Shown here: one piece after another, positions 1-64,000 of the stretch | Position numbering within the stretch: the first letter of the stretch is position 1 | Layout: each line of letters opens with the position of its first letter | From: Thioalkalivibrio nitratireducens DSM 14787 | GTDB lineage: Bacteria > Pseudomonadota > Gammaproteobacteria > Ectothiorhodospirales > Ectothiorhodospiraceae | Assembly (NCBI RefSeq): GCF_000321415.2 | Contig: NC_019902.2 | Location: forward strand, 2,480,001 to 2,544,000 | DNA: 64,000 nt | Reading direction: 5' to 3' | Program-made: the position numbers and the translations under genes | The notes under the pieces: generated by a model | Database searches by the model: none | Told to the model about the DNA's origin: nothing | Seen by the model: only the letters and a program-made list of their open reading frames with translations

Positions 1-286
1 CGTTACCGGCCCCCGACCCAGCACCGCGGGATGCACCGCGCCGCTGCGCGTTGCGGGTCGCGACGTCAGCGTGTGCAAAAAGGCCTGCGCGCGGGCATAG
101 TTCTCGACCGCATTCTCCGGGGGACACCGGGTCGTCGATCTGACTCCAGATGCGCTCGACCATCGCTCGCTCCAGCTCGTTGACCCGCTCGAATTCGAAC
201 GGCGACGGCCCCGGATCGGGCGGCATCGGCTTCGCACAGGCAAAGGACGCAGCGACCAACAGCACAACGGCGACGACTCGGTGCAC
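1..286 (-). CDS. Partial small exported/lipoprotein-like protein with an apparent frameshift
   Basis: A GTG start at 286 is preceded at good spacing by an AAGGAG ribosome-binding site. It opens a hydrophobic N-terminus (HRVVAVVLLVAASFAC) followed by a Pro-rich linker, which suggests a signal peptide or a weak lipobox. The frame reads FEFERVNELERAMVERIWSQIDDPVSP down to about position 124. Past a run of C/G bases near 118-124 the protein-like reading continues in another frame (ENAVENYARAQAFLHTLTS) and runs off the left edge. One base too many in the homopolymer would explain this. It could be a true frameshift, a sequencing error or a pseudogene. Function unknown. Confidence 0.4.
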   Translation of the reverse strand, partial: MHRVVAVVLLVAASFACAKPMPPDPGPSPFEFERVNELERAMVERIWSQIDDPVSPGECGRELCPRAGLFAHADVATRNAQRRGASRGAGSGAGN

Positions 287-471
287 GATCAACGATCTCC
301 TTCCAGCGGGGAAGCGGAATGCGGGCCGGGTACCGGGCGTCGGACGCCAAGCACCCTGGAGCGAGTCTAGACGCATACCGGCGCGCGGAAATGCGACCTG
401 CGGCACATTGCGCCGCAATCATCGGCCGACCCGACCCGGGAACGCGGCTCAGCCCCCCGCCGGAATCCGCC

Positions 472-4446
<3,975 letters not shown>

Positions 4447-4452
4447 CGGGGA

Positions 4453-5589
4453 TCAAACGCGCGGGGCGACCGCGGGCGCGGGGTTGGCGGTGGCCTCTCC
4501 CGGATCCCGGTAACGCAGCGCGATATTGCAGAAGGTATCGAAGCCGTCGAGAAAGGCCGCGGCGACATCGGGGTCGAAGTGAGTCCCGGAACCCTCGGCA
4601 ATGATCCTGCGCGCCTCGTCGAAGGGTAATGCGGGCTTGTAGGGCCGCGGCGAGATCAGTGCATCGAACACGTCGGCGACGGCCATGATTCGGGCCGAGA
4701 CCGGGATCGCATCACCGGCCAGTCCGTCCGGGTAGCCGCTGCCGTCCCATTTTTCGTGATGCCAGCGTGCGATCTGCTGCGCCGCCGACAGAAACTCGAT
4801 CGGATCCCCGACATCCTGTTGTGCGTGCTCGATCGCATCGCTTCCCAGCGCCGCGTGCGTCTGCATGATCGCCCATTCGCTGGGCGTCAGCGGGCCGGGT
4901 TTCAGCAGGATGTGATCGGGGATCCCGACCTTGCCGATGTCATGCAAAGGCGCCGAGCGGGTCAGCAGATCGATGTAATGATCGGTGAGAGTCGCGGCGA
5001 AACGCGGATGGAACTGGAGACGGCTCGCGAGATGCTGCACGTAGCTCTGCGTGCGCAGGATATGGTTTCCGGTTTCCGGATCCCGGGTTTCGGCCAGATG
5101 GGCAAGCGCCCGGATCGCGACCAACTGGGTTGTGTCGTTCTCGCGCATGCGGCGCGCAACCTCGGCCTCGAGCACGGCGTTCTGGTCCAGCAGCCCGTCC
5201 CGGGCACGCTTTGCCTCGAGCTGGGTACGCACACGCGCCAGAACCACCGCCGGCTTGATCGGCTTGGTCAGATAGTCGCTGGCGCCGGCCCGGAGCCCAC
5301 GCTCCTCTTCGCCAGGGTCGGCCAGAGCGGTCAGAAACAGCACCGGGATATCGCTGGTAGCCGAGTCACCGCGCAAGCACGCAAGCACGCTGTAGCCGTC
5401 CATCTCCGGCATCATCACGTCGAGCAGGATCAGGTCGGGCCGGGTCGGACCCCGCACGAGCTTCAGCGCCTCCTCGCCGCGAGTCGCCGCCAGCACCCGG
5501 TACTCGGGCCGCAGCAGCGCGCCGAGCACCGCGAGATTCTCGGGGACATCGTCAACGATCAGCACAGTCGCCCGGGAATCGGACCGCAT
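4453..5589 (-). CDS. Response regulator with HD-GYP cyclic-di-GMP phosphodiesterase domain
   Basis: A RpfG-type regulator of 378 residues. The ATG at 5589 is chosen because GGAG lies 7 nt upstream and the receiver domain begins at once (ATVLIVDDVPENL). A longer in-frame reading to 5784 adds only low-complexity sequence. The REC acceptor is Asp57 (LILLDVMMPEMDG). The C-terminal half is a complete HD-GYP domain: HDIGKVGIPDHILLKPG, then HHEKWDGSGYPDGLAG and VADVFDAL. Such domains hydrolyse c-di-GMP, linking the sensor kinase encoded just downstream to second-messenger turnover (motility, biofilm). The metal ligands and GYP motif are intact, so catalysis is expected. The physiological output is unknown. 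Confidence 0.9.
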   Translation of the reverse strand: MRSDSRATVLIVDDVPENLAVLGALLRPEYRVLAATRGEEALKLVRGPTRPDLILLDVMMPEMDGYSVLACLRGDSATSDIPVLFLTALADPGEEERGLRAGASDYLTKPIKPAVVLARVRTQLEAKRARDGLLDQNAVLEAEVARRMRENDTTQLVAIRALAHLAETRDPETGNHILRTQSYVQHLASRLQFHPRFAATLTDHYIDLLTRSAPLHDIGKVGIPDHILLKPGPLTPSEWAIMQTHAALGSDAIEHAQQDVGDPIEFLSAAQQIARWHHEKWDGSGYPDGLAGDAIPVSARIMAVADVFDALISPRPYKPALPFDEARRIIAEGSGTHFDPDVAAAFLDGFDTFCNIALRYRDPGEATANPAPAVAPRV

Positions 5590-5646
5590 AACTTCGCTCC
5601 ACCATAGCGCGCGCGAACGCAATGTGAACTGTGTCGCATTATTCAC

Positions 5647-5676
5647 AGTATCCGTGCGGATTTCAGGGTCCGTCAA
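5647..5676 (-). promoter_or_regulatory. Putative sigma70 promoter for the HD-GYP/hybrid kinase pair
   Basis: On the minus strand TTGACG (5671-5676) is followed after 18 bp by GATACT (5647-5652), about 60 bp upstream of the response-regulator ATG. A short dyad ACTGTG/CACAGT lies just downstream. This is inferred from motif match and position only. Confidence 0.35.
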
Positions 5677-5811
5677 GTGGGTAGGCGCCCTCAGGCACTG
5701 GGATCCATGGGTTCCGGCCCCTGGTCCGCGTTCCAGGCGCAGGGCGCAGCGGAACCCGGCACTGGCCTTGGAAAACGGGGCCAATGGCTGCCGAAAAACT
5801 GGAGCACCGGG

Positions 5812-8598
5812 TCACGGGATTCCGGCGCGCGCGCCAGCGGCTGAAACCGTCTCGCCGAGCAGACCGCGCAGTTCCGGGATGCAGGATCCGCAGCCGGTTC
5901 CCGCACCCAGGGTGTCGGCCAATTCCGCTTGCGTGGACAGCCCGCTCTCGCGGATCGCTTGGCGAATGCGTTCTTCGCCCACACCATGGCAGGCACAGAC
6001 CAGACGTCCCTGCGCCGGGGCGGCCGTCTCCGGGTGGCCCGACAGCAGGCCGATTCGCGCCCGGTCGTCGAGCACCGCCTGGCCGAAGAGCTGACCCAGT
6101 GCCTCGCGCGGCGGCAGCCGCGCCGGGTCCGGTCCGATGAACAGCACGGCCATCAAACGCCCGCTCTGGATCCGTGCCGCGCGGAACACGCCGGCCCCTT
6201 GATCGGAGAATTGCAGACGATCGCCCGCGGAACCGAGGATCCGGTCGGCCCAGAGGACCCAGTCCGGCACCGCTGTCGTTCCGGCCAGTTCGTAGCGGAA
6301 AAAACCGAAGCCGCGGGATTCGGCTCGGTACGGCAGTTCCGGCAGAACCCGACGTTCGCGCGACAGCAGGAATCCCACCCAGTCCGCGACGAGCGGCCGC
6401 AGGTCGACTGGTATCGCCTTGAACGCCGGCTGCCCCGAGATCGGATCGGTCGACGCGGGCACCAGCGCATTGACCCGTGCAGCCGGCGCCTGGGGCGCGC
6501 TCCAATGCATCGGCACGAACACCGAGCCGGGCGGCTGCGCCGCGGTGACCCGGACCCGCAGCAGCGCGGCCTGCCCGCCGGGTCCGGACAGGCGTGCGAG
6601 CTGCCCGTCGCCGATCCCATGGGCCGCGGCATCGGTCGGGTGAATCTCGACGAAGGGCTCCGGCCGGTGTGCGCTGAGCCGTGCCGACAGCGCGGTGCGC
6701 GTCATGCTGTGCCAGTGATCCCGAATGCGGCCGGTGTTCATGCGCAGCGGGAAATCCGCGCCGATGGCCAGACTCGGCCCCTGGGGCGCGACCGGCATCA
6801 GCCGCGCGCGGCCTCCGGCATGGAAGAAACGCCCGTCCGAAAAGAGCCGGGCCGTCCCCCGCAGGCCGGCACGGTCCGGCTCGCTTGGCGCCGATCCGAT
6901 TGCCGGGTCCCCGGCTGCACGCGCCGCAAACACCGGCCATTGCACCGGCGCCAGCGCGTCATAGCCGGCGTCGCTCAGCCCTGCCAGCGGGCCGATGTCG
7001 AACGCGCGTTCCCCGTCGTTCTCGAACGCCGACAGGCGGGCGTGTTCGCGAAAGATTTCCACCGGCCGGGTGTAGGGGAAAGCCGAGCCGAAGCCCATCC
7101 GCCGCGCGACCTCGCAGACGATCCACCAGTCCGGCCGCGCCTGCCCGGCCGGCGGCAGGAACGCGCGCTGGCGCGAGATGCGCCGCTCCGAGTTGGTGAC
7201 CGTGCCGTCCTTCTCGCCCCAGGCCGACGCGGGCAGCCGCACGTCGGCGAGCCGCGTCGTCTCGGTGTCGGCCACGCAGTCGGACACGACCACCAGCGGG
7301 CAGCGGCGCAGCGCATCGGAGACCCGTTCGGCCTCGGGCAGACTGAACGCCGGGTTGGTGCCCATGATCCAGACCGCCTTCACCCGCCCGCTTTCGATTG
7401 CCTGGAACAGCTCGACGGCTTTCAGGCCCGGTCGTGCCGCCAGCCGGGGCGCCCGCCAGAAACGCCGCAGCCGATCGTGCGCACCGGGATCGTCGAAGCC
7501 CATATGCGCGGCGAGCTGGTTCGCGAGCCCGCCGACCTCGCGCCCACCCATTGCGTTCGGCTGTCCGGTCACCGAGAACGGCGCCTGTGCGGGTTGGCCG
7601 ATGCGACCCGTCGCGAGGTGCAGGTTCAGGATCGCGTTGGCCTTGTCGGTGCCGCTGTCGGACTGGTTGATTCCCTGCGAGAACAATGTGACGGTCCGTT
7701 CGGTCTGCGCGAACCAGCGGAAGAACTGCGCCACGTCGGCCTCGGGCAGCCCGCAGGCGGAGGCGACGCGCGGCACCGAGCCGGCGGTGTCCCGCGCCGC
7801 GCGCAGCGTCGCGGCGAAGCCGTCCACATGGTCCTCGAGGAACTGCAGGTCGAGCCGATCCTCGCGGTACAGGTGGTGCAACAGGCCGTTGAACAGCCAG
7901 CCGTCGGTACCCGGCGCCAGCGCGAGGTGCAGATCGGCGGCCTCGGCGGTGGCGGTGCGGCGCGGGTCGATCACCACCACGCGCATCTGCGGGCGCCGTT
8001 CGCGGGCGGCCTGCAGGCGCTGGAACAGCACCGGGTGCGTCCAGGCGAGGTTCGACCCCGCGAGAACCACCAGATCGGCGAGTTCCAGATCCTCGTAGTT
8101 GCCCGGAACGGCATCGGCACCGAACGCGCGCAGATGGGCGGCGACCGCGCTCGACATGCACAGCCGGGAATTGGTATCGATGTTCGCGGCACCGATGAAG
8201 CCCTTCATCAGCTTGTTCGCGACATAGTAGTCCTCGGTCAGCAACTGCCCGGAGACGTAGAACGCGACCGCCTCCGGACCGTCCGACTCGATCACGTCGA
8301 GAAAACCGCGCGCGACATGATCGAGCGCCTCGTCCCAGGACGCTGCCCGATCCCCGATGCGCGGCTCGAGCAGCCGGGTCTCCCGGCCCAGGGTCTCGGC
8401 CAGCGCCGCGCCCTTCGAGCAGAGCCGGCCGCGGTTCGCCGGGTGCTCGGGGTCGCCCGAAACGAGCACCGGTGGCGCGGACGGCTCGCAGTCGCCCGCT
8501 GCCGTCGTGCCGGGTGTGGGCTGCACGACGACCCCGCAGCCCACCCCGCAGTACGGGCAGGTGCTGCGGGTCATCGGGCTTTCCGGCCGCGGGCTCAT
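5812..8598 (-). CDS. nasA: Assimilatory nitrate reductase catalytic subunit (molybdopterin)
   Basis: A 928-residue cytoplasmic enzyme reducing nitrate to nitrite. The N-terminus carries the [4Fe-4S] ligands (TCPYCGVGCGV, then RLCSKG) of bis-MGD oxidoreductases. The molybdopterin domains follow (for example GSNLAWTHPVLFQRL, FSQGINQSDSGTDKAN, GTNPAFSLPEAE), and a molybdopterin-dinucleotide-binding domain begins near LRMNTGRIRDHWHSMTR. The C-terminus has a BFD-like [2Fe-2S] module (LVCACHGVGEERI, GTGCGSC), as in Klebsiella-type NasA. It is the last gene of the nitrate assimilation operon, and its ATG overlaps the nirD stop by 4 bp. Electrons probably come from NAD(P)H through a separate reductase not seen here. 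Confidence 0.95.
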   Translation of the reverse strand: MSPRPESPMTRSTCPYCGVGCGVVVQPTPGTTAAGDCEPSAPPVLVSGDPEHPANRGRLCSKGAALAETLGRETRLLEPRIGDRAASWDEALDHVARGFLDVIESDGPEAVAFYVSGQLLTEDYYVANKLMKGFIGAANIDTNSRLCMSSAVAAHLRAFGADAVPGNYEDLELADLVVLAGSNLAWTHPVLFQRLQAARERRPQMRVVVIDPRRTATAEAADLHLALAPGTDGWLFNGLLHHLYREDRLDLQFLEDHVDGFAATLRAARDTAGSVPRVASACGLPEADVAQFFRWFAQTERTVTLFSQGINQSDSGTDKANAILNLHLATGRIGQPAQAPFSVTGQPNAMGGREVGGLANQLAAHMGFDDPGAHDRLRRFWRAPRLAARPGLKAVELFQAIESGRVKAVWIMGTNPAFSLPEAERVSDALRRCPLVVVSDCVADTETTRLADVRLPASAWGEKDGTVTNSERRISRQRAFLPPAGQARPDWWIVCEVARRMGFGSAFPYTRPVEIFREHARLSAFENDGERAFDIGPLAGLSDAGYDALAPVQWPVFAARAAGDPAIGSAPSEPDRAGLRGTARLFSDGRFFHAGGRARLMPVAPQGPSLAIGADFPLRMNTGRIRDHWHSMTRTALSARLSAHRPEPFVEIHPTDAAAHGIGDGQLARLSGPGGQAALLRVRVTAAQPPGSVFVPMHWSAPQAPAARVNALVPASTDPISGQPAFKAIPVDLRPLVADWVGFLLSRERRVLPELPYRAESRGFGFFRYELAGTTAVPDWVLWADRILGSAGDRLQFSDQGAGVFRAARIQSGRLMAVLFIGPDPARLPPREALGQLFGQAVLDDRARIGLLSGHPETAAPAQGRLVCACHGVGEERIRQAIRESGLSTQAELADTLGAGTGCGSCIPELRGLLGETVSAAGARAGIP

Positions 8599-9002
8599 AC
8601 CGCCTCCCGCTGCGCCGGGGTCGGGGCCTGCGTCCCCGCCTCGGCTGCCTCCTCTGGATCCGCCGCGGCCGCGTGGACCGGGGCGGAGACGACCGGGTCG
8701 AGATCCAGCCAGACCTGCCCCTGGTCGACCCGCACCCGGTAGGCACCGGTGCAGCCGGTGTCGGGGCCGGTCGCGGATCCCGAGGCCAGATCGATCACCC
8801 AGTTGTGCAGCGGGCAGGTCACCCGCTCGCCGTGCACAATGCCCTGCGACAACGGCCCGCCCTTGTGCGGGCAGCGGTCGGCCAGTGCGAATACCCCGTC
8901 GGCCGCGGTGCGGAACACCGCGATGTCGCCGTTCGGGCCTGCGACCACCCGCGCACCGAGCCGCGGAATCGTCTCCAGCGCGCCCAGTTTCACCCAGTTC
9001 AT
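8595..9002 (-). CDS. nirD: Nitrite reductase (NADH) small subunit
   Basis: A 135-residue Rieske-fold protein paired with NirB. It has two Cys-His half-motifs, CPHKGGPLSQG and CPLHNWVIDLASG, so unlike some NirD proteins the Rieske cluster ligands appear retained. The start at 9002 gives MNWVKLGALETIP and overlaps the nirB stop by 4 bp (ATGA); its own stop overlaps nasA in the same way, indicating translational coupling. The C-terminal 30 residues are Ala/Pro/Glu-rich and probably disordered. Confidence 0.93.
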   Translation of the reverse strand: MNWVKLGALETIPRLGARVVAGPNGDIAVFRTAADGVFALADRCPHKGGPLSQGIVHGERVTCPLHNWVIDLASGSATGPDTGCTGAYRVRVDQGQVWLDLDPVVSAPVHAAAADPEEAAEAGTQAPTPAQREAV

Positions 9003-11479
9003 GCCGGCACCTCCTCGTGGCGTTCTGCGATCGGCGTGAGCGGCTGGAACTCCTGCGCCGCGTGCCCCGCGGCCCGTTCCGCCCAGGGGTCCACCTGCGC
9101 TGGACCCTGGGACTCCAGAAAGCGCCGGTGCAGCCGCGCGCGGTTGTCCGCGTCCTCGACGATCGCCTGCTGCACGTGGGTCAGCCCCACCCGCTCGATC
9201 CACGGCGCGGTGCGCTCCAGGTAGCGCGCCTCCTCGCGGTAGAGCTGCATGAACGCGCCGGTCATCTCGAGCACCTCGGCCTCGGTCGCGACCTTGCAGA
9301 GGAAGTCGGTGACCCGCACCTTCACACCGCCATTGCCGCCGACATGGATCTCGTAGCCCGAGTCGACACAGACGACGCCGAGATCCTTGATCGTCGCTTC
9401 CGCGCAGTTGCGCGGGCAGCCCGAGACGCCCATCTTGAACTTGTGCGGGGTCCAGGATCCCCAGGTCAGTTTCTCCATCTGAATGCCGAGACCGGTCGAG
9501 TCCTGGGTGCCGAAGCGGCACCATTCGGAACCGACGCAGGTCTTCACCGTGCGCAGCGCCTTGCCGTAGGCGTGCCCGGACACGAACCCTGCGGCACCGA
9601 GGTCGCGCCACATCGCGGGGAGGTCCTTTTTCTTCACGCCGAGCAGGTCGATGCGCTGACCGCCGGTGAACTTGACCGTCGGCACCCGGTACTTCTCCGC
9701 GACGGCAGCGATCGCGCGCAACTCGGTCGGCGTGGTCACCCCGCCCCAGATGCGCGGCACCACCGAGTAGGTCCCGTCCTTCTGGATGTTGCCGTGCGCG
9801 CGTTCGTTGATGAACCGCGACTGGGCATCGTCTCGGTACTCGCCTGGCCACGCTGCGAGCAGGTAGTAGTTCAGCGCCGGGCGGCAGACGTGACAGCCGT
9901 CCGGGGTTTTCCAGTCGAGCGCCTCGAACACCGCTGCCATCGTCTTCAGACCCTGCTCGGTGATCGCGGCCCGGACCTCGTCGTGGCTGTGCTCGGTGCA
10001 GGCGCAGACCGGCTTCTTCGCGGGCGTCTGCGAATAGTCGCCACCGAGCGTGGTCGCGAGCAGCGACTCGACCAGGCCAGTGCAGGAGCCGCAGGAACTC
10101 GACGCCTTGGTATGCGCGCGCACGTCGTCGAGCGTGAACAGCTTCTTTTCGGTGATCGCCTGCACGATCGCGCCCTTGCAGACGCCGTTGCAGCCGCAGA
10201 TCTCGGCGGCGTCCGGCAATGCCGCGACCCGGGTCTTGTCGTCGCCGTGCCCGGAATCGCCGAGGTGCGCCTGCCCGAACAGCAGGCCGTCGCGCAGATC
10301 GTTGACCGGTGTGCCCTCGCGCAGCAGCTGGAAGTACCAGGAGCCGTCGATCGTGTCGCCATAGAGCACCGCGCCGCGCACGACGCCGTCGCGCAGCACC
10401 AGCTTCTTGTACACGCCGCGTGCCGCGTCCTGGAACACGAGATCCTCGCTGTGCTCGTCCCCGAGGAAGTCCCCGGCCGAGAACAGGTCGATGCCGGTGA
10501 CCTTCAGCCGGGTCGCGGTCACCGAGCCTTCGTAGCGCGCGATGCCGTACTCGGCGAGGTGGTTCGCGCAGACCTTCGCCTGCTCCCACAATGGCGCCAC
10601 CAGCCCGTAGCACTGCCCACGGTGCTGCACGCACTCGCCGACCGCGTACACGACCGGATCGTAGGTCTGCAGGGTGTCGTTCACCACCACGCCGCGCTCG
10701 CAATGGATCCCGGAGGCCTTCGCCAGCTCGACGTTGGGCCGGATGCCGACCGCCATCACCACCAGGTCGGCCGGGACCTCGGTGCCGTCGCGGAAACGCA
10801 CGCCGGTGACCCGCCCGTCGCCCAGAATCGCCTCGGTCTGCGCCGCGAGGCGGAACTGCAGGCCCTTCGCCTCCAGCGAGCGCTGCAGCAGCGCCGCCGC
10901 CGGCGGATCGATCTGGCGCTCCATCAAGGTGTCCATCAGATGCACCACGGTGACCTCCATGCCCTGGCGCAGCAGGCCGTTCGCGGCCTCGAGCCCAAGC
11001 AGTCCGCCGCCGATCACCACCGCGCGGCGGTGCGAGCGGCTCGCGGCAAGCATCGCATCGACGTCCTGCAGGTCGCGGAAGCTGACCACGCCCGGCAGAT
11101 CGTGCCCCGGCACCGGGATCACGAACGGCGTCGATCCGGTCGCGAGCAGCAGGCGGTCATAGGGTTCGCGGGTGCCGTCTTCCGCGACCACCTCGCGGCG
11201 GCCGCGGTGGATGTGCGCGACCCGACGGCCCTTGTGCAGCCGGATGCCGCGCTCGGCGTACCAGCCGTCGTCATTCAGCAGGATCTCGTCGACGGTCTTC
11301 TCGCCCGCGAGCACCGGCGAGAGCAGGATGCGGTTGTAGTTGCCATGCGGCTCGGCGCCGAACACGGTGATCTCGTACATGTCCGGTTTCAGCTTCAGCA
11401 GTTCCTCGACGGTGCGCATGCCGGCCATGCCGTTGCCAACCAGCACCAGCCGTGGTTTTTGTCCGGTTCGGGTCAGCAT
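8999..11479 (-). CDS. nirB: NADH-dependent assimilatory nitrite reductase large subunit
   Basis: An 826-residue flavin/sirohaem enzyme reducing nitrite to ammonium. The start at 11479 places the FAD dinucleotide fold at the N-terminus (PRLVLVGNGMAGMRTVEELL). The NAD fold follows (VVIGGGLLGLEAANGL). A BFD-like [2Fe-2S] domain (CGCNGVCKGAIVQ, SSSCGSCTGLVE) and a second Cys-rich segment (VCRPALNYYLLAAWP) come next. The C-terminus holds the nitrite/sulfite reductase domain with sirohaem-[4Fe-4S] ligands in CVGSEWCRFG and KMGVSGCPRNCAEA. The start overlaps the stop of the upstream ABC ATPase gene by one base and the end overlaps nirD, so it is in the middle of a tight operon. Confidence 0.96.
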   Translation of the reverse strand: MLTRTGQKPRLVLVGNGMAGMRTVEELLKLKPDMYEITVFGAEPHGNYNRILLSPVLAGEKTVDEILLNDDGWYAERGIRLHKGRRVAHIHRGRREVVAEDGTREPYDRLLLATGSTPFVIPVPGHDLPGVVSFRDLQDVDAMLAASRSHRRAVVIGGGLLGLEAANGLLRQGMEVTVVHLMDTLMERQIDPPAAALLQRSLEAKGLQFRLAAQTEAILGDGRVTGVRFRDGTEVPADLVVMAVGIRPNVELAKASGIHCERGVVVNDTLQTYDPVVYAVGECVQHRGQCYGLVAPLWEQAKVCANHLAEYGIARYEGSVTATRLKVTGIDLFSAGDFLGDEHSEDLVFQDAARGVYKKLVLRDGVVRGAVLYGDTIDGSWYFQLLREGTPVNDLRDGLLFGQAHLGDSGHGDDKTRVAALPDAAEICGCNGVCKGAIVQAITEKKLFTLDDVRAHTKASSSCGSCTGLVESLLATTLGGDYSQTPAKKPVCACTEHSHDEVRAAITEQGLKTMAAVFEALDWKTPDGCHVCRPALNYYLLAAWPGEYRDDAQSRFINERAHGNIQKDGTYSVVPRIWGGVTTPTELRAIAAVAEKYRVPTVKFTGGQRIDLLGVKKKDLPAMWRDLGAAGFVSGHAYGKALRTVKTCVGSEWCRFGTQDSTGLGIQMEKLTWGSWTPHKFKMGVSGCPRNCAEATIKDLGVVCVDSGYEIHVGGNGGVKVRVTDFLCKVATEAEVLEMTGAFMQLYREEARYLERTAPWIERVGLTHVQQAIVEDADNRARLHRRFLESQGPAQVDPWAERAAGHAAQEFQPLTPIAERHEEVPA

Positions 11480-12273
11480 CACGCGGCCTCCTGGGGCTGG
11501 CGGTGGCGTTCGTACAGGAAACGCAGCACTTCGGCCCGGTAGTGGTTGTATTCGGGGGAATCCGCCATCTCCAGGCGCCGGCGCGGGCGCGGCAGGTCGA
11601 TCCTCAGGATCTCGCCGATGGTCGCGGCGGGGCCGTTGGTCATCATCACGATGCGGTCCGACAGCAGCACCGCCTCGTCGACGTCGTGAGTGACCATCAG
11701 CACGGTGTTGCCCAGTTCCGCATGGATCTGCATCAGTGTGTCCTGCAGATGCGCCCGGGTCAGCGCGTCGAGCGCGCCGAAGGGCTCGTCGAGCAGCAAC
11801 AGGTGCGGCTCCATCGCCAGCGCCCGAGCGATACCCACGCGCTGTTTCATGCCGCCGGAGATCTCGCTCGGACGCTTGTCCAGCGCATGCCCCATGTGCA
11901 CCCGCTCGAGGTTGTGCCGGGTCCACTGGTCGCGTTCGTCCCGGCTTCGGCCGCGCCAGACCTTGTCCACGGCCAGCCGGACGTTCTCGTAGACCGTCAG
12001 CCAGGGCAGCAGCGAGTGGTTCTGGAACACCACCGCCCGTTCCGGGCCCGGCTCGCAGACCTCGCGGCCGTCCATCAGCACCACGCCCTCGGTGGCGCGC
12101 AGCAGGCCGGCGACGATGTTCAGGATCGTCGACTTGCCGCAGCCGGAGTGGCCGATGATCGACAGGAACTCGCCCTTGTCGACACGGAGATCGATGTTTT
12201 CCAATGCCCGGAACGGGCCGGTGCGGGCGGGAAACTCGATGCCCGCGCGTTCGATCAGCAACTGTGCCTGCAT
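11479..12273 (-). CDS. nrtD: Nitrate ABC transporter ATP-binding protein
   Basis: A 264-residue ATPase of the nitrate/sulfonate/taurine family. The ATG at 12273 gives MQAQLLIERAGIEF. It has Walker A GHSGCGKST, the ABC signature SGGMKQR, Walker B LLLLDEPFGALD and the switch histidine in VTHDVDEA. It powers nitrate uptake with NrtB and NrtA encoded immediately upstream. It lacks the extra C-terminal substrate-binding domain of cyanobacterial NrtC, so one ATPase gene probably supplies both sites. Also named nasD in some enterics. Confidence 0.9.
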   Translation of the reverse strand: MQAQLLIERAGIEFPARTGPFRALENIDLRVDKGEFLSIIGHSGCGKSTILNIVAGLLRATEGVVLMDGREVCEPGPERAVVFQNHSLLPWLTVYENVRLAVDKVWRGRSRDERDQWTRHNLERVHMGHALDKRPSEISGGMKQRVGIARALAMEPHLLLLDEPFGALDALTRAHLQDTLMQIHAELGNTVLMVTHDVDEAVLLSDRIVMMTNGPAATIGEILRIDLPRPRRRLEMADSPEYNHYRAEVLRFLYERHRQPQEAA

Positions 12274-12281
12274 GTCGGACC

Positions 12282-13253
12282 TCACTTGCGCTCGTAGTCG
12301 AAATGGTTCTGGATCAGGGTCATGACGGTGTCGAACACGATCCCGACGAGGCCGATCAGCAGGATCGCGACGATGATCGATTCCACCTTGAGGTTGTTCC
12401 ACTCGTCCCAGATGTAGAAGCCGATGCCCACGCCGCCGGTCAGCATCTCGGCCGCGACGATCACCATCCAGGCGATGCCGAGCGACAGCTTCATGCCGGT
12501 GATCACGTAGGGCCGGATCGCCGGGAGTACGACCTTGAACAGCAGCTCGGTCCGCGACAGGCGCAGCACCCGGGCCACGTTCATGTAGTCCTGCGGGATC
12601 GCGCGCACCCCGGCCGCGGTGTTCAGCAGTGTGGGCCAGATGCTGGTGATGAAGATCACGAAGATCGCCGACGGGTCCACCGCCTTGAACAACAGCAGCC
12701 CGATCGGCAGCCAGGCCAGCGGCGACACCGGGCGCAGGATCTGGATCAGCGGCTGCCAGGCGCGGTCGAAGGTCCGCGACAGTCCCATCAGGATGCCGAT
12801 CGGGATCGCCACCGCCACCGCGATGCCGAAACCGACCAGGACCCGGCCGATGGAGTACAGCAACTGGTAGCCCACGCCCTTGTCGTTCGGACCGTAGTCG
12901 TAGAAGGGGTCCGACAGCATCTCGACGCCGTGTTCGAAGGTCGCGGCCGGCGACGGGAAGTCGGGGGCGATTTCCTGGTGCACGAACAGCCAGGCGCCGA
13001 GCACGATCAGGAAGGTGATCGTCGGCAGCAGGATCGCGAGGGTCAGCGGTCGCAGTTTCTCGACCATCGTCTCGAAACGCCGGTCCACCGCGATCCGTTC
13101 CTGCGGCCGCCCCACGGCGGCATCGGCAGGCCGGGCCGGTTCCTCGCGAGCGGGCCCAGCAATCGCGGGGCCCGGCGAAACCGTGTCCCGACGCGGAACG
13201 GCATCGGGCCGCGGGGATCCGGCGGCCGGAATGGTGGTAAGAGAGAGGCTCAT
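12282..13253 (-). CDS. nrtB: Nitrate ABC transporter permease
   Basis: A 323-residue BPD_transp_1 permease. A Pro/Arg-rich cytoplasmic N-terminus of about 65 residues precedes the first membrane segment (LAILLPTITFLIVLGAWLF). The core helices and a loop of the EAA type follow (ARVLRLSRTELLFKVVLPAI). It lies 8 bp upstream of nrtD and 28 bp downstream of nrtA. Family and position indicate nitrate (possibly nitrite) import. Confidence 0.9.
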   Translation of the reverse strand: MSLSLTTIPAAGSPRPDAVPRRDTVSPGPAIAGPAREEPARPADAAVGRPQERIAVDRRFETMVEKLRPLTLAILLPTITFLIVLGAWLFVHQEIAPDFPSPAATFEHGVEMLSDPFYDYGPNDKGVGYQLLYSIGRVLVGFGIAVAVAIPIGILMGLSRTFDRAWQPLIQILRPVSPLAWLPIGLLLFKAVDPSAIFVIFITSIWPTLLNTAAGVRAIPQDYMNVARVLRLSRTELLFKVVLPAIRPYVITGMKLSLGIAWMVIVAAEMLTGGVGIGFYIWDEWNNLKVESIIVAILLIGLVGIVFDTVMTLIQNHFDYERK

Positions 13254-13281
13254 GGGTGTTCCTCCAGTATCCGGGTCCGGT

Positions 13282-14688
13282 TCAGGCGTTCATCGCGGCG
13301 AGATCGGCCATCGCGACCTTGCGGTTGTGCACTGCGAAGCCGTCGATGTACGCGAGCAGATCGGTCGGGTCGAAGCGGTTGCCGTCGAAGAACCGGTCCG
13401 GGCCCATCGCAATCGGCGCGCTCGCGGCCTCGAGCATCCAGGGCTCGGCACGGTCGCCCTCGGTCTTGTGGTCCACGGTCGGATACGCGATGCCCAGCGC
13501 CCGCGCCGCCTCGCGGTAGAGGTCGGTGCGGTACACGCGGGCCGCCTCGGCACGGATGTCGATCGGCGTCTCGACCTGGCCCCAGCGGATCATCTGGGTC
13601 AGGAACCACTCGGCGTGGGAGCGCCAGGGGAAGGTGGCGGCATAGCGGTAGAAGACGTTGAAGTCCGGGAGCTGGCGCGGTTCCTCGTCGGGCGCGTACT
13701 TGAAGGTGCCGGTCATCGACATCTTCACCACGTCCACCGGGGCATTCACCCAGCGCCTCTGCGAGATCGTCTCGACCACCTCCATGCGGTTGGCCGGATC
13801 ATCCATCCAGCGGTTGGTCTCGATCAGCGCCATCAGCAGCGCCTTGTGGGTGGTCGGGTACCGTTCCACCCAGTCCTGGTTGAACCCCAGCACCTTCTCG
13901 GGATTGTTGTTCCAGATCTCGTAGTTGGTGATCACTACCCGCCCGATCCCGGCGTCCACCGCGCGCTCGTTCCAGGGCTCGCCGACGCAGTAGCCATCGA
14001 TGTTGCGCGCGCGCAGGTTCGCGACCATCTGCGGCGGCGGGATCACGATCAGCCGGATGTCCTGGTCCGGGTCGATGCCGGCGGCGGCCATCCAGTAGCG
14101 CAGCTCGTAGTTGTGAGTCGACACCGGGAACACCATCGCGAAGGTCATCGGCTCGCGTCCCGCGGCCTTGTCGGCGTCGATCACCTTCTTCAGCGCGCGG
14201 GCGGTCATCGGGCGCTCGGCCATCGCCTCCGGGTCGGCCTCCAGCATCCGGTCGTACAGGTCGTTCGAGACCGTGATGGCATTGCCGTTCAGGTCCATGC
14301 TGAACGCGGTGACGGTCGGCCTGCGCGTCGCGCCCACGCCGAGACTGGCCGCGATCGGCATGCCCGCCAACATGTGCCCGCCATCCAGTTCTCCGACGGA
14401 GACCTTGTCGCGGATATTGGCCCAGGAGGCCTCCTTCGCCACCGTCACGTCGAGGCCGTATTTCCTGAAGTACCCCTTCTCGTAGGCCATCACCAGCGGT
14501 GCACAATCGGTCAGCGGGATGAACCCCAGGCTGAGCTTCGTTCGTTCCAGGCCTTCGGCACCCCCCGCCCAGGCCGCGGCGCGGAAGAAGTCCGGGTGCG
14601 TACCCAACGTAATCGCGCCCGCACCAGCGGCGAGCGCACCGAGGAATCGACGCCGTGAAGGATTGCCCGGCTGCTTCTGATCGTTCAT
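13282..14688 (-). CDS. nrtA: Nitrate ABC transporter substrate-binding protein with Tat signal
   Basis: A 468-residue NrtA-type receptor. The ATG at 14688 is chosen because AGGGGG sits 6 nt upstream and a twin-arginine leader starts directly (PSRRRFLGALAAGAGAI). The mature part has the family sequence LSLGFIPLTDCAPLVMAYEKG and DGGHMLAGMPIAASLG. It should bind nitrate in the periplasm or at the membrane for NrtB/NrtD. It is the first gene of the operon. Expression is predicted to depend on the leader elements at 14725-14847 and on NasR encoded upstream. Confidence 0.93.
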   Translation of the reverse strand: MNDQKQPGNPSRRRFLGALAAGAGAITLGTHPDFFRAAAWAGGAEGLERTKLSLGFIPLTDCAPLVMAYEKGYFRKYGLDVTVAKEASWANIRDKVSVGELDGGHMLAGMPIAASLGVGATRRPTVTAFSMDLNGNAITVSNDLYDRMLEADPEAMAERPMTARALKKVIDADKAAGREPMTFAMVFPVSTHNYELRYWMAAAGIDPDQDIRLIVIPPPQMVANLRARNIDGYCVGEPWNERAVDAGIGRVVITNYEIWNNNPEKVLGFNQDWVERYPTTHKALLMALIETNRWMDDPANRMEVVETISQRRWVNAPVDVVKMSMTGTFKYAPDEEPRQLPDFNVFYRYAATFPWRSHAEWFLTQMIRWGQVETPIDIRAEAARVYRTDLYREAARALGIAYPTVDHKTEGDRAEPWMLEAASAPIAMGPDRFFDGNRFDPTDLLAYIDGFAVHNRKVAMADLAAMNA

Positions 14689-14724
14689 GAACTGCCCCCT
14701 TGTCTGTTGGAAAACCTGCGCAAC

Positions 14725-14779
14725 AAAAAGGCGTCGCACCGTGCAGGCCGCGAAGAACGCAACCTGCGGGTGGACGCCT
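14725..14779 (-). terminator. Intrinsic terminator/attenuator in the nrtA leader
   Basis: Read on the minus strand, AGGCGTC (14773-14779) pairs with GACGCCT (14729-14735), and an inner stem GCAGG/CCTGC (14763-14767 with 14743-14747) extends it. A run of five U follows at 14725-14729. It ends about 37 nt before the nrtA ATG and would stop transcription unless antitermination occurs. Folding was done by eye. Confidence 0.75.
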
Positions 14780-14816
14780 TTGTCCGAATCCAAAGCGAAG
14801 GACCGCCGTTGGTCCT
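14778..14816 (-). promoter_or_regulatory. ANTAR (NasR) recognition hairpins in the nrtA leader RNA
   Basis: The first hairpin is AGGACC-AACGGC-GGTCCT (14799-14816), a perfect 6-bp stem with a hexaloop that has A at position 1 and G at position 4, the conserved ANTAR target rule. A second hairpin, CTTTG/CAAAG with an 8-nt loop (14778-14795), follows and shares two bases with the 5' arm of the terminator, so the two structures compete. NasR bound here would favour read-through into nrtA. The first hairpin is convincing; the second is weaker because its loop is not a canonical hexaloop. Confidence 0.7.
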
Positions 14817-14831
14817 GCTCGCGATAAGCCA

Positions 14832-14847
14832 AGCAGACACCGTGCCA
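14832..14847 (-). promoter_or_regulatory. Sigma54 (-24/-12) promoter of the nitrate assimilation operon
   Basis: The minus-strand sequence TGGCACGGTGTCTGCT has GG and GC separated by exactly 10 bp, the sigma54 spacing, and matches TGGCAC well at -24. The predicted transcription start is near 14821, just 5 nt before the hexaloop hairpin. This fits a short attenuated leader as in Klebsiella nasF. Confidence 0.7.
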
Positions 14848-14993
14848 ACTCGGTCACGGCCGTGCCGACACAATCCGTTGCCATACGGTGCTCATTGTTC
14901 CTTCAACGACTTGGCGCCAGAAATCGCGGTAACGCCGGTCGAACACGAAGTGCGGCACCGCAGGCGCCGCACCGCCGGGACATGGCAGTCACC

Positions 14994-15008
14994 GCACTAG
15001 GCTGGTGC
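14994..15008. promoter_or_regulatory. NtrC-type enhancer dyad
   Basis: GCACTAGGCTGGTGC is a dyad of the NtrC form GCACY-N5-RGTGC. It lies about 175 bp upstream of the predicted sigma54 start, a normal enhancer distance. Only one good site was found, so this is motif-level inference. Confidence 0.5.
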
Positions 15009-15167
15009 CATTACCTTCACCGTGCCCGCCTGTGGTGCGCCCCCGCCGCGTTTGCAGGCGCGGGGATGTCTACCTTTAGGAAGCGAGCCCTCTCGCCAAT
15101 GGGGTGTCGCGTGTGAACCATCGGGCCAAGGGGATTCGGCCACCGCCGGTTCGGCTGGGGGGCTGGT

Positions 15168-16493
15168 CTACGTGACCGGGGAGGCCAGCACATCGGCCAT
15201 GGCCACGGTCGCTTCCGCGACCTCGGCAAGCCTCCGGTTCTGGTTCATCGCCGTCTGGCGCAGCAGACGGTAGGCCTGCTCCTCGGACAGGTTGCGGTGC
15301 TTCATCAGCAGAGACTTCGCCCGCTCGATCAGCTTGCGCTCGGCCAGCGCCTCGCGCGCTGCGGTCAGCTCGTCCGCGATCGCGTGCAACTGCCGCGACT
15401 GGACATGCACCAGGTCCATCAACGAGGTCTGCAGCAGGCCACCGTTGCCCTCCAGCCGCTGGCGTTCCAGCTCGATCAACCGTGCCGCACCCGCCTCGCC
15501 AGTGACCGGCAGCGGCCTGCCGAGGATCACCGCCGATGGCTGTTCCCGCCCGCGGGAATCGGCTTCCCCACCGCCCGTCAACGCGGTTGCATCCTCCAGA
15601 ACCGCGCGCACTTCCAAAAGCCGGCGCTCGCAGAGGCCGCGCAAATGGGCCTCCAGTTGCTCCTCTACCCCCCACAACGCGTCGATGCGATGGGTCGCCT
15701 GGGCGAACCAGAGTTCGGCGAGGTCCAGCGATCCTTCTAGCAGTCCATCCCGGCTGCCGGTACAGGCGATCCGGCGCAGCCGTTCCAGTTCGGCCGTGTG
15801 GGGCACGGTCTGGCACTCCTGCCAGAGACGCAGCGAATCCTCGTCGCAGAACTCGGTGAAGATCCGGAAGCAGCGCTCCTGGGCATCGATGCGGTGCACC
15901 AGCGATTGGCGCAGCGTCTCGTCGCCCCAGCCGCGGCTGAACCCTGCCACGCCGATCGCGCGCTCCTGGCCCGAAAGTTCTTTCCCCTGCATCAGGTTGA
16001 ACAACGCAACGAGTGCTCGGGACACCTCCGGATCCACGGCCGTGTCGGCCGCCTCGAACACCACCCCCAGAAGGTGGCCGAGCAGTTCGGTGAACCGCTC
16101 GATCACCTCGGGCGCGTCGACATCCTGCCGCAGGATCGCAGCACGCAACTCGGGGAGCCGCGAAAGCCCGTCCACCGCCAGCGCGATGCCACCGAGCAGG
16201 CGGCTACACTGCAACCCGCGGGATCCCGGATTCAACCAGGTCGACAGGTGCTCCAGAAAACTGGCCTGGGCCCGTTCCGAATCTTCGCGGTACTGCTGGA
16301 GCCGTTCGCCGTACCGACGGCCAGATGACCCGAGGTACAGGTTCGACGCCCCACGTTCGCGCTGCAGGCTGTGCATCAGCGCGCGAACGACCGCGACCAG
16401 TTGCACCGCCTGCGCGAGCTGCTCCAGCGCCGCCACCTCGCAGCGCCGCGCCGCAACCAGAAACTCCAGTGCGCTGCGTTCCGCCGTGTCCAT
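15168..16493 (-). CDS. nasR: Nitrate/nitrite-responsive transcription antiterminator (NIT-ANTAR)
   Basis: A 441-residue cytoplasmic regulator. The ATG at 16493 follows a GGGGGGA ribosome-binding site and gives MDTAERSALEFLVAARRCE. The N-terminal and central parts form a NIT nitrate/nitrite-sensing domain (VRALMHSLQRERGASNLYLG near its start). The last 70 residues are an ANTAR RNA-binding domain (LIERAKSLLMKHRNLSEEQA). By homology to Klebsiella NasR it binds hexaloop hairpins in nascent leader RNA when nitrate or nitrite is present and prevents termination. The operon it should control begins 480 bp downstream on the same strand and carries a matching hairpin and terminator. Confidence 0.92.
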   Translation of the reverse strand: MDTAERSALEFLVAARRCEVAALEQLAQAVQLVAVVRALMHSLQRERGASNLYLGSSGRRYGERLQQYREDSERAQASFLEHLSTWLNPGSRGLQCSRLLGGIALAVDGLSRLPELRAAILRQDVDAPEVIERFTELLGHLLGVVFEAADTAVDPEVSRALVALFNLMQGKELSGQERAIGVAGFSRGWGDETLRQSLVHRIDAQERCFRIFTEFCDEDSLRLWQECQTVPHTAELERLRRIACTGSRDGLLEGSLDLAELWFAQATHRIDALWGVEEQLEAHLRGLCERRLLEVRAVLEDATALTGGGEADSRGREQPSAVILGRPLPVTGEAGAARLIELERQRLEGNGGLLQTSLMDLVHVQSRQLHAIADELTAAREALAERKLIERAKSLLMKHRNLSEEQAYRLLRQTAMNQNRRLAEVAEATVAMADVLASPVT

Positions 16494-16805
16494 TCCGCGT
16501 GTCCCCCCAGCCCGGCTGCGCGACCGATGCCGCGCACCGATCCGGACCCATCGTCCAGCGGGATGCACGATCCGTACCGGGAAAGTCGCCTCGGAGCCAC
16601 CACGCCCAGCGGACTCACAACGGGGTGACGAAGGCCGGCACGGTCCGCCCCCCACCCTCGCCAACCAGCGTTGGCAGCACTGCAACGCTCGCGGCAACCC
16701 TGGCGTGGGAACGGCGGGTGACGGCCTGCGGTCTCTTCCGCCCGTTCCGGGTGCCTACCGCCGAGCAGCGTCGAGGGCCGCGCGTAGTGGCCCGTCTCCG
16801 GTCGG
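16494..16805. other. Intergenic region upstream of nasR
   Basis: No convincing gene. It separates the 3' end of the Nudix gene from nasR on the same strand and must hold any nasR promoter, but no clear sigma70 or sigma54 boxes were recognised. Confidence 0.4.
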
Positions 16806-17360
16806 TCAGCCGCGTAGGTGCGGCAGCGCCAGGAACAGCGCGGAAAGTGTCTTGGCGTCGGTGACGCGCCCGTCCCGGGCCGCCTGTTCGGCGGCGTCCG
16901 GAGTCAGGCTGAGAATCTCCAGAAACTCGCCGTCGTCGGGCTCGGCGCCGACCTCGGTCAGCTCGCGGGCCAAGTACACGTCGATCCGCTCGTCGGAGTA
17001 GCCGACGCAGGTGTGAATCGACCCGAGCGGCCGCCAGTCCCGGGCTTCGTAGCCGGTCTCTTCCAGCAACTCGCGGCGAGCGCAGTCGCCAGGCGCCTCA
17101 CCGGGATCGATGCGCCCCGCGGGCAGTTCGAGCACGGAACGCCCCAGGGCATAGCGGAACTGGCGAACGAACAGCAGGCGGGTGTCCGGGAGTTGGGCGA
17201 CAATCAGCACCGCACCCGGGTGCCGGATGTATTCGCGTATTCCTTCGCTCCCGTCGGGCAGGCGAATGCGGTCGCGGAAAAGCTTGATCACTACGCCGTC
17301 GAACACGGTCTCCGAGGAGAGGGTCGCCTCGTACAGGTGATCGTCTTCGGGGTTGCGCAT
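16806..17360 (-). CDS. Nudix hydrolase, ADP-ribose pyrophosphatase-like
   Basis: 184 residues. The ATG at 17360 is preceded by GGAGGG at 5 nt. The Nudix box is complete: G at RIDPGEAPG, then RRELLEETGY (GX5EX7REUXEEXGU pattern). The flanking sequence (IRHPGAVLIVAQ, LFVRQFRYALGRSVLELPAG) is typical of NudF/ADP-ribose pyrophosphatases, which split ADP-ribose to AMP and ribose 5-phosphate. Substrate is inferred from family resemblance only. The GDP-mannose hydrolases look similar. Confidence 0.8.
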   Translation of the reverse strand: MRNPEDDHLYEATLSSETVFDGVVIKLFRDRIRLPDGSEGIREYIRHPGAVLIVAQLPDTRLLFVRQFRYALGRSVLELPAGRIDPGEAPGDCARRELLEETGYEARDWRPLGSIHTCVGYSDERIDVYLARELTEVGAEPDDGEFLEILSLTPDAAEQAARDGRVTDAKTLSALFLALPHLRG

Positions 17361-17488
17361 AGGGTCCCTCCGGTCGGGTTCCGCGGCATGATGGCACCCA
17401 TGTGGTGGCGGATAAAGGCCTGAAGTTGGCTCGGAAAACACGCCCCTCCGCCGTTCCAGGGAGAGAGGGTTGGGAAGGGGGTAAGGCG

Positions 17489-17818
17489 CTAGCGACCCGG
17501 CGGGGTTTCGCGCTCGTAGCCGCAGTTCCAGCACTGGGTGAACTGGGCCTCGCTCCTTTCCTTGCAGCGCGGACAGGTCCAGTCGCAGGCAGTAGGATCC
17601 GCCTCGGCTTCCAGGTATTCCTTGATCACCGCACGCGCCTGCTCGGCCTGTTCCTCGTGCACGACCACGACCCGGGCCCAGCATTCGTTCGGAGGGATCT
17701 CGCCTGCCGCGCCGTAGAGCCCGGCCTGCAACACGTGGGCCTGGATGCCGGCGTTCTGCAATACACCTTCGATGAACCCGGCCATGATCGGGTCGGCGGC
17801 GGTGTACACGGTCTTCAT
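17489..17818 (-). CDS. DUF2007-like protein with C-terminal zinc ribbon
   Basis: 109 residues. The N-terminal 70 residues (MKTVYTAADPIMAGFIEGVLQNAGIQAHV) have the ferredoxin-like DUF2007 pattern that begins with K-x-V/L-Y-x-A-x-x-P/D and includes an L-x-x-x-G-I segment. The C-terminus carries two CxxC pairs (WTCPRCKER, QCWNCGYE), which should bind zinc. DUF2007 proteins are proposed signal-transducing or adaptor proteins with unclear function. It lies between a Nudix gene and a conserved hypothetical on the same strand. Confidence 0.7.
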   Translation of the reverse strand: MKTVYTAADPIMAGFIEGVLQNAGIQAHVLQAGLYGAAGEIPPNECWARVVVVHEEQAEQARAVIKEYLEAEADPTACDWTCPRCKERSEAQFTQCWNCGYERETPPGR

Positions 17819-17950
17819 GACGCGACCCGGCCCCAGCCGGTGGGCGCACACCGCACCAGCAGTACCGATCGGGCGGTGCAACGGCTCACCGGCGACACGT
17901 GCAGGACCCGGCCCCCGCGGCGAATACAGCGTTCGTACACCTTTCGCTCC

Positions 17951-18583
17951 TCAGCGGGCATGACCCGCGCTTTGGAAATATTCCAGCGCCTTCTGGATCG
18001 CGTAGAACGGTGCCTCCTCGGCGGCTTCCGGCGTGTCCGGCCGATGGATGTCGGCGTGGTACTTGCGGAACGCCAGCACGTGGATCGGCAGCTCGCGCGC
18101 GAACAGGTCGTTCTCGTCGATGAAATACTGTGCCAGCGCCAGAACCAGCCAGAAACGGGTTTCGTTGGGCAGGATATCCGGGCTCACGCGAATCCGCGGC
18201 AGATCGCCGGCGCCGCCCCTACCCTCGACCTCGACCCGAACGCTCTGGGCGACCTGCTCCGCGTCTGCATCAACGACCCATTCCAGATCGTCCGACAACT
18301 GCAGGTGCCCCTTGGAACGCACGTGATCGCGCGGCTGGAAAACCTTGCTGGACATGTTCACAGCCCAGATCTCCAGCGTCTCGCGCAATTCCGCAGCAAG
18401 CGGACCCTCGGCCATCGCGTACAGCTGCCGGGCATAGAGCATGTCCCAGATCCAGATCTGGGCATACTCGGGCAATTCACCCTCGGCGCGGATCGCGACC
18501 GGCGTACGTTGCGGGCGATCAGGCGCCGGTAGCAGGAACTGCAGGATGAAGCTGGGCAAGAACGGCTCCGACACAGAATGCAT
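17951..18583 (-). CDS. Conserved hypothetical protein
   Basis: About 210 residues, start placed at the ATG at 18583 (MHSVSEPFLPSFILQFLLPAP). It is soluble, acidic in the C-terminal half, with no signal peptide or membrane segment. Aromatic-rich stretches (YAQIWIWDMLYARQLYAMAEG, split by a Trp pair; TRFWLVLALAQYFIDENDLF) suggest a helical fold. A metal- or nucleotide-binding motif was not seen. I do not recognise the family. It is transcribed in the same direction as msrPQ and the reading frame starts 24 bp after the msrQ stop. Confidence 0.6.
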   Translation of the reverse strand: MHSVSEPFLPSFILQFLLPAPDRPQRTPVAIRAEGELPEYAQIWIWDMLYARQLYAMAEGPLAAELRETLEIWAVNMSSKVFQPRDHVRSKGHLQLSDDLEWVVDADAEQVAQSVRVEVEGRGGAGDLPRIRVSPDILPNETRFWLVLALAQYFIDENDLFARELPIHVLAFRKYHADIHRPDTPEAAEEAPFYAIQKALEYFQSAGHAR

Positions 18584-18606
18584 GCCCGCGAGTATAGCCC
18601 TGCCGA

Positions 18607-19287
18607 TCATACGACCCCATTTCGCGCGGGTTCTCCGCGGGCTCTGCGGCGTTGGTTCAGTGCCCAGACGACCCGAAGGCTGAGCAGAAGTCCGAGGACC
18701 AGCGTGTACAGCATGGCGTCACGGTAATCGGCGCGGGTCAGCCAGACGATGTGCACGACCGCAAGTACCCCGGCCAGATACACCGCCCGGTGCAGGCGGA
18801 CCCAGTTGCGTCCCAACAGTGCCACCGCGCGCCGGGTCGAGGTCAGCGCGAGCAGCAGCAGGATCAGCCAGGCACCGAATCCCGCCATCGCATACGGCCG
18901 CGTGGTCAGGTCATCCAGGATCAGCAGCAGGTCGAAGAACAGGTCAACCCCGAACCAGACCACGAAGTGCGTGCTGGCGTACGCGAACGCCAGCAGCCCC
19001 AGCATGCGCCGCAGCCGGCCGATCGCGGCCCACCCAGTCAGCCGCCGCAGCGGGGTCACCGCCAGCGCCACCAGCAGCACGATCATCGCCACGGTGCCCG
19101 TATCCGCGAGGAGCCGTTCGATCGGATTGACGCCCAGCCCGCCGAAAGCACCGCCGATCCGGGCGGCAAGCCACGCGCCTGGCAGCAGGCCGGCCGACAG
19201 TGCCAGCCACCACACGAACGGTGGCACTACGGCCGATCGCCGGCCGGACCGCGCCCGGTCGTGCGTCCCACGGAACGACGAACCCAC
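18607..19287 (-). CDS. msrQ: Membrane haem subunit of periplasmic methionine sulfoxide reductase
   Basis: 226 residues with a GTG start at 19287 after GAGGG. It is a multi-span b-haem membrane protein of the YedZ/MsrQ family: segments such as VWWLALSAGLLPGAWLA, TVAMIVLLVALAVTPL, LLAFAYASTHFVVWFG and YLAGVLAVVHIVWLT contain the conserved histidines. It passes electrons from cytoplasmic NAD(P)H-flavin reductase or the quinone pool to MsrP. Its partner msrP is encoded 180 bp upstream on the same strand, which is an unusually wide gap for this pair and is filled by a repeat-like sequence. Confidence 0.9.
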   Translation of the reverse strand: MGSSFRGTHDRARSGRRSAVVPPFVWWLALSAGLLPGAWLAARIGGAFGGLGVNPIERLLADTGTVAMIVLLVALAVTPLRRLTGWAAIGRLRRMLGLLAFAYASTHFVVWFGVDLFFDLLLILDDLTTRPYAMAGFGAWLILLLLALTSTRRAVALLGRNWVRLHRAVYLAGVLAVVHIVWLTRADYRDAMLYTLVLGLLLSLRVVWALNQRRRARGEPARNGVV

Positions 19288-19466
19288 GGGTCCCTCAGGA
19301 AAGCTCGGGGTTCGGTGTCATCGCCACGGGCGGCCTGCGGCCGCGAGCGCAGCGCGGCGGGACATAGCGATCCACAAGGCGCGATCCACAAGGAGTGGAT
19401 TTCGCCTGTTCCATATGGAGTGGAGCGCTTCGCTCGCAATGACCAGAACCATGATTCACGTTTCCC
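19288..19466. repeat. Repeat-like intergenic sequence between msrP and msrQ
   Basis: The segment holds GCGATCCACAAG twice in tandem (around 19375-19400) and an alternating Gly/Arg-codon-like GC-rich block. It looks like a dispersed repetitive element rather than coding DNA. Confidence 0.4.
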
Positions 19467-20402
19467 CTAGAAATACCGTTTCAGGTCCATCCCCTCGTAG
19501 AGATGCGCGACCTCGTCCCCGTAGCCGTTGAACATCAGCGTCCGGCGCCGGCGCAATTCGCCGATCCGGCGCTCGGTGCGCTGCGACCACCGCGGATGCG
19601 GGACATCGGGGTTCACGTTGCTGTAGAAACCGTACTCGTTCGGCTGTGCCAGGTTCCACGCGGTCGTCGGCTCGACCTCGGTGAAGCGGATACGAACGAT
19701 CGACTTGATGCTCTTGAAGCCGTATTTCCACGGCACTACCAGTCGCAGCGGTGCACCGTTCTGGTTCGGCAGCGCATCGCCGTACAGGCCCACCGCGAGC
19801 AGGGTCAGCGGATGCTTTGCCTCGTCCAGCCGGAGTCCCTCGGTATACGGCCACTCCAATACCGGGCGCCGCTGCCCGGGCAGGTTGTCAGGATCCAGCA
19901 CGGACTCGAACGCGACGTAGCGCGCCGAGCCGTCGGGTTCGGCCTTCCTCAGCACCCGGTTCAGTTCGAAACCAACCCAGGGGATCACCATCGACCAGCC
20001 CTCGACGCAGCGCAGGCGATAAATCCGCTCCTCCAGCTCCCAGGGCCGCAGGAAATCTTCGAGCGCGTAACGCCCAGGGTTGGAACACGCCCCGTCGACC
20101 ACGACTGTCCAGGGTTCGGTCGTCAGAAGATGCGCGTTGCGCGCCGGGTCCGCCTTGCCCGTACCCAGTTCGAAGAAGTTGTTGTAGGTCGTTACGTCCT
20201 CGTACGGAGTGGGTTTCTCGTCGGTCGAGAACGATCCGGGCGTGTACTCGAGCGCCGCGCTCCCCTGCCCCGCCGCAGGCAGAACGAGCCCGGCGCCGAG
20301 GGCGAGGCCGCCACGGAGGAAATCGCGTCTGCGCTGATAGACCTCCCTGGGTGTGATCTCGCTGGGATTGGCCTCGGATCGACGACGGGTGCGGATCAGC
20401 AT
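19467..20402 (-). CDS. msrP: Periplasmic methionine sulfoxide reductase, molybdopterin subunit
   Basis: 311 residues of the YedY/MsrP sulfite-oxidase-like family. The start at 20402 ([20 protein letters not shown]) has AGGA 9 nt upstream. A Tat leader is present ([15 protein letters not shown]). The Mo-ligating cysteine is in [12 protein letters not shown]. Family blocks include [15 protein letters not shown] and [18 protein letters not shown]. It repairs oxidised methionines in periplasmic proteins using electrons from MsrQ. Most likely an ordinary functional copy. Confidence 0.95.
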
Positions 20403-20597
20403 GGGCGGGTTCCTCGCGTGCATGGCCGATGGTAAAGGGTACAGCCCCGGAGGAGGAACGGCACTCGCTGGTTCGGGCCCGTACTCCGGCATCCCTGAGA
20501 CACGCACCCCTGTAACGGAGTTCGGCCGCGCACGCAGTCTTCCCACACATGGGAAATGGACAATAAACCAGGTTGATCCGGGATAAGTTTTTTCTGG

Positions 20598-20625
20598 TTG
20601 ATCTTTATCAGCGAATCCTTATAAA
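20598..20625 (+). promoter_or_regulatory. Putative sigma70 promoter for the small acidic protein
   Basis: TTGATC (20598-20603) and TATAAA (20620-20625) are spaced by 16 bp in an AT-rich patch that stands out against the GC-rich surroundings. The start codon lies 35 bp further on. Confidence 0.55.
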
Positions 20626-20659
20626 GGGGAGAAATTCAACTTTACGAGAGAATCGAACG

Positions 20660-20851
20660 ATGAGCCTGAACGACGACCTGAACCTGGAATACGACGACGA
20701 CACCGTGGACATCGGAGCGATGCAGCGCCCCCAGACGAATCCCTTGGCTGCACGGCGCTCGCTCGAACGCCTGCTCGAACAGCGGGCACTGCGCAGCCGC
20801 CTACGCGACGACCTCGACGAGGGCGGTGCGCTGGACGACCTGGACTGGTGA
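20660..20851 (+). CDS. Small acidic protein of unknown function
   Basis: 63 residues from the ATG at 20660, with GAGAG upstream and a promoter at 20598. The N-terminus is very acidic (DDDLNLEYDDDTVDIG split by one Asn), the middle is basic and helical (LAARRSLERLLEQRALRSRL) and the end is acidic with a terminal Trp (LDDLDW). The basic-helix/acidic-tail layout resembles PA3496-type small proteins of Pseudomonas, but this is only a guess from composition. Confidence 0.6.
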   Translation: MSLNDDLNLEYDDDTVDIGAMQRPQTNPLAARRSLERLLEQRALRSRLRDDLDEGGALDDLDW

Positions 20852-21290
20852 CCCCCGCGCGGCGCCGGCCCACTCGGCGCCGCGCATCAGACCACCTGCA
20901 AGGACCCGCGTTGCGGCGCTGGCGGTCGACGCGGGCTTGGCGGCACCTCAGGCCATGGCCGAAGGTGCACGAGGAAGGGGCACCGAGACCGCCACCGAAA
21001 GCGCGGTCGCGGCGCGTCCCGGAAAGCTTCCCTGACGTGGAACGACGGCCTGAGCCCTCCTCGTATTGGGCTTAGCCGGCATCCGTTTTCTGATTGTCGC
21101 CTTGCCCGCCGAACGGGCTGGTTCCCGTTTGGACACTGAACCCCGTGGCCGGCATGCGGGTCCACCTTGCATGGGCCTGGCTATTGGAGGGCCGTGTGTC
21201 CAATCGGCGCCCTGACGTATTCTTCTTCCCCTAGAACCGATCGGCGGGAATTCCCGGTTTTCGAACCCGTTCTTGCAGGAGTCGATCCGC
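20852..21290. other. Intergenic region, no gene recognised
   Basis: About 440 bp between the small acidic gene and the AttH-like gene. Open frames here have strongly basic, low-complexity translations and no family resemblance. No RNA gene or clear terminator was seen. Confidence 0.4.
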
Positions 21291-22403
21291 GTGCGAATCT
21301 GGTTGACAGCCGGGACGGTCGTCCTCGCACTGACCGCATTGGCGGCCTTGGCATGGATGCAATCGCGAGGACCGACCGCGGTACCCAATGCGGCCGAACC
21401 CTCGCCCTGGGCGGGCTTGTCCGAGGCTGCTGACCGGTTTCCCGATCCACCGGCCAAGTGGACCCACCGTTTCCCGGAAGATCACGGCGACCATCCCGAG
21501 CAGTTTGGCGAGTATTGGTTCTTCGCCGGCCGTCTGAACGGGATCGCTGACAACAGCCTCGGCTTCCGGCTGGCGTTTTACCGGCTCGCATTGGCACCGG
21601 ACCCACCGGCGCGAGAATCCGCCTGGGCCGCACACCAGATGTACTGGGCAAGCCTCGTTCTGGAGGAGCCAAGCGCGTCGTGGGCGCATGCCGACGAACG
21701 CGTCGGCCGAGGCGCACTGGGCCTCGCTGGGTCCGACGAACTGCGCGTCTGGGTGGAAGACTGGGCGGCGGAGCACGACTTGGACTGCCGATGCTTTCGC
21801 CTGCGTGCCAATGCTGGCGGCACGCAGCTTCAACTCACGCTGTGGCCACCACCACACGACGCCGTTCCGATTGCCGGCATTCCCGGACTCGGCACCGACC
21901 AGCCCGGCAGCCACGGATACTGGTGGTCCGGATGGCAGGCCGAAGGCTACATCAAGCGTGACGCAGACCAGCATGCTGTCGAAGGCCAGGCGCTGGTAGA
22001 GCACTTCTGGGGCCGCCGCCTTCCGCTTGCGCAGGGGCAGTTGACCCTGAATCGGCTCTGGCTGGAACTGGCAGACGGTTCAGCCCTGCGCTGTCTGCAA
22101 CTGCGCCGCCGGGGAGCAGGCGGGATTCCGCTCGGCCAGTGCCTGTGGCTGTCGTCTGGGAATGAACCGGCGCTGCTGCCGCGTGAAGCGTTGGCGCCTA
22201 CGGGCCCCAGCTTGTACGACCATCCGCTTCGTTGGACACTGGAGTCCCCCGCGGCGGCCCTGGCCCTGCAGGCCGAGGCCGCTCAGCCGAGGCCGCCGCC
22301 CGACTTGCTGCTGCCAGGCTGGAGCGGCCTGCTGCAGACCGATGGAACGAGCGGCGGTCAGCCGGTACAGGGCTGGGGCTGGCTGGAGCTCGGCGGATAC
22401 TGA
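21291..22403 (+). CDS. AttH/CrtC-like lipocalin-fold exported protein (carotenoid 1,2-hydratase family)
   Basis: 370 residues from the GTG at 21291, which has AGGAG 9 nt upstream. A TTG start at 21273 would add six residues. An N-terminal hydrophobic segment (IWLTAGTVVLALTALAALAW) is a signal peptide or anchor. The first domain shows the AttH signature: W/F-F-x-G-x-L with FGEYWFFAGRLNG, then GFRLAFYRLAL and HQMYWASLVL; the second has GSHGYWWSGWQAEGYI. Proteins of this family occur beside FtsX-type ABC exporters (AttEFGH arrangement); such an exporter is encoded at 23877-27168 on the opposite strand. Function probably concerns an exported lipid or hydrophobic compound. Confidence 0.75.
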   Translation: MRIWLTAGTVVLALTALAALAWMQSRGPTAVPNAAEPSPWAGLSEAADRFPDPPAKWTHRFPEDHGDHPEQFGEYWFFAGRLNGIADNSLGFRLAFYRLALAPDPPARESAWAAHQMYWASLVLEEPSASWAHADERVGRGALGLAGSDELRVWVEDWAAEHDLDCRCFRLRANAGGTQLQLTLWPPPHDAVPIAGIPGLGTDQPGSHGYWWSGWQAEGYIKRDADQHAVEGQALVEHFWGRRLPLAQGQLTLNRLWLELADGSALRCLQLRRRGAGGIPLGQCLWLSSGNEPALLPREALAPTGPSLYDHPLRWTLESPAAALALQAEAAQPRPPPDLLLPGWSGLLQTDGTSGGQPVQGWGWLELGGY

Positions 22404-22405
22404 CT

Positions 22406-23821
22406 GTGAACACGACCGACTGGAAAATACTCGTATTCCTGGGCCTCGCTTCCTTCGCGGTCCTCGCCTGCGGCAGCGACGCACCGAAACCGCCCGCCGT
22501 GACGATCGCCGAGCCGGGGCCGATTCCGGCGAGCGCGCAACGCCCCGGCGATCCCGATGCCGGCTATCACACGCTGGTCAATCGCGGCTACGTCAGTTGC
22601 GGCATCCCGGTCGAAGCCTTCCAGGCCAGCCCGGCGCCGACAGAGCCGGGCCATTCCCTTCCAGGACGCGAGGGCCTTAACGCGGAGCTGCCCCATGCGT
22701 TCAACGCCACGGTCAATGCGGACGGGGTCGAACTGGTAGTGAGCAACTGCCTAACCTGCCACGCGGCCGACTTCGAGGGCGAGCTGGTGGTCGGGCTGGG
22801 CAATGCGTTCCTCGACTTCACCAGCGACCCCGCGGTTTGGGCCGAAGCCTTCGGCGCCTTTGTCGACGATGGGCCGGCCGCGGCAGCCTGGGCGAAATGG
22901 GCCGACCGAGTCGGCGCGATTGCGCCCTACATGATTACCAACACCGTAGGCGTGAATCCGGCTCCCAACCTCACCATGGCACTGATCGCGCACCGGGACC
23001 CGGATACCCTCGCCTGGAATGACGAGCCGCGGCTCGCGCCGCCCCCACGGGAACCGCTGCCAACCAAGGTTCCCCCTTGGTGGCGCATGCAGCATAAACA
23101 TGCGATGTTCCACCACGGCGCGGGCCGCGGCGACCACGTTCGCTTCATGATGATGAAGTCGCTGGTCTGCACCGACGACCTGGAGGAGGCACGCGAGATC
23201 GACCGGTGGTTTGCCGACGTGCGGGCGTTCATCGCCAGCCTCGAGCCACCGGAGTTCCCTTTCGAAATCGACCGAACACTCGCCAAGACCGGTAGCGCCG
23301 TGTTCGAACGGCATTGCGCTGCCTGCCACGGAACCTACGACGACTCGCCGACCTACCCAAATCTCATCGTCGACCTGGAAACCGTCGGCACCGATCCGGC
23401 CTACGCCCGCCAGGCTGTCGAGGCAGATCGTTTCCTGAGCTGGTTCAACGGGTCCTTCTATGGGCAGGGTGCCGAAGCCAAACCGGCTCTGGGATACGTC
23501 GCCCCGCCGCTCGACGGGGTTTGGGCCACCGCCCCGTACCTGCACAACGGGTCGGTTCCCAGCATCACCGCGCTGTTCGACAGCGACAGCCGGCCCACCT
23601 TCTGGCGCCTGCAGACCGATCCCCCGGTCTACGATCCGAAAACGCTGGGCTGGCGATACCAGGAGTTGCCGCATGGCAAGGACGGCGCCGCCGATCCGAA
23701 GGAAGCGAAAGCCATCTACGACACGACCCGGCACGGCTATGGCAACGCGGGACACCGGTTCGGTGACTCGCTAGACCCTGACGAGCGCCGCGCGCTGATC
23801 GAATACCTGAAGACGTTATAG
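22406..23821 (+). CDS. Dihaem c-type cytochrome lipoprotein
   Basis: 471 residues from a GTG at 22406, two bases after the AttH-like stop. The leader ends in a lipobox (FLGLASFAVLAC), so it is an anchored periplasmic lipoprotein. There are two haem c sites, CLTCH (about residue 115) and CAACH (about 305). The second domain contains YLHNGSVPSITALF, a block shared with cytochrome c peroxidase-like and related dihaem proteins. Distal ligands cannot be assigned by eye. It probably handles electrons for the neighbouring system, but the substrate is unknown. Confidence 0.75.
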   Translation: MNTTDWKILVFLGLASFAVLACGSDAPKPPAVTIAEPGPIPASAQRPGDPDAGYHTLVNRGYVSCGIPVEAFQASPAPTEPGHSLPGREGLNAELPHAFNATVNADGVELVVSNCLTCHAADFEGELVVGLGNAFLDFTSDPAVWAEAFGAFVDDGPAAAAWAKWADRVGAIAPYMITNTVGVNPAPNLTMALIAHRDPDTLAWNDEPRLAPPPREPLPTKVPPWWRMQHKHAMFHHGAGRGDHVRFMMMKSLVCTDDLEEAREIDRWFADVRAFIASLEPPEFPFEIDRTLAKTGSAVFERHCAACHGTYDDSPTYPNLIVDLETVGTDPAYARQAVEADRFLSWFNGSFYGQGAEAKPALGYVAPPLDGVWATAPYLHNGSVPSITALFDSDSRPTFWRLQTDPPVYDPKTLGWRYQELPHGKDGAADPKEAKAIYDTTRHGYGNAGHRFGDSLDPDERRALIEYLKTL

Positions 23822-23876
23822 GTTGAAAAAGGTGCGCGCCGCGCCCGCCAGACGGGAGGTAGACATACCGATTGGG

Positions 23877-26408
23877 TCAGGCGTTGACCCGTAGCGCGGG
23901 CACCACCGGCATCCGCGCCAAACGCCAGGCCGGGTAGATCGAGGCCAACAACGCCGCGCCGATGCCGAGCGCGACGTTCTCGGCCAGCGGCATTCCCGGC
24001 AGCAGCACGTCCATGCGCCAGCCGAAGGCCTCGCGGTTGATCACCTCGATCAATATCCAGCCCATACCGAGCCCCAGCGGGATCGCCGCAAGCGCCGCGT
24101 ACAGGCCCAGCAGCCCGCCCTGAAGGAATACGAGCTGCGTGACCCCGGCGGGCGGGAGCCCGGTGCTGCGCAGCACCGCATACTCGCGGGCCCGCTCCAT
24201 CTGCAACGCGACCAGCGCGCTGAGGATCGCGACGAACGCGACGAACAGCGTGATCAGCCGCAGCAGGTGCGTGATCGCGAACGTTCGGTCGAAGATCGCC
24301 AAGGATTCGGCCTCGATCGCCTCGGGGCGGGTCACCAGCGCCGGCCGGTCCTGCTCCCGCGCCCAGGCTTCCAGCCTGGCCTCCAGAGCCTCAACGGTCA
24401 CACCCTCGGAGGCACGCAGCCCCATCGAGGCAAACTCGCGGGCAGACCCGGGGTCGTAGCGTTCAGCGCGCATCAATACGGTACCGCTGGGGTTGCTGTA
24501 GTCGCGGTAGATCCCGGCCACGTCGAAGCTGCGCCGGCCCTGTGGGGTTGCGATCTCGATCCGGTCACCGAGATTCAGCGCGTGGTGTGCAGCGAACCCC
24601 TCGGTGATCAGCACTGCGTCGCTCTCGCGCAGGCGCGCGTCGAGGTCCGGGGCAGCGCCTGCGACCAGCGGCAGGTGGCCGAGCCAGTCGGCATGCGGGG
24701 ACAGCAGGAATAGATCGATCACGCCAAGCCCGGAAGGCGTCTCCAGCGTGATCGCGGTACTGACCGACGCGACCTCCGCCCACTGCCGCACAGTGTCCGC
24801 CCAGTCGCCGGGCAGCCGGGAGGAGCTGCGTGCCGCCGCCGGCCCGGCCGAGACCAGGTAGACGTCAGAGGTCAGCGTCTGTCCCAGCCAGTCGGCGACG
24901 CTGACGCGGAAACTCCCGACCAGCACGCTGACGCCGATCGCCGCTGCCAGCGCCAGCGTCAGCGCGACCACCGCCGGGCCGCTGCGCGACAGGCTGCGCT
25001 CGAGGCTGCGCTCGAGGCTGCGCCCGGCGAGCCGCGGCAGCGGGCTGTCGAAGCGGTCCGCGATCGGGCCGCCGAGCCAGCGCAGCGCCAACACGAGCAG
25101 CCGCGGCAGCAATAGCAGGAAACCGGTGATCATCAGGAACAGCGCGACGAAGCCGCCGACGAGTCCCCCGAGACCCAGCGCCGCAATCAACGCGCCGGCC
25201 AGTAGTCCCAGCAATCCGGTCGCGAACAGGTAGCCGGTCAGGTTGCGGGCGCGGCGTTCCACCGCCGCCCGGCCGGACGCGCCCATCCCGCGGCTGCCGG
25301 CCGCCTCCAGCGCCGGCGCCAATGCCGCCAGCACCGTAAGCCCCAGCCCCAGTGCCAGCACGGCCGCCAGCGCCAGCGGGCGCGGCTCGACGGCGGTCAC
25401 CGCGACTGTGAAAAAGTGATCCGATACGGTGCGCGCCACCTGCCCCACCAGCCCCTGTGCGAGCCAGATCCCGAACAGGATCCCGAGCACCGTGCCGATC
25501 AGCCCAACCAGGAAGGCCTCGAACAGCACCACGCCGATCACCTGCCCGCGCCCGACGCCGACCAGGTGCAGGGAACCCAGCACCTGGAGCCTGCGCAGCA
25601 CGGAAAAGGTCTGCGTGTTGTAGACGAGGAACACCGCGATCAATAGCGCGAGCAGGCTCATCGCGGTCAGGTTGATCCGAAACGCCTGCGCCAGCTCGCG
25701 GGCGGCGGCGTCGCGCGCGCCCACAGCGATCAACTCCAGCCCCGGCGGCAGTTGCGCCTCGAGGTCTTCTGCGCGACCGCCGCGGTCGAGGCGCACGTCG
25801 ATCCGATCGAGCCGCCCGGCCCGATCCAACAGCAATTGAGCGGTCGCGATGTCGGCAACCCAGATCTGGCCCTGTGCCGCGCCCGCGGGGGCAGGAAGCG
25901 CGGTCAGCCTGTGCAGACCCGTCGCGCCGTGCGCGCGCAGCGTCGATTCGCCGTCGATGCCCTGCCGCTGCAGCCATTCGGGCGGCACCAGCACCGTGCC
26001 CGGCTCGGTCATCAGACGCTGCACCGGGATCGAGCCGAAGCCGGACGCGGCCTCGCGAAACGGAGCCTCGGCCAGCGGGTCGACGCCGAGCAGGTACACC
26101 GTCTCGCCGGACTCGAGCCGCAGTGCCCCTTCGACGACCGGGGCGAGGTCGCGCCATCCGGCGAGGCGCAGATCCCGGTAATACAGTTCGTCGAACCCTT
26201 CGGCCGGCCCCAGGATCTGGTGCGTCGCAGCCCCGGCGACCTCGAGCATCGAGCGGTCGAAGGCGCGCTGCGCGGACTGGTTGGCCAGGTCGACCGCGAG
26301 CACCACCGCCACCGCGATCACCACGCCGAGGATCGTCAGCGCCCGCTGCAGCGGATGCCGGTGCCAGTCGCGCAGCCAGGCCTTCAGCAGCAGCGCGTTA
26401 CCGTTCAC
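23877..26408 (-). CDS. FtsX-type ABC transporter permease (double-domain)
   Basis: 843 residues from the GTG at 26408. An N-terminal membrane segment (LTILGVVIAVAVVLAVDLANQSAQRAF) and extracytoplasmic domain are followed by two FtsX blocks, each with several helices (LTAMSLLALLIAVFLVYN near the first, LLRLITLFVAFVAILSAL in the second). The double layout matches exporters of the LolCE/MacB superfamily and AttF/AttG-like permeases. It works with the ATPase encoded 37 bp upstream. The genes converge with the AttH-like gene, which is a typical partner. Transported substrate unknown. Confidence 0.85.
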   Translation of the reverse strand: MNGNALLLKAWLRDWHRHPLQRALTILGVVIAVAVVLAVDLANQSAQRAFDRSMLEVAGAATHQILGPAEGFDELYYRDLRLAGWRDLAPVVEGALRLESGETVYLLGVDPLAEAPFREAASGFGSIPVQRLMTEPGTVLVPPEWLQRQGIDGESTLRAHGATGLHRLTALPAPAGAAQGQIWVADIATAQLLLDRAGRLDRIDVRLDRGGRAEDLEAQLPPGLELIAVGARDAAARELAQAFRINLTAMSLLALLIAVFLVYNTQTFSVLRRLQVLGSLHLVGVGRGQVIGVVLFEAFLVGLIGTVLGILFGIWLAQGLVGQVARTVSDHFFTVAVTAVEPRPLALAAVLALGLGLTVLAALAPALEAAGSRGMGASGRAAVERRARNLTGYLFATGLLGLLAGALIAALGLGGLVGGFVALFLMITGFLLLLPRLLVLALRWLGGPIADRFDSPLPRLAGRSLERSLERSLSRSGPAVVALTLALAAAIGVSVLVGSFRVSVADWLGQTLTSDVYLVSAGPAAARSSSRLPGDWADTVRQWAEVASVSTAITLETPSGLGVIDLFLLSPHADWLGHLPLVAGAAPDLDARLRESDAVLITEGFAAHHALNLGDRIEIATPQGRRSFDVAGIYRDYSNPSGTVLMRAERYDPGSAREFASMGLRASEGVTVEALEARLEAWAREQDRPALVTRPEAIEAESLAIFDRTFAITHLLRLITLFVAFVAILSALVALQMERAREYAVLRSTGLPPAGVTQLVFLQGGLLGLYAALAAIPLGLGMGWILIEVINREAFGWRMDVLLPGMPLAENVALGIGAALLASIYPAWRLARMPVVPALRVNA

Positions 26409-26445
26409 GCGGGTTCCCGGCGACGGGTGACGGACGGGCAGCGGG

Positions 26446-27168
26446 TCATCGTTCAGTACCGACCGCAGCTCGCGACGGGTGGTCCAGCAGGCGTCCGTCG
26501 ACCATCCGCACGGTGCGGTCCAGCCGCGCGGCGAGGGCGTCGCTGTGGGTGACCATCAGCAGCGCGCTTCCGGCTGCCTCCACCCGCGCGAGCAGCAGGC
26601 GAAACACCGCCTCGCCGGTGTTCGAGTCAAGGTTCCCCGTGGGCTCGTCGGCCAAGATCAGGCGGGGGCGGTGCACCAGCGCCCGGGCAATCGCGACCCG
26701 CTGCTGCTCGCCGCCGGAGAGTTGTTCGGAGTAACGATCCGCCTTGTCCGCCAGGCCCACGCCCGCAAGTTCGGAGTGCCCCCGGGTTCGCGCCTCGCGT
26801 CCAAGCGCCAGGCCGGCGAGTTCCAACGGCAGTGCCACGTTCTCGGCGGCGGTAAGTGTCGGAATCAGGTGGAACGCCTGGAACACGATCCCGACTTCCC
26901 GCCGGCGGCGCAGCGTGCGTTCCCGCTCGTCCAGGGTTCCCAGGTCGACCCCGTTCAGACGCACGCTTCCCGAGGTCGGGCGTTCGAGACCCGCGGCGAG
27001 GTGCAGCAGTGTCGATTTGCCGCTGCCGCTCTCGCCGACGATCGCGACGCGCTCGCCAGGCGCGAGTTGCAGGTCGAGCGCATGCAACACGGGGATGCTG
27101 CCTCCGCCCCCGAAATAGGAAAAACCGAGGGCGCGGCAATCGAGCACTGAGTTCGGTTCGCTGGCCAT
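26446..27168 (-). CDS. ABC transporter ATP-binding protein (LolD/MacB-like)
   Basis: 240 residues from the ATG at 27168, which follows GGAGGGG. It has Walker A GESGSGKST, signature LSGGEQQRVAIARAL, Walker B LILADEPTGNLD and the His of VTHSD. EPTGNLD is typical of the LolD/FtsE/MacB group, which drives mechanotransmission rather than simple import. Partner of the FtsX permease downstream. Confidence 0.9.
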   Translation of the reverse strand: MASEPNSVLDCRALGFSYFGGGGSIPVLHALDLQLAPGERVAIVGESGSGKSTLLHLAAGLERPTSGSVRLNGVDLGTLDERERTLRRRREVGIVFQAFHLIPTLTAAENVALPLELAGLALGREARTRGHSELAGVGLADKADRYSEQLSGGEQQRVAIARALVHRPRLILADEPTGNLDSNTGEAVFRLLLARVEAAGSALLMVTHSDALAARLDRTVRMVDGRLLDHPSRAAVGTER

Positions 27169-27775
27169 GGGCCCCTCCCGTGTCCACCATCGGACCGCAC
27201 CCGCCCGCAATGGGTTCGCATACCGCTGGGTACGATACTGCACTTGGCTCCGATGGCGGCCCTATGTGGTCCGTTCCGTTTCGATGCCCGCGACTCCGGT
27301 GCCTGCACGCGCAGGATGGAGGCCAAAGGCCGTCATCCGCCGTTCGGCGCCCGGACACCCCACTGGCCTTCGATCGATGGCTTCCCGCCCAGCCTGGCGA
27401 GCGCACCATGGCGCCAGCCACTCGTGAGCAAATTCCGGTTCCACGGTAGCGGGTCCTCCGGTACAATTCCGCCGTCATCCGAAACATGGGTTTCTGCCTT
27501 GAAGCGCAACCGACGCAGTCGATCTAGCCACGCCTTGCGGTAGCAGACCCAGCCCCTCCCGGTTCGGTCGTCGTCCGCAGGGCATGTGGAACCAACGGCC
27601 GGGCCAGAACCGAAGTTCGTCATCACCCTGCTTTGCCCTGCGGCAGGCACCCCTCGGGGCTGCTGCACCGCAAGGGAGGGAACACCGAACCGCGCCCGCG
27701 CCCACACCGAACCCGCGCTGCCCGCACAGCGTACCCACCCCCGGTGCACGACCGGGGCCGGCCCGGAGGAGCGGT
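27169..27775. other. Divergent intergenic region between ABC exporter and mgtE
   Basis: About 600 bp with no gene recognised. It contains a GGCCAAAGGCCGTCATCCGC-type block (around 27320-27350) that recurs near 63.2 kb, so part of it is a dispersed repeat. Promoters for the minus-strand ABC operon and plus-strand mgtE must lie here. No magnesium riboswitch was recognised. Confidence 0.4.
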
Positions 27776-29140
27776 ATGGAACACAATCTGGAGCAATTCG
27801 TCGTCGAGATCCAGGAACTGCTGCGTCTGGACGACCGCGACGGCCTGCGCGAGACGCTAGACTTCATGCGCGTCCAGGACATCGCCTGGGTGCTGATGGA
27901 GCTCGGTGGCGACGATTTACCAACCGTGTTCAACCGTCTCCCTCCCGGCCGGAAGGCCGATGTTTTCGGCTACCTTGCCCCCGGGTACCAAGTCCGCCTC
28001 CTCGGCCAGAGCCCGCGCGCCGATGCCCGCTTCCTGCTGTCCGAGATGGACACCGACGACCTGACCGCCCTGCTGCAGGATCTGGACGAAGAACAGCTGC
28101 GCGATTATCTGCGCCTGCTGCCCTTTCGCGCAATCCGCCGAGCGCTGAAGCAGCTGAACTACCCCGGCAACTCGGTCGGCCGCGTCATGTCGTCCGACGT
28201 CGTGGCCGTGGAACTCGACTGGAGCACAAAACGTGCGCTGGCCTTCATCCGGCGCAACGCAGACGAACATACGAACAACGTAATCTTCGTGGTCGATGAT
28301 GAGCGCCGCCTGGTCGCATCGATCCCGATCCGTCATTTCCTGCGCGGGCGTCCCGACGACCCGGTCGAAACCCTGCTGCCGCCGAACCCGCCGGTGACGG
28401 TGTCGGTGCTCGACGACCCGATCGAGGCAGCCCGCCGCATCCAGCACTACGACCTCGAAACCCTGCCGGTGGTCGGCGAGGACGGGGTACTCCTCGGCGT
28501 CGTGACGGTCGACGACGTGGTCGACCTGCTCGAGGCCGAGTCCACCGAGGACTTTCACAAGATGGGCTCGGTCGGCGTGCTGCCCCTGAGCCTTCAGAAC
28601 GCAAGCCCCCTCCTGCTCTTTCAGAAGCGGGTGGGCTGGCTGCTGGTGCTGGTCGCGTTCAACGCGATGGGCGGCTACGTGATCTCGCGTTACGAGGAGG
28701 CGATCGAGGCGCTGGTCGCGCTGGTGTTCTTCCTGCCACTGATCATCGCGTCGGCGGGCAACGCCGGCGCGCAGAGCTCCACGCTGATGGTGCGCGCACT
28801 GGCGACGGGCGATGTGAGTGCCCGCGATTGGCTGAAGCTCTGGGGCAAGGAAATCGGTGTGTCGGTATCGCTGGGAGCGACGATGGGGATCGCGGTGTCG
28901 ATGGTCGGCCTTTGGCGCGGCGGATTCGACCTCGCGCTGCTGGTGGCAATCGCGATGTCGCTGATTGTGGCGGCGGCGAGCATCCTCGGCATGCTGCTGC
29001 CGCTGATCCTGAACCGCTTCAAGCTGGATCCCGCCACCGCGAGCGTGCCGCTGGTGACCTCGCTCGCGGACGTCTTCGGCATCCTGATCTACTTCGCGCT
29101 CGCCGTCGCGATCTTCAACCTCACCATTGCCGGTGCATGA
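27776..29140 (+). CDS. mgtE: Magnesium transporter MgtE (first copy)
   Basis: 454 residues; the ATG at 27776 follows GGAGGA. The layout is an N-terminal superhelical MgtE_N domain (about 1-130), tandem CBS domains (about 130-260, for example VFVVDDERRLVASIPI with one residue offset) and a five-helix membrane domain containing the family block FFLPLIIASAGNAGAQSS. It conducts Mg2+ inward through the inner membrane, gated by Mg2+ at the CBS/N interface. It is followed after 13 bp by a second mgtE. Confidence 0.93.
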   Translation: MEHNLEQFVVEIQELLRLDDRDGLRETLDFMRVQDIAWVLMELGGDDLPTVFNRLPPGRKADVFGYLAPGYQVRLLGQSPRADARFLLSEMDTDDLTALLQDLDEEQLRDYLRLLPFRAIRRALKQLNYPGNSVGRVMSSDVVAVELDWSTKRALAFIRRNADEHTNNVIFVVDDERRLVASIPIRHFLRGRPDDPVETLLPPNPPVTVSVLDDPIEAARRIQHYDLETLPVVGEDGVLLGVVTVDDVVDLLEAESTEDFHKMGSVGVLPLSLQNASPLLLFQKRVGWLLVLVAFNAMGGYVISRYEEAIEALVALVFFLPLIIASAGNAGAQSSTLMVRALATGDVSARDWLKLWGKEIGVSVSLGATMGIAVSMVGLWRGGFDLALLVAIAMSLIVAAASILGMLLPLILNRFKLDPATASVPLVTSLADVFGILIYFALAVAIFNLTIAGA

Positions 29141-29153
29141 CGTCGGTGCCGCC

Positions 29154-30515
29154 ATGAATGCCATCATCGAAGAAAGCCCGACGCTCGCCGACCGCCTGCG
29201 TGACGCGCTGGAGCACGACGCCGTCGAGCACCTGGCCGAGCTGATCGACGAGAACCCGGCGCAGGACATCGCGCTGGCGCTCGGCGAGTTGCCGCGCCAG
29301 CACTGGCACGCGCTGTTCGAGCGTCTGAACCACGAACGCACCGCCGAGATCTATGCGCACCTTCCCACCGAGCACCAGACCGTGCTCCTCGAGCAGCTCG
29401 ACCCGGCCGAGGCGACCCGGCTAATCGGCGAACTGTCCTACGACGACGCGGCCGCAGTCCTCGACGAACTCGAGGACGACCACGCCGAGGCGATCCTCGC
29501 GGCGCTGCCGGAAGGCGACCAGCAGGCGCTCTCGTCGCTTCTCGCCTACCCGGAAGAAAGCGCCGGGCGGATCATGACACCGGAGTTCGCGACCGTGCGC
29601 CCCGAGTGGACCGTCGCCGAAGCGCTCGATCATCTGCGCGAGCACAGCGAGATCGCGGAGACGGTCAACACCATCTTCGCGGTTTCACCCGAAGGCCAGC
29701 TGCTCGGCTGGATGCGGTTGAAGGAACTGCTGCTGAGCCGGCCCAGCGTGACCGTGGAGTCGCGGATCCATACCGACATCGTCAGCATCGAGGCGCAGGA
29801 AGACCAGGAGGAGGCTGCCCGGCGCATCAGCCACTACGACCTCGACGTGCTCCCCGTGGTAGACGAACGCGGCGTGATCCTCGGCATCATCACCGTGGAC
29901 GACGTGCTCGACATCATCCGCGACGAAACGACCGAGGACTTCCACCGAATGGCCGCAGTCGGCGACATGCCGCTGTCGCTGCGCGATGCGAGTATGCGGC
30001 TGCTGTACCGCAAGCGCGTCGGCTGGCTGGTGATCCTGGTGCTGGTGAACCTGCTTTCCGGTACCGCGATCGCGTTCTTCGAAGCCTCGATCGAGGCGGT
30101 CGTCGCGCTGGTGTTCTTCCTGCCGATGGTCATCGCCTCCGGGGGCAATGCCGGAGCCCAGGCGTCGACGCTGATGGTGCGCGCACTCGCGACCGGCGAC
30201 ATCCAGACCCGCGACTGGTTCCGGATGGCGGCCAAGGAGGTCAGCGTCTCCGCGGGCCTGGGCATATCGATGGCCGCCGCAATCTGGCTGACCGGCAACT
30301 GGCTCGGCAACCTCGAAGTCGCGAACGCGATCGCGCTCGCGATGTTCCTCGTGGTGCTGTTCGGGTCGATGTTCGGGATGAGCCTGCCGTTCCTGCTGAC
30401 CAGGCTCCGGCTGGATCCGGCCACGGCGAGCGCGCCGCTGATCACCTCGGTCGTCGACGTGATCGGCATCATCATCTACTTCGGCGTGGCCACCGCGATC
30501 CTGCAGCTGGCGTGA
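29154..30515 (+). CDS. mgtE: Magnesium transporter MgtE (second copy)
   Basis: 453 residues from the ATG at 29154 (MNAIIEESPTLADRLRDALE). Same layout as its upstream neighbour, with N-domain, two CBS motifs (PVVDERGVILGIITVDDVLD) and the membrane block FFLPMVIASGGNAGAQAS. The two proteins are clearly diverged in the N-domain but close in the membrane part. MgtE works as a homodimer, so a heterodimer of the two products is conceivable. Confidence 0.93.
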   Translation: MNAIIEESPTLADRLRDALEHDAVEHLAELIDENPAQDIALALGELPRQHWHALFERLNHERTAEIYAHLPTEHQTVLLEQLDPAEATRLIGELSYDDAAAVLDELEDDHAEAILAALPEGDQQALSSLLAYPEESAGRIMTPEFATVRPEWTVAEALDHLREHSEIAETVNTIFAVSPEGQLLGWMRLKELLLSRPSVTVESRIHTDIVSIEAQEDQEEAARRISHYDLDVLPVVDERGVILGIITVDDVLDIIRDETTEDFHRMAAVGDMPLSLRDASMRLLYRKRVGWLVILVLVNLLSGTAIAFFEASIEAVVALVFFLPMVIASGGNAGAQASTLMVRALATGDIQTRDWFRMAAKEVSVSAGLGISMAAAIWLTGNWLGNLEVANAIALAMFLVVLFGSMFGMSLPFLLTRLRLDPATASAPLITSVVDVIGIIIYFGVATAILQLA

Positions 30516-30541
30516 CCGCTCCCCTGCACGGCCGGGAGCGG
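30516..30541 (+). terminator. Possible terminator after mgtE pair
   Basis: An 8-bp perfect inverted repeat CCGCTCCC/GGGAGCGG with a 10-nt loop lies directly after the stop codon. There is no U tract, so intrinsic termination is uncertain. It sits between convergent genes. Confidence 0.35.
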
Positions 30542-30705
30542 ATCAAGCTCCCTCCCCCACTTGTCGGCGAGGGCTGAGGAGGGGGCGTGTCCTTCCACAC
30601 CGTGCGTTGACCTCACCCCGCTCCACCGCGCACCCGCCTACCCCTGCAACGCCTCGACCCCCGGCTCGTTTGGCCACGGAGTTCGGTGACGCCGCTGTGG
30701 GTGGG

Positions 30706-31794
30706 TCAACGGGGCGCCGCACTCCCCAGGCGACGGCCCACCCACTGCCGCACCGGTCGGCTGCCCAACCACAGAAGCACGATCAGCGCTACAGCTTCCA
30801 GCCACGCCGGCAGCAACTCCCGCGCCGCACCGGCCTGGGCGGCAATGTCGAGTCCGGCCAGGCCGATCACTCCGTCGGTCGCCATCCCGACGGCAATGGT
30901 GCTCGCCACGATGCCGCCCAGATACCAGGCCAGTCCGACGTTGGTGAACTCCCGCCGGAGCAGCCCGAGCGTTGCCGCGCTGGTGATCGGACCGGCCAGA
31001 AGAAACACGAGTACCGTGCCCGGAGATACACCGGCGACCAGCATCCCCGCTGCGATCGGGGTCGCCGCCGCCGCACAGATGTACATGGGGATACCGATCA
31101 CGGCCATCACCAGCATCGCAACCGGACCACTACCGTAGGTCGACAGCACCTGCGCCGGAACCAGCGCAATCAGAACCCCGGCCACCACCAGCCCCCCGAG
31201 GAGCCAGGGCCCGATGTCTTCGAGAAGATCTCCGAACGCATACCGCATGCCCTCGTGCAGACGGCGCGCGGGTGGGGGCTGGGCGGGTGCCGCAGGCACC
31301 GAACCCGGGGGACCGGGTTCGGCCGGCTCCGAGCCGCACCCGCCGGCGTTGCAGGCGCAGCGACCGTCCGATGAGGAAACCGGCATCGGCGTTCCGCGCG
31401 TCCCCATCGCGACCAGCAGCCCAGTGACCACCGCCGTGACAACAGCGCCCAGCGCCCGCACAAGCATCATGAACGGGCCCAGCAACGCATAGGTGATGGC
31501 CAGCGAATCGACCCCGATGCCCGGCGTACCAATCAGAAAGGCGGTCGTCGGGCCACGGCCGGCTCCGGCGCGGTGCAATGTCAGCGCCGTCGGAATCGCA
31601 CCGCAGGAGCACAAGGGCAGCGGCGCCCCGATCACGGCCGCGCGCCCGATGCTCCCGGGTTCCTCGCCACCCACCCAACGCTGCAGGACCGCATCATCCA
31701 CGAACGCGCGGATCAGGCCGGAAACGAACAGCCCCAGCAACAGCCACGGCGCCGCGGCCAATGCCACCCCGAGAATCTCGTGCAACACATTCAT
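30706..31794 (-). CDS. Permease of the SO_0444/DUF318 family (predicted divalent or copper metal efflux)
   Basis: 362 residues from the ATG at 31794 (GGAG at 7 nt). Two four-helix halves share the motif PLPLCSCGAIPTALTLHRAGA in the first half (split here as PLPLCSCGAIP and TALTLHRAGA) and IPMYICAAAATPIAAGML in the second. The central loop is Cys-rich (CACNAGGCG), a possible metal-binding site. The gene is divergent from a MerR-type metal regulator whose operator overlaps its promoter. Together this indicates inducible metal export; substrate (Zn/Cd/Pb versus Cu) is not settled. Confidence 0.8.
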   Translation of the reverse strand: MNVLHEILGVALAAAPWLLLGLFVSGLIRAFVDDAVLQRWVGGEEPGSIGRAAVIGAPLPLCSCGAIPTALTLHRAGAGRGPTTAFLIGTPGIGVDSLAITYALLGPFMMLVRALGAVVTAVVTGLLVAMGTRGTPMPVSSSDGRCACNAGGCGSEPAEPGPPGSVPAAPAQPPPARRLHEGMRYAFGDLLEDIGPWLLGGLVVAGVLIALVPAQVLSTYGSGPVAMLVMAVIGIPMYICAAAATPIAAGMLVAGVSPGTVLVFLLAGPITSAATLGLLRREFTNVGLAWYLGGIVASTIAVGMATDGVIGLAGLDIAAQAGAARELLPAWLEAVALIVLLWLGSRPVRQWVGRRLGSAAPR

Positions 31795-31878
31795 CGAACC
31801 GCTCCAATGCCATTCACACAGGGGCCGAACGGCCGACACGCGGCGGCTGCAGACTTGCGTGATGGCGGACAGGGGAGC

Positions 31879-31909
31879 AGGCTAAACCCTGTAACGCTTA
31901 CAAGGTCAA
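31879..31909 (-). promoter_or_regulatory. MerR-type promoter/operator controlling the metal permease
   Basis: On the minus strand TTGACC (31904-31909) and TAGCCT (31879-31884) are 19 bp apart, the lengthened spacer typical of MerR-family promoters. The spacer holds a dyad ACCYTGTAA-CGC-TTACARGGT (31886-31906) with 8 of 9 bases matching. The regulator gene starts 9 bp to the right on the other strand. Confidence 0.7.
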
Positions 31910-31914
31910 GCCGG

Positions 31915-32340
31915 ATGAAAGCGTCGTTGCGGATTGGCGAAGTGGCGCGACTCAGCGGATGCTCGCCGGAAACGATCCGGCATTACGAGAAGCTGGGTCT
32001 GCTTGAGACCCCGCTCCGGTCGACCAGCGGTTATCGTCGCTACGATGTCGCTGCGGTCGATCGCCTGGGCTTCATCCGCCACGGGCGTGAACTGGGACTG
32101 GATCTGCGCGCGATCGGCGAGTTGCTTGCGCTGGCCGACCATCCCGATGCCGACTGCCGCGCGGTCGACAGAATCGCATCCAGGCATCTGGAACGGATCG
32201 AGGCACGCATCGCCTCACTTCAGCAGCTCGCCGAAGAGCTGCGTGCGATGGTGACCCAATGCCGCGGCGGACGGGTGGCCGAGTGCCGGATCATCGAGGC
32301 CTTGTTCAGGCGCGGGACCGAAATCCAATCACCGGAATGA
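31915..32340 (+). CDS. MerR-family metal-responsive transcriptional regulator (ZntR/CadR/CueR group)
   Basis: 141 residues from the ATG at 31915. The N-terminal winged helix is typical (LRIGEVARLSGCSPETIRHYE, written with one overlapping residue; SGYRRYD). A long dimerisation helix follows. The metal site has a Cys at the start of that helix (PDADCRAVDRI), equivalent to ZntR Cys79 and absent in CueR, plus a C-terminal Cys-x7-Cys loop (CRGGRVAEC). The first Cys favours divalent ions; the C-x7-C spacing is CueR-like. It should repress and, with metal, activate the divergent permease gene. Confidence 0.85.
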   Translation: MKASLRIGEVARLSGCSPETIRHYEKLGLLETPLRSTSGYRRYDVAAVDRLGFIRHGRELGLDLRAIGELLALADHPDADCRAVDRIASRHLERIEARIASLQQLAEELRAMVTQCRGGRVAECRIIEALFRRGTEIQSPE

Positions 32341-33065
32341 CCCTTCGTTCAGACTGGATGTATCACGGCGTCGTACACACACCGGTTTGTCGGCGTCCAT
32401 GCTTAGACCATGGGTCGGATGTCGGTCCTGCGGCCGATCCCAGCCAGTCATCGATCCCCGGCGACCGCCTGTCCAGGGTCGTCCAGAGACAGCTATTGGC
32501 AGTAGTCGGCCCGAAGCGGGCAGTGCGCAATGATCAGCGACCGCCTGCTGCACTGCTAAGAGCTGTCGCTTCCCGTTACTCGTATTGCTCAACGCTGATT
32601 GTCCTACGGGTGAGACGATGTGGGAGCCGGGCACGCAGTATTGGCTGGTCTCGAAGGGGTAACCGACTTCGCCCGGAGTGCCCAAACCGATGATCAACAC
32701 CCTCAAACCAAACCTCAGTCCCGGCCATCGCGTGCCGCTTCATGGTCGCGCTCGTATCAGCCGCCAATTGACTGGAACCTTCGTTGGCCGGTGGCGGCAT
32801 CAAATGGTCGAGCCAGGATGCTACCCCAGATCCGGATGTCGCGAAGCTCGGGTGAAAGGGCTGGAGAATTGGCGTATCGGCCGCATTCGCTCCTGCGGAT
32901 AGAAAAGCAGCCTCTTGAACGACCGACCCGCTACGCGTGTAGGGACGACGTTGAGGAAGGCAGCCGTTGGCCAGTTCAAGCTGCAAGCCCGGACCAAGAA
33001 ATGGCCTATAATTACACCAATGGTGGTATGGTTTAAGTCTGTCTGCATGGCGGAAGGTGGGTGTA
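32341..33065. other. Gene-poor region with a promoter-like TATAAT
   Basis: About 720 bp without a credible gene. Composition is less GC-rich than the flanks. A perfect -10 (TATAAT, 33007-33012) lies about 55 bp upstream of the next start codon, but no good -35 was seen. The left boundary of the accessory region is probably here. Confidence 0.4.
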
Positions 33066-34178
33066 ATGGTTAAGCACGCGCTACTTTGGCTGGTGACTGT
33101 CGGATTTTTCGCGTGGCTCCTACCCGCGCTTGCTCAGCCCAGCGGCTCAGGCGTCGAACGGTTGAACCCGTGGGATTTCGAATGCACCTCCGGCGTCAAC
33201 TGTTGCGAAGTGGTCCGCACGAACACCCATCCGTATCGGTACGCGATGGTATGTGATCCCAACTTGCCCTCAGCAACCCATCCCATCCGCGTTTTCGGAC
33301 CGAAGCGAGGTCGTGCCATCGCTGGTTGGATGGCGAACGCCCAGATTCCCCGCTGGGAAGGGGAGGCGTTACCTGGGTATCCCTACGACCCGCCGCCGGC
33401 CTGTGACCCACGCTGTGAGACCGGGGAGACGTGTTGCGCGATCGGGCGCTTTCCCGATCATCGCGAGCAGGAAGTAGGGCGTTGGGCCATGTGGGGGCGT
33501 GCCTATGACGGTCATGTGCCGGCGACGCGAGCGCTCCAGCAAATCGGTCGTGACATCATTCTGGAGAATGTTTCGTTCGAGTACTGTCATGCTTGGTGGA
33601 ATGAGAATCTGGTCGAACAGGGCCTTGCCTCGCGGATCACGGACCCTACCCCTCGGGGGGCGATCCCTTGCGGACCTGAGGATCTGCGCAGCACGTGGGG
33701 TGATCCGGACGACCCGCCGGACCCCGTGCCACCCAGTCGAGCAGCATGCGAGGAGAAGGTGTGCCCGGTGTGTCGGGAGACGATATCGCTGCTCGGCGTC
33801 CGCATGGCACACCCTGAGTGCGAGCGCTGCATCCAAGAAAATGAGGCTCGTATTCTGGCCTGTATGGAAGGCAAGCCAGGCACCAAACCGGTGCCACAGT
33901 TACTGCAAATAAACGAAATGCCGAATGCGTTTTTTGGGAATTGGTATGACATGAAAGCGGGTTACCGTGTACACCGGTTTGTTATTCGAGAAGAGAGCTT
34001 CAGAACAGGTAATCGTAATTGGCAGTATAGTAGTATACGATTGCTTGAAAATGACGTGTTCGACGTAACGATAACCAGAAGAAGCGAATCAAGAAGATAT
34101 ATTTTCCGAAATATAACCCAATCTAGCATGAAATATCGGATATTTGAAGATCCGGAATGGACCGAAGCAACAAGATGA
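33066..34178 (+). CDS. Cysteine-rich exported protein of unknown function
   Basis: 370 residues from the ATG at 33066. The signal peptide is clear (KHALLWLVTVGFFAWLLPALA, cleaved before QPSG). The mature protein has many cysteines in pairs (CTSGVNCCEV, CDPRCETGETCCA, CPVCRETIS, CERCIQEN), so it is probably disulfide-bonded. An acidic Pro-rich linker (DPDDPPDPVPPS) separates a Trp/Tyr-rich N-terminal part from a C-terminal domain of about 85 residues. The DNA of that last domain is visibly more AT-rich, suggesting a mosaic gene. The N-terminal part (EYCHAWWNE, CGPEDLRSTWG) resembles TraU-like or other secretion-associated proteins only vaguely; I assign no function. Confidence 0.6.
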   Translation: MVKHALLWLVTVGFFAWLLPALAQPSGSGVERLNPWDFECTSGVNCCEVVRTNTHPYRYAMVCDPNLPSATHPIRVFGPKRGRAIAGWMANAQIPRWEGEALPGYPYDPPPACDPRCETGETCCAIGRFPDHREQEVGRWAMWGRAYDGHVPATRALQQIGRDIILENVSFEYCHAWWNENLVEQGLASRITDPTPRGAIPCGPEDLRSTWGDPDDPPDPVPPSRAACEEKVCPVCRETISLLGVRMAHPECERCIQENEARILACMEGKPGTKPVPQLLQINEMPNAFFGNWYDMKAGYRVHRFVIREESFRTGNRNWQYSSIRLLENDVFDVTITRRSESRRYIFRNITQSSMKYRIFEDPEWTEATR

Positions 34179-34682
34179 CGACTCGTTATTTGGATGACCT
34201 TATTCGCGGTCGGTTCGCCGCGGGAGACAACCTGAACTGATGCAGACGACCTGGGGCTTTTGACAAAATGGTCTCCGGGAGGCTCAAGCGGCAGACGAGC
34301 CTCGGTGAGTCCGCCAGAGTTCGTGAGGTGAGGTGCGGCGGCAAATAAGAAGCGCGGGCGAGTCGGCCTGAGCGGTCACCCAGCCCTTCGCCGGAGCAAC
34401 CAATCTCGCCTGTGATACCGATGCCGGGCAGATCGACTGCCACCCCGGAGACCTACCATGGTATTGGAACACCGAAAGTCTGCCGGTAAAGCTCGTGGCA
34501 TTGCATGAAACTTGACTCGAATCGGACCCAGGCGGTAGCCGACCGGAGCCGTTCACCCTACACTAAACCGCGAAGACCCCATGATGCTCGCCCCCCGCGA
34601 ACGGGACGAACGTAGTGGGGTTCGAATAAGCGCTTTCTTTCCCTCTCGCCGTATTCGAAGTCAATAATCCAGGCATCCCTAG
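34179..34682. other. Region between exported-protein gene and insertion sequence
   Basis: About 500 bp with no recognised gene. An 85-codon minus-strand frame at 34186-34443 has no identifiable family. It may be debris of earlier insertions. Confidence 0.35.
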
Positions 34683-37109
34683 CGCTGCCCTATACCCACA
34701 TCTAGTGCTGGACAAACGCCTGCCGGCCGGGTACCGTGCCGGGCATGTGGGAGCAGAGCCAGATCAAGCGCACGTTGAGCGCGCCGGCGAACCTGGCTCG
34801 GGTGCAGGCGCTGATCCGGGAAGCGCCGGAGTTGCACCGCACGGGGCTTGCGGACCGGGTCTGTGCCACGTTGGGTTTTCTCGATGCGCGTGGGCGCGTG
34901 CAGCGGGCGGGCTGTTTGAAGGCGCTGCGGGCGCTGGAGCGTGCAGGCCGGATCACGCTGCCGCCTGCGCGCAGCACCCCGGGGCGCGGGGGCCAGGGCC
35001 GGCGTCTGGGGGAGGCGGTGCCGGCACCGCAAGGCGTGGGCCGCGAGGTCACCGAGCTGGAGGGCCTGGAGCTGGTACGGGTGGACACCGCCGAACACCG
35101 GGCGCTCTGGAATGAGCTGATGGCGCGTGAGCACCCGCGCGGGATGGGGCCGCTGGTGGGCGCGCAGGTGCGCTATCTGGTGGGTTCGGCACAGGGCTGG
35201 CTGGGGGCGCTGGGGTTCGCGGCGTCGGCACTACAGCTGGCCGCCCGCGATGCCTGGATCGGCTGGGATCCGGCGCTGCGGGAACGCCATCGGCATCGTG
35301 TTGTTGGCTTGAATCGGTTCCTGCTGCGTCCGGGCGTTTCCTGTCGGAACCTCGCCTCGTGGACACTGGGTCGGGCGTTTCGGCGGCTGGGGGCTGACTT
35401 CGAGGCCTGCCATGGGTATCGTCCCTGGCTGGTGGAGACCTTCATCGAGCCTCCGCACACCGGGGTCAGCCTGCGGGCGTCGAACTGGCGTTTTGTGGGC
35501 GAGACCTGTGGCCGGGGTCGCCAGGATCGCGGCCACGCCGCGGAAGAGACACGCAAGGCGATCTATGTCTATGAACTCGAACCCGACTGGCGCGCACGGT
35601 TGGGCGTCGGTCCGGCACCGGCACGAGGCGACACGCCGCTGGAACCCGCCGAGGGTCTGGATGCGCAGCAGTGGGCTGAACACGAGTTCGGGGGTGCGCC
35701 CCTGGGGGACAAGCGATTGACGAAACGACTGGTGGACAGCGCCCGGCGCCAGGGCGAGGATCCGCTGCGCGCGTTCACCGCGGTGGCCCGCGACGACTGG
35801 GCGGCGGTGAAGGGCTACTACCGGCTGATCGACCAGCCGGAGGACTCCGACGTGACGCCGGAGCATATCCTGGCGCCGCATCGGGCGTGCACGCAGCGCC
35901 GGATGCAGGCGCAGGCAACGGTGCTGTGCCTGCAGGATGGCACCGATCTGAACTTCACCACCCGCCCGCAGACGCGCGGCGTCGGGGTCATCGGCCGCAA
36001 CCAAACCGGTGCCGAGAGTCTGGGGCTGCATCTGCACTCGACGCTGGCGGTCAACGCCGACGGGCTGCCGCTGGGCGTGCTGCAAGCGCAGTTCGAGGCG
36101 CCGCAGCCGCGGGGCGACGCGGAACCGGCGCAGGAAGAGAAAAAGAGCTTCCGCTGGATCGCCGGTCTGCGCGATGCAGCGGCACTGGCGGCGACCCTCC
36201 CCAATACCCGGGTGATCAGTGTCGCCGACCGGGAGGCCGATGCGTTCGAGCTCTATGTCGAGCAGCAGCGTCACCCCGCGGTGGAGCTGGTGATCCGCGC
36301 CCAGCACAACCGCCGGCTTGCCGACGGGCGGCGCCTGTTCGAGGTCGCCCGGGCGACGGCGAGCCGCGGCTCGGTCGAACTCCCGGTCGATGGCCAGAGC
36401 CTGCGCACCAAGACCAGCAAGCGCCCCGAGCGCCTGGGCCGAGCGGCACGGACCGCGGAACTGGAACTGCGCTACACCCCGATCACGCTCCGTGGCACAC
36501 CCGCCGATGCCGATCAGCCGGTCACCCTGGAACTGACCGTGGTGCACGCGCTGGAACGGGATCCGCCGAAAGGGGAAAAGCCGCTTGAGTGGTTCGTGCT
36601 CACCACCCTGACCGTCGCCTCGGCCGAACAGGCCGCCGAGATTCTGCGCTGGTACCGCCTGCGCTGGCGCATCGAGGACTGGCACCGGGTGCTGAAATCG
36701 GGTTGCAAGATCGACGAACTCGGCCATCACAGCGTCGAGCGCCTGGAACGCGCCATCGCGATCCGGCTGGTCATCGCCTGGCGCGTGATGCTGATGACCC
36801 TGCTGGGCCGCGAGGCCCCGGCGTTGCCGCCGGAACTGCTGTTCTCGGACGTCGAACTGCGGGTGCTCGGCGACTACGCGCAGTCCCGGCGCCGACCCCG
36901 CCCCACCCGTCTCCAGGAAGCGGTTCGCGAAGTCGCCATCCTGGGCGGCTACACCAACCGCAATCACGATCCGCCGCCTGGCCACCAACTGATGTGGCAC
37001 GGCTACGCCAAACTCACCACCATGTCCTTTGCCTACGCTTTACGAGATGAAATCGAATGACACCGCCCCGTATCGACTGGTCTGCGCAACTTGTGGGTAA
37101 AGGGCAGAG
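34683..37109 (+). mobile_element. Complete insertion sequence with DruA-domain transposase, about 2.43 kb
   Basis: The ends form terminal inverted repeats: CGCTGCCCTATACCCACA (34683-34700) against the complement of the right end CTCTGCCCTTTACCCACA (37109 back to 37092), 16 of 18 identical. Both ends are flanked by the tetranucleotide CTAG (34679-34682 and 37110-37113), a likely 4-bp target duplication. The single gene fills the element. Boundaries are by eye. Confidence 0.8.
34736..37060 (+). CDS. IS4/Tn5-like transposase with N-terminal DruA (DUF4338) domain
   Basis: 774 residues. Residues about 20-285 match the DUF4338/DruA family: GAQVRYLVGSAQGWLGALGF, then ALQLAARDAWIGWDP, GLNRFLLRPGVSCRNLASW, PWLVETFIEPPHTG, ASNWRFVGETCGRGRQD. 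From about 305 a Tn5-type DNA-binding domain follows (AEHEFGGAPLGDKRLTKRLV) and then a DDE catalytic core: CLQDGTDLNF, SVADREADAFELY and a YREK-like WYRLRWRIEDWHRVLKSGC. The frame is intact and the element has good ends, so it may be active. Start is ambiguous between GTG 34736 and ATG 34745. DruA is otherwise known as a component of the Druantia anti-phage system; its role in the transposase is unknown. Confidence 0.88.
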   Translation: MPGMWEQSQIKRTLSAPANLARVQALIREAPELHRTGLADRVCATLGFLDARGRVQRAGCLKALRALERAGRITLPPARSTPGRGGQGRRLGEAVPAPQGVGREVTELEGLELVRVDTAEHRALWNELMAREHPRGMGPLVGAQVRYLVGSAQGWLGALGFAASALQLAARDAWIGWDPALRERHRHRVVGLNRFLLRPGVSCRNLASWTLGRAFRRLGADFEACHGYRPWLVETFIEPPHTGVSLRASNWRFVGETCGRGRQDRGHAAEETRKAIYVYELEPDWRARLGVGPAPARGDTPLEPAEGLDAQQWAEHEFGGAPLGDKRLTKRLVDSARRQGEDPLRAFTAVARDDWAAVKGYYRLIDQPEDSDVTPEHILAPHRACTQRRMQAQATVLCLQDGTDLNFTTRPQTRGVGVIGRNQTGAESLGLHLHSTLAVNADGLPLGVLQAQFEAPQPRGDAEPAQEEKKSFRWIAGLRDAAALAATLPNTRVISVADREADAFELYVEQQRHPAVELVIRAQHNRRLADGRRLFEVARATASRGSVELPVDGQSLRTKTSKRPERLGRAARTAELELRYTPITLRGTPADADQPVTLELTVVHALERDPPKGEKPLEWFVLTTLTVASAEQAAEILRWYRLRWRIEDWHRVLKSGCKIDELGHHSVERLERAIAIRLVIAWRVMLMTLLGREAPALPPELLFSDVELRVLGDYAQSRRRPRPTRLQEAVREVAILGGYTNRNHDPPPGHQLMWHGYAKLTTMSFAYALRDEIE

Positions 37110-37145
37110 CTAGTCTTGAACGACCTCCTGGCTGTTTATGAAGTC

Positions 37146-37778
37146 TTACTCAGAAGGGACAACCAGATTGATAATCTCCAGCGGTGAAGCCCCGTATCGG
37201 GGCTTCATCAGGGGTATTGCCCGTTGTTGGGTCCTTGGGTCGATCACGCTAACTTGCAGGTTCACGCGACCATCGCCTGGATCGTAGCGGAACGTATAAT
37301 GGCCTCGGGCGTCGACAAACGTCTCTGCCAGGAACCGCCTCTCGTCTGCCGAAGACACGTAATGTAACACCAATCTTAGTTTCCCCGCTGGAACACGCGA
37401 TGGCTGGGCGACCACGCCGCTGACAACCTGGTGTTTCTCTACGCGCAACATTACTGGCTGCCGTGGCGGCTGGAAGCTGCGAACATCACGTATGTTGGAT
37501 AACACATGATCCAGCAGGGTTTCGCCTCGATAAACCTTGAAGGAGAGATTCGGACCCGGCTCCTCTGGGTGTTCGATGTAATCGGAGCGTTTGAAGCGAA
37601 AGGTCGCAAGACCACCCTCATCCGTAGTCGCTGGCTCTCCTAACGGATCGTCAAGCGACTCCGGATCCTTGTCAAAGGGCTCGATCCGCAGCCCGGCAAT
37701 AGGCTGGCCTCGTACGTCCACAGCCTTCAACACCAAGGTATATGTGGTGTCTCGAGGGCTGGAAACGTATGCGTTCAC
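37146..37778 (-). pseudogene. Truncated Tc-toxin-like / transthyretin-like domain protein
   Basis: 210 residues readable from 37778. Two beta-sandwich carboxypeptidase-regulatory-like blocks are visible: VLKAVDVRGQPIAGLRIEPF with FDKDPESLDDPLGEPATTDE and GLATFRF, then VSGVVAQPSRVPAGKLRLVL with GHYTFRYD. The D-K-D-x-x-x-D-D-x-L-G pattern and FKVYRGETLLDH are typical of the N-terminal regions of insecticidal Tc/ABC-type toxin subunits. The frame remains open upstream (ALKPGGVNAYV) until it meets the IS66 transposase end, and the right-hand IS ends 33 bp from its stop. It is probably a fragment left by flanking insertions. Confidence 0.5.
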
Positions 37779-37824
37779 TCCCCCAGGCTTGAGTGCTGGT
37801 ATTACAACCGCATGCGGCGAAAGG

Positions 37825-39374
37825 TCATGGTGCCGGGGCGGGTTCAGGCAGAACGGGGGCCGGCTCGCCTTTGCGCCGCTGCTGGACCACCTGAGCCAGG
37901 TAGGGCCAGGGCGAGACCCCGCGCTTGCGGCAGGTTTCGATCACGCTGACGAGGAGCGCGAAGGCCAAAGACCCTGCTCGGTCCGGGTGCCCTGGCTGAT
38001 GCGACGGCTGATCACCCAGTGCCGCAAGGCCTGTTCGGCCCAATTGTTCGTGATGGGCAACCGCGGAAACTCCAGAACGGCCCAGATCGCCTCCCAGTCA
38101 TGGGTGAACTCGCGCGCCAGTTGCCGCGTCTTTTCGTGCGCACAGTCCCAGTGATCCACGCATAGGTCGTTGAAGGCGTCGAGCTTGCCGCGGTTTTTCT
38201 GGTACAGATCGGCCGGAGGCTGTGGTCCTTCCCGGGCCTGGTAGACTTGCTGGAGCAGGTCCTCGAACAGGGCCAGGGTGGCGGCACCAAACGGTCGCGC
38301 CAGTGGGTCGAGGCTCTGGTCCAGCCCATGGGCCTTGCGGATGAGATGCGCCAGGCAGCGCAAGCGGCGATCGTAATCGCGATAGGCCCAGAAGCCATCG
38401 CTCATCAACCAGCCAACGAACGCTTCGCCCAGGATCTTGTGCAGCATCCTGCGGGAACGCCTGCCGATGGCAAACAGGGTGGCGGTGGTGCAGGTAAAGA
38501 CCCACAGCCACAAGAGCTGGTTTCCCTCTTTCCAGCCGGTTTCGTCGACATGCAGCAGTTCGGCCTCGCGAATCAACGGCACGATATCGCGCTCGATCAC
38601 CGGCGCGACCGCGCGACCGGCTTCGTGCAGGCATTGGTGGATCGCCGCGATGCTCAGGGATACGCCCAGCCAATCGGCCAGAAACTCCTGGACACCCCGG
38701 CGCGAAACGCGCTGGCGCAGCGACAAGGCGCAGATCAGCGCCACCAGCATCGGACCGGCCAGGTGCCATTCGGTCAGTTCGACCTGCCAATCCGTATTCT
38801 CTGCACAGCGTCCCGGTTCCGCATGCGTCCAATGGCCGCAGGAACATTGCCGTTGCAGATAGACGTGCTTGGTGTGACGGACTTCAAGGCCTGGGGAACC
38901 CGAAGTGGGGGCGACCACATCGAGTGCATAGCGACCATTGTAGCCCTTGGTCGGAGCATCCGCGGGAAAGGGCGTGCCGCAGCATCGGCAGCGATCGGGG
39001 CTGTGCAGGATCTCCTCCTGCACCGGCAACGTGACCAGACGGCCGCAACCGGGTGCGCCGGGGCGCTTGCCGGGTTTGCCGGCGGGCGCCTTGTTCTTGT
39101 CGGAGGCGGGCGTGGTCGCCGCAGATGACGGGGGTTCTGACGCGGGCGCCGTCGGATCTTCGGTTGGGTCCTCCGTCTCTGCTGCGCTGGCGGCTTCCCA
39201 AGGGGGCTGGCTGCTCGATGGCCGGGAACTGTTGGCCGGGTTTTGCCCCAGGCGATCATGCGCCTCTTTCAAATCCACCAGCAGATTCACCGCAAGCACG
39301 CGCAGCGCGGCTTCGCTCAGGGCCGCGATGAACGCCTCGTCGATCTGCCGAAGATCGTGTGGGCTCAGGCGCAT
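37825..39374 (-). pseudogene. IS66-family transposase (TnpC-like), frameshifted near the C-terminus
   Basis: The main frame (39374 to 37941) has the IS66 layout: coiled N-terminus, low-complexity linker, zinc-finger-like CRCCGTPF/CSCGHW, then the DDE domain (LLHVDETGWKEGNQLLWLWV, LMSDGFWAYRDY, RCLAHLIRKAHG, ITNNWAEQALRHWVISRR). After GTRTEQG the frame changes: the conserved ending SLAFALLVSVIETCRKRGVS continues in the -1 register to 37825. One missing base near 37978 explains this. No tnpA/tnpB accompany it, as in ISBst12-type elements. It could be inactivated, or produce full-length protein only by frameshifting. Confidence 0.8.
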
Positions 39375-39389
39375 CCTCCGCGACCCACC

Positions 39390-40055
39390 TCAATCCTCGG
39401 CCTCAACCGCCATCAGGGCCGAGAGCACCGCCAGGCGCTCCGCCGCGGGCATGGCCCGGTAGCGCTCGCCCCAGCTCGCGGCCTTGCGCTTGATCCGTTG
39501 CCGGTCGGTGAAGTTCTTGCCCGCATAGCGCGGCCAATGCACCCGATCGGGCGTGAAGTTGAACCAGAGTTTCTCGGTGCGCACCCGACCCTGGATCATC
39601 ACCTGCACTTCCAGGCTCCGCCAACCCGTCAGATGCTCGTCGTACAGCGCCGAGGGGTAGCCCGACAGGATGACCGAACAGGGGAGCGACTGGAGCAGCG
39701 CAAGCAGCTCGAGATGGTCGGCCTCCTGGTATTCAAATCGATAGCGCCGCCGCGAGGTGCGGGTGGCATGCAGATACGGCGGATCACTGTAGACCAATTC
39801 CCGGCCCTGGAAATCGAACCCGGCCAGAAACGCATGCGCGCAGGCGTTCACCTTCTCGATCGGATAGGGGCCCGCAAACTCCCGCAGTGCTTGCGGGTCC
39901 AGGTCGATGCCAATATTGCGCAACGCCGCCGGCTTGCGCTGCATGATCGCCCCACCACCGAGATGGGTTTCGATGTAGGTGTCGTGCGGCGGCATCAAGG
40001 CAATGATCGATTGGCACAACCCGACCGTCGCCTTCGAACCGAAATAGCCGCCCAT
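39390..40055 (-). CDS. DNA adenine methylase-like protein, adjacent to IS66 transposase
   Basis: 221 residues from the ATG at 40055 (GGGAGG at 6 nt). Motifs of D12-class N6-adenine methyltransferases are present: GSKATVGLCQSIIALMPPHD and ETHLGGGA for the AdoMet-binding region, NIGIDLDPQAL, and the catalytic YSDPPYLHATR (DPPY). No restriction endonuclease is near, so it is a solitary enzyme. It ends 15 bp before the IS66 transposase start on the same strand, so both are probably co-transcribed and the methylase may be a passenger gene of the element. Confidence 0.8.
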   Translation of the reverse strand: MGGYFGSKATVGLCQSIIALMPPHDTYIETHLGGGAIMQRKPAALRNIGIDLDPQALREFAGPYPIEKVNACAHAFLAGFDFQGRELVYSDPPYLHATRTSRRRYRFEYQEADHLELLALLQSLPCSVILSGYPSALYDEHLTGWRSLEVQVMIQGRVRTEKLWFNFTPDRVHWPRYAGKNFTDRQRIKRKAASWGERYRAMPAAERLAVLSALMAVEAED

Positions 40056-40088
40056 CGCACGCCTCCCATCCCCGTGATCATGGAGACC

Positions 40089-40117
40089 ACCATAGCCGCG
40101 ACGCGCTATACCGTCAA
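40089..40117 (-). promoter_or_regulatory. Putative promoter of the methylase/IS66 pair
   Basis: On the minus strand TTGACG (40112-40117) and TATGGT (40089-40094) are spaced by 17 bp, about 35 bp upstream of the methylase ATG and only about 75 bp from the CRISPR trailer end. Confidence 0.5.
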
Positions 40118-40190
40118 GTCATCGCAGCTTTCTCCAGGGGGGGCTGAACGGATACAACGCTGTCCGGATAGCGAATGCGCGAGCGAAAGA

Positions 40191-43100
40191 TTTCTGAGCT
40201 GCCTGCGCGGCAGCGAACCAGGGATAGGTGATGGTTCTATTACGGTTATGTTTCTGAGCTGCCTGCGCGGCAGCGAACGGATTTCGCTGTTTCCGAACAG
40301 GTCACTCATATTTCTGAGCTGCCTGCGCGGCAGCGAACGAACAAAGACCGGCTCCGCGAGCTGGTGCAAATTTCTGAGCTGCCTGCGCGGCAGCGAACGT
40401 TATGGCCCGACCAAGCGCTTCGGCGACGATTTTCTGAGCTGCCTGCGCGGCAGCGAACGGGGGATATTCATTCGTAGGCCTTTACAATGCTTTCTGAGCT
40501 GCCTGCGCGGCAGCGAACCTCAATCAGAAGGGCTTCTCCACCCGCTACATTTTCTGAGCTGCCTGCGCGGCAGCGAACGTGATCCCGAGATTGGATAGCT
40601 CGCGGCGCATTTTCTGAGCTGCCTGCGCGGCAGCGAACCTGGGTCACGACCAGCTTGGCCCCGCCGTAGATTTCTGAGCTGCCTGCGCGGCAGCGAACGG
40701 TGTCGATATTGGCAATGTCTTGTGCTGGTGTTTTCTGAGCTGCCTGCGCGGCAGCGAACAACAGCATTCGTTTCGTGATCGGGGGGATGACTTTCTGAGC
40801 TGCCTGCGCGGCAGCGAACTTGACGGGAATAGATACGGTCCATGCGCCACATTTCTGAGCTGCCTGCGCGGCAGCGAACGGACACGCGGGCGCGGCGGTC
40901 CCCAAACAGGATTTCTGAGCTGCCTGCGCGGCAGCGAACGGCCAGGACAACGGCGCGAAGAAGCTGCAAGATTTCTGAGCTGCCTGCGCGGCAGCGAACG
41001 GTGGGGTCGGTTAGCGTCTGCACGACGTTCATTTCTGAGCTGCCTGCGCGGCAGCGAACGATTTCCATCTCGTTGATCGTCTTGTAGTTGCTTTCTGAGC
41101 TGCCTGCGCGGCAGCGAACAAAGTCGCCGGCCTGGATCCCGCCGAGATCAATTTCTGAGCTGCCTGCGCGGCAGCGAACCCGGCCCTACCTCGATGCCTC
41201 CCGCGACGTCTTTTCTGAGCTGCCTGCGCGGCAGCGAACGGCCTGCTGATGGAGCTCCGTTCCGACACGCATTTCTGAGCTGCCTGCGCGGCAGCGAACG
41301 CGGCACTACACCCACAGCCACCTCAGCCGCTTTTCTGAGCTGCCTGCGCGGCAGCGAACGATCGTGCGGCTACGTCGGAACCTGACCTGGTTTTCTGAGC
41401 TGCCTGCGCGGCAGCGAACGACGGCGGCGACATGACCGCGGCGAGCCTCGATTTCTGAGCTGCCTGCGCGGCAGCGAACTTCGAGATCACGCGGGAAATG
41501 CTCCTGCAGATTTTCTGAGCTGCCTGCGCGGCAGCGAACTCAGCGTCTGCTGGCGGTACGTCGTGCTCGAGTTTCTGAGCTGCCTGCGCGGCAGCGAACC
41601 GTTACCCCGCCCGGGAGATGCAGAGGAACCTTTTCTGAGCTGCCTGCGCGGCAGCGAACGACGAGGCGGACCCCGCGGCGTTCGTCTCGCTTTTCTGAGC
41701 TGCCTGCGCGGCAGCGAACGCGAGCACCTGCTCGATCAATTTGACCCCCGTTTTCTGAGCTGCCTGCGCGGCAGCGAACGTGAAGCTGCGGATCGATCTC
41801 GATGCGGACGTTTTCTGAGCTGCCTGCGCGGCAGCGAACGGTCGGCTCCAGAAGCGCCTTCGAACGCCACATTTCTGAGCTGCCTGCGCGGCAGCGAACC
41901 CACCACGCCGCGCTTGGACACGCAGCCCAGCGTTTCTGAGCTGCCTGCGCGGCAGCGAACCTGATCGCGGTCACCAAGGGCACTCCCTACGTTTTCTGAG
42001 CTGCCTGCGCGGCAGCGAACCCGGGGCCGGCACGCCGCGGCCGTGTTTCAGGTTTCTGAGCTGCCTGCGCGGCAGCGAACGAGGAGCAGCAGGCCGCCAA
42101 GGATCACCTACATTTCTGAGCTGCCTGCGCGGCAGCGAACAGCGGCGACGCACTGGCTCTGACGTTTGATCATTTCTGAGCTGCCTGCGCGGCAGCGAAC
42201 GCCTGGATCTGGCTCGGCGTCATGCGCTCGAGTTTCTGAGCTGCCTGCGCGGCAGCGAACGCGTACATCGACAGCCACCGCGGCATCCCATATTTCTGAG
42301 CTGCCTGCGCGGCAGCGAACCCTGGATTGCCGTACCTGGAGTCGGCGTTACCTTTCTGAGCTGCCTGCGCGGCAGCGAACGTAGGCACACGTCCGTTGCC
42401 ACTTCTCCAGCATTTCTGAGCTGCCTGCGCGGCAGCGAACCGAGCCCCCGCCATCCCCTGATCTGACCGAGATTTCTGAGCTGCCTGCGCGGCAGCGAAC
42501 GCAATCTCCGCATACGCTTCGGCGTCGGTGTTTTTCTGAGCTGCCTGCGCGGCAGCGAACCGCAGACCGACGCGGCAGCCTTCCAGTCGGGCTTTCTGAG
42601 CTGCCTGCGCGGCAGCGAACGCGTGATCGCGCCGCCGGTCAGGAGGCCATAATTTCTGAGCTGCCTGCGCGGCAGCGAACAAGAAATGACCTCCACTGAC
42701 AACATCGTCTTTTTTCTGAGCTGCCTGCGCGGCAGCGAACACGGCCACCGGTGTAGACGACGACGGCGAAGATTTCTGAGCTGCCTGCGCGGCAGCGAAC
42801 AGACGACACGCTCGGCGGCTTGGCGCATGGGATTTTCTGAGCTGCCTGCGCGGCAGCGAACACTGTGGGCGGTTTCGCCTTCATGATTGACAATTTCTGA
42901 GCTGCCTGCGCGGCAGCGAACAAAAATCTGATGCCGGAGACACCTACGCAACAGTTTCTGAGCTGCCTGCGCGGCAGCGAACCTGACCGCTCAATGGCCG
43001 CCGCGATGAACAAATTTCTGAGCTGCCTGCGCGGCAGCGAACGCCGAACGCTTGAGTTAAAGCGCCGACTGTAATTTCTGAGCTGCCTGCGCGGCAGCGA

Positions 43101-43886
43101 ACGCATATCAAGTGCAGTTACGCCAGCGGCGACGTTTTCTGAGCTGCCTGCGCGGCAGCGAACTTCCAGACCCGGAGGGAGAATTCGAATACCAATTTCT
43201 GAGCTGCCTGCGCGGCAGCGAACTTTGGGTTCTCCGGCGTGGTGGACCCGGACGATTTCTGAGCTGCCTGCGCGGCAGCGAACAATTGTGGGGCGCGCTG
43301 ATGGTGCCGGGAGCGTTTCTGAGCTGCCTGCGCGGCAGCGAACCAGAAGGGCAAGGACAAGCTGTTCAAGGCGGTTTTCTGAGCTGCCTGCGCGGCAGCG
43401 AACAGCGGTGGGCTGGATAGCCTGGTCGAGTTCGTTTTCTGAGCTGCCTGCGCGGCAGCGAACGTGCAGCCGCCCCACCGACACATGGAAGAAGTTTTCT
43501 GAGCTGCCTGCGCGGCAGCGAACCAGGGCCACGAGGCGCTGCATGCTCTGGCTCATTTCTGAGCTGCCTGCGCGGCAGCGAACCGACGCGCCCGGGAGCT
43601 GCAGGCGGAGCTCGAGTTTCTGAGCTGCCTGCGCGGCAGCGAACGGAAAAAATCGAGCGCGACGAGCGGCCCAATCATTTCTGAGCTGCCTGCGCGGCAG
43701 CGAACGCGAGACAGCGAGAACGGCGCGGAGAACTGCCGTTTCTGAGCTGCCTGCGCGGCAGCGAACTGCAAGCCTTGGCCGAGGACATCGCCGCAAACTT
43801 TCTGAGCTGCCTGCGCGGCAGCGAACATCATCGAGGAAGCCGCCAAGGTCGGCAGCCATTTCTGAGCTGCCTGCGCGGCAGCGAAC
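40191..43886 (-). CRISPR. Type I-F CRISPR array, 62 repeats and 61 spacers
   Basis: The 28-bp repeat starts GTTCGCTGCC and ends GGCAGCTCAGAAA on the minus strand, the direction of transcription. Its hairpin is CTGCC-GCGCA-GGCAG and the predicted Cas6f product keeps the 8-nt handle CTCAGAAA. I counted 62 copies from 40191 to 43859; all look identical, even the trailer-end one. Spacers are 32 nt, with a minority of 33 nt, and no duplicate spacer was noticed. The repeat is of the I-F type and matches the neighbouring csy genes. The leader lies at the cas6f side. Uniform repeats and large size suggest an active, growing array. Confidence 0.98.
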
Positions 43887-44018
43887 TAGCGCTCTACTTC
43901 TCTATATTCCTGATTGTTAAAGAATAAATCGGCTCACTGCACGTTTCACCCAAGTAGGCCCATAGGATTATAACGTGTTGATTTTTCAAGCGTCCGCTGA
44001 GCCACTTGGAAAAAAGGG
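43887..44018 (-). promoter_or_regulatory. CRISPR leader with pre-crRNA promoter -10
   Basis: AT-rich stretch between cas6f and the first repeat. On the minus strand a perfect -10 TATAAT lies at 43967-43972; the -35 is poor. Transcription would start about 75 nt before the first repeat. Confidence 0.7.
43971..43983 (-). promoter_or_regulatory. IHF binding site in the CRISPR leader
   Basis: AATCAACACGTTA on the minus strand fits the IHF consensus WATCAANNNNTTR at every fixed position. IHF bending of the leader is needed for spacer integration by type I-F Cas1-Cas2-3, so the site makes sense about 85 bp from the first repeat. Confidence 0.7.
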
Positions 44019-44579
44019 TCAAAACCACGGAATGGTGGCTTCCCGGCTGATCCCGTAGCTGTTGAACGCGCCCACCACGCAGCGAGTCTGTACTGGTTCG
44101 TGTTCGATGAAAAGGCTGAAACGCTGGCCGGAGCTGGTGCTGTACACGGTGAGGAACGGGGTCTTCACCTTGCGAGCAACGGTGTCCGGGATACGCTCAC
44201 GCGCCTCTTCGTGGGTTTCTCCGTGTCGGCGCATGCGCCGTCGTCGAAGCCGTTCGACGTTGGTCTTGTATTGTCGGCGGCGGACGCCTCTGTGTAAGAC
44301 TTCGGCCGGGACCGCGCGAAGAGGGGCGATTTCCAGTTGGCCCCGCATACCGCCCAGCCATTCCTCCTGCATCAGTGTTTCGATGCGCTCTTGGGTTCCA
44401 TGGACTCGCAACCGGTTCCCAAGAGGCGGGGCTTTTTCAAAATCGGGGAGGCTGATGCCGATATCGTCAGCTTCCAGGACTACCAGCCGACGATGAAGCT
44501 TGCTGACCAGCGCTCCGAGCAAGGTGGTTTCTCTGAACTCGGGGTCTGGAAGCACGGTGAAGTCCAGATAGTGGTCCAT
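44019..44579 (-). CDS. cas6f: CRISPR pre-crRNA endonuclease Cas6f (Csy4)
   Basis: 186 residues, the usual Csy4 length (187). It cuts pre-crRNA at the base of the repeat hairpin and stays bound to the 3' stem. His29 (SKLHRRLV) aligns with the catalytic His29 of Pseudomonas Csy4. The arginine-rich helix that grips the RNA is present (NVERLRRRRMRRHGETHEEA), and the C-terminal part has the Gly-rich/aromatic strand STSSGQRFSLFIEH. It begins 3 bp after cas7f and is the last cas gene before the array. Confidence 0.95.
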   Translation of the reverse strand: MDHYLDFTVLPDPEFRETTLLGALVSKLHRRLVVLEADDIGISLPDFEKAPPLGNRLRVHGTQERIETLMQEEWLGGMRGQLEIAPLRAVPAEVLHRGVRRRQYKTNVERLRRRRMRRHGETHEEARERIPDTVARKVKTPFLTVYSTSSGQRFSLFIEHEPVQTRCVVGAFNSYGISREATIPWF

Positions 44580-44582
44580 GGT

Positions 44583-45623
44583 TCAGTCCGCCTTTTCGCC
44601 AAACACACCGCCGCGAACGATAGTTGCGAGCACGAAATGCTGCTGCTCTTCCGCGGGTTCCTGGTCCTTGAGAATCCAGTTGTCGAGCAGCGAGTAGAAG
44701 TCTGCCTTTTCCTTGGGCTGGCGGAATGCGGTGCCTTGGGTGGTCACCGAACCATAGGGCTCAACGGCGATTGGCCCCGTTCCGCGTTCGGTGGCGTCCG
44801 GGTACCAGGTGTCGATGGTGCGGATGGCGTTGCCCAGTTTCTGGGAATGGATCCCTGCGATCTGATCGACCGTGTAGAGGGTCTTGCTCTTGTTGCCCTG
44901 ACCACGATCGAGGATCAGCTCCTGCGAGGGGAACACCTCCTGTCCGGCACCCATCCGCGCGAACGCCGTGACTTCCAGCAACACGAAGCTTTCGCCCGCA
45001 AGCCCCTGGCGGATGACCTCCGCGAGTTCCTGAAGATCCGTTTCCGCATCCCCTTGGGCCGTGAATTCTCGCACCGGAATCTCCAGCGCGTTGAAGGCCC
45101 AGGTTTGCGTCGTTGCACCATTCTCCTTGCGTTCGACGCGAACCTCGACGGCCTCGGCGCCCATGCGATTGCGCCACAGGAATCGGGCATTGGCGATGTT
45201 CTGCGCATATCGGCGCGCCAACGCGGAGAAACCATGTCTATCCACGTAGCCGCTGACCACGCTTTCGAGCTTCGCCTGGTACGGCGCGCTGTTACAGGCC
45301 GACGGCTTTCCTGCACCACCCAGCACCTTCAGCGTGAACCGCGCCATCAAGGTGTCCCGGTCGTTGGGCAGCATTGCGACATCGACCGTCTGCAGGTTGG
45401 GGTTCTGGATCGCCGCGTCCAGCTTGGCCGGATCCTGCTTGTTGGCCTTCAGGCGGTTGGAGATGGTGCCGCGCACGGATTTTTCCCGTACCGGAATGGC
45501 GATCCATTGGTCGGGATTGCCCCTGTCGGACCACTGTCCGGAATAGAGCAATGCGTCGGAGGGGTCGAGCTTGCGTTCAAAGGCAAGGACGGAAGCAGTA
45601 TGAAGTTCAGTGTTCTTGGCCAT
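44583..45623 (-). CDS. cas7f: Csy complex backbone Cas7f (Csy3)
   Basis: 346 residues, close to the 342 of Pseudomonas Csy3. Six copies form the crRNA-binding backbone of the I-F Cascade, kinking the guide every sixth base. Family blocks seen include LHTASVLAFERKLDPSDALL, VREKSVRGTISNRLK, NARFLWRNRMGAEAVEV and KTLYTVDQIAGIHSQKLGNA. Lies between cas5f (17 bp) and cas6f (3 bp). Confidence 0.96.
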   Translation of the reverse strand: MAKNTELHTASVLAFERKLDPSDALLYSGQWSDRGNPDQWIAIPVREKSVRGTISNRLKANKQDPAKLDAAIQNPNLQTVDVAMLPNDRDTLMARFTLKVLGGAGKPSACNSAPYQAKLESVVSGYVDRHGFSALARRYAQNIANARFLWRNRMGAEAVEVRVERKENGATTQTWAFNALEIPVREFTAQGDAETDLQELAEVIRQGLAGESFVLLEVTAFARMGAGQEVFPSQELILDRGQGNKSKTLYTVDQIAGIHSQKLGNAIRTIDTWYPDATERGTGPIAVEPYGSVTTQGTAFRQPKEKADFYSLLDNWILKDQEPAEEQQHFVLATIVRGGVFGEKAD

Positions 45624-45640
45624 GTCGGGTTCCTCCCTGG

Positions 45641-46636
45641 TCAGGCGTAAACGTTGGGTTCGTAGTCATTGCGAAGACGATACCGGCCATTATCCGGCTC
45701 GCTCTCCGGGTACCACAGAAGTTGTTTCGGGCTTGTCAGCTGATGCGGGCCAATCCACTGGCCGATCGAATAAAGGCTTTCGACAAACCGGAACGGGGTT
45801 TCGGCATCCCGGACAGCAGCGACGGTGCCCGGATCATGCAGCGGCCCAAGTGCGCCATAACCCACGGGAATCGGCACGATCCATCCGGATGAGCCGCGTG
45901 GCCGACGTGGTTCCCAATGAACCGTGGGTGCCTGTTCGGTATCAGCCGACTCTTCGCCATGGCATTCCCAAGTTAGCCGGGACAGATCCAGCCAGGCGTC
46001 CAACAGCGTGGATTCCGGTCTCTCTTCCCGCAACGTTTTCCAGTGGCTTTGCAGCAGGTCGTCGCGAGCAACCAGCGCGAATCCGGGAAGCCATTGCCGA
46101 AGCAGTTTTCGGTATTCCTTCGGGCGCGCTTCCGCGTCCTCGGTCACTGGGATGATTCGCGTGCTGCGCCGGCGCGCGTTGCGGGTAGGCTGTACCGTGC
46201 CGCCCGCAATGCGCAGGGTGTGGACGAGTTCCTCAATCTGCCGCGCCACTTGCTCGTTTTCGGAACTCTTGCAGCTATCTCCGCGCACGCTGAATACAAG
46301 GGTGATTTCCAGGTGAGTCCGACCCTCCTCGACGATGGCCGCTGGTCGATTCGACTGGACATCACGCTTGCTCTGAAATATTGGATTGCGAGTCAGCCGG
46401 AACGTACGCGGAAATGTCGCTGTGGAGATTTGCGGCTCGTGACGGTGGCAAATGACTCCAACGGAATCGAAGAATAGTTCCAAGCTACGTTCATCCAGTT
46501 TCCGCTCCAGCGTGTGCATCAGCCCCACGAAGGCCGTCATCGCCGGAAAGCCCCAGGTCAGCGGACTGGAGATCGCATTAGCGTTTTGCACCCGCAATCG
46601 CGGGATTTCGAGTAGGTAATTCGGCTCTTCAAGCAT
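45641..46636 (-). CDS. cas5f: Csy complex subunit Cas5f (Csy2)
   Basis: 331 residues from the ATG at 46636 (MLEEPNYLLEIPRLRVQNAN), which overlaps the cas8f stop and begins as Csy2 proteins do. An upstream in-frame ATG at 46690 would add 18 residues inside cas8f and is less likely. With Cas8f it caps the 5' handle of the crRNA. Typical blocks are SPLTWGFPAMTAFVGLMHTL and SGWIVPIPVGYGALG. Confidence 0.94.
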   Translation of the reverse strand: MLEEPNYLLEIPRLRVQNANAISSPLTWGFPAMTAFVGLMHTLERKLDERSLELFFDSVGVICHRHEPQISTATFPRTFRLTRNPIFQSKRDVQSNRPAAIVEEGRTHLEITLVFSVRGDSCKSSENEQVARQIEELVHTLRIAGGTVQPTRNARRRSTRIIPVTEDAEARPKEYRKLLRQWLPGFALVARDDLLQSHWKTLREERPESTLLDAWLDLSRLTWECHGEESADTEQAPTVHWEPRRPRGSSGWIVPIPVGYGALGPLHDPGTVAAVRDAETPFRFVESLYSIGQWIGPHQLTSPKQLLWYPESEPDNGRYRLRNDYEPNVYA

Positions 46637-47894
46637 GCAGGAGCACCTCGCGCAGAGAGTCCTTCCAGAAACGAAATGCCGCATCGTCAAATGGAAGCCG
46701 ATGCTGGAGCCTTGCGTTCAGCCAATTGCCGAATCGATGGCTCACTTTATCCACCCATTCCTCGTTCTCGCATTCGGTTGCGAAGTCCGGGTCGATATCG
46801 GCTCGGCGGGGATCGAGCCACAAGGCCTCAAACCTGTTCAGCGAGCAATCCGGAGAGGCGCTCCATCCCGGCTCCAGGGTGTGCAGCTCGGCCGCATACA
46901 GGAGCAGCTCGTCCACCAGTTTATTGAGATGTTTGTCGCGTCGCTGTCGAGTCGTGACGTTTGGCGGCGGGTTTGTCGCAAGAAATCGCTTGAGCGCGGT
47001 GACCACCTGCCGAACGCCTGGTCGGCGCCCGAAGGAAGACCGGGAAAACACGGAGTCAACGAATAGCGGTGGCCTGAGGTCACGGTTGGCCCAGTTGGGC
47101 GGCAGCGACGCGAGCAGGTAATTGGTGCCGTGCCGTTCGAGGTTGAGCTGCGAAACGTTCTGAGGCTTGGTTCCACCCAGCTTCTGGACAGCTAGATTCG
47201 GGTACTCGTGAAAACCCGTTTCACTGTATTCCCCTTCACGCCGCGCCTTGCGTGCTGCCTTTGCTTCCTCCGAAAACCGGTGGTCATTAATGGTTTGGTA
47301 CACCACATGGGCGAGTGAAGCCGCGTACAGCGGTGCGAGCAGGTGAAAGTCCGTGTCTACAGTCGGGTCCCCACCCGCAAGCCAGTACACCTGTTTTGCC
47401 CGGGTGTGACTGGCCTCGATGCCGCGTGGCTCCACGATACGGGCGAAGGCCCGCAACCATTCCCGGCCCTGATCGAGATCATCGCTGAATGCGGCAGCCA
47501 GTTCGTCGTCGTCCGCCAGTACGCGACTCAGCAGCGTTCGGCCGCCATGCTCCACCTTCAAGAACTTGTAGACATCCAGCGCGGCAGCGTTACCGACCAC
47601 GTCCTCGTTGAAGCCGGAACTCAGGACATGGCTGCCGACTTCCGGATGCTTCGGCAGCTCCGTCGGCGGCCGAAAAAGGTTGGTCCCTCTCGCATCCGGG
47701 TGAATCGCCTTTAGCGAATGCGTGACGACCTGAAGTTGCGCGACGCGGCGAGCAGCGTCCGCCAGCCAGTTCTCGCGTTGGTACTGCTGTTGCAACGCTA
47801 GATACTTGGGGTCGTCGGGTGCCAGCTTTTCTGCTTTGACTTCAAATCGGGCCGTCAAAAAGGCCTCAACGGAATTGCGGAGTAGGTATCCCAT
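46629..47894 (-). CDS. cas8f: Csy complex large subunit Cas8f (Csy1)
   Basis: 421 residues, near the usual 434. It recognises the CC PAM and recruits Cas2-3. Recognisable blocks are HPEVGSHVLSSGFNEDVVGN, LLAPLYAASLAHVVYQ and PQNVSQLNLERHGTNYLLAS. It is the first gene of the effector operon. A 272-bp gap with its own promoter separates it from cas2-3, so its expression can be set independently of the adaptation genes; that gap also contains the mini-CRISPR described below. Confidence 0.95.
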   Translation of the reverse strand: MGYLLRNSVEAFLTARFEVKAEKLAPDDPKYLALQQQYQRENWLADAARRVAQLQVVTHSLKAIHPDARGTNLFRPPTELPKHPEVGSHVLSSGFNEDVVGNAAALDVYKFLKVEHGGRTLLSRVLADDDELAAAFSDDLDQGREWLRAFARIVEPRGIEASHTRAKQVYWLAGGDPTVDTDFHLLAPLYAASLAHVVYQTINDHRFSEEAKAARKARREGEYSETGFHEYPNLAVQKLGGTKPQNVSQLNLERHGTNYLLASLPPNWANRDLRPPLFVDSVFSRSSFGRRPGVRQVVTALKRFLATNPPPNVTTRQRRDKHLNKLVDELLLYAAELHTLEPGWSASPDCSLNRFEALWLDPRRADIDPDFATECENEEWVDKVSHRFGNWLNARLQHRLPFDDAAFRFWKDSLREVLLHA

Positions 47895-47947
47895 TAGAGC
47901 GTCTCCGTGCTCGTGGTAAGCGGAGGCAGCTGCCCCGGCGAGCTTGG

Positions 47948-47976
47948 ACCGTAACGACCTTCGCTCTTCATGTCAA
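47948..47976 (-). promoter_or_regulatory. Sigma70 promoter of the cas8f-cas5f-cas7f-cas6f operon
   Basis: On the minus strand a perfect -35 TTGACA (47971-47976) and TACGGT (47948-47953) are spaced by 17 bp; the cas8f ATG is about 50 bp downstream. The -35 directly abuts the mini-CRISPR protospacer. Confidence 0.7.
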
Positions 47977-47977
47977 T

Positions 47978-47999
47978 CCCTTGTACTCTTTTTTTAAAC
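47978..47999 (+). promoter_or_regulatory. Predicted Cascade target (PAM CC plus protospacer) upstream of the cas8f -35 box
   Basis: CC at 47978-47979 followed by CTTGTACTCTTTTTTT matches the pseudo-spacer at 48120-48135 (CTTGTCCTCTTCTTTT) except at positions 6 and 12. Complementarity ends after 16 nt. Position 1 bp from the -35 element means a bound Csy complex would block the promoter. Inference from sequence match, not shown experimentally. Confidence 0.75.
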
Positions 48000-48065
48000 T
48001 CCCCACGAGTTCCCCCTTGTCTTTGCACTTGCGAACCCTCTCCATCCGCTTCCTTTGCGCCTGCC

Positions 48066-48167
48066 TGATACACTTCAGGCTGCCCCGCGAGGTTTTCTGG
48101 CGCATAGCCAGCTCAGAAACTTGTCCTCTTCTTTTTGGACTTACCTGCCGAACAGGCAGTCGCAATT
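48066..48167 (+). ncRNA. Mini-CRISPR encoding a cas-regulating crRNA-like guide (CreR-like)
   Basis: Read on the plus strand, opposite to the cas genes. An extended -10 (TGATACACT, 48066-48074) predicts a start near 48081. The first repeat-like element (48092-48119) matches 22 of 28 array-repeat bases: hairpin CTGGC-GCATA-GCCAG and an intact 3' handle CTCAGAAA (48112-48119). The stem differs from the array (CTGCC/GGCAG) by a compensated C-G to G-C swap. A 20-nt pseudo-spacer follows (48120-48139). The second element (48140-48167) keeps only the hairpin core CTGCC-GAACA-GGCAG and ends in the cas2-3 stop codon. Cas6f processing would yield a short guide, 12 nt less than normal, or two Cas7f steps. 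Target: the cas8f promoter. Confidence 0.75.
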
Positions 48168-51100
48168 CACGCGTCATTTCGGGACAGGAAGAACCCCAAC
48201 GCGTCGTGGTAGCTCCAGCCGTTATCGCGGTCCGGCACCGACACGGTGCCGAAGCGGCGGGCGCAGTGCTCCAGCGGCATGTCCAATTGCTCGGCGAGGT
48301 GGGCCAGCGCGTCCATGTACGGGCGGGTAATCCATGCGCCTGTACGAGGCCCGATTACGGCCTCGAGGTTATGGCGCTGCATGAGGCTTTTCTCGACGTC
48401 GATGTAGACCGATTGGCCCCGGCTACCGGGTTCCCGGTGGATTTTCTGCAGCACCCAGTCTTCTTCCGCTTCGTCCGGCATCAGGACGAGATCGACTTCG
48501 TTCTGGCCGGTTTGATCGCGAAATCGCTGCACTTTCTGCAAGGTGCCGGTAAGGGTCGCGCGCGGAAGCTGGTACCACGAAGCCGCGTTCAGGCGCGGAG
48601 TGGCTGGCGATCTCATCGCCCGGCGTTCTCGGCGGGAAAGGGGCTGCGCGACGACGTCGACTTTGCGGGGCAGCAGGGTATCGCGCAGGCGGGCATGTTC
48701 CAGGTCCAACAACCGGTCCGCCGGCTCGAGGGGCTGCGGTTCGATGATCCGGGGCCGCGAATCGATAGTGGCGTATTCCTCCGGGCGGAGAAGTTCGCCA
48801 AGATCATGGCTGCGGAGCATCCATTCCTCACTCTCGAATCCGGGGCGGCAGTACGCGGGCTGGCCACGCCGTTCGAGCGCTTTCAGGTTGAAGTTCGGCA
48901 GGACGAGGTTGGGACCCTTGTCGGTCGGCTCGCGGTGCCGCCGGACGCGACCGGCAAGCTGGATGATCGAGCGCATCGACGAAGGCTCGACCACTGCCCA
49001 ATCGTAGTCGTGGTCGCGCCCGACCTCGGTCACGGGGGAGCCGATCACGATGAACAACTGGTCCGGCTCCGGCGCGGCATCGATACGATGGCGGACCACG
49101 GGCAGTTCGAATACCGCCTCGGGCTGCTTCCGGTTGAGGATCCGGTCTAGGTTCCGTTCGATCTCCGAGCGCATCAGCAGCGGGAAACGGGAGTGATACA
49201 CGCAAAGGTGAAAGCGATGGCCCTCCGGGGCGCCGTCCCGAAACAGGGTTTGCGCGACGGCAATCAGCGGCTCGATATTGGCCATGCGGATCAGGCCGAA
49301 ACTGACCCGTTTCCCGCTTGCGGGGTCCACGCTGCAATGCCGTCGGTGCAGTTCCAGTGCATGGCCGCGTAGCTGCCGGGCGTATTCCTGCCGGATTTCT
49401 TCCTGCGAGCCAGTGCGGGAGATGGGTAGCGAAGCCAGTTCGGCGCTGCGCCGAGGCTGCTCCGCCGCCAGGCGCTTCTGGCGGCCTTGCACAAACCGCC
49501 CGTGTGCTGCCGCAAGCTCGGGGCCGTCCGCGCAGTCTTGCGCCAGCTTTCCGTATTCATCGAACCACGCGCAGACGATGTTGACCGGCTGGCCCGGCTC
49601 GCCACGGTTGCGCTGGAATACGGCGCGGCCTTCCCGGTAGGCCAGAAACAAGCCTTCCACCAGCGCCGGCGCCAGCGTTGCCGAGGACAACAGAACCCGT
49701 GAACCGAGCATGCCCGCCCAGTGCACCAGGCGTGTGAGTGCCGGCAGGTCCTCCAGGGCAAAGTCGTCGATCTCGTCCAGCACCAGATCACTGCTCATCA
49801 GACGCAGCATGGGCGCGATCTGCCGCCCGCCGCGGACGCTTTCCGTGGCCGGGGTCAGATGATCCACCGTGCAGGCGAGGATCGGGGCGGCGATCAGCGA
49901 TCGGATCGCCGGGTCGTGCCGCAGGTGCTTCAGAACCGGATGGTTGCCGAAGTCACCTTCGTAGAAGACGTGTCCGTCCTCGTCCATGAGGTCCTGTGCT
50001 GACGCCGAGCCGTGGCGCTCCGCCTGTTCCTCGAAGTGCTCGAAGAGGATGCGGTTGGCGGTACCGCCGACCCGGATGGCGAGTTCGTCGTCCCCGAGGT
50101 GCATCAACTCCCGGAAAGCCTGCCCGGTCTGCAAGGTCAGCGTTCGCAGACCCAGCGCGATGGAAAAGCGGGCGCCCTGTTCCGGATTGGCCAGGGCATA
50201 CAGGATGCGACCGTTGGCGAGGGTCTTCCCTCTTCCGGTCGAAGCCATGTTCACCCCGAAAAAACCCTGGGCGGTCGTGCGTTCGCGCAGCGACGCGGCG
50301 AGATCAAAAGCGCTGTTCTGCCACTGGAAGCGCGGGTCCGCCGTCCGCTTGCGGAATCCCTTGTGACGGGCGAGACGCGGGAGATGCCGCTCGAGCCCCG
50401 GCAACGAACGGGTAATGGCACGCGCGATGGCCTCGACGCCGATCAGATGTTCATCGAGGGGTTGGTTCAGTTGTCGGGTCGCTCGGTTCGTATTGGCATA
50501 CAAACCGTATCCGGGTTCGCCCTTCACTCGATCCTTGGGATCGGTGAGGCTGGAATAGTGGTGGTCGGCCAGCATCAGGCTCATGCGCGCCAGATGCATC
50601 ACGTATGGATTGTCGAGCCAGGCAGCCGGCATGCTGGGCAGTCGCCCCAGAAGTCGCTCGGCCAGGTTGCGGGCGCGACCCCGCCACTTGGACGTGGTTA
50701 CCGGCAGAGGGTAATCGAACCGCCAATACGGCTGGAGCACTGTTGGCGCGGTCTCGCTGGGGCATTCGTTCCAATTCGGCGTAATGATCTCGGGCAACCC
50801 CGTGAGGCGTTCGGCCCGGAAGCCGGTCACTCGGCCTGTGGGACGACCGTCATCGTCGGGCAGCAATGGCAGCCGATGATGAGTCAGGACCAGCCAACCC
50901 ACTGCGGCCGCGAGTGGCGGTAGTGTCCGGAATGGTGATTCGAGCCCTTCGACCAGGCCATCCTTCAGGAGTGCAGCGGTCCATGCCTGATCGTCATCGG
51001 CGGGAAGATCCTTCAGCCGCTCAAGCCAGCCACGATCATCGTCATTGCCAACAAAGGCCTGGAACAGGCGCAGACTGATCCATTCGTGGCGGTATTGGTT

Positions 51101-51532
51101 CCGGCTGAGGTTGCCGTGCGCGGTCAAACGCTGCTGGAACGCAACGCATGCCTTGCCGAGATCGTGCAGCAGAGCGGCCAGGCTGCTCAGCAGCCGGATA
51201 TCCTCGCCGGTGTGCCAGTCGTTTTCGTCGCCGCGACGCAGCACATCGCGTGCGGTGGTATTCGTGGGTACCGCACCACGCAAGTTGAATCGGCTGGCAT
51301 TGCCGACAATCCAGAGCAACTCGCTGCGATCACGACCGCGTATCCAGTGACAGGCCACCGCCGTGTTGCGCCGCGCGGACTGGCGCAGCAGCTTTCGGAG
51401 CATGTCCAGACCGGCCTGGGTAATCGAGGTCTGCCAGGTGCGTTCTCCGCGCCGCTCGGCGAACTGGTCCAGTATGCGGCGCGTCTCCTTGAGTGCGTTC
51501 TTGTTGCACTGAGAAACGAGGAGAACGTTCAC
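48167..51532 (-). CDS. cas3f: CRISPR-associated helicase/nuclease Cas2-3 fusion (type I-F Cas3)
   Basis: 1121 residues. A Cas2 domain occupies about 1-95 (MNVLLVSQCNKNALKETRRI), the I-F hallmark. The HD nuclease has HDLGK at 123-127. The SF2 helicase shows motif I STGRGKT, motif II as VLDEIDDF, and motif VI QLAGRVRRHR, with a C-terminal domain after. It degrades target DNA after Csy recruitment and also joins Cas1 in spacer acquisition. Its start overlaps the cas1 stop by 4 bp. Its stop lies inside the second repeat-like element of the mini-CRISPR on the other strand. Confidence 0.96.
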   Translation of the reverse strand: MNVLLVSQCNKNALKETRRILDQFAERRGERTWQTSITQAGLDMLRKLLRQSARRNTAVACHWIRGRDRSELLWIVGNASRFNLRGAVPTNTTARDVLRRGDENDWHTGEDIRLLSSLAALLHDLGKACVAFQQRLTAHGNLSRNQYRHEWISLRLFQAFVGNDDDRGWLERLKDLPADDDQAWTAALLKDGLVEGLESPFRTLPPLAAAVGWLVLTHHRLPLLPDDDGRPTGRVTGFRAERLTGLPEIITPNWNECPSETAPTVLQPYWRFDYPLPVTTSKWRGRARNLAERLLGRLPSMPAAWLDNPYVMHLARMSLMLADHHYSSLTDPKDRVKGEPGYGLYANTNRATRQLNQPLDEHLIGVEAIARAITRSLPGLERHLPRLARHKGFRKRTADPRFQWQNSAFDLAASLRERTTAQGFFGVNMASTGRGKTLANGRILYALANPEQGARFSIALGLRTLTLQTGQAFRELMHLGDDELAIRVGGTANRILFEHFEEQAERHGSASAQDLMDEDGHVFYEGDFGNHPVLKHLRHDPAIRSLIAAPILACTVDHLTPATESVRGGRQIAPMLRLMSSDLVLDEIDDFALEDLPALTRLVHWAGMLGSRVLLSSATLAPALVEGLFLAYREGRAVFQRNRGEPGQPVNIVCAWFDEYGKLAQDCADGPELAAAHGRFVQGRQKRLAAEQPRRSAELASLPISRTGSQEEIRQEYARQLRGHALELHRRHCSVDPASGKRVSFGLIRMANIEPLIAVAQTLFRDGAPEGHRFHLCVYHSRFPLLMRSEIERNLDRILNRKQPEAVFELPVVRHRIDAAPEPDQLFIVIGSPVTEVGRDHDYDWAVVEPSSMRSIIQLAGRVRRHREPTDKGPNLVLPNFNLKALERRGQPAYCRPGFESEEWMLRSHDLGELLRPEEYATIDSRPRIIEPQPLEPADRLLDLEHARLRDTLLPRKVDVVAQPLSRRERRAMRSPATPRLNAASWYQLPRATLTGTLQKVQRFRDQTGQNEVDLVLMPDEAEEDWVLQKIHREPGSRGQSVYIDVEKSLMQRHNLEAVIGPRTGAWITRPYMDALAHLAEQLDMPLEHCARRFGTVSVPDRDNGWSYHDALGFFLSRNDA

Positions 51533-52506
51533 TGCCCACCGCTCGTCACGACCCGTGCGGTGGCCTTCACGGTGTCGATCATGAAGTCGAGCGCCTCGGT
51601 GCGTGTAAGTTGTTCAATGCAGGCTTGTCGGAATTCCTGCTCCTCATCGCCCCGCACCGCCGACACGAAGGCCTGGGGCAGAATCACCGCATCCTTGACG
51701 AGATCAGCGACGTCGAAAACCAGACCCCCGCGCCGGGTCTTGCCATGCAGTACCGATAACCCGTGGGGGATGCCCAGCACCCAGGTTGCCGTCGCCCCGA
51801 GGCCGTAGGCCAGATAGTTGCCGTGATCAAGAAACCGATTGGCCGGGTCGGTTCCACCGCCATGTTTCGCGCGGGAAAAATCACCATAGCCGGTTGCCTG
51901 ACAAGCGAGCCTGAACAGCTTCTTGGTCAGACGCGCCTCCTCGGTCAGGAGATCGGTGTTATCCCTCGCTGCTTCAACCGCGCGGCGCGAGGCATCGAGC
52001 GTACTGGCGAGCTGGTCGGCAGGCACCACGAAGCCCTCATCCCTGAATTCCCGATAGTTGTTCCAGTGTTGCGCGATTCGCTGTAGACGGGCCTGCTGAA
52101 AGGTCTTCGCCGCTTGCAGCCGGAGGGTATCGTCGAACCAGAACCCAACCCAGGATTGCAGATACTCGGTTGGCCGATACTCGCTTTGCGGGGACAGCCA
52201 CGCGACTTCAACGGTAAGCTCGGTCGCGCTGAACAACGGCGTGCCGCCACCGCCGCAGAACCCGAGCATCACGCCCGCCTTGGCGAGTTCGCGCACCGCG
52301 GCTTGCGTAATCGACGTTCCAGTGCCCAATAGCACGGTCGTGGTGTTGGCGATCGGGATGTTCCAGTAGAAGGACTCTTTCCCTTGCTCGGTCACGTATT
52401 CGACGCGACCACCCTTCACCAGTACCCGACAGTGCTCAAGGTAGTAAAGATTCGCTCTTTTCGAGTGAAGGATCGTCTTCAATGACGACGGCTGTATCGG
52501 TTCCAT
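51529..52506 (-). CDS. cas1: CRISPR integrase Cas1 (type I-F)
   Basis: 325 residues, family length. The N-terminus SSLKTILHSKRANLYYLEHC and the catalytic C-terminal sequence (SVLHGKTRRGGLVFDVADLV) with the metal-binding His and Asp are characteristic of I-F Cas1. It inserts new spacers as a complex with Cas2-3. It is the first gene of the cas1-cas2-3 pair; the two overlap (ATGA). Confidence 0.96.
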   Translation of the reverse strand: MEPIQPSSLKTILHSKRANLYYLEHCRVLVKGGRVEYVTEQGKESFYWNIPIANTTTVLLGTGTSITQAAVRELAKAGVMLGFCGGGGTPLFSATELTVEVAWLSPQSEYRPTEYLQSWVGFWFDDTLRLQAAKTFQQARLQRIAQHWNNYREFRDEGFVVPADQLASTLDASRRAVEAARDNTDLLTEEARLTKKLFRLACQATGYGDFSRAKHGGGTDPANRFLDHGNYLAYGLGATATWVLGIPHGLSVLHGKTRRGGLVFDVADLVKDAVILPQAFVSAVRGDEEQEFRQACIEQLTRTEALDFMIDTVKATARVVTSGGQ

Positions 52507-52583
52507 ATCCTTTGCCCACCGACTGCGGATCCAGCATCAATATCGCGGTACTCTGCAAGACGTGCGCCCAACCATACCACCCC

Positions 52584-52608
52584 CACTGGCTCAGAGAGTG
52601 AGCCAGTG
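52584..52608. promoter_or_regulatory. Perfect 10-bp palindrome upstream of cas1
   Basis: CACTGGCTCA (52584-52593) and TGAGCCAGTG (52599-52608) are exact inverted repeats around GAGAG, 78 bp before the cas1 ATG. It could be an operator for the adaptation genes or a transcription terminator for the region to the right. No U tract follows on either strand, which slightly favours an operator. Confidence 0.45.
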
Positions 52609-52732
52609 ACGACTACTCGACAGTGCGAATGGCCGGGGGGGCAGGATCACGAGGATCACCCGGCGAACCCAGCGCTGGTCGACCCCACGCACACACCGGG
52701 GTCACGCAGACACCGGGGTCAAACGAGACAGC

Positions 52733-53040
52733 GGGGTCAGGTCTCTCCCTGTAGCATGCAGCCTCCCTCCACCCACCAATGCGCAGTGCAGCGGAAACCA
52801 CTTCAGCTCGCCATCGCGAGCATGCACGAGGAACGCGGCACCCACGGCCTGCCGCTGGAGGCGCTGCTGGGGCGGGGCGAATTCCGGATGCGCGGTGATT
52901 CCACGCCCCTGCCCGGACGAGACCATTCGGCCTCTCTCGGCGCTGACCGCGCCAAGCGCTACGGACCGAGGTCGGCCGGGGCTGCGACGTCCACCGGCGA
53001 CCCGCCGCACCGGGCCCGGGATCCCGCGCTCGGCCCCGCG
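52733..53040 (+). pseudogene. Decayed 3' fragment of the unknown exported-protein gene
   Basis: A stretch around 52800-52990 (for example CTGCCCGGACGAGACCAT) resembles the last about 200 bp of the gene at 56006-57769, followed by a similar GCACCGGGCCC junction. No continuous frame remains. It begins with one copy of the GGGGTCAGGTCTC repeat. Confidence 0.55.
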
Positions 53041-53059
53041 TTGCGGTGATGGTCCGCAT

Positions 53060-53527
53060 TCAACGGCCCACAAGCGCCTCGCAGGCCCGCAGCATCGCTT
53101 GCAGGGGTTCCGGGTCCGCCAGGCGGTGGTCGTTCCCCACTTCGACCAACACCGAGGGCGACAGGCGGCTGCGCCGAACGAGTTCCTCGGAATCGGCGAA
53201 AGGGATCACGTCGTCGTCGCGCGAGTGCAGCACCCGGGTCGCAGCACCCACCGTCGTTGCCGACCCCCAGCGCTTCCATGCGGGGCACAGCAGCACTTGT
53301 GGCACCTCGCCAGAATCCAGGTTCATCGCCACCGCCCCGCCCCGCGACGAGCCCACGATCACGTCGGGGCGTTCCCGGTCGAACACCGCCTGCGCGGTCG
53401 CCACGGCGGCGGTAAAGTCATGGTCGTCCAGCGCAGGGGTCAGCACCTGGTGGCCATGGCGCGCCAGATAACTTGGTTTCACGCCCCCGGGCAGCGACTG
53501 CCAGCCATGGAGGAAAAGGATCTTCAT
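53060..53527 (-). CDS. Alpha/beta-hydrolase (YqiA/UPF0227-like esterase)
   Basis: 155 residues from the ATG at 53527. It starts MKILFLHGWQSLPGG (oxyanion-loop HG motif), has the nucleophile elbow VGSSRGGAVA (G-x-S-x-G), a conserved acid region VLHSRDDDVIPF and the catalytic His in EVGNDHRLAD. Probably a small esterase or thioesterase; substrate unknown. Its start overlaps the stop of a degenerate darP copy. A truncated second copy lies at 57821-57968. Confidence 0.75.
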   Translation of the reverse strand: MKILFLHGWQSLPGGVKPSYLARHGHQVLTPALDDHDFTAAVATAQAVFDRERPDVIVGSSRGGAVAMNLDSGEVPQVLLCPAWKRWGSATTVGAATRVLHSRDDDVIPFADSEELVRRSRLSPSVLVEVGNDHRLADPEPLQAMLRACEALVGR

Positions 53528-53729
53528 CGGCCTCGCTGCTCCTTGTCGGGATCGGGCTCGGCGAGAGCCTGCGCACCGGCTGGCCGGGATCCCGCCAGGA
53601 ACCGGAACAGCGCGCGGCTGGAACGCGGCGGCCTGCCCTCGGCCGCCTCCCTGCGGGCGTTGCGGATCAGTTGACGCAGGTGCTGGGCGTCCGTGGCCGG
53701 ATGGCTTTCCAACCACTCGGTCAGCGCGG
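53380..53729. repeat. Long direct repeat, left copy
   Basis: About 350 bp, nearly identical in order and sequence to 57821-58170, with roughly ten visible base differences. It covers the hydrolase 5' end and the darP 3' end. The two copies bracket 4.1 kb of unrelated sequence. Confidence 0.8.
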
Positions 53730-53817
53730 GGTCGACCGCGCGCATCAGCCGGCCGATGTACTGCAGTTGCCGGCGCACCGCGGCGCGGAGGGTGTCGGGC
53801 AGATCCATCGCGCGCAT
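53524..53817 (-). pseudogene. Degenerate darP (yjgA) copy
   Basis: Relative to the intact darP at 57965-58510 this frame lacks the first 40 or so codons and has two in-frame internal deletions: one removing LDAQHITSRGAL and one of about 35 residues before ALTEWLESHP. The remaining C-terminus (LRQLIRNARREAAEGRPP, SRALFRFLAGSRP) is alike. It cannot encode a normal DarP. Confidence 0.8.
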
Positions 53818-53821
53818 ACCA

Positions 53822-54160
53822 CCGGGGTCAGGTCTCGCCCTGTAGCATGCAGCTTCCCCTAACCGCCCAATGGTCGGTGCAGCGGAGGCCACTTCAGCTC
53901 GCCATCGCGAGCATGCACGAGGAACGCATACCACCGGGGTCAGGTCTCGCCCTGTAGCATGCAGCTTCCCCTAACCGCCCAATGGTCGGTGCAGCGGAGG
54001 CCACTTCAGCTCGCCATCGCGAGCATGCACGAGGAACGTAGCACCCAGAGCCTGATGCTGGAGGCGCTGCTGGCCGGCCCGAACTTCGGATGCGCGGTGA
54101 TTCCGCGCCCTGCCCGCACAAGACCATTCGGTCCCTCTCGGCGCTGACCGCGCCAGGCAA
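53822..54160 (+). repeat. Tandem 112-bp repeats containing decayed gene fragments
   Basis: GGGGTCAGGTCTCGCCCTGTAG starts (split: GGGGTCAGGTCTC, GCCCTGTAGCATG) at 53824 and 53936, 112 bp apart, with near-identical units. Each contains TTCAGCTCGCCATCGCGAGC, similar to the 3' part of the gene at 56006-57769; the second unit continues to about 54150 with more of that gene. A related start lies at 52733 and another at 54199. Confidence 0.7.
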
Positions 54161-54653
54161 CGCAATGGGGTCAAACGCACTGGGGTCACAAACGCACTGG
54201 GGTCAGGTCTCGCTCTGTCGCATACAGGCCACCCCTTGACCGCCAAATTGTCTGTGCAGTTCTGACCGCTTTCTGGCATTGCGCGGCCCCGCCACGGCAG
54301 CCGCGGTGGACGTTCAGGGTCGGGATAAGGCAGCCTTGTCGGCGGCATCGCGATGCTGTTTCGTTGCCTGATGGGCACCTCGTGCCTGCGTCTCAGGGCC
54401 GAAGACGGTGTAGCTGATCGAATCACCCGCCCAGGAAGGGGTGGCGTCCGTGCTTGGTCGACCACTTGCCTGATGCAGTAGTTGAGAACTACGGCCTCGC
54501 TCGCGAGAATGTCAGCAAGCAAGACCACATGAGAGATGTAAGGCGATGCGCTGACTACTGTACGCACTAGACACGGCCTGCTTCTGGCACCATAAAACTT
54601 TTCTGCCTGGAATGCGGCAAGGGAGATCGTCGGCCGTCCACGCGTCGTGCTGC
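54161..54653. other. Region with GGGGTCA repeats, no gene
   Basis: Contains a further GGGGTCAGGTCTC copy at 54199 preceded by short CACTGGGGTCA iterations. The rest has no recognisable gene; frames are short and not protein-like. Confidence 0.4.
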
Positions 54654-54741
54654 GTGGTTCGCGTGGTTCGCGTGGTTCGCGTGGTTCGCGTGGTTCGCGT
54701 GGTTCGCGTGGTTCGCGTGGTTCGCGTGGTTCGCGTGGTTC
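54654..54741 (+). repeat. Minisatellite, 9-bp unit GTGGTTCGC
   Basis: Nine perfect tandem copies and a partial tenth. The period is a multiple of three, so each frame gives a repetitive peptide (for example RGS on the plus strand, NHA on the minus strand), but no credible gene surrounds it. The copy number is likely to vary between strains. Confidence 0.9.
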
Positions 54742-54818
54742 TCAAGGATATGGCCGGGCGCGGGAGAACGGCAATTCTTCAGTCCTGAAACACGCCATAC
54801 AAACACACAAGGGACGTC

Positions 54819-56009
54819 ATGTTCAACAAAATAATTCTGCCGGTCGCGTTTGCTGTATTGTTTCTGTTCTTGCCTGTGCAGGCCGCCGCATCACAGGTTG
54901 AGACCAGCCTGAATGAGCCCGCAAAGACCTGGCAGGGAGGCAAACTGTACCGGCCGGGTACCCTAAATGTGCTTCAGCTTGAGGGAACTTACCTAGAAAT
55001 GGGCCGGCAGTACGGTCACCTCATGTCCTATGTCCTGCAGGACCTGTATCAGGAGGCTGTGGTTGACTATTTCATGGAGAAAAAAGGCCTCTCCCGGGAA
55101 ACAATGCTGCAGACAGCCAAAGGGCTGTACGAATTTTATCCCAGGCGTTTCAAGGACCTTATCCAGGGCATGGCCCAGACTTCCGGCCTTGATCTGGAAG
55201 AGCAGATCATGCTCAACGCTCTGGAGCTTTACGGCACCTTGTCCGGTTGCTCGGCAATCTTTGCCTGGAATGATTTTACTGCAGGCAGCCCCCTGATTAC
55301 CGGAAGAAACTACGACTGGTTTGAAAGCTATACCGATTTTGCAAGCTCGCTTACACTCACGGTGTTCAACCCTCATTCCGGTACCTCCGCCGCCATAGTG
55401 ACCCTTGCCGGAGTCATCTATGCCACCACCGGCATAAATTCGGAGGGAATCTTCATTGAACTGAACAACGGCCTGCCTTCGGGCGGCAAGCTGACTCACC
55501 TTAACAGGGTGCATGCGGTCATCAATCTTCTGGCCTTCCTTTTTGATTATGAAACCATAGAACAAGTGGATGCCGCCATGCACAGCACCAGGTCCAACTT
55601 TTCTTTTATCATCAATATTGCTGACCAGAACAAGGCTTTTTCCTACGAGTGGCCGCCTTTCGGCCTAAAAAGAAGATCCGGCGAGGAAAATGGGCTGCTG
55701 GTGTCCACCAACCATTTCGCCCATCCATCCTGGGGACTGATGCTCCAGGACGGTACAGGCTTCAAATCGATAAAGAGAAGAGACAACCTTCTGAAGTTGG
55801 GCCGGGAAAACAAGGGTACAATCAATATCAGCAAAATGATGAAAATTCTGGACACTTCCATGCAGCAAGGAGGCGCTACCTGGCCCCCGGAGGGGGACAT
55901 CCGTACAGTGTACCAGGTTATTGCCGAGCCTGAGACCCTGAGGCTGTGGATAAAGGTGCCCGGTCACCAGGACTGGACAGACGTGGACCTGAACGATTAC
56001 TTCCAATGA
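54819..56009 (+). CDS. Exported C45-type (acyl-CoA:6-APA acyltransferase-like) Ntn hydrolase
   Basis: 396 residues with a signal peptide (KIILPVAFAVLFLFLPVQAAA). The body follows the C45/Ntn pattern: LQLEGTYLEMGRQYGHLM, then the putative nucleophile in GTLSGCSAIFAW, followed by SPLITGRNYDWF and TTGINSEGIFIELNNG. C45 enzymes act on amide bonds; the cysteine would become the N-terminal nucleophile after autocleavage. Codon use and base composition are visibly less GC-rich than all neighbours, so it was probably acquired from another phylum. Its stop overlaps the next start (ATGA), which is odd given the different composition. Confidence 0.75.
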   Translation: MFNKIILPVAFAVLFLFLPVQAAASQVETSLNEPAKTWQGGKLYRPGTLNVLQLEGTYLEMGRQYGHLMSYVLQDLYQEAVVDYFMEKKGLSRETMLQTAKGLYEFYPRRFKDLIQGMAQTSGLDLEEQIMLNALELYGTLSGCSAIFAWNDFTAGSPLITGRNYDWFESYTDFASSLTLTVFNPHSGTSAAIVTLAGVIYATTGINSEGIFIELNNGLPSGGKLTHLNRVHAVINLLAFLFDYETIEQVDAAMHSTRSNFSFIINIADQNKAFSYEWPPFGLKRRSGEENGLLVSTNHFAHPSWGLMLQDGTGFKSIKRRDNLLKLGRENKGTINISKMMKILDTSMQQGGATWPPEGDIRTVYQVIAEPETLRLWIKVPGHQDWTDVDLNDYFQ

Positions 56010-57769
56010 TCGCTATGCGCATTCTTTCGCTGTTCCTGCTGGTGGGTGTTGTCGGCATAGCACCACCTGCCGAGGGGCAGGATGCGTCGATCCTGCCGCT
56101 TCTGCGCAGCCCGCCGGAGGTGAAACCTTTCGATCCATCGGGCCGGTTCGACTTTCCGCTGGCACCGATCCCGTCACCGGCGTCATCCCCGGAGCTACCC
56201 GAGGAATGGAACTGGCACGAGGTGTTTGGTGTGCGCCTCGGTCTGCCGAAGGGGTTTACCCGCACGCCGACGGACGAGGTCGATGAATCCCGCGGGGTGG
56301 CAGCCTATTTCGGCAATCCCGATGCGTCCCTCCGCAGTGTCACGGCGATCGGACTGCATTTCACGCGGCCCGAGACGATGGCCGTTGCGGGCCTGGTCTC
56401 GCCCGAGGCGGTGGCCCGGTCGATGTCACGGCAATTTCCGTTCACCGTGGCTGCCACCGGCGAGACGGTTCCGCTGCTGGGGGAGCATTTCGACGTGCTC
56501 TCCGGCGAGGATCGTTCGCTGTTCGGTCTCTCGAGTCGCCGCCTGAGCGTGTATCTGGGGCGGACGGTGAACTCGTGGGGGTATCTGCCCATGGTGACGA
56601 TCCTGCACACGAATCTCTCCGAACGCAGGGCAACCGAGTTGAACGCGGCGATCCTCGCCAGTCTGCATGCCATTGGCGGGATCGAGATCGGGATGCCCGA
56701 TCCCCGCCAATTCGAGGGTCTGGTGCAGGTCCGCGTCCCGCCGGGTGGACGCTGGGTGAGTCCGGGCAGCATCCGCTTCCGGGAGGGGCGGCGGGGTCCG
56801 TTGCACGCCGAGCTTCTCATGCAGCAACTCGGTCCACTCGAGAACGCCGCCTTGCTGTTCCTCGAAAGCCGCTTCGCGGTCCTGCCGCGGGTCACCGAAG
56901 GCACGGTCGAAGGGATTCCAGTCTGGGTGTTGAACGGACCTGCGCTGAACGTGCCCGGCGCCGATGCATCGGGCGACGAGGCCGGTCCGGCCTGGCAGCG
57001 CCGCAGCCTGATCACCCGATTGTGCCCACCGAGTGCGGGCCCCGTTGTGCTGTCGGCCGCGGTCGGCCCCGACCAAACGATGGCCCAGGAGGATCTGCTG
57101 AAGCTGCCTCGTCTGACTCTCCCCGACGATGCCGCACCCTGCCCCGATCTCTACATGGCACCGCTGCAGGCGCTGTTCGACGGGCGACCGATCGCTCGCA
57201 CGCTCGCCTCCGTGTCTCAGTCCGGGTTTGGCTCACCCTCGCCCATGGTCGCACCGATCAGCGAGGTCGTTGATCTGATGGGAGGTATGGTGCGCCTGTC
57301 GGTGCCGGAAAACGGCCGGATCCGCCATGAGGAACTCTTGCTGAGCGACACACCGCGCGGCGTACCCTATGCCTCTGTGAGGACACGCGTGACGGGTGCC
57401 ACCGAGGAACAGGTCCGTAATCTTCTGCGCGACTTGTTCGACGGTCCGCTCGAGGTGCGCGAAGAGGTGTTCGGCGGTCAAAGGGTGTGGATCGCCGAGG
57501 GGCGGTCCCGCCACCTTCCCGGCAGCAACGTGCGCACCGTCGAGGGCGACGGATGGCGGCGGATGGCCCTGGTCACCCAGGTTTGCCCCGCGCGCTTCGG
57601 CCCGTTGGCCGCCATCGCGAGCACGCACGAGGACCGCATCGCCCAGGGTCTGACGCTGGATGCACTGCTGGGCCTGGCCGAAATCCGGATGCGCGGCGAT
57701 TCCGTGCCCTGCCCGGACGAGACCATGCGGCCCCTTTCGTCGCTCACCGCGCAAGGCGCTGCGAATTGA
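56006..57769 (+). CDS. Unknown exported protein, about 587 residues
   Basis: The ATG at 56006 overlaps the preceding stop; a second ATG at 56015 would serve equally (MRILSLFLLVGVVGIAPPAEG, signal peptide). The mature protein has repeated modules: WHEVFGVRLGLPKGFTRTP in the first part, and later LVQVRVPPGGRWVSPGSIRF and MVRLSVPENGRIRHEELLL, suggesting three related beta-rich domains. Conserved pairs RLCPPSAGPV/QVCPARFGPL and DDAAPCPDLYMAPLQAL/GDSVPCPDETMRPL show internal duplication with cysteines in each. I recognise no family. Fragments of its 3' end recur at 52.8, 53.9 and 54.0 kb. Confidence 0.7.
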   Translation: MIAMRILSLFLLVGVVGIAPPAEGQDASILPLLRSPPEVKPFDPSGRFDFPLAPIPSPASSPELPEEWNWHEVFGVRLGLPKGFTRTPTDEVDESRGVAAYFGNPDASLRSVTAIGLHFTRPETMAVAGLVSPEAVARSMSRQFPFTVAATGETVPLLGEHFDVLSGEDRSLFGLSSRRLSVYLGRTVNSWGYLPMVTILHTNLSERRATELNAAILASLHAIGGIEIGMPDPRQFEGLVQVRVPPGGRWVSPGSIRFREGRRGPLHAELLMQQLGPLENAALLFLESRFAVLPRVTEGTVEGIPVWVLNGPALNVPGADASGDEAGPAWQRRSLITRLCPPSAGPVVLSAAVGPDQTMAQEDLLKLPRLTLPDDAAPCPDLYMAPLQALFDGRPIARTLASVSQSGFGSPSPMVAPISEVVDLMGGMVRLSVPENGRIRHEELLLSDTPRGVPYASVRTRVTGATEEQVRNLLRDLFDGPLEVREEVFGGQRVWIAEGRSRHLPGSNVRTVEGDGWRRMALVTQVCPARFGPLAAIASTHEDRIAQGLTLDALLGLAEIRMRGDSVPCPDETMRPLSSLTAQGAAN

Positions 57770-57820
57770 GGCCCGCCGGCCCAACGGCGTGAGCCGGCGA
57801 CTCACCGCACCGGGCCCACT

Positions 57821-57968
57821 CGAACACCGCCTGCGCGGTCGCCACGGCGGCGGTAAAGTCATGGTCGTCCAGCGCAGGGGTCAGCACCTGGTGGCCATGG
57901 CGCGCCAGATAACTTGGTTTCACGCCCCCGGGCAGCGACTGCCAGCCATGGAGGAAAAGGATCTTCAT
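57821..57968 (-). pseudogene. Truncated copy of the alpha/beta-hydrolase
   Basis: Identical in its first 48 or so residues to the gene at 53060-53527 (MKILFLHGWQSLPGG to TAQAVF), then homology ends abruptly at 57821; the frame continues into unrelated sequence to 57744. The nucleophile Ser is missing. Confidence 0.85.
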
Positions 57969-58170
57969 CGGCCTCGCTGCTCCTTGTCGGGATCGGGCTC
58001 GGCGAGAGCCTGCGCACCGCCCGGCCGGGATGCCGCCAGGAACCGGAACAGCGCGCGGCTGGCGCGCGGCGGCCTGCCCTCGGCCGCTCCCCGGCGGGCG
58101 TTGCGGATCAGTTGACGCAGGTGCTGGGCGTCCGCGGCCGGATGGCTTTCCAGCCACTCGGTCAGCGCGG
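57821..58170. repeat. Long direct repeat, right copy
   Basis: Partner of 53380-53729. Includes the 5' fragment of the hydrolase and the 3' half of intact darP. Confidence 0.8.
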
Positions 58171-58510
58171 CGTCGTCGGCCAACAGGCGCTCGCGCCAGC
58201 GTTCCAGCGCATGGAAATCGGCGCGCGCCCGTTCCGATTCGCCGCGCAGGGCGGCCAGCTGCGCGTCGATCGGCGCGGGGTCGACCCCGCGCATCAGCCG
58301 GCCGATGTACTGCAGTTGCCGGCGCAGTGCACCCCGGCTGGTGATGTGCTGGGCGTCCAGCACCGCGGCGCGCAGGCTCTCGGGGAGGTCTATCCGGCGC
58401 AGGCGCTCGGGCGAAAGCTTTACCAGTTCAGCGCCGAGCTTCTGCAGCCCAAGGCTCTCGCGCTTCAGTTGAGTCTTGCTGCGCCGGGCGTCGGGGTCGC
58501 TGTTTTCCAT
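57965..58510 (-). CDS. darP: Ribosome-associated dual-function protein DarP (YjgA/DUF615)
   Basis: 181 residues, family length. Blocks SKTQLKRESLGLQKLGAEL, LVKLSPERLRRIDLPESL, DAQHITSRGALRRQLQYIGR and the C-terminal LRQLIRNARRGAAEGRPP are typical. It binds late 50S assembly intermediates and promotes peptidyl-transferase centre maturation. The ATG at 58510 is used; a GTG at 58519 would add three residues. Its stop overlaps the start of the truncated hydrolase, preserving the ancestral operon junction. Confidence 0.88.
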   Translation of the reverse strand: MENSDPDARRSKTQLKRESLGLQKLGAELVKLSPERLRRIDLPESLRAAVLDAQHITSRGALRRQLQYIGRLMRGVDPAPIDAQLAALRGESERARADFHALERWRERLLADDAALTEWLESHPAADAQHLRQLIRNARRGAAEGRPPRASRALFRFLAASRPGGAQALAEPDPDKEQRGR

Positions 58511-59125
58511 GGAATCCACCGGGTGGGTTGGGTTCGTCTGATGACCGACATTGTCCGACCCATTGTAGAAAGGCCGCGTCCACGACGGCGCGTCGATTGA
58601 AATCGAACGGGCATCTACCCGCCCGAGTTGCCCGGAGGGATGTCATCCCTGTCACGGACGCGGCGGTCGCAAACGATCAAGCCGCGGCCCGATGCCGAGG
58701 CTGGCATTGTCGAGTCTACGGGCGAACGGGGCAATTGCGACTGCGGCGGCCGTCTGCGGCTGCAGGCAACGACATGGTCGCGTCCCCCGCCACCCCGTGG
58801 CCGGCTGTGCGGGATCGACCCGGGATGCACACGCATTGGCGCCCGGAACGGTGCCGAAACGATCATTGCGGTCGAGTCTGCCCGGCAAGAAATCACTGAG
58901 CGGCTCCCACAGGGACGCGATCGGTTCCGCAGTATGCCAATCGTGAGCCGGTCACCGAAGGCGCACAGCATGCCAACACCCTGCGATGGAGCATTGGAAC
59001 CGCGTACCGGCGCATTTCAAGGGATCCGCAGCTTTGGCGTTCGCCGGCAGGGGCCGCGCACAGGATCACTTTCTGAGCCACCGCCCGGGCTATAACGGTA
59101 GCGAACCACGTCCCAGGAGGTTGCC
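58511..59125. other. Intergenic region, no gene recognised
   Basis: About 610 bp between darP (leftward) and the HIRAN gene (rightward). Must hold both promoters. Open frames here are basic and low-complexity. No RNA gene seen. Confidence 0.35.
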
Positions 59126-59524
59126 ATGCATTTGATTCGTCGTCCGCCCCAGGCCCTGCGCACCCCGCTGCTCTGCGGATACACCCGCCGGCGCCGACGG
59201 CCCGAAGCACCGCCCGCGCGCTATCTGCAACGTTTGCCGCTGGCCGGGTTCGACCACCACGCCGCCGGTCGCCTGTGGCCATACCTGCGCAAGGGGCAGG
59301 CATTGCTGCTGAGCCGGGAGCTGAGCAATCCGGTGGATCCGCGCGCGGTTCGGATCACCTGGCTGGGGGAGCAGTTGGGCTACCTTCCGCGGGTCAACAA
59401 TGCGCTGGCCGCGGGGTTACTGGACCGCGGTGCCCGGGTGATCGCACGCATCCACACCCTGCGCGAAAGCCGGGATCCGTGGGCGCGCATCGACCTGGAC
59501 GTGTACCTGGAGCACTGGCGATGA
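59126..59524 (+). CDS. HIRAN-domain protein
   Basis: 132 residues; AGGAGG at 6 nt before the ATG. After a basic N-terminus (YTRRRRRPE) the HIRAN domain runs from residue about 32 to the end: LPLAGFDHHAAGRLWPYLRK, then LSRELSNPVDPRAVRITW and LGYLPRVNNALAAGLLDRG. HIRAN domains bind 3' ends of single-stranded DNA in HLTF-type helicases; stand-alone bacterial versions are of unknown function, possibly in DNA damage sensing. Confidence 0.85.
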   Translation: MHLIRRPPQALRTPLLCGYTRRRRRPEAPPARYLQRLPLAGFDHHAAGRLWPYLRKGQALLLSRELSNPVDPRAVRITWLGEQLGYLPRVNNALAAGLLDRGARVIARIHTLRESRDPWARIDLDVYLEHWR

Positions 59525-59596
59525 AACGGGTACGCAAGGGTGGCCGGCAGCGGGGGCTATTTCCCCAGAGATCGGCCCACTAGGCGCGGACGACGG

Positions 59597-60271
59597 TCAG
59601 TCGACACGTGTGTTGATGCGGTCGACGGCGCTCAGCGCCGCGTGCGCGGCGACCTCGATGTCCGCCTCCCGCCCGGCGAGCGTCAGCCGGCCGAAGGCAC
59701 CGACCGCATGGGCCTCGCATAGCGTGATGTTCGCGGCCTTTTCGGCCTCGTTCGCCGCATAGATGATATAGCCGGCTGGTTCGGTCTCGAGGATGAAGAT
59801 GCTCTGACCGGGCAGGATCATCGACCCCTTGCGGTTCTGGCGGTTGATCAGCACCGCGTGGTCGGGGCTGATGCCGCGGATGATCTCGTGCCAGGCGACC
59901 CGGCACTGCTGGCGTGCCCGCGCGGTGGTGCCCATGCGATCGAACACAACCTGCGAGGACTCGAGCACGTTGCTCTGGTCGCGGTGGTGGATGACCATCG
60001 ACCCGAACGCGCGTTCGACGACCATCTGGCCCAGGTGCACCTGCGCCGCCTTCAGCGCGACGTCGGTCAGGCGGTGGATCGCCATGCCCGGCTCCACTTC
60101 CAGCCAGGCACACGAATCTCCCGGCTTCGGCAGGAAACCCTGCGAAACCGTGCCCATGTACGACGCGAGCTGCGGCTGCAGCGAGTTGATGTACACGAAG
60201 GTACGCAGCGCGATGACCGCCGAATCGCGGTCATGCGGGCGCGTACGCTGTGAACTCGTCTCGTGCAACAT
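59597..60271 (-). CDS. csoS1D: Carboxysome shell protein CsoS1D (tandem BMC domains)
   Basis: 224 residues from the ATG at 60271; an upstream ATG at 60313 would add 14. The sequence follows CsoS1D closely: [38 protein letters not shown] and [20 protein letters not shown] in the first BMC domain; [40 protein letters not shown] and [20 protein letters not shown] in the second. CsoS1D forms stacked pseudohexamers with a gated pore for metabolites. No other carboxysome or RuBisCO gene is in the window, so it is encoded alone here. Confidence 0.92.
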
Positions 60272-60517
60272 GGGGGCTGGAATCGGTGTCTCGTCGGTTC
60301 GGACGCGGAACATCCGCGGGTGCGATGGCGATGCCGTCCGGGGTGTGCCTGCCCACAGCCGGCTTCGTGCTCCGTCGATGCATCGGCGGGGGCGCTGTGC
60401 CCGCGTCAACCCGAATTCAGGCAGCCGCGGAAGGCACGATGGACCGTGGCCCGCATCGACGATGCGCGCGGAGTGTAGCACGACTTGCAGGGTTTCTTCC
60501 CGCGGCGTTGCGCGCGG

Positions 60518-61876
60518 TCACCGGGCCTCGATCGTTGCGGCCGGCCCCTGCGCAACCGGCAGGTGCGGGAGCCTGGTGTACTGATCCTCGGACCGCAGCC
60601 GGTCGATCACCTCGCGCACTTCGTCGGTATCCCACTCGATCGCGGTGTTGACCGAGTAGCGGATGCGCCCGTCGCGGTCGAGGAGGAAGGAGCTGGGGAA
60701 CGCAAACACGCCCCAGTCGCGGGAGACGGCGCCGTTCTCGTCCATCAGCACCGGGAAGTCGACGTCGACCTCGCGCATGAACTCGAGGATATGCTCCGGT
60801 TCCTCGCGGAAGTTGATCGAGACGATCGCGAACTCGTCCTCATCGTAGGCCCCCGCCAGCCGGTTCATCGACGGAATCTCGTGCACGCACGGCGGGCACC
60901 AGGTCGCCCAGAAGTTCACCAGCGTGACGCGCCCGAGACTTTCGTCGAGTGCATGACGGGTGCCGCGGGCGTCGACCAGATCGTAATCGGGTGCCGGGCG
61001 AGGCTGCCGCTCGATCAGACCGTAGGCGGGCGCGATCGGCTGCTCGGCCGCTTCGTCCAACGCCAGCACTGCATCCGGGCGCGGTGTCCGGGCAAGCAGC
61101 TGCGTCGCCATCAACAGCTGGTTCGGGGTGTCCGCGATCGCGGAGCGGACTTCCGGCGGCATGATGCCGGCGGAGGATTCCAGGGCCCGATTCACGGGCT
61201 CCTCGGAATACAGCAGGTAGTAGTCGCGCACCTGGTCGACCAGCCAGCCATAGGCAGGGCTGCCCGCGTCGTGCAGCGCGTCGAGCACCTCAGTCAGGCG
61301 ATCGCGGTTGGCGCCGAGTGCGGGCTGGAGGATCGCCAGCGGCATGTTGGTGGCGTCCACGATGCCGAGCAACTCGGGCTGTTCGCCCGCCACCGGCGTT
61401 CCCCGGTAGAGGTTCGGGAAGAACAGGATGCCGCCGGCAACGCCGGCGGCATCACCACCCTGCTTACGCCACTCGTGCAGGCCGCGCAGCAGCGGCACCG
61501 CCATGCGGTCACAGGTCACCAGCACGATCGGGCCGCGCCCGGAGTCCACCGCAGCGTCGAGCAGCGCGGCCACCGGCCCGCCATCCAGACTGCGGATGGC
61601 CTCGCTGCTGCGCTGCAACAGCAGCGAATCGAGCAGGTCGGTGCGCCAGACCGTCGCGCCACGGCTCGCCAGGGTTTCGATCAGCGCGTTGGGGGTCACC
61701 AGTTCGCCGTACTGATTCACCAGCCAGAGGAACAGCGGGCCGTCGTTCTCGCCGCCGAACTCGTACACCTCGAGCAGGTCGCCGCTGTCGAGATCGACGG
61801 CGAAATCGGCCTGGGTGCCTGTCGCCAGCAGCAGCAACAGGCAAACGCTCACGATGCGGTTGCGAAGGATCGGCAT
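60518..61876 (-). CDS. Exported two-domain protein with C-terminal TlpA-like thioredoxin
   Basis: 452 residues from the ATG at 61876 (GAGAG upstream; 61891 is an alternative). Signal peptide: NRIVSVCLLLLLATGTQA. The N-terminal about 280 residues have an alpha/beta pattern reminiscent of an alpha/beta-hydrolase fold (GPLFLWLVNQYGE, RGPIVLVTCDRMAVPLL) without a clear nucleophile; this resembles DUF3530-like or related domains. The C-terminal domain is thioredoxin-like of the TlpA/ResA type: VTLVNFWATWCPPCVHEIPS with the WCPPC redox pair, then FAFPSSFLLDRDGRIRY. It probably reduces periplasmic disulfides; the partner is unknown. Confidence 0.8.
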   Translation of the reverse strand: MPILRNRIVSVCLLLLLATGTQADFAVDLDSGDLLEVYEFGGENDGPLFLWLVNQYGELVTPNALIETLASRGATVWRTDLLDSLLLQRSSEAIRSLDGGPVAALLDAAVDSGRGPIVLVTCDRMAVPLLRGLHEWRKQGGDAAGVAGGILFFPNLYRGTPVAGEQPELLGIVDATNMPLAILQPALGANRDRLTEVLDALHDAGSPAYGWLVDQVRDYYLLYSEEPVNRALESSAGIMPPEVRSAIADTPNQLLMATQLLARTPRPDAVLALDEAAEQPIAPAYGLIERQPRPAPDYDLVDARGTRHALDESLGRVTLVNFWATWCPPCVHEIPSMNRLAGAYDEDEFAIVSINFREEPEHILEFMREVDVDFPVLMDENGAVSRDWGVFAFPSSFLLDRDGRIRYSVNTAIEWDTDEVREVIDRLRSEDQYTRLPHLPVAQGPAATIEAR

Positions 61877-61947
61877 GGCGCGCACTCTCATCGGATGATT
61901 CGGAACGGGGTTTGGAGTCTAGACGCAGACGGCCGGCGGCTGCATCC

Positions 61948-62286
61948 ATGAGCGGGTGGCGCGGCGGCACGCGGGGAAACCTGTTTGGCGGGCTGCCTTC
62001 CCTAGCGGGGGGTGAGGCGTTCGAGGATCTGTTGCGGCGCAACCCGGTGCGCATCGAGCGCATCGTCAGCAGTGGCCGCCCGGAGCCCACCCTGTACGAT
62101 CAGGAGCAGGACGAGTGGGTGTGCCTGCTGCAGGGCGAGGCCGAACTGCAGTTGGGCAAAGAGCGTGTGCCTCTGCAGGCCGGGGACTACCTGTTCATCC
62201 CGGCGCACACGCCGCACCGCGTGCTGCGTACCTCCGCGGAACCGCCGTGCATCTGGCTTGCGGTGCACATCGATCCCGGCAACTGA
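61948..62286 (+). CDS. Small cupin-domain protein
   Basis: 112 residues from the ATG at 61948. A single cupin barrel: DQEQDEWVCLLQGEAELQLG (motif 1, with Glu but the usual His pair incomplete) and LQAGDYLFIPAHTPHRVLRT (motif 2). Similar proteins are annotated as phosphoribosylaminoimidazole carboxylase-like or metal-binding cupins without known reaction. Stands divergent to the TlpA-like gene. Confidence 0.75.
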   Translation: MSGWRGGTRGNLFGGLPSLAGGEAFEDLLRRNPVRIERIVSSGRPEPTLYDQEQDEWVCLLQGEAELQLGKERVPLQAGDYLFIPAHTPHRVLRTSAEPPCIWLAVHIDPGN

Positions 62287-62524
62287 ATCGGCGCCCCCTG
62301 CCCGCTGTATGGGCCCACGCGTGCCTGAACCACACAGCGGCGTGACTTCGCCAACAGGCGGGCACTGACGTACACCCCTGTACCAGCGACAAGCTGCCGC
62401 GGCTGGCTGATCTCCCTTGGGTAGCCGGTGAGACAGGTGCCTAGAAGGGACAGGAACGGGGTCGATATCCGGCCAGTCCGTTCGCGATGATACACTCCCA
62501 CGCTGCCCAGGGAACCCGTTGATC

Positions 62525-62983
62525 ATGCGTATCACCCGAAAGCTGGAGTTCGACGCGGGCCACCGCATCCCGGACCATCGCAGCCAGTGCCGACACCTGC
62601 ACGGACACCGTTACACGATCATGATCACCCTGCGCGGCGAGATCATCGAAGCTTCGGGGGAACCCGTGAACGGCATGGTCATGGACTTCTCCGACGTCAA
62701 GGCCATCGCCAAGACCCACTTGGTCGATCGCTGGGACCACGCATTCCTCGTCTACCGGGGGGACCATAGAGTCGTGGAGTTCCTGGCCAGCATGCCGGAC
62801 CACAAAACGGTCGTGCTGGACTGCGTGCCGACCGCGGAGAATCTCGCCCAACTGGCATTCCGGATCCTGGATCCGCTGTACCGGGACACTTACGGCAATC
62901 AGCTGCGTCTGGACCGCGTTCGTCTTTACGAAACCCCGAACTGTTGGGCGGATGCGGTGCGCGAAGACCTGGAAAACCGGTAA
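62525..62983 (+). CDS. queD: 6-carboxytetrahydropterin synthase (QueD/PTPS family)
   Basis: 152 residues from the ATG at 62525. Zinc ligands are in FDAGHRIPDH and HLHGHRYTI, the catalytic Cys just before the latter (SQCRHLHGH), and the C-terminal Glu in VRLYETPNCWADA. Converts 7,8-dihydroneopterin triphosphate to 6-carboxytetrahydropterin in queuosine synthesis. It is longer than Escherichia coli QueD by about 30 residues through an insert (EIIEASGEPVNGMVMDFSD), as in many proteobacterial PTPS proteins. Confidence 0.88.
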   Translation: MRITRKLEFDAGHRIPDHRSQCRHLHGHRYTIMITLRGEIIEASGEPVNGMVMDFSDVKAIAKTHLVDRWDHAFLVYRGDHRVVEFLASMPDHKTVVLDCVPTAENLAQLAFRILDPLYRDTYGNQLRLDRVRLYETPNCWADAVREDLENR

Positions 62984-63341
62984 CACACTCGGGGGATCGC
63001 GGGGAAAGAGGTTGCACCGCGAGCACCGGTGCCCAGGAGATGCCCCTTGGCGCGGCGCGTTGCACGGAACGGCGCAACGCCATCCGCCGCATGGCGTTCG
63101 TGCGGCCAGAAGTTCGGGGCCGCGCCGGCTGGCGGATGACGGCCTTCGGCCTTTTCCGCCCTACCGTTCGCCCTGCCGTTCGATCAGTCCCGTAGGGCGG
63201 AATAGCGCAGCGTCATCCGCCGTGCGGCGTTCATGCCGCCCAGGAGCCGGGGGGCACCCCAGCGCCGGCTGGCGGTTGACGGCCTTCGGCCTTTTCCGCC
63301 CTACCCTTCGATCACGGGAAGGTGCAAGCCAACCTTGACCG
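62984..63341. repeat. REP-like dispersed repeats between queD and tex
   Basis: GACGGCCTTCGGCCTTTTCC followed by GCCCTAC occurs twice (around 63137-63164 and 63278-63304), each after GCCGGCTGGCGG. Between them is an inverted relative, GTAGGGCGGAAT with GTCATCCGCCGTGCGGCG. No gene. The palindromic core may terminate transcription from both convergent genes. Confidence 0.65.
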
Positions 63342-64000
63342 TTAGCGCTGGCGCTTGCGCTGGGCGGCCTGCTGGGCCTCGGCAAACAGTGCGGCCATGC
63401 CGCCGGTCGGCGCGGCCTCGGGTTTCGGCTTGCCGGGGCGTCGCTGGGCCGCCTTGTTGCGGTCCCCGCGCGGGGCTTTCGCATCCCGGTTCGCCGGGCC
63501 GCGGCTGGTGCCGGGTTCGGCGGGCTCCTCCAGGCGCCGGGTCAGCGCGATGCGCTTGCGCGCGAGATCGACCTCGAGCACCTTCACCTTGACGATGTCA
63601 CCCGGCGCGACGACCTCGTGCGGATCCTTCACGAAACGGTCCGCCAGCGCGGAGATGTGCACGAGACCGTCCTGGTGTACGCCGATGTCGACGAACGCGC
63701 CGAAGTTGGTCACGTTGGTGACCGTTCCCTCGAGGACCATGCCGGGTTTCAGGTCCTTCAGGTCTTCCACGCCCTCGCGGAACTCGGCGGCGCGGAATTC
63801 GGGCCGCGGATCGCGCCCCGGCTTCTCGAGTTCGCCGAGGATGTCCCTCACCGTCGGCACACCGAAGCGCTCGCAGGTGTAGTCGGCCGGATTCAGCCGG
63901 CGCAGGAACGCGGCGTCGCCGATCAGGTCGTCGACCCGGCGCCCGTGCTTCGCAGCGATGCGCTCGACCACCACGTAGGCCTCGGGGTGTACCGCCGAGC
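63342..64000 (-). CDS. tex: Transcription accessory protein Tex, C-terminal part (runs off the right edge)
   Basis: About 219 C-terminal residues are in the window, ending at 63342. The helix-hairpin-helix end [18 protein letters not shown] leads to an S1 RNA-binding domain ([36 protein letters not shown]) and a basic Ala/Lys/Arg-rich tail. Tex is a conserved cytoplasmic nucleic-acid-binding protein involved in transcription. The 5' part lies beyond position 64000. Confidence 0.92.

Follow-up and report, generated by a model that had tools for sequence, protein, structure and literature searches.

The window, a 64,000-nucleotide stretch of the Thioalkalivibrio nitratireducens DSM 14787 genome, carries a leftward-read type I-F CRISPR-Cas system in which profile matches identified cas1, cas2-3, csy1 (cas8f), csy2, csy3, and csy4 (Table 1). 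A csy1 search of the 4.0-Mb genome found a single csy1, and two further arrays (C1 2928215-2928598 and 2931055-2932039) have a repeat identical to that of the window. The cas2-3/csy1 gap is 272 nt long and contains, antisense to the cas genes, a mini-CRISPR unit consisting of two degenerate repeats (PsiR1 and PsiR2) with a single guide between them. Elsewhere in the window, we noted 9-bp exact repeats (n = 10) at 54652-54741, an exact tandem duplication of 112 bp at 53813-54038, and a 186-bp repeat of 99% identity at 53374-53559 and 57815-58000.

Table 1. Features of the type I-F locus and its mini-CRISPR unit (positions within the window)
Feature	Position	Strand	Remarks
CRISPR array of the type I-F system	40191..43886	-	62 repeats, spaced mostly 60 nt
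csy4 (cas6f)	44019..44579	-	TIGR02563; presumed processor of the guide
csy3 (cas7f)	44583..45623	-	TIGR02566
csy2	45641..46690	-	TIGR02565; ORF as listed, start provisional
csy1 (cas8f)	46629..47894	-	TIGR02564, E 3.1e-119; heads the presumed target operon
-10 TACGGT, predicted csy1 promoter	47948..47953	-	17 nt from the -35; 3/6
-35 TTGACA, predicted csy1 promoter	47971..47976	-	a single base separates it from the PAM
PAM CC of the self target	47978..47979	+	read from the sequence
Self target	47980..47995	+	equals the guide at 1-5, 7-11, and 13-16
Candidate extended -10 (TGATACACT) of the guide transcript	48066..48074	+	weak; read from the sequence
PsiR1, degenerate type I-F repeat	48092..48119	+	22/28 to the array repeat; exact handle CTCAGAAA
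Guide (pseudo-spacer), 20 nt	48120..48139	+	sits between PsiR1 and PsiR2
PsiR2, second degenerate repeat	48140..48167	+	16/28 to the array repeat; 5-bp stem
cas2-3 (Cas3f)	48167..51532	-	TIGR02562
cas1f	51529..52506	-	TIGR03637

The original prediction described PsiR1 as a relative of the array repeat with an intact handle and a compensated stem, and alignment confirmed this: the CTGCC/GGCAG stem of the array repeat is replaced by CTGGC/GCCAG, with pairing kept. The pseudo-spacer and the second hairpin likewise lie where they had been placed, the last base of PsiR2 overlapping the cas2-3 stop codon. Hairpin energies of -8 kcal/mol for PsiR1 and -8.5 kcal/mol for PsiR2 were predicted. The best other non-array 28-mer in the window agrees with the array repeat at only 19 of 28 bases. 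Across the 4.0-Mb genome, a stem-plus-handle pattern had 87 matches, namely PsiR1 and 86 reverse-strand matches that fall in three array clusters (62, 7, and 17). Rfam CRISPR-DR4 matched PsiR1 independently (30.2 bits, E 0.0008), below its gathering score of 35. The single short spacer of 20 nt and the degeneracy of both repeats led us to reject an ordinary CRISPR array or a remnant of one, whose near-identical repeats and 32-nt spacers are absent from the unit.

The guide and the self target agree at 14/14 non-kink positions and differ at positions 6, 12, and 17, so that the predicted match over positions 1-16, with exceptions at 6 and 12 and a 5' CC PAM, was found exactly where it had been reported. 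When we searched the 4.0-Mb genome for CC followed by such a match with no more than two mismatches, only the self target was recovered; without the PAM, the spacer itself was also found, and a reversed control pattern gave two matches. A 14/14 non-kink match with CC arose in the 272-nt gap in 2 of 20,000 spacer permutations (~1e-4), and an equal match arose in 4 of 5,000 dinucleotide shuffles of the spacer (8e-4) and in none of 3,000 dinucleotide shuffles of the gap. Taken alone, the match is only moderately significant, because spacer and target are both CT-rich. At the level of sequence, it is the comparison across csy1 loci, rather than the match at a single locus, that decides the reading.

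The target had been said to abut the TTGACA -35 of cas8f, and that hexamer does lie a single base from the CC; the accompanying -10 is weak, and a consensus scan of 47850-48250 called neither a promoter nor a terminator. The predicted csy1 promoter scores 9/12. Transcription running on from cas2-3 could also feed csy1, as the gap showed no terminator. Between the PAM-side end of the self target and the csy1 ATG lie 85 nt, about 30 of which are promoter. The predicted promoter of the guide itself is also weak and oddly placed, and an inverted repeat (GCCTGA/TCAGGC, 48063-48080) flanks its candidate -10.

We consider that the unit is most probably a type I-F CreR (cas-regulating RNA) acting on the csy1-csy4 promoter. 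Given a guide that matches sequence at the predicted promoter of the locus's effector genes, the immune complex probably lowers its own expression. The unit is a degenerate mini-CRISPR beside the cas genes of its own system, in the cas2-3/csy1 gap; it has a partial, PAM-flanked match (CC, 14/16) at a predicted cas promoter, albeit one with a weak -10; and no toxin gene lies under the targeted promoter, csy1 being the next gene. It thus has the CreR features that can be tested here, and we have filed it as a CreR in type I-F. Counting against this assignment are the weak -10, the weak guide promoter, the moderate significance of the single-locus match, the possible read-through from cas2-3, the surveyed targets with a poor adjoining promoter or on the other strand, and the lack of a unit in the two csy1 loci closest to that of the window (G011 and G029, both of the same genus).

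For the transcription, processing, repression, and feedback of the guide, we infer the following course. Csy4 would cut a plus-strand transcript after the PsiR1 stem, yielding a handle and 20-nt guide beginning CTCAGAAACTTGTCC. This guide would load a short Csy complex with four Csy3 subunits by the published 6N-4 rule; in one type I-F1 system, complexes are described as assembling on spacers of 14-176 nt, with a length that follows 6N-4 (PMC7296934). The short complex would pair at positions 1-5, 7-11, and 13-16 with the CC-flanked site beside the csy1 -35 and, once bound, would block the csy1-csy4 promoter. The R-loop would be too short to fire Cas2-3, and so the chromosome would stay uncut. 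The original argument that a short R-loop allows binding without cutting agrees with the same study, in which Cas2/3 cleavage does not start at R-loops of 26 bp or less and binding in vivo drops gradually as the spacer is shortened (PMC7296934). The block would lift when array crRNAs occupy the Csy proteins or when an anti-CRISPR disables the complex, leading to more effector. For the known CreRs, relief by crRNA competition or by anti-CRISPRs is reported in reviews. In Acinetobacter baumannii, a CreA guide and the I-F complex repress a promoter, Csy4 is required, and single mismatches at positions 2-5, 7-9, and 13-17 abolished function (PMC10097628); from this CreA-guided repression, we infer autorepression in the window by analogy.

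Using the Csy1 protein or the TIGR02564 model, we collected 115 csy1 loci, including that of the window, from genome searches, sequence stretches, and 6 of 17 plasmid records; two phage csy1 matches were not included. The sample is non-random, as searches were directed at the orders of selected genomes, and near copies remain in it (L070/L072 and L081/L104; the tree gives L012 and L090 one and the same Csy1). Left out were L105, which is cut at a contig end; L043, L044, L056, and L073, which are duplicates or second pieces; and fragmentary csy1 matches (G325, G134, G310, G879, G896, and the second piece of G317). Csy1 scans found none in viral contigs and one locus, without a unit, in genome contigs. 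Within each gap, the search began with hairpins having a 5-bp stem, a 5-nt loop, and a CTNAGAAA-like handle, and a target was then sought. Counts rest on this search, an earlier gap filter having missed the units of the window and of L057.

Hairpin-plus-handle elements were present in the gap at 39 of the 115 csy1 loci. The original prediction had named a kept repeat with a lost promoter match as the case that would speak against it, and the opposite was seen: a CC-flanked target agreeing at 11 or more of the 14 non-kink positions accompanied 35/35 elements with a recognizable PsiR2. Such a match was also found for two of the four elements without a recognizable PsiR2, which brings the strict units with a target to 37 of 115 loci (36 besides the window). 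Relaxed repeat criteria added L064, L081, L095, L104, and L119, for a total of 42/115; a sixth relaxed candidate, L039 (score 11, weak repeat), was not counted. Among 34 unique spacers, position 6 was mismatched in 25 and position 12 in 27, rates near the 75% expected of unread positions, although the match search ignored these two positions and so favors the pattern observed there. Mismatches at the remaining positions numbered 0/170 at 1-5, 13/170 at 7-11, and 28/136 at 13-16.

Fairer controls come from shuffled and swapped spacers. Own-target scores ranged from 11 to 14, compared to maxima of 9 to 12 over 40 shuffles per locus. When spacers were swapped among the first 11 loci, the best score was 11; in the same set, the own score of L027 was tied by 1 of 400 shuffles and those of the others by none. 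Of 35 unique targets examined, 28 lay on the antisense strand and 7 on the other. A promoter of at least 8/12 started within 8 nt of the PAM in 19 of the 28 antisense-strand targets, vs. 14.6% of shuffles, and in the other 9 the adjoining promoter scored below 8/12. The evidence for promoters of the guide transcripts is weak across the units: a -10-like hexamer of at least 5/6 lay within ~22 nt of PsiR1 in 17/35, vs. 26% of shuffles, and in most other units the best such hexamer was nearer PsiR1 than it is in the window.

Covariation of spacer and promoter in related genomes, which had been proposed as a check, was also seen. Different spacers, each with its own matching target, were found in the near neighbors on the Csy1 tree L093/L094 and L057/L058 and in the more distant pair L077/L079, with L057 and L094 at the 11/14 limit. 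Where a spacer was shared, the targets differed at positions 6, 12, and 14 (L070/L072) or at position 12 alone (L081/L104). Anatomy, match, geometry, recurrence, and covariation of the unit are observations of this analysis, and the last two support the self-repression reading as first put forward. That the match arose by chance in CT-rich sequence, beside a stray remnant of an array, is extremely improbable: a few shuffled spacers did match equally well, but the window combines repeat, PAM, promoter contact, and kink pattern, and 36 other loci show such a design when strict criteria are applied. Shuffles, spacer swaps, and recurrence together led us to reject chance.

We examined a CreTA reading because the cas2-3/csy1 gap is the published site of type I-F CreTA, which the original prediction did not take into account. 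The unit would then be a creA antitoxin, and the product of the repressed promoter would be a toxic RNA, either in place of csy1 mRNA or in addition to it. In Acinetobacter type I-F loci, CreTA sits in exactly this gap (PMC10097628), and the two degenerate repeats of the unit are creA-like. Distances measured between csy1, its start set by a scoring rule, and the PAM-side end of the target divide the 42 loci. Twenty-five have long distances of 185-535 nt, with room for a toxin; some of these carry a hairpin RNA and a mini-ORF preceded by a Shine-Dalgarno (SD) sequence, or a small protein ORF picked by eye, ahead of csy1, and the published CreTA of Acinetobacter LoGeW2-3 (L127) is among them. 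In 13 loci (the window, L037, L042, L052, L053, L064, L070, L072, L075, L081, L104, L113, and L125), the distance is only 56-107 nt and csy1 is directly next. L086, L089, and L050 are intermediate (120-166 nt), and L106, whose best target lies 12 nt from csy1, was set apart. The short layout of the window, which it has in common with twelve other loci, leaves no room for creT between target and csy1. The sole ORF there besides csy1 that has an SD-like motif ahead of it has 25 codons and ends TAATG on the csy1 start; as it begins inside the -35, it would be carried only by transcripts from further upstream. For this lack of room between target and csy1, we reject CreTA for the window, where we think it improbable, while it fits the 25 long-distance loci.

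Some gaps have contents of their own. The long-distance units L063 and L095 share an SD sequence followed by ATGATTGGCTATC before csy1, likely a creT family outside the published Acinetobacter set. In L027, L032, L119, L057, L058, L077, L079, L093, and L094, the guided promoter precedes small protein ORFs identified by eye, which are candidate CreP-like payloads; those of L032 and L119 look alike. On Vitreoscilla filiformis plasmid pVF1 (L124, 462-1496), VapC-family toxin and XRE regulator genes are annotated in the cas3-csy1 gap.

A quick tree was built from 112 Csy1 proteins, three of the 115, including the short-class L042, being too short; the five relaxed-criteria units carry the label "none" on it. 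The short class (9 rows) required 7 changes, vs. a shuffled mean of 8.8, with values as low in 11 of 500 shuffles; the long class (23 rows) required 22 changes, vs. a mean of 21.0, with values as low in 431 of 500. These counts indicate that units have been gained or lost often.

The unit might instead be a relic, left by a CreTA or CreR that has lost either the production or the function of its guide. Its repeats are degenerate, its guide and csy1 promoters are weak, the nearest congeners are without a unit, and in L042 a unit stands beside a csy1 broken by stops, yet with a guide-target match of 14/14. However, the window retains the handle, a paired stem, the PAM, and agreement at all 14 read positions; decay would not spare these features while altering 6 and 12, which makes a relic unlikely.

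Spacer lengths of 33 unique units clustered near 14-16, 19-21, 24-27, and 29-32 nt, about one Csy3 footprint apart, and the 20-nt guide of the window equals 6x4-4. A period of 6 gave R 0.58 (Rayleigh p ~2e-5, a statistic that ignores relatedness); periods of 4 and 5 also gave a signal (R 0.46 and 0.41). With slightly less than even confidence, we suggest that the type I-F cas2-3/csy1 gap is an interchangeable slot, in which a single arrangement of guide, PAM, and -35-adjacent target controls a payload of toxic RNA, small protein, or effector operon, with guide lengths that step by one Csy3 footprint (near 14, 20, 26, and 32 nt). On this view, a single module would have CreTA and CreR as its states, with the window as a thermostat.

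CreR is reported for I-B, I-E, and V-A (PMC13131331), and a review states its range broadly as type I and V-A (PMC12737573). CreRs described in these and in PMC12948488 resemble the window in having a mini-CRISPR near the cas genes, a crRNA-like guide with a partial cas-promoter match, and effector self-repression; the window differs in its type I-F system, its internal promoter ahead of csy1-csy4 only, and its 20-nt guide. The type I-F CreTA of Acinetobacter (PMC10097628) shares the cas3-csy1 gap, two degenerate repeats, a divergent orientation, a CC-flanked partial target, and a 20-nt spacer. There, a creT toxic RNA separates the target from csy1, whereas csy1 is directly next in the window, and the target sits downstream of where creT transcription starts, whereas that of the window abuts the -35. 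CrePA, as outlined in PMC12737573, similarly has a crRNA-like guide that holds a promoter off until the effector fails; its payload is a toxin protein, whereas the gap in the window contains none and csy1 follows directly.

Our literature search found no type I-F CreR; the primary CreR paper, reportedly that of Liu et al. in Cell Host Microbe in 2023, was outside this search and may list I-F cases. In type II systems, Cas9, a single protein, represses itself through a natural long-form guide derived from the tracrRNA. As in our reading of the window, an effector represses its own promoter via a special guide; the system type, the tracrRNA origin of the guide, and the single-protein effector are different. 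SpyCas9 autorepression is mentioned in PMC13131331.

The unit may extend CreR to a new subtype, to an internal effector promoter, and to the CreTA slot, or may be just a new member if the primary paper already lists I-F cases. If the CreR reading is true, RNA-guided cas autorepression extends to type I-F, and if the slot reading is true, loss or gain of a payload would turn an addiction module into a thermostat. The features of the unit provide a search rule for such guides that separates them from CreTA (repeat hairpin, handle, CC, match at 1-5/7-11/13-16, and adjacent -35), and the surveyed units are natural data on the guide positions read by the Csy complex. Our findings suggest that the level of the type I-F effector could track crRNA load and anti-CRISPR attack, while the upstream adaptation genes keep their own control.
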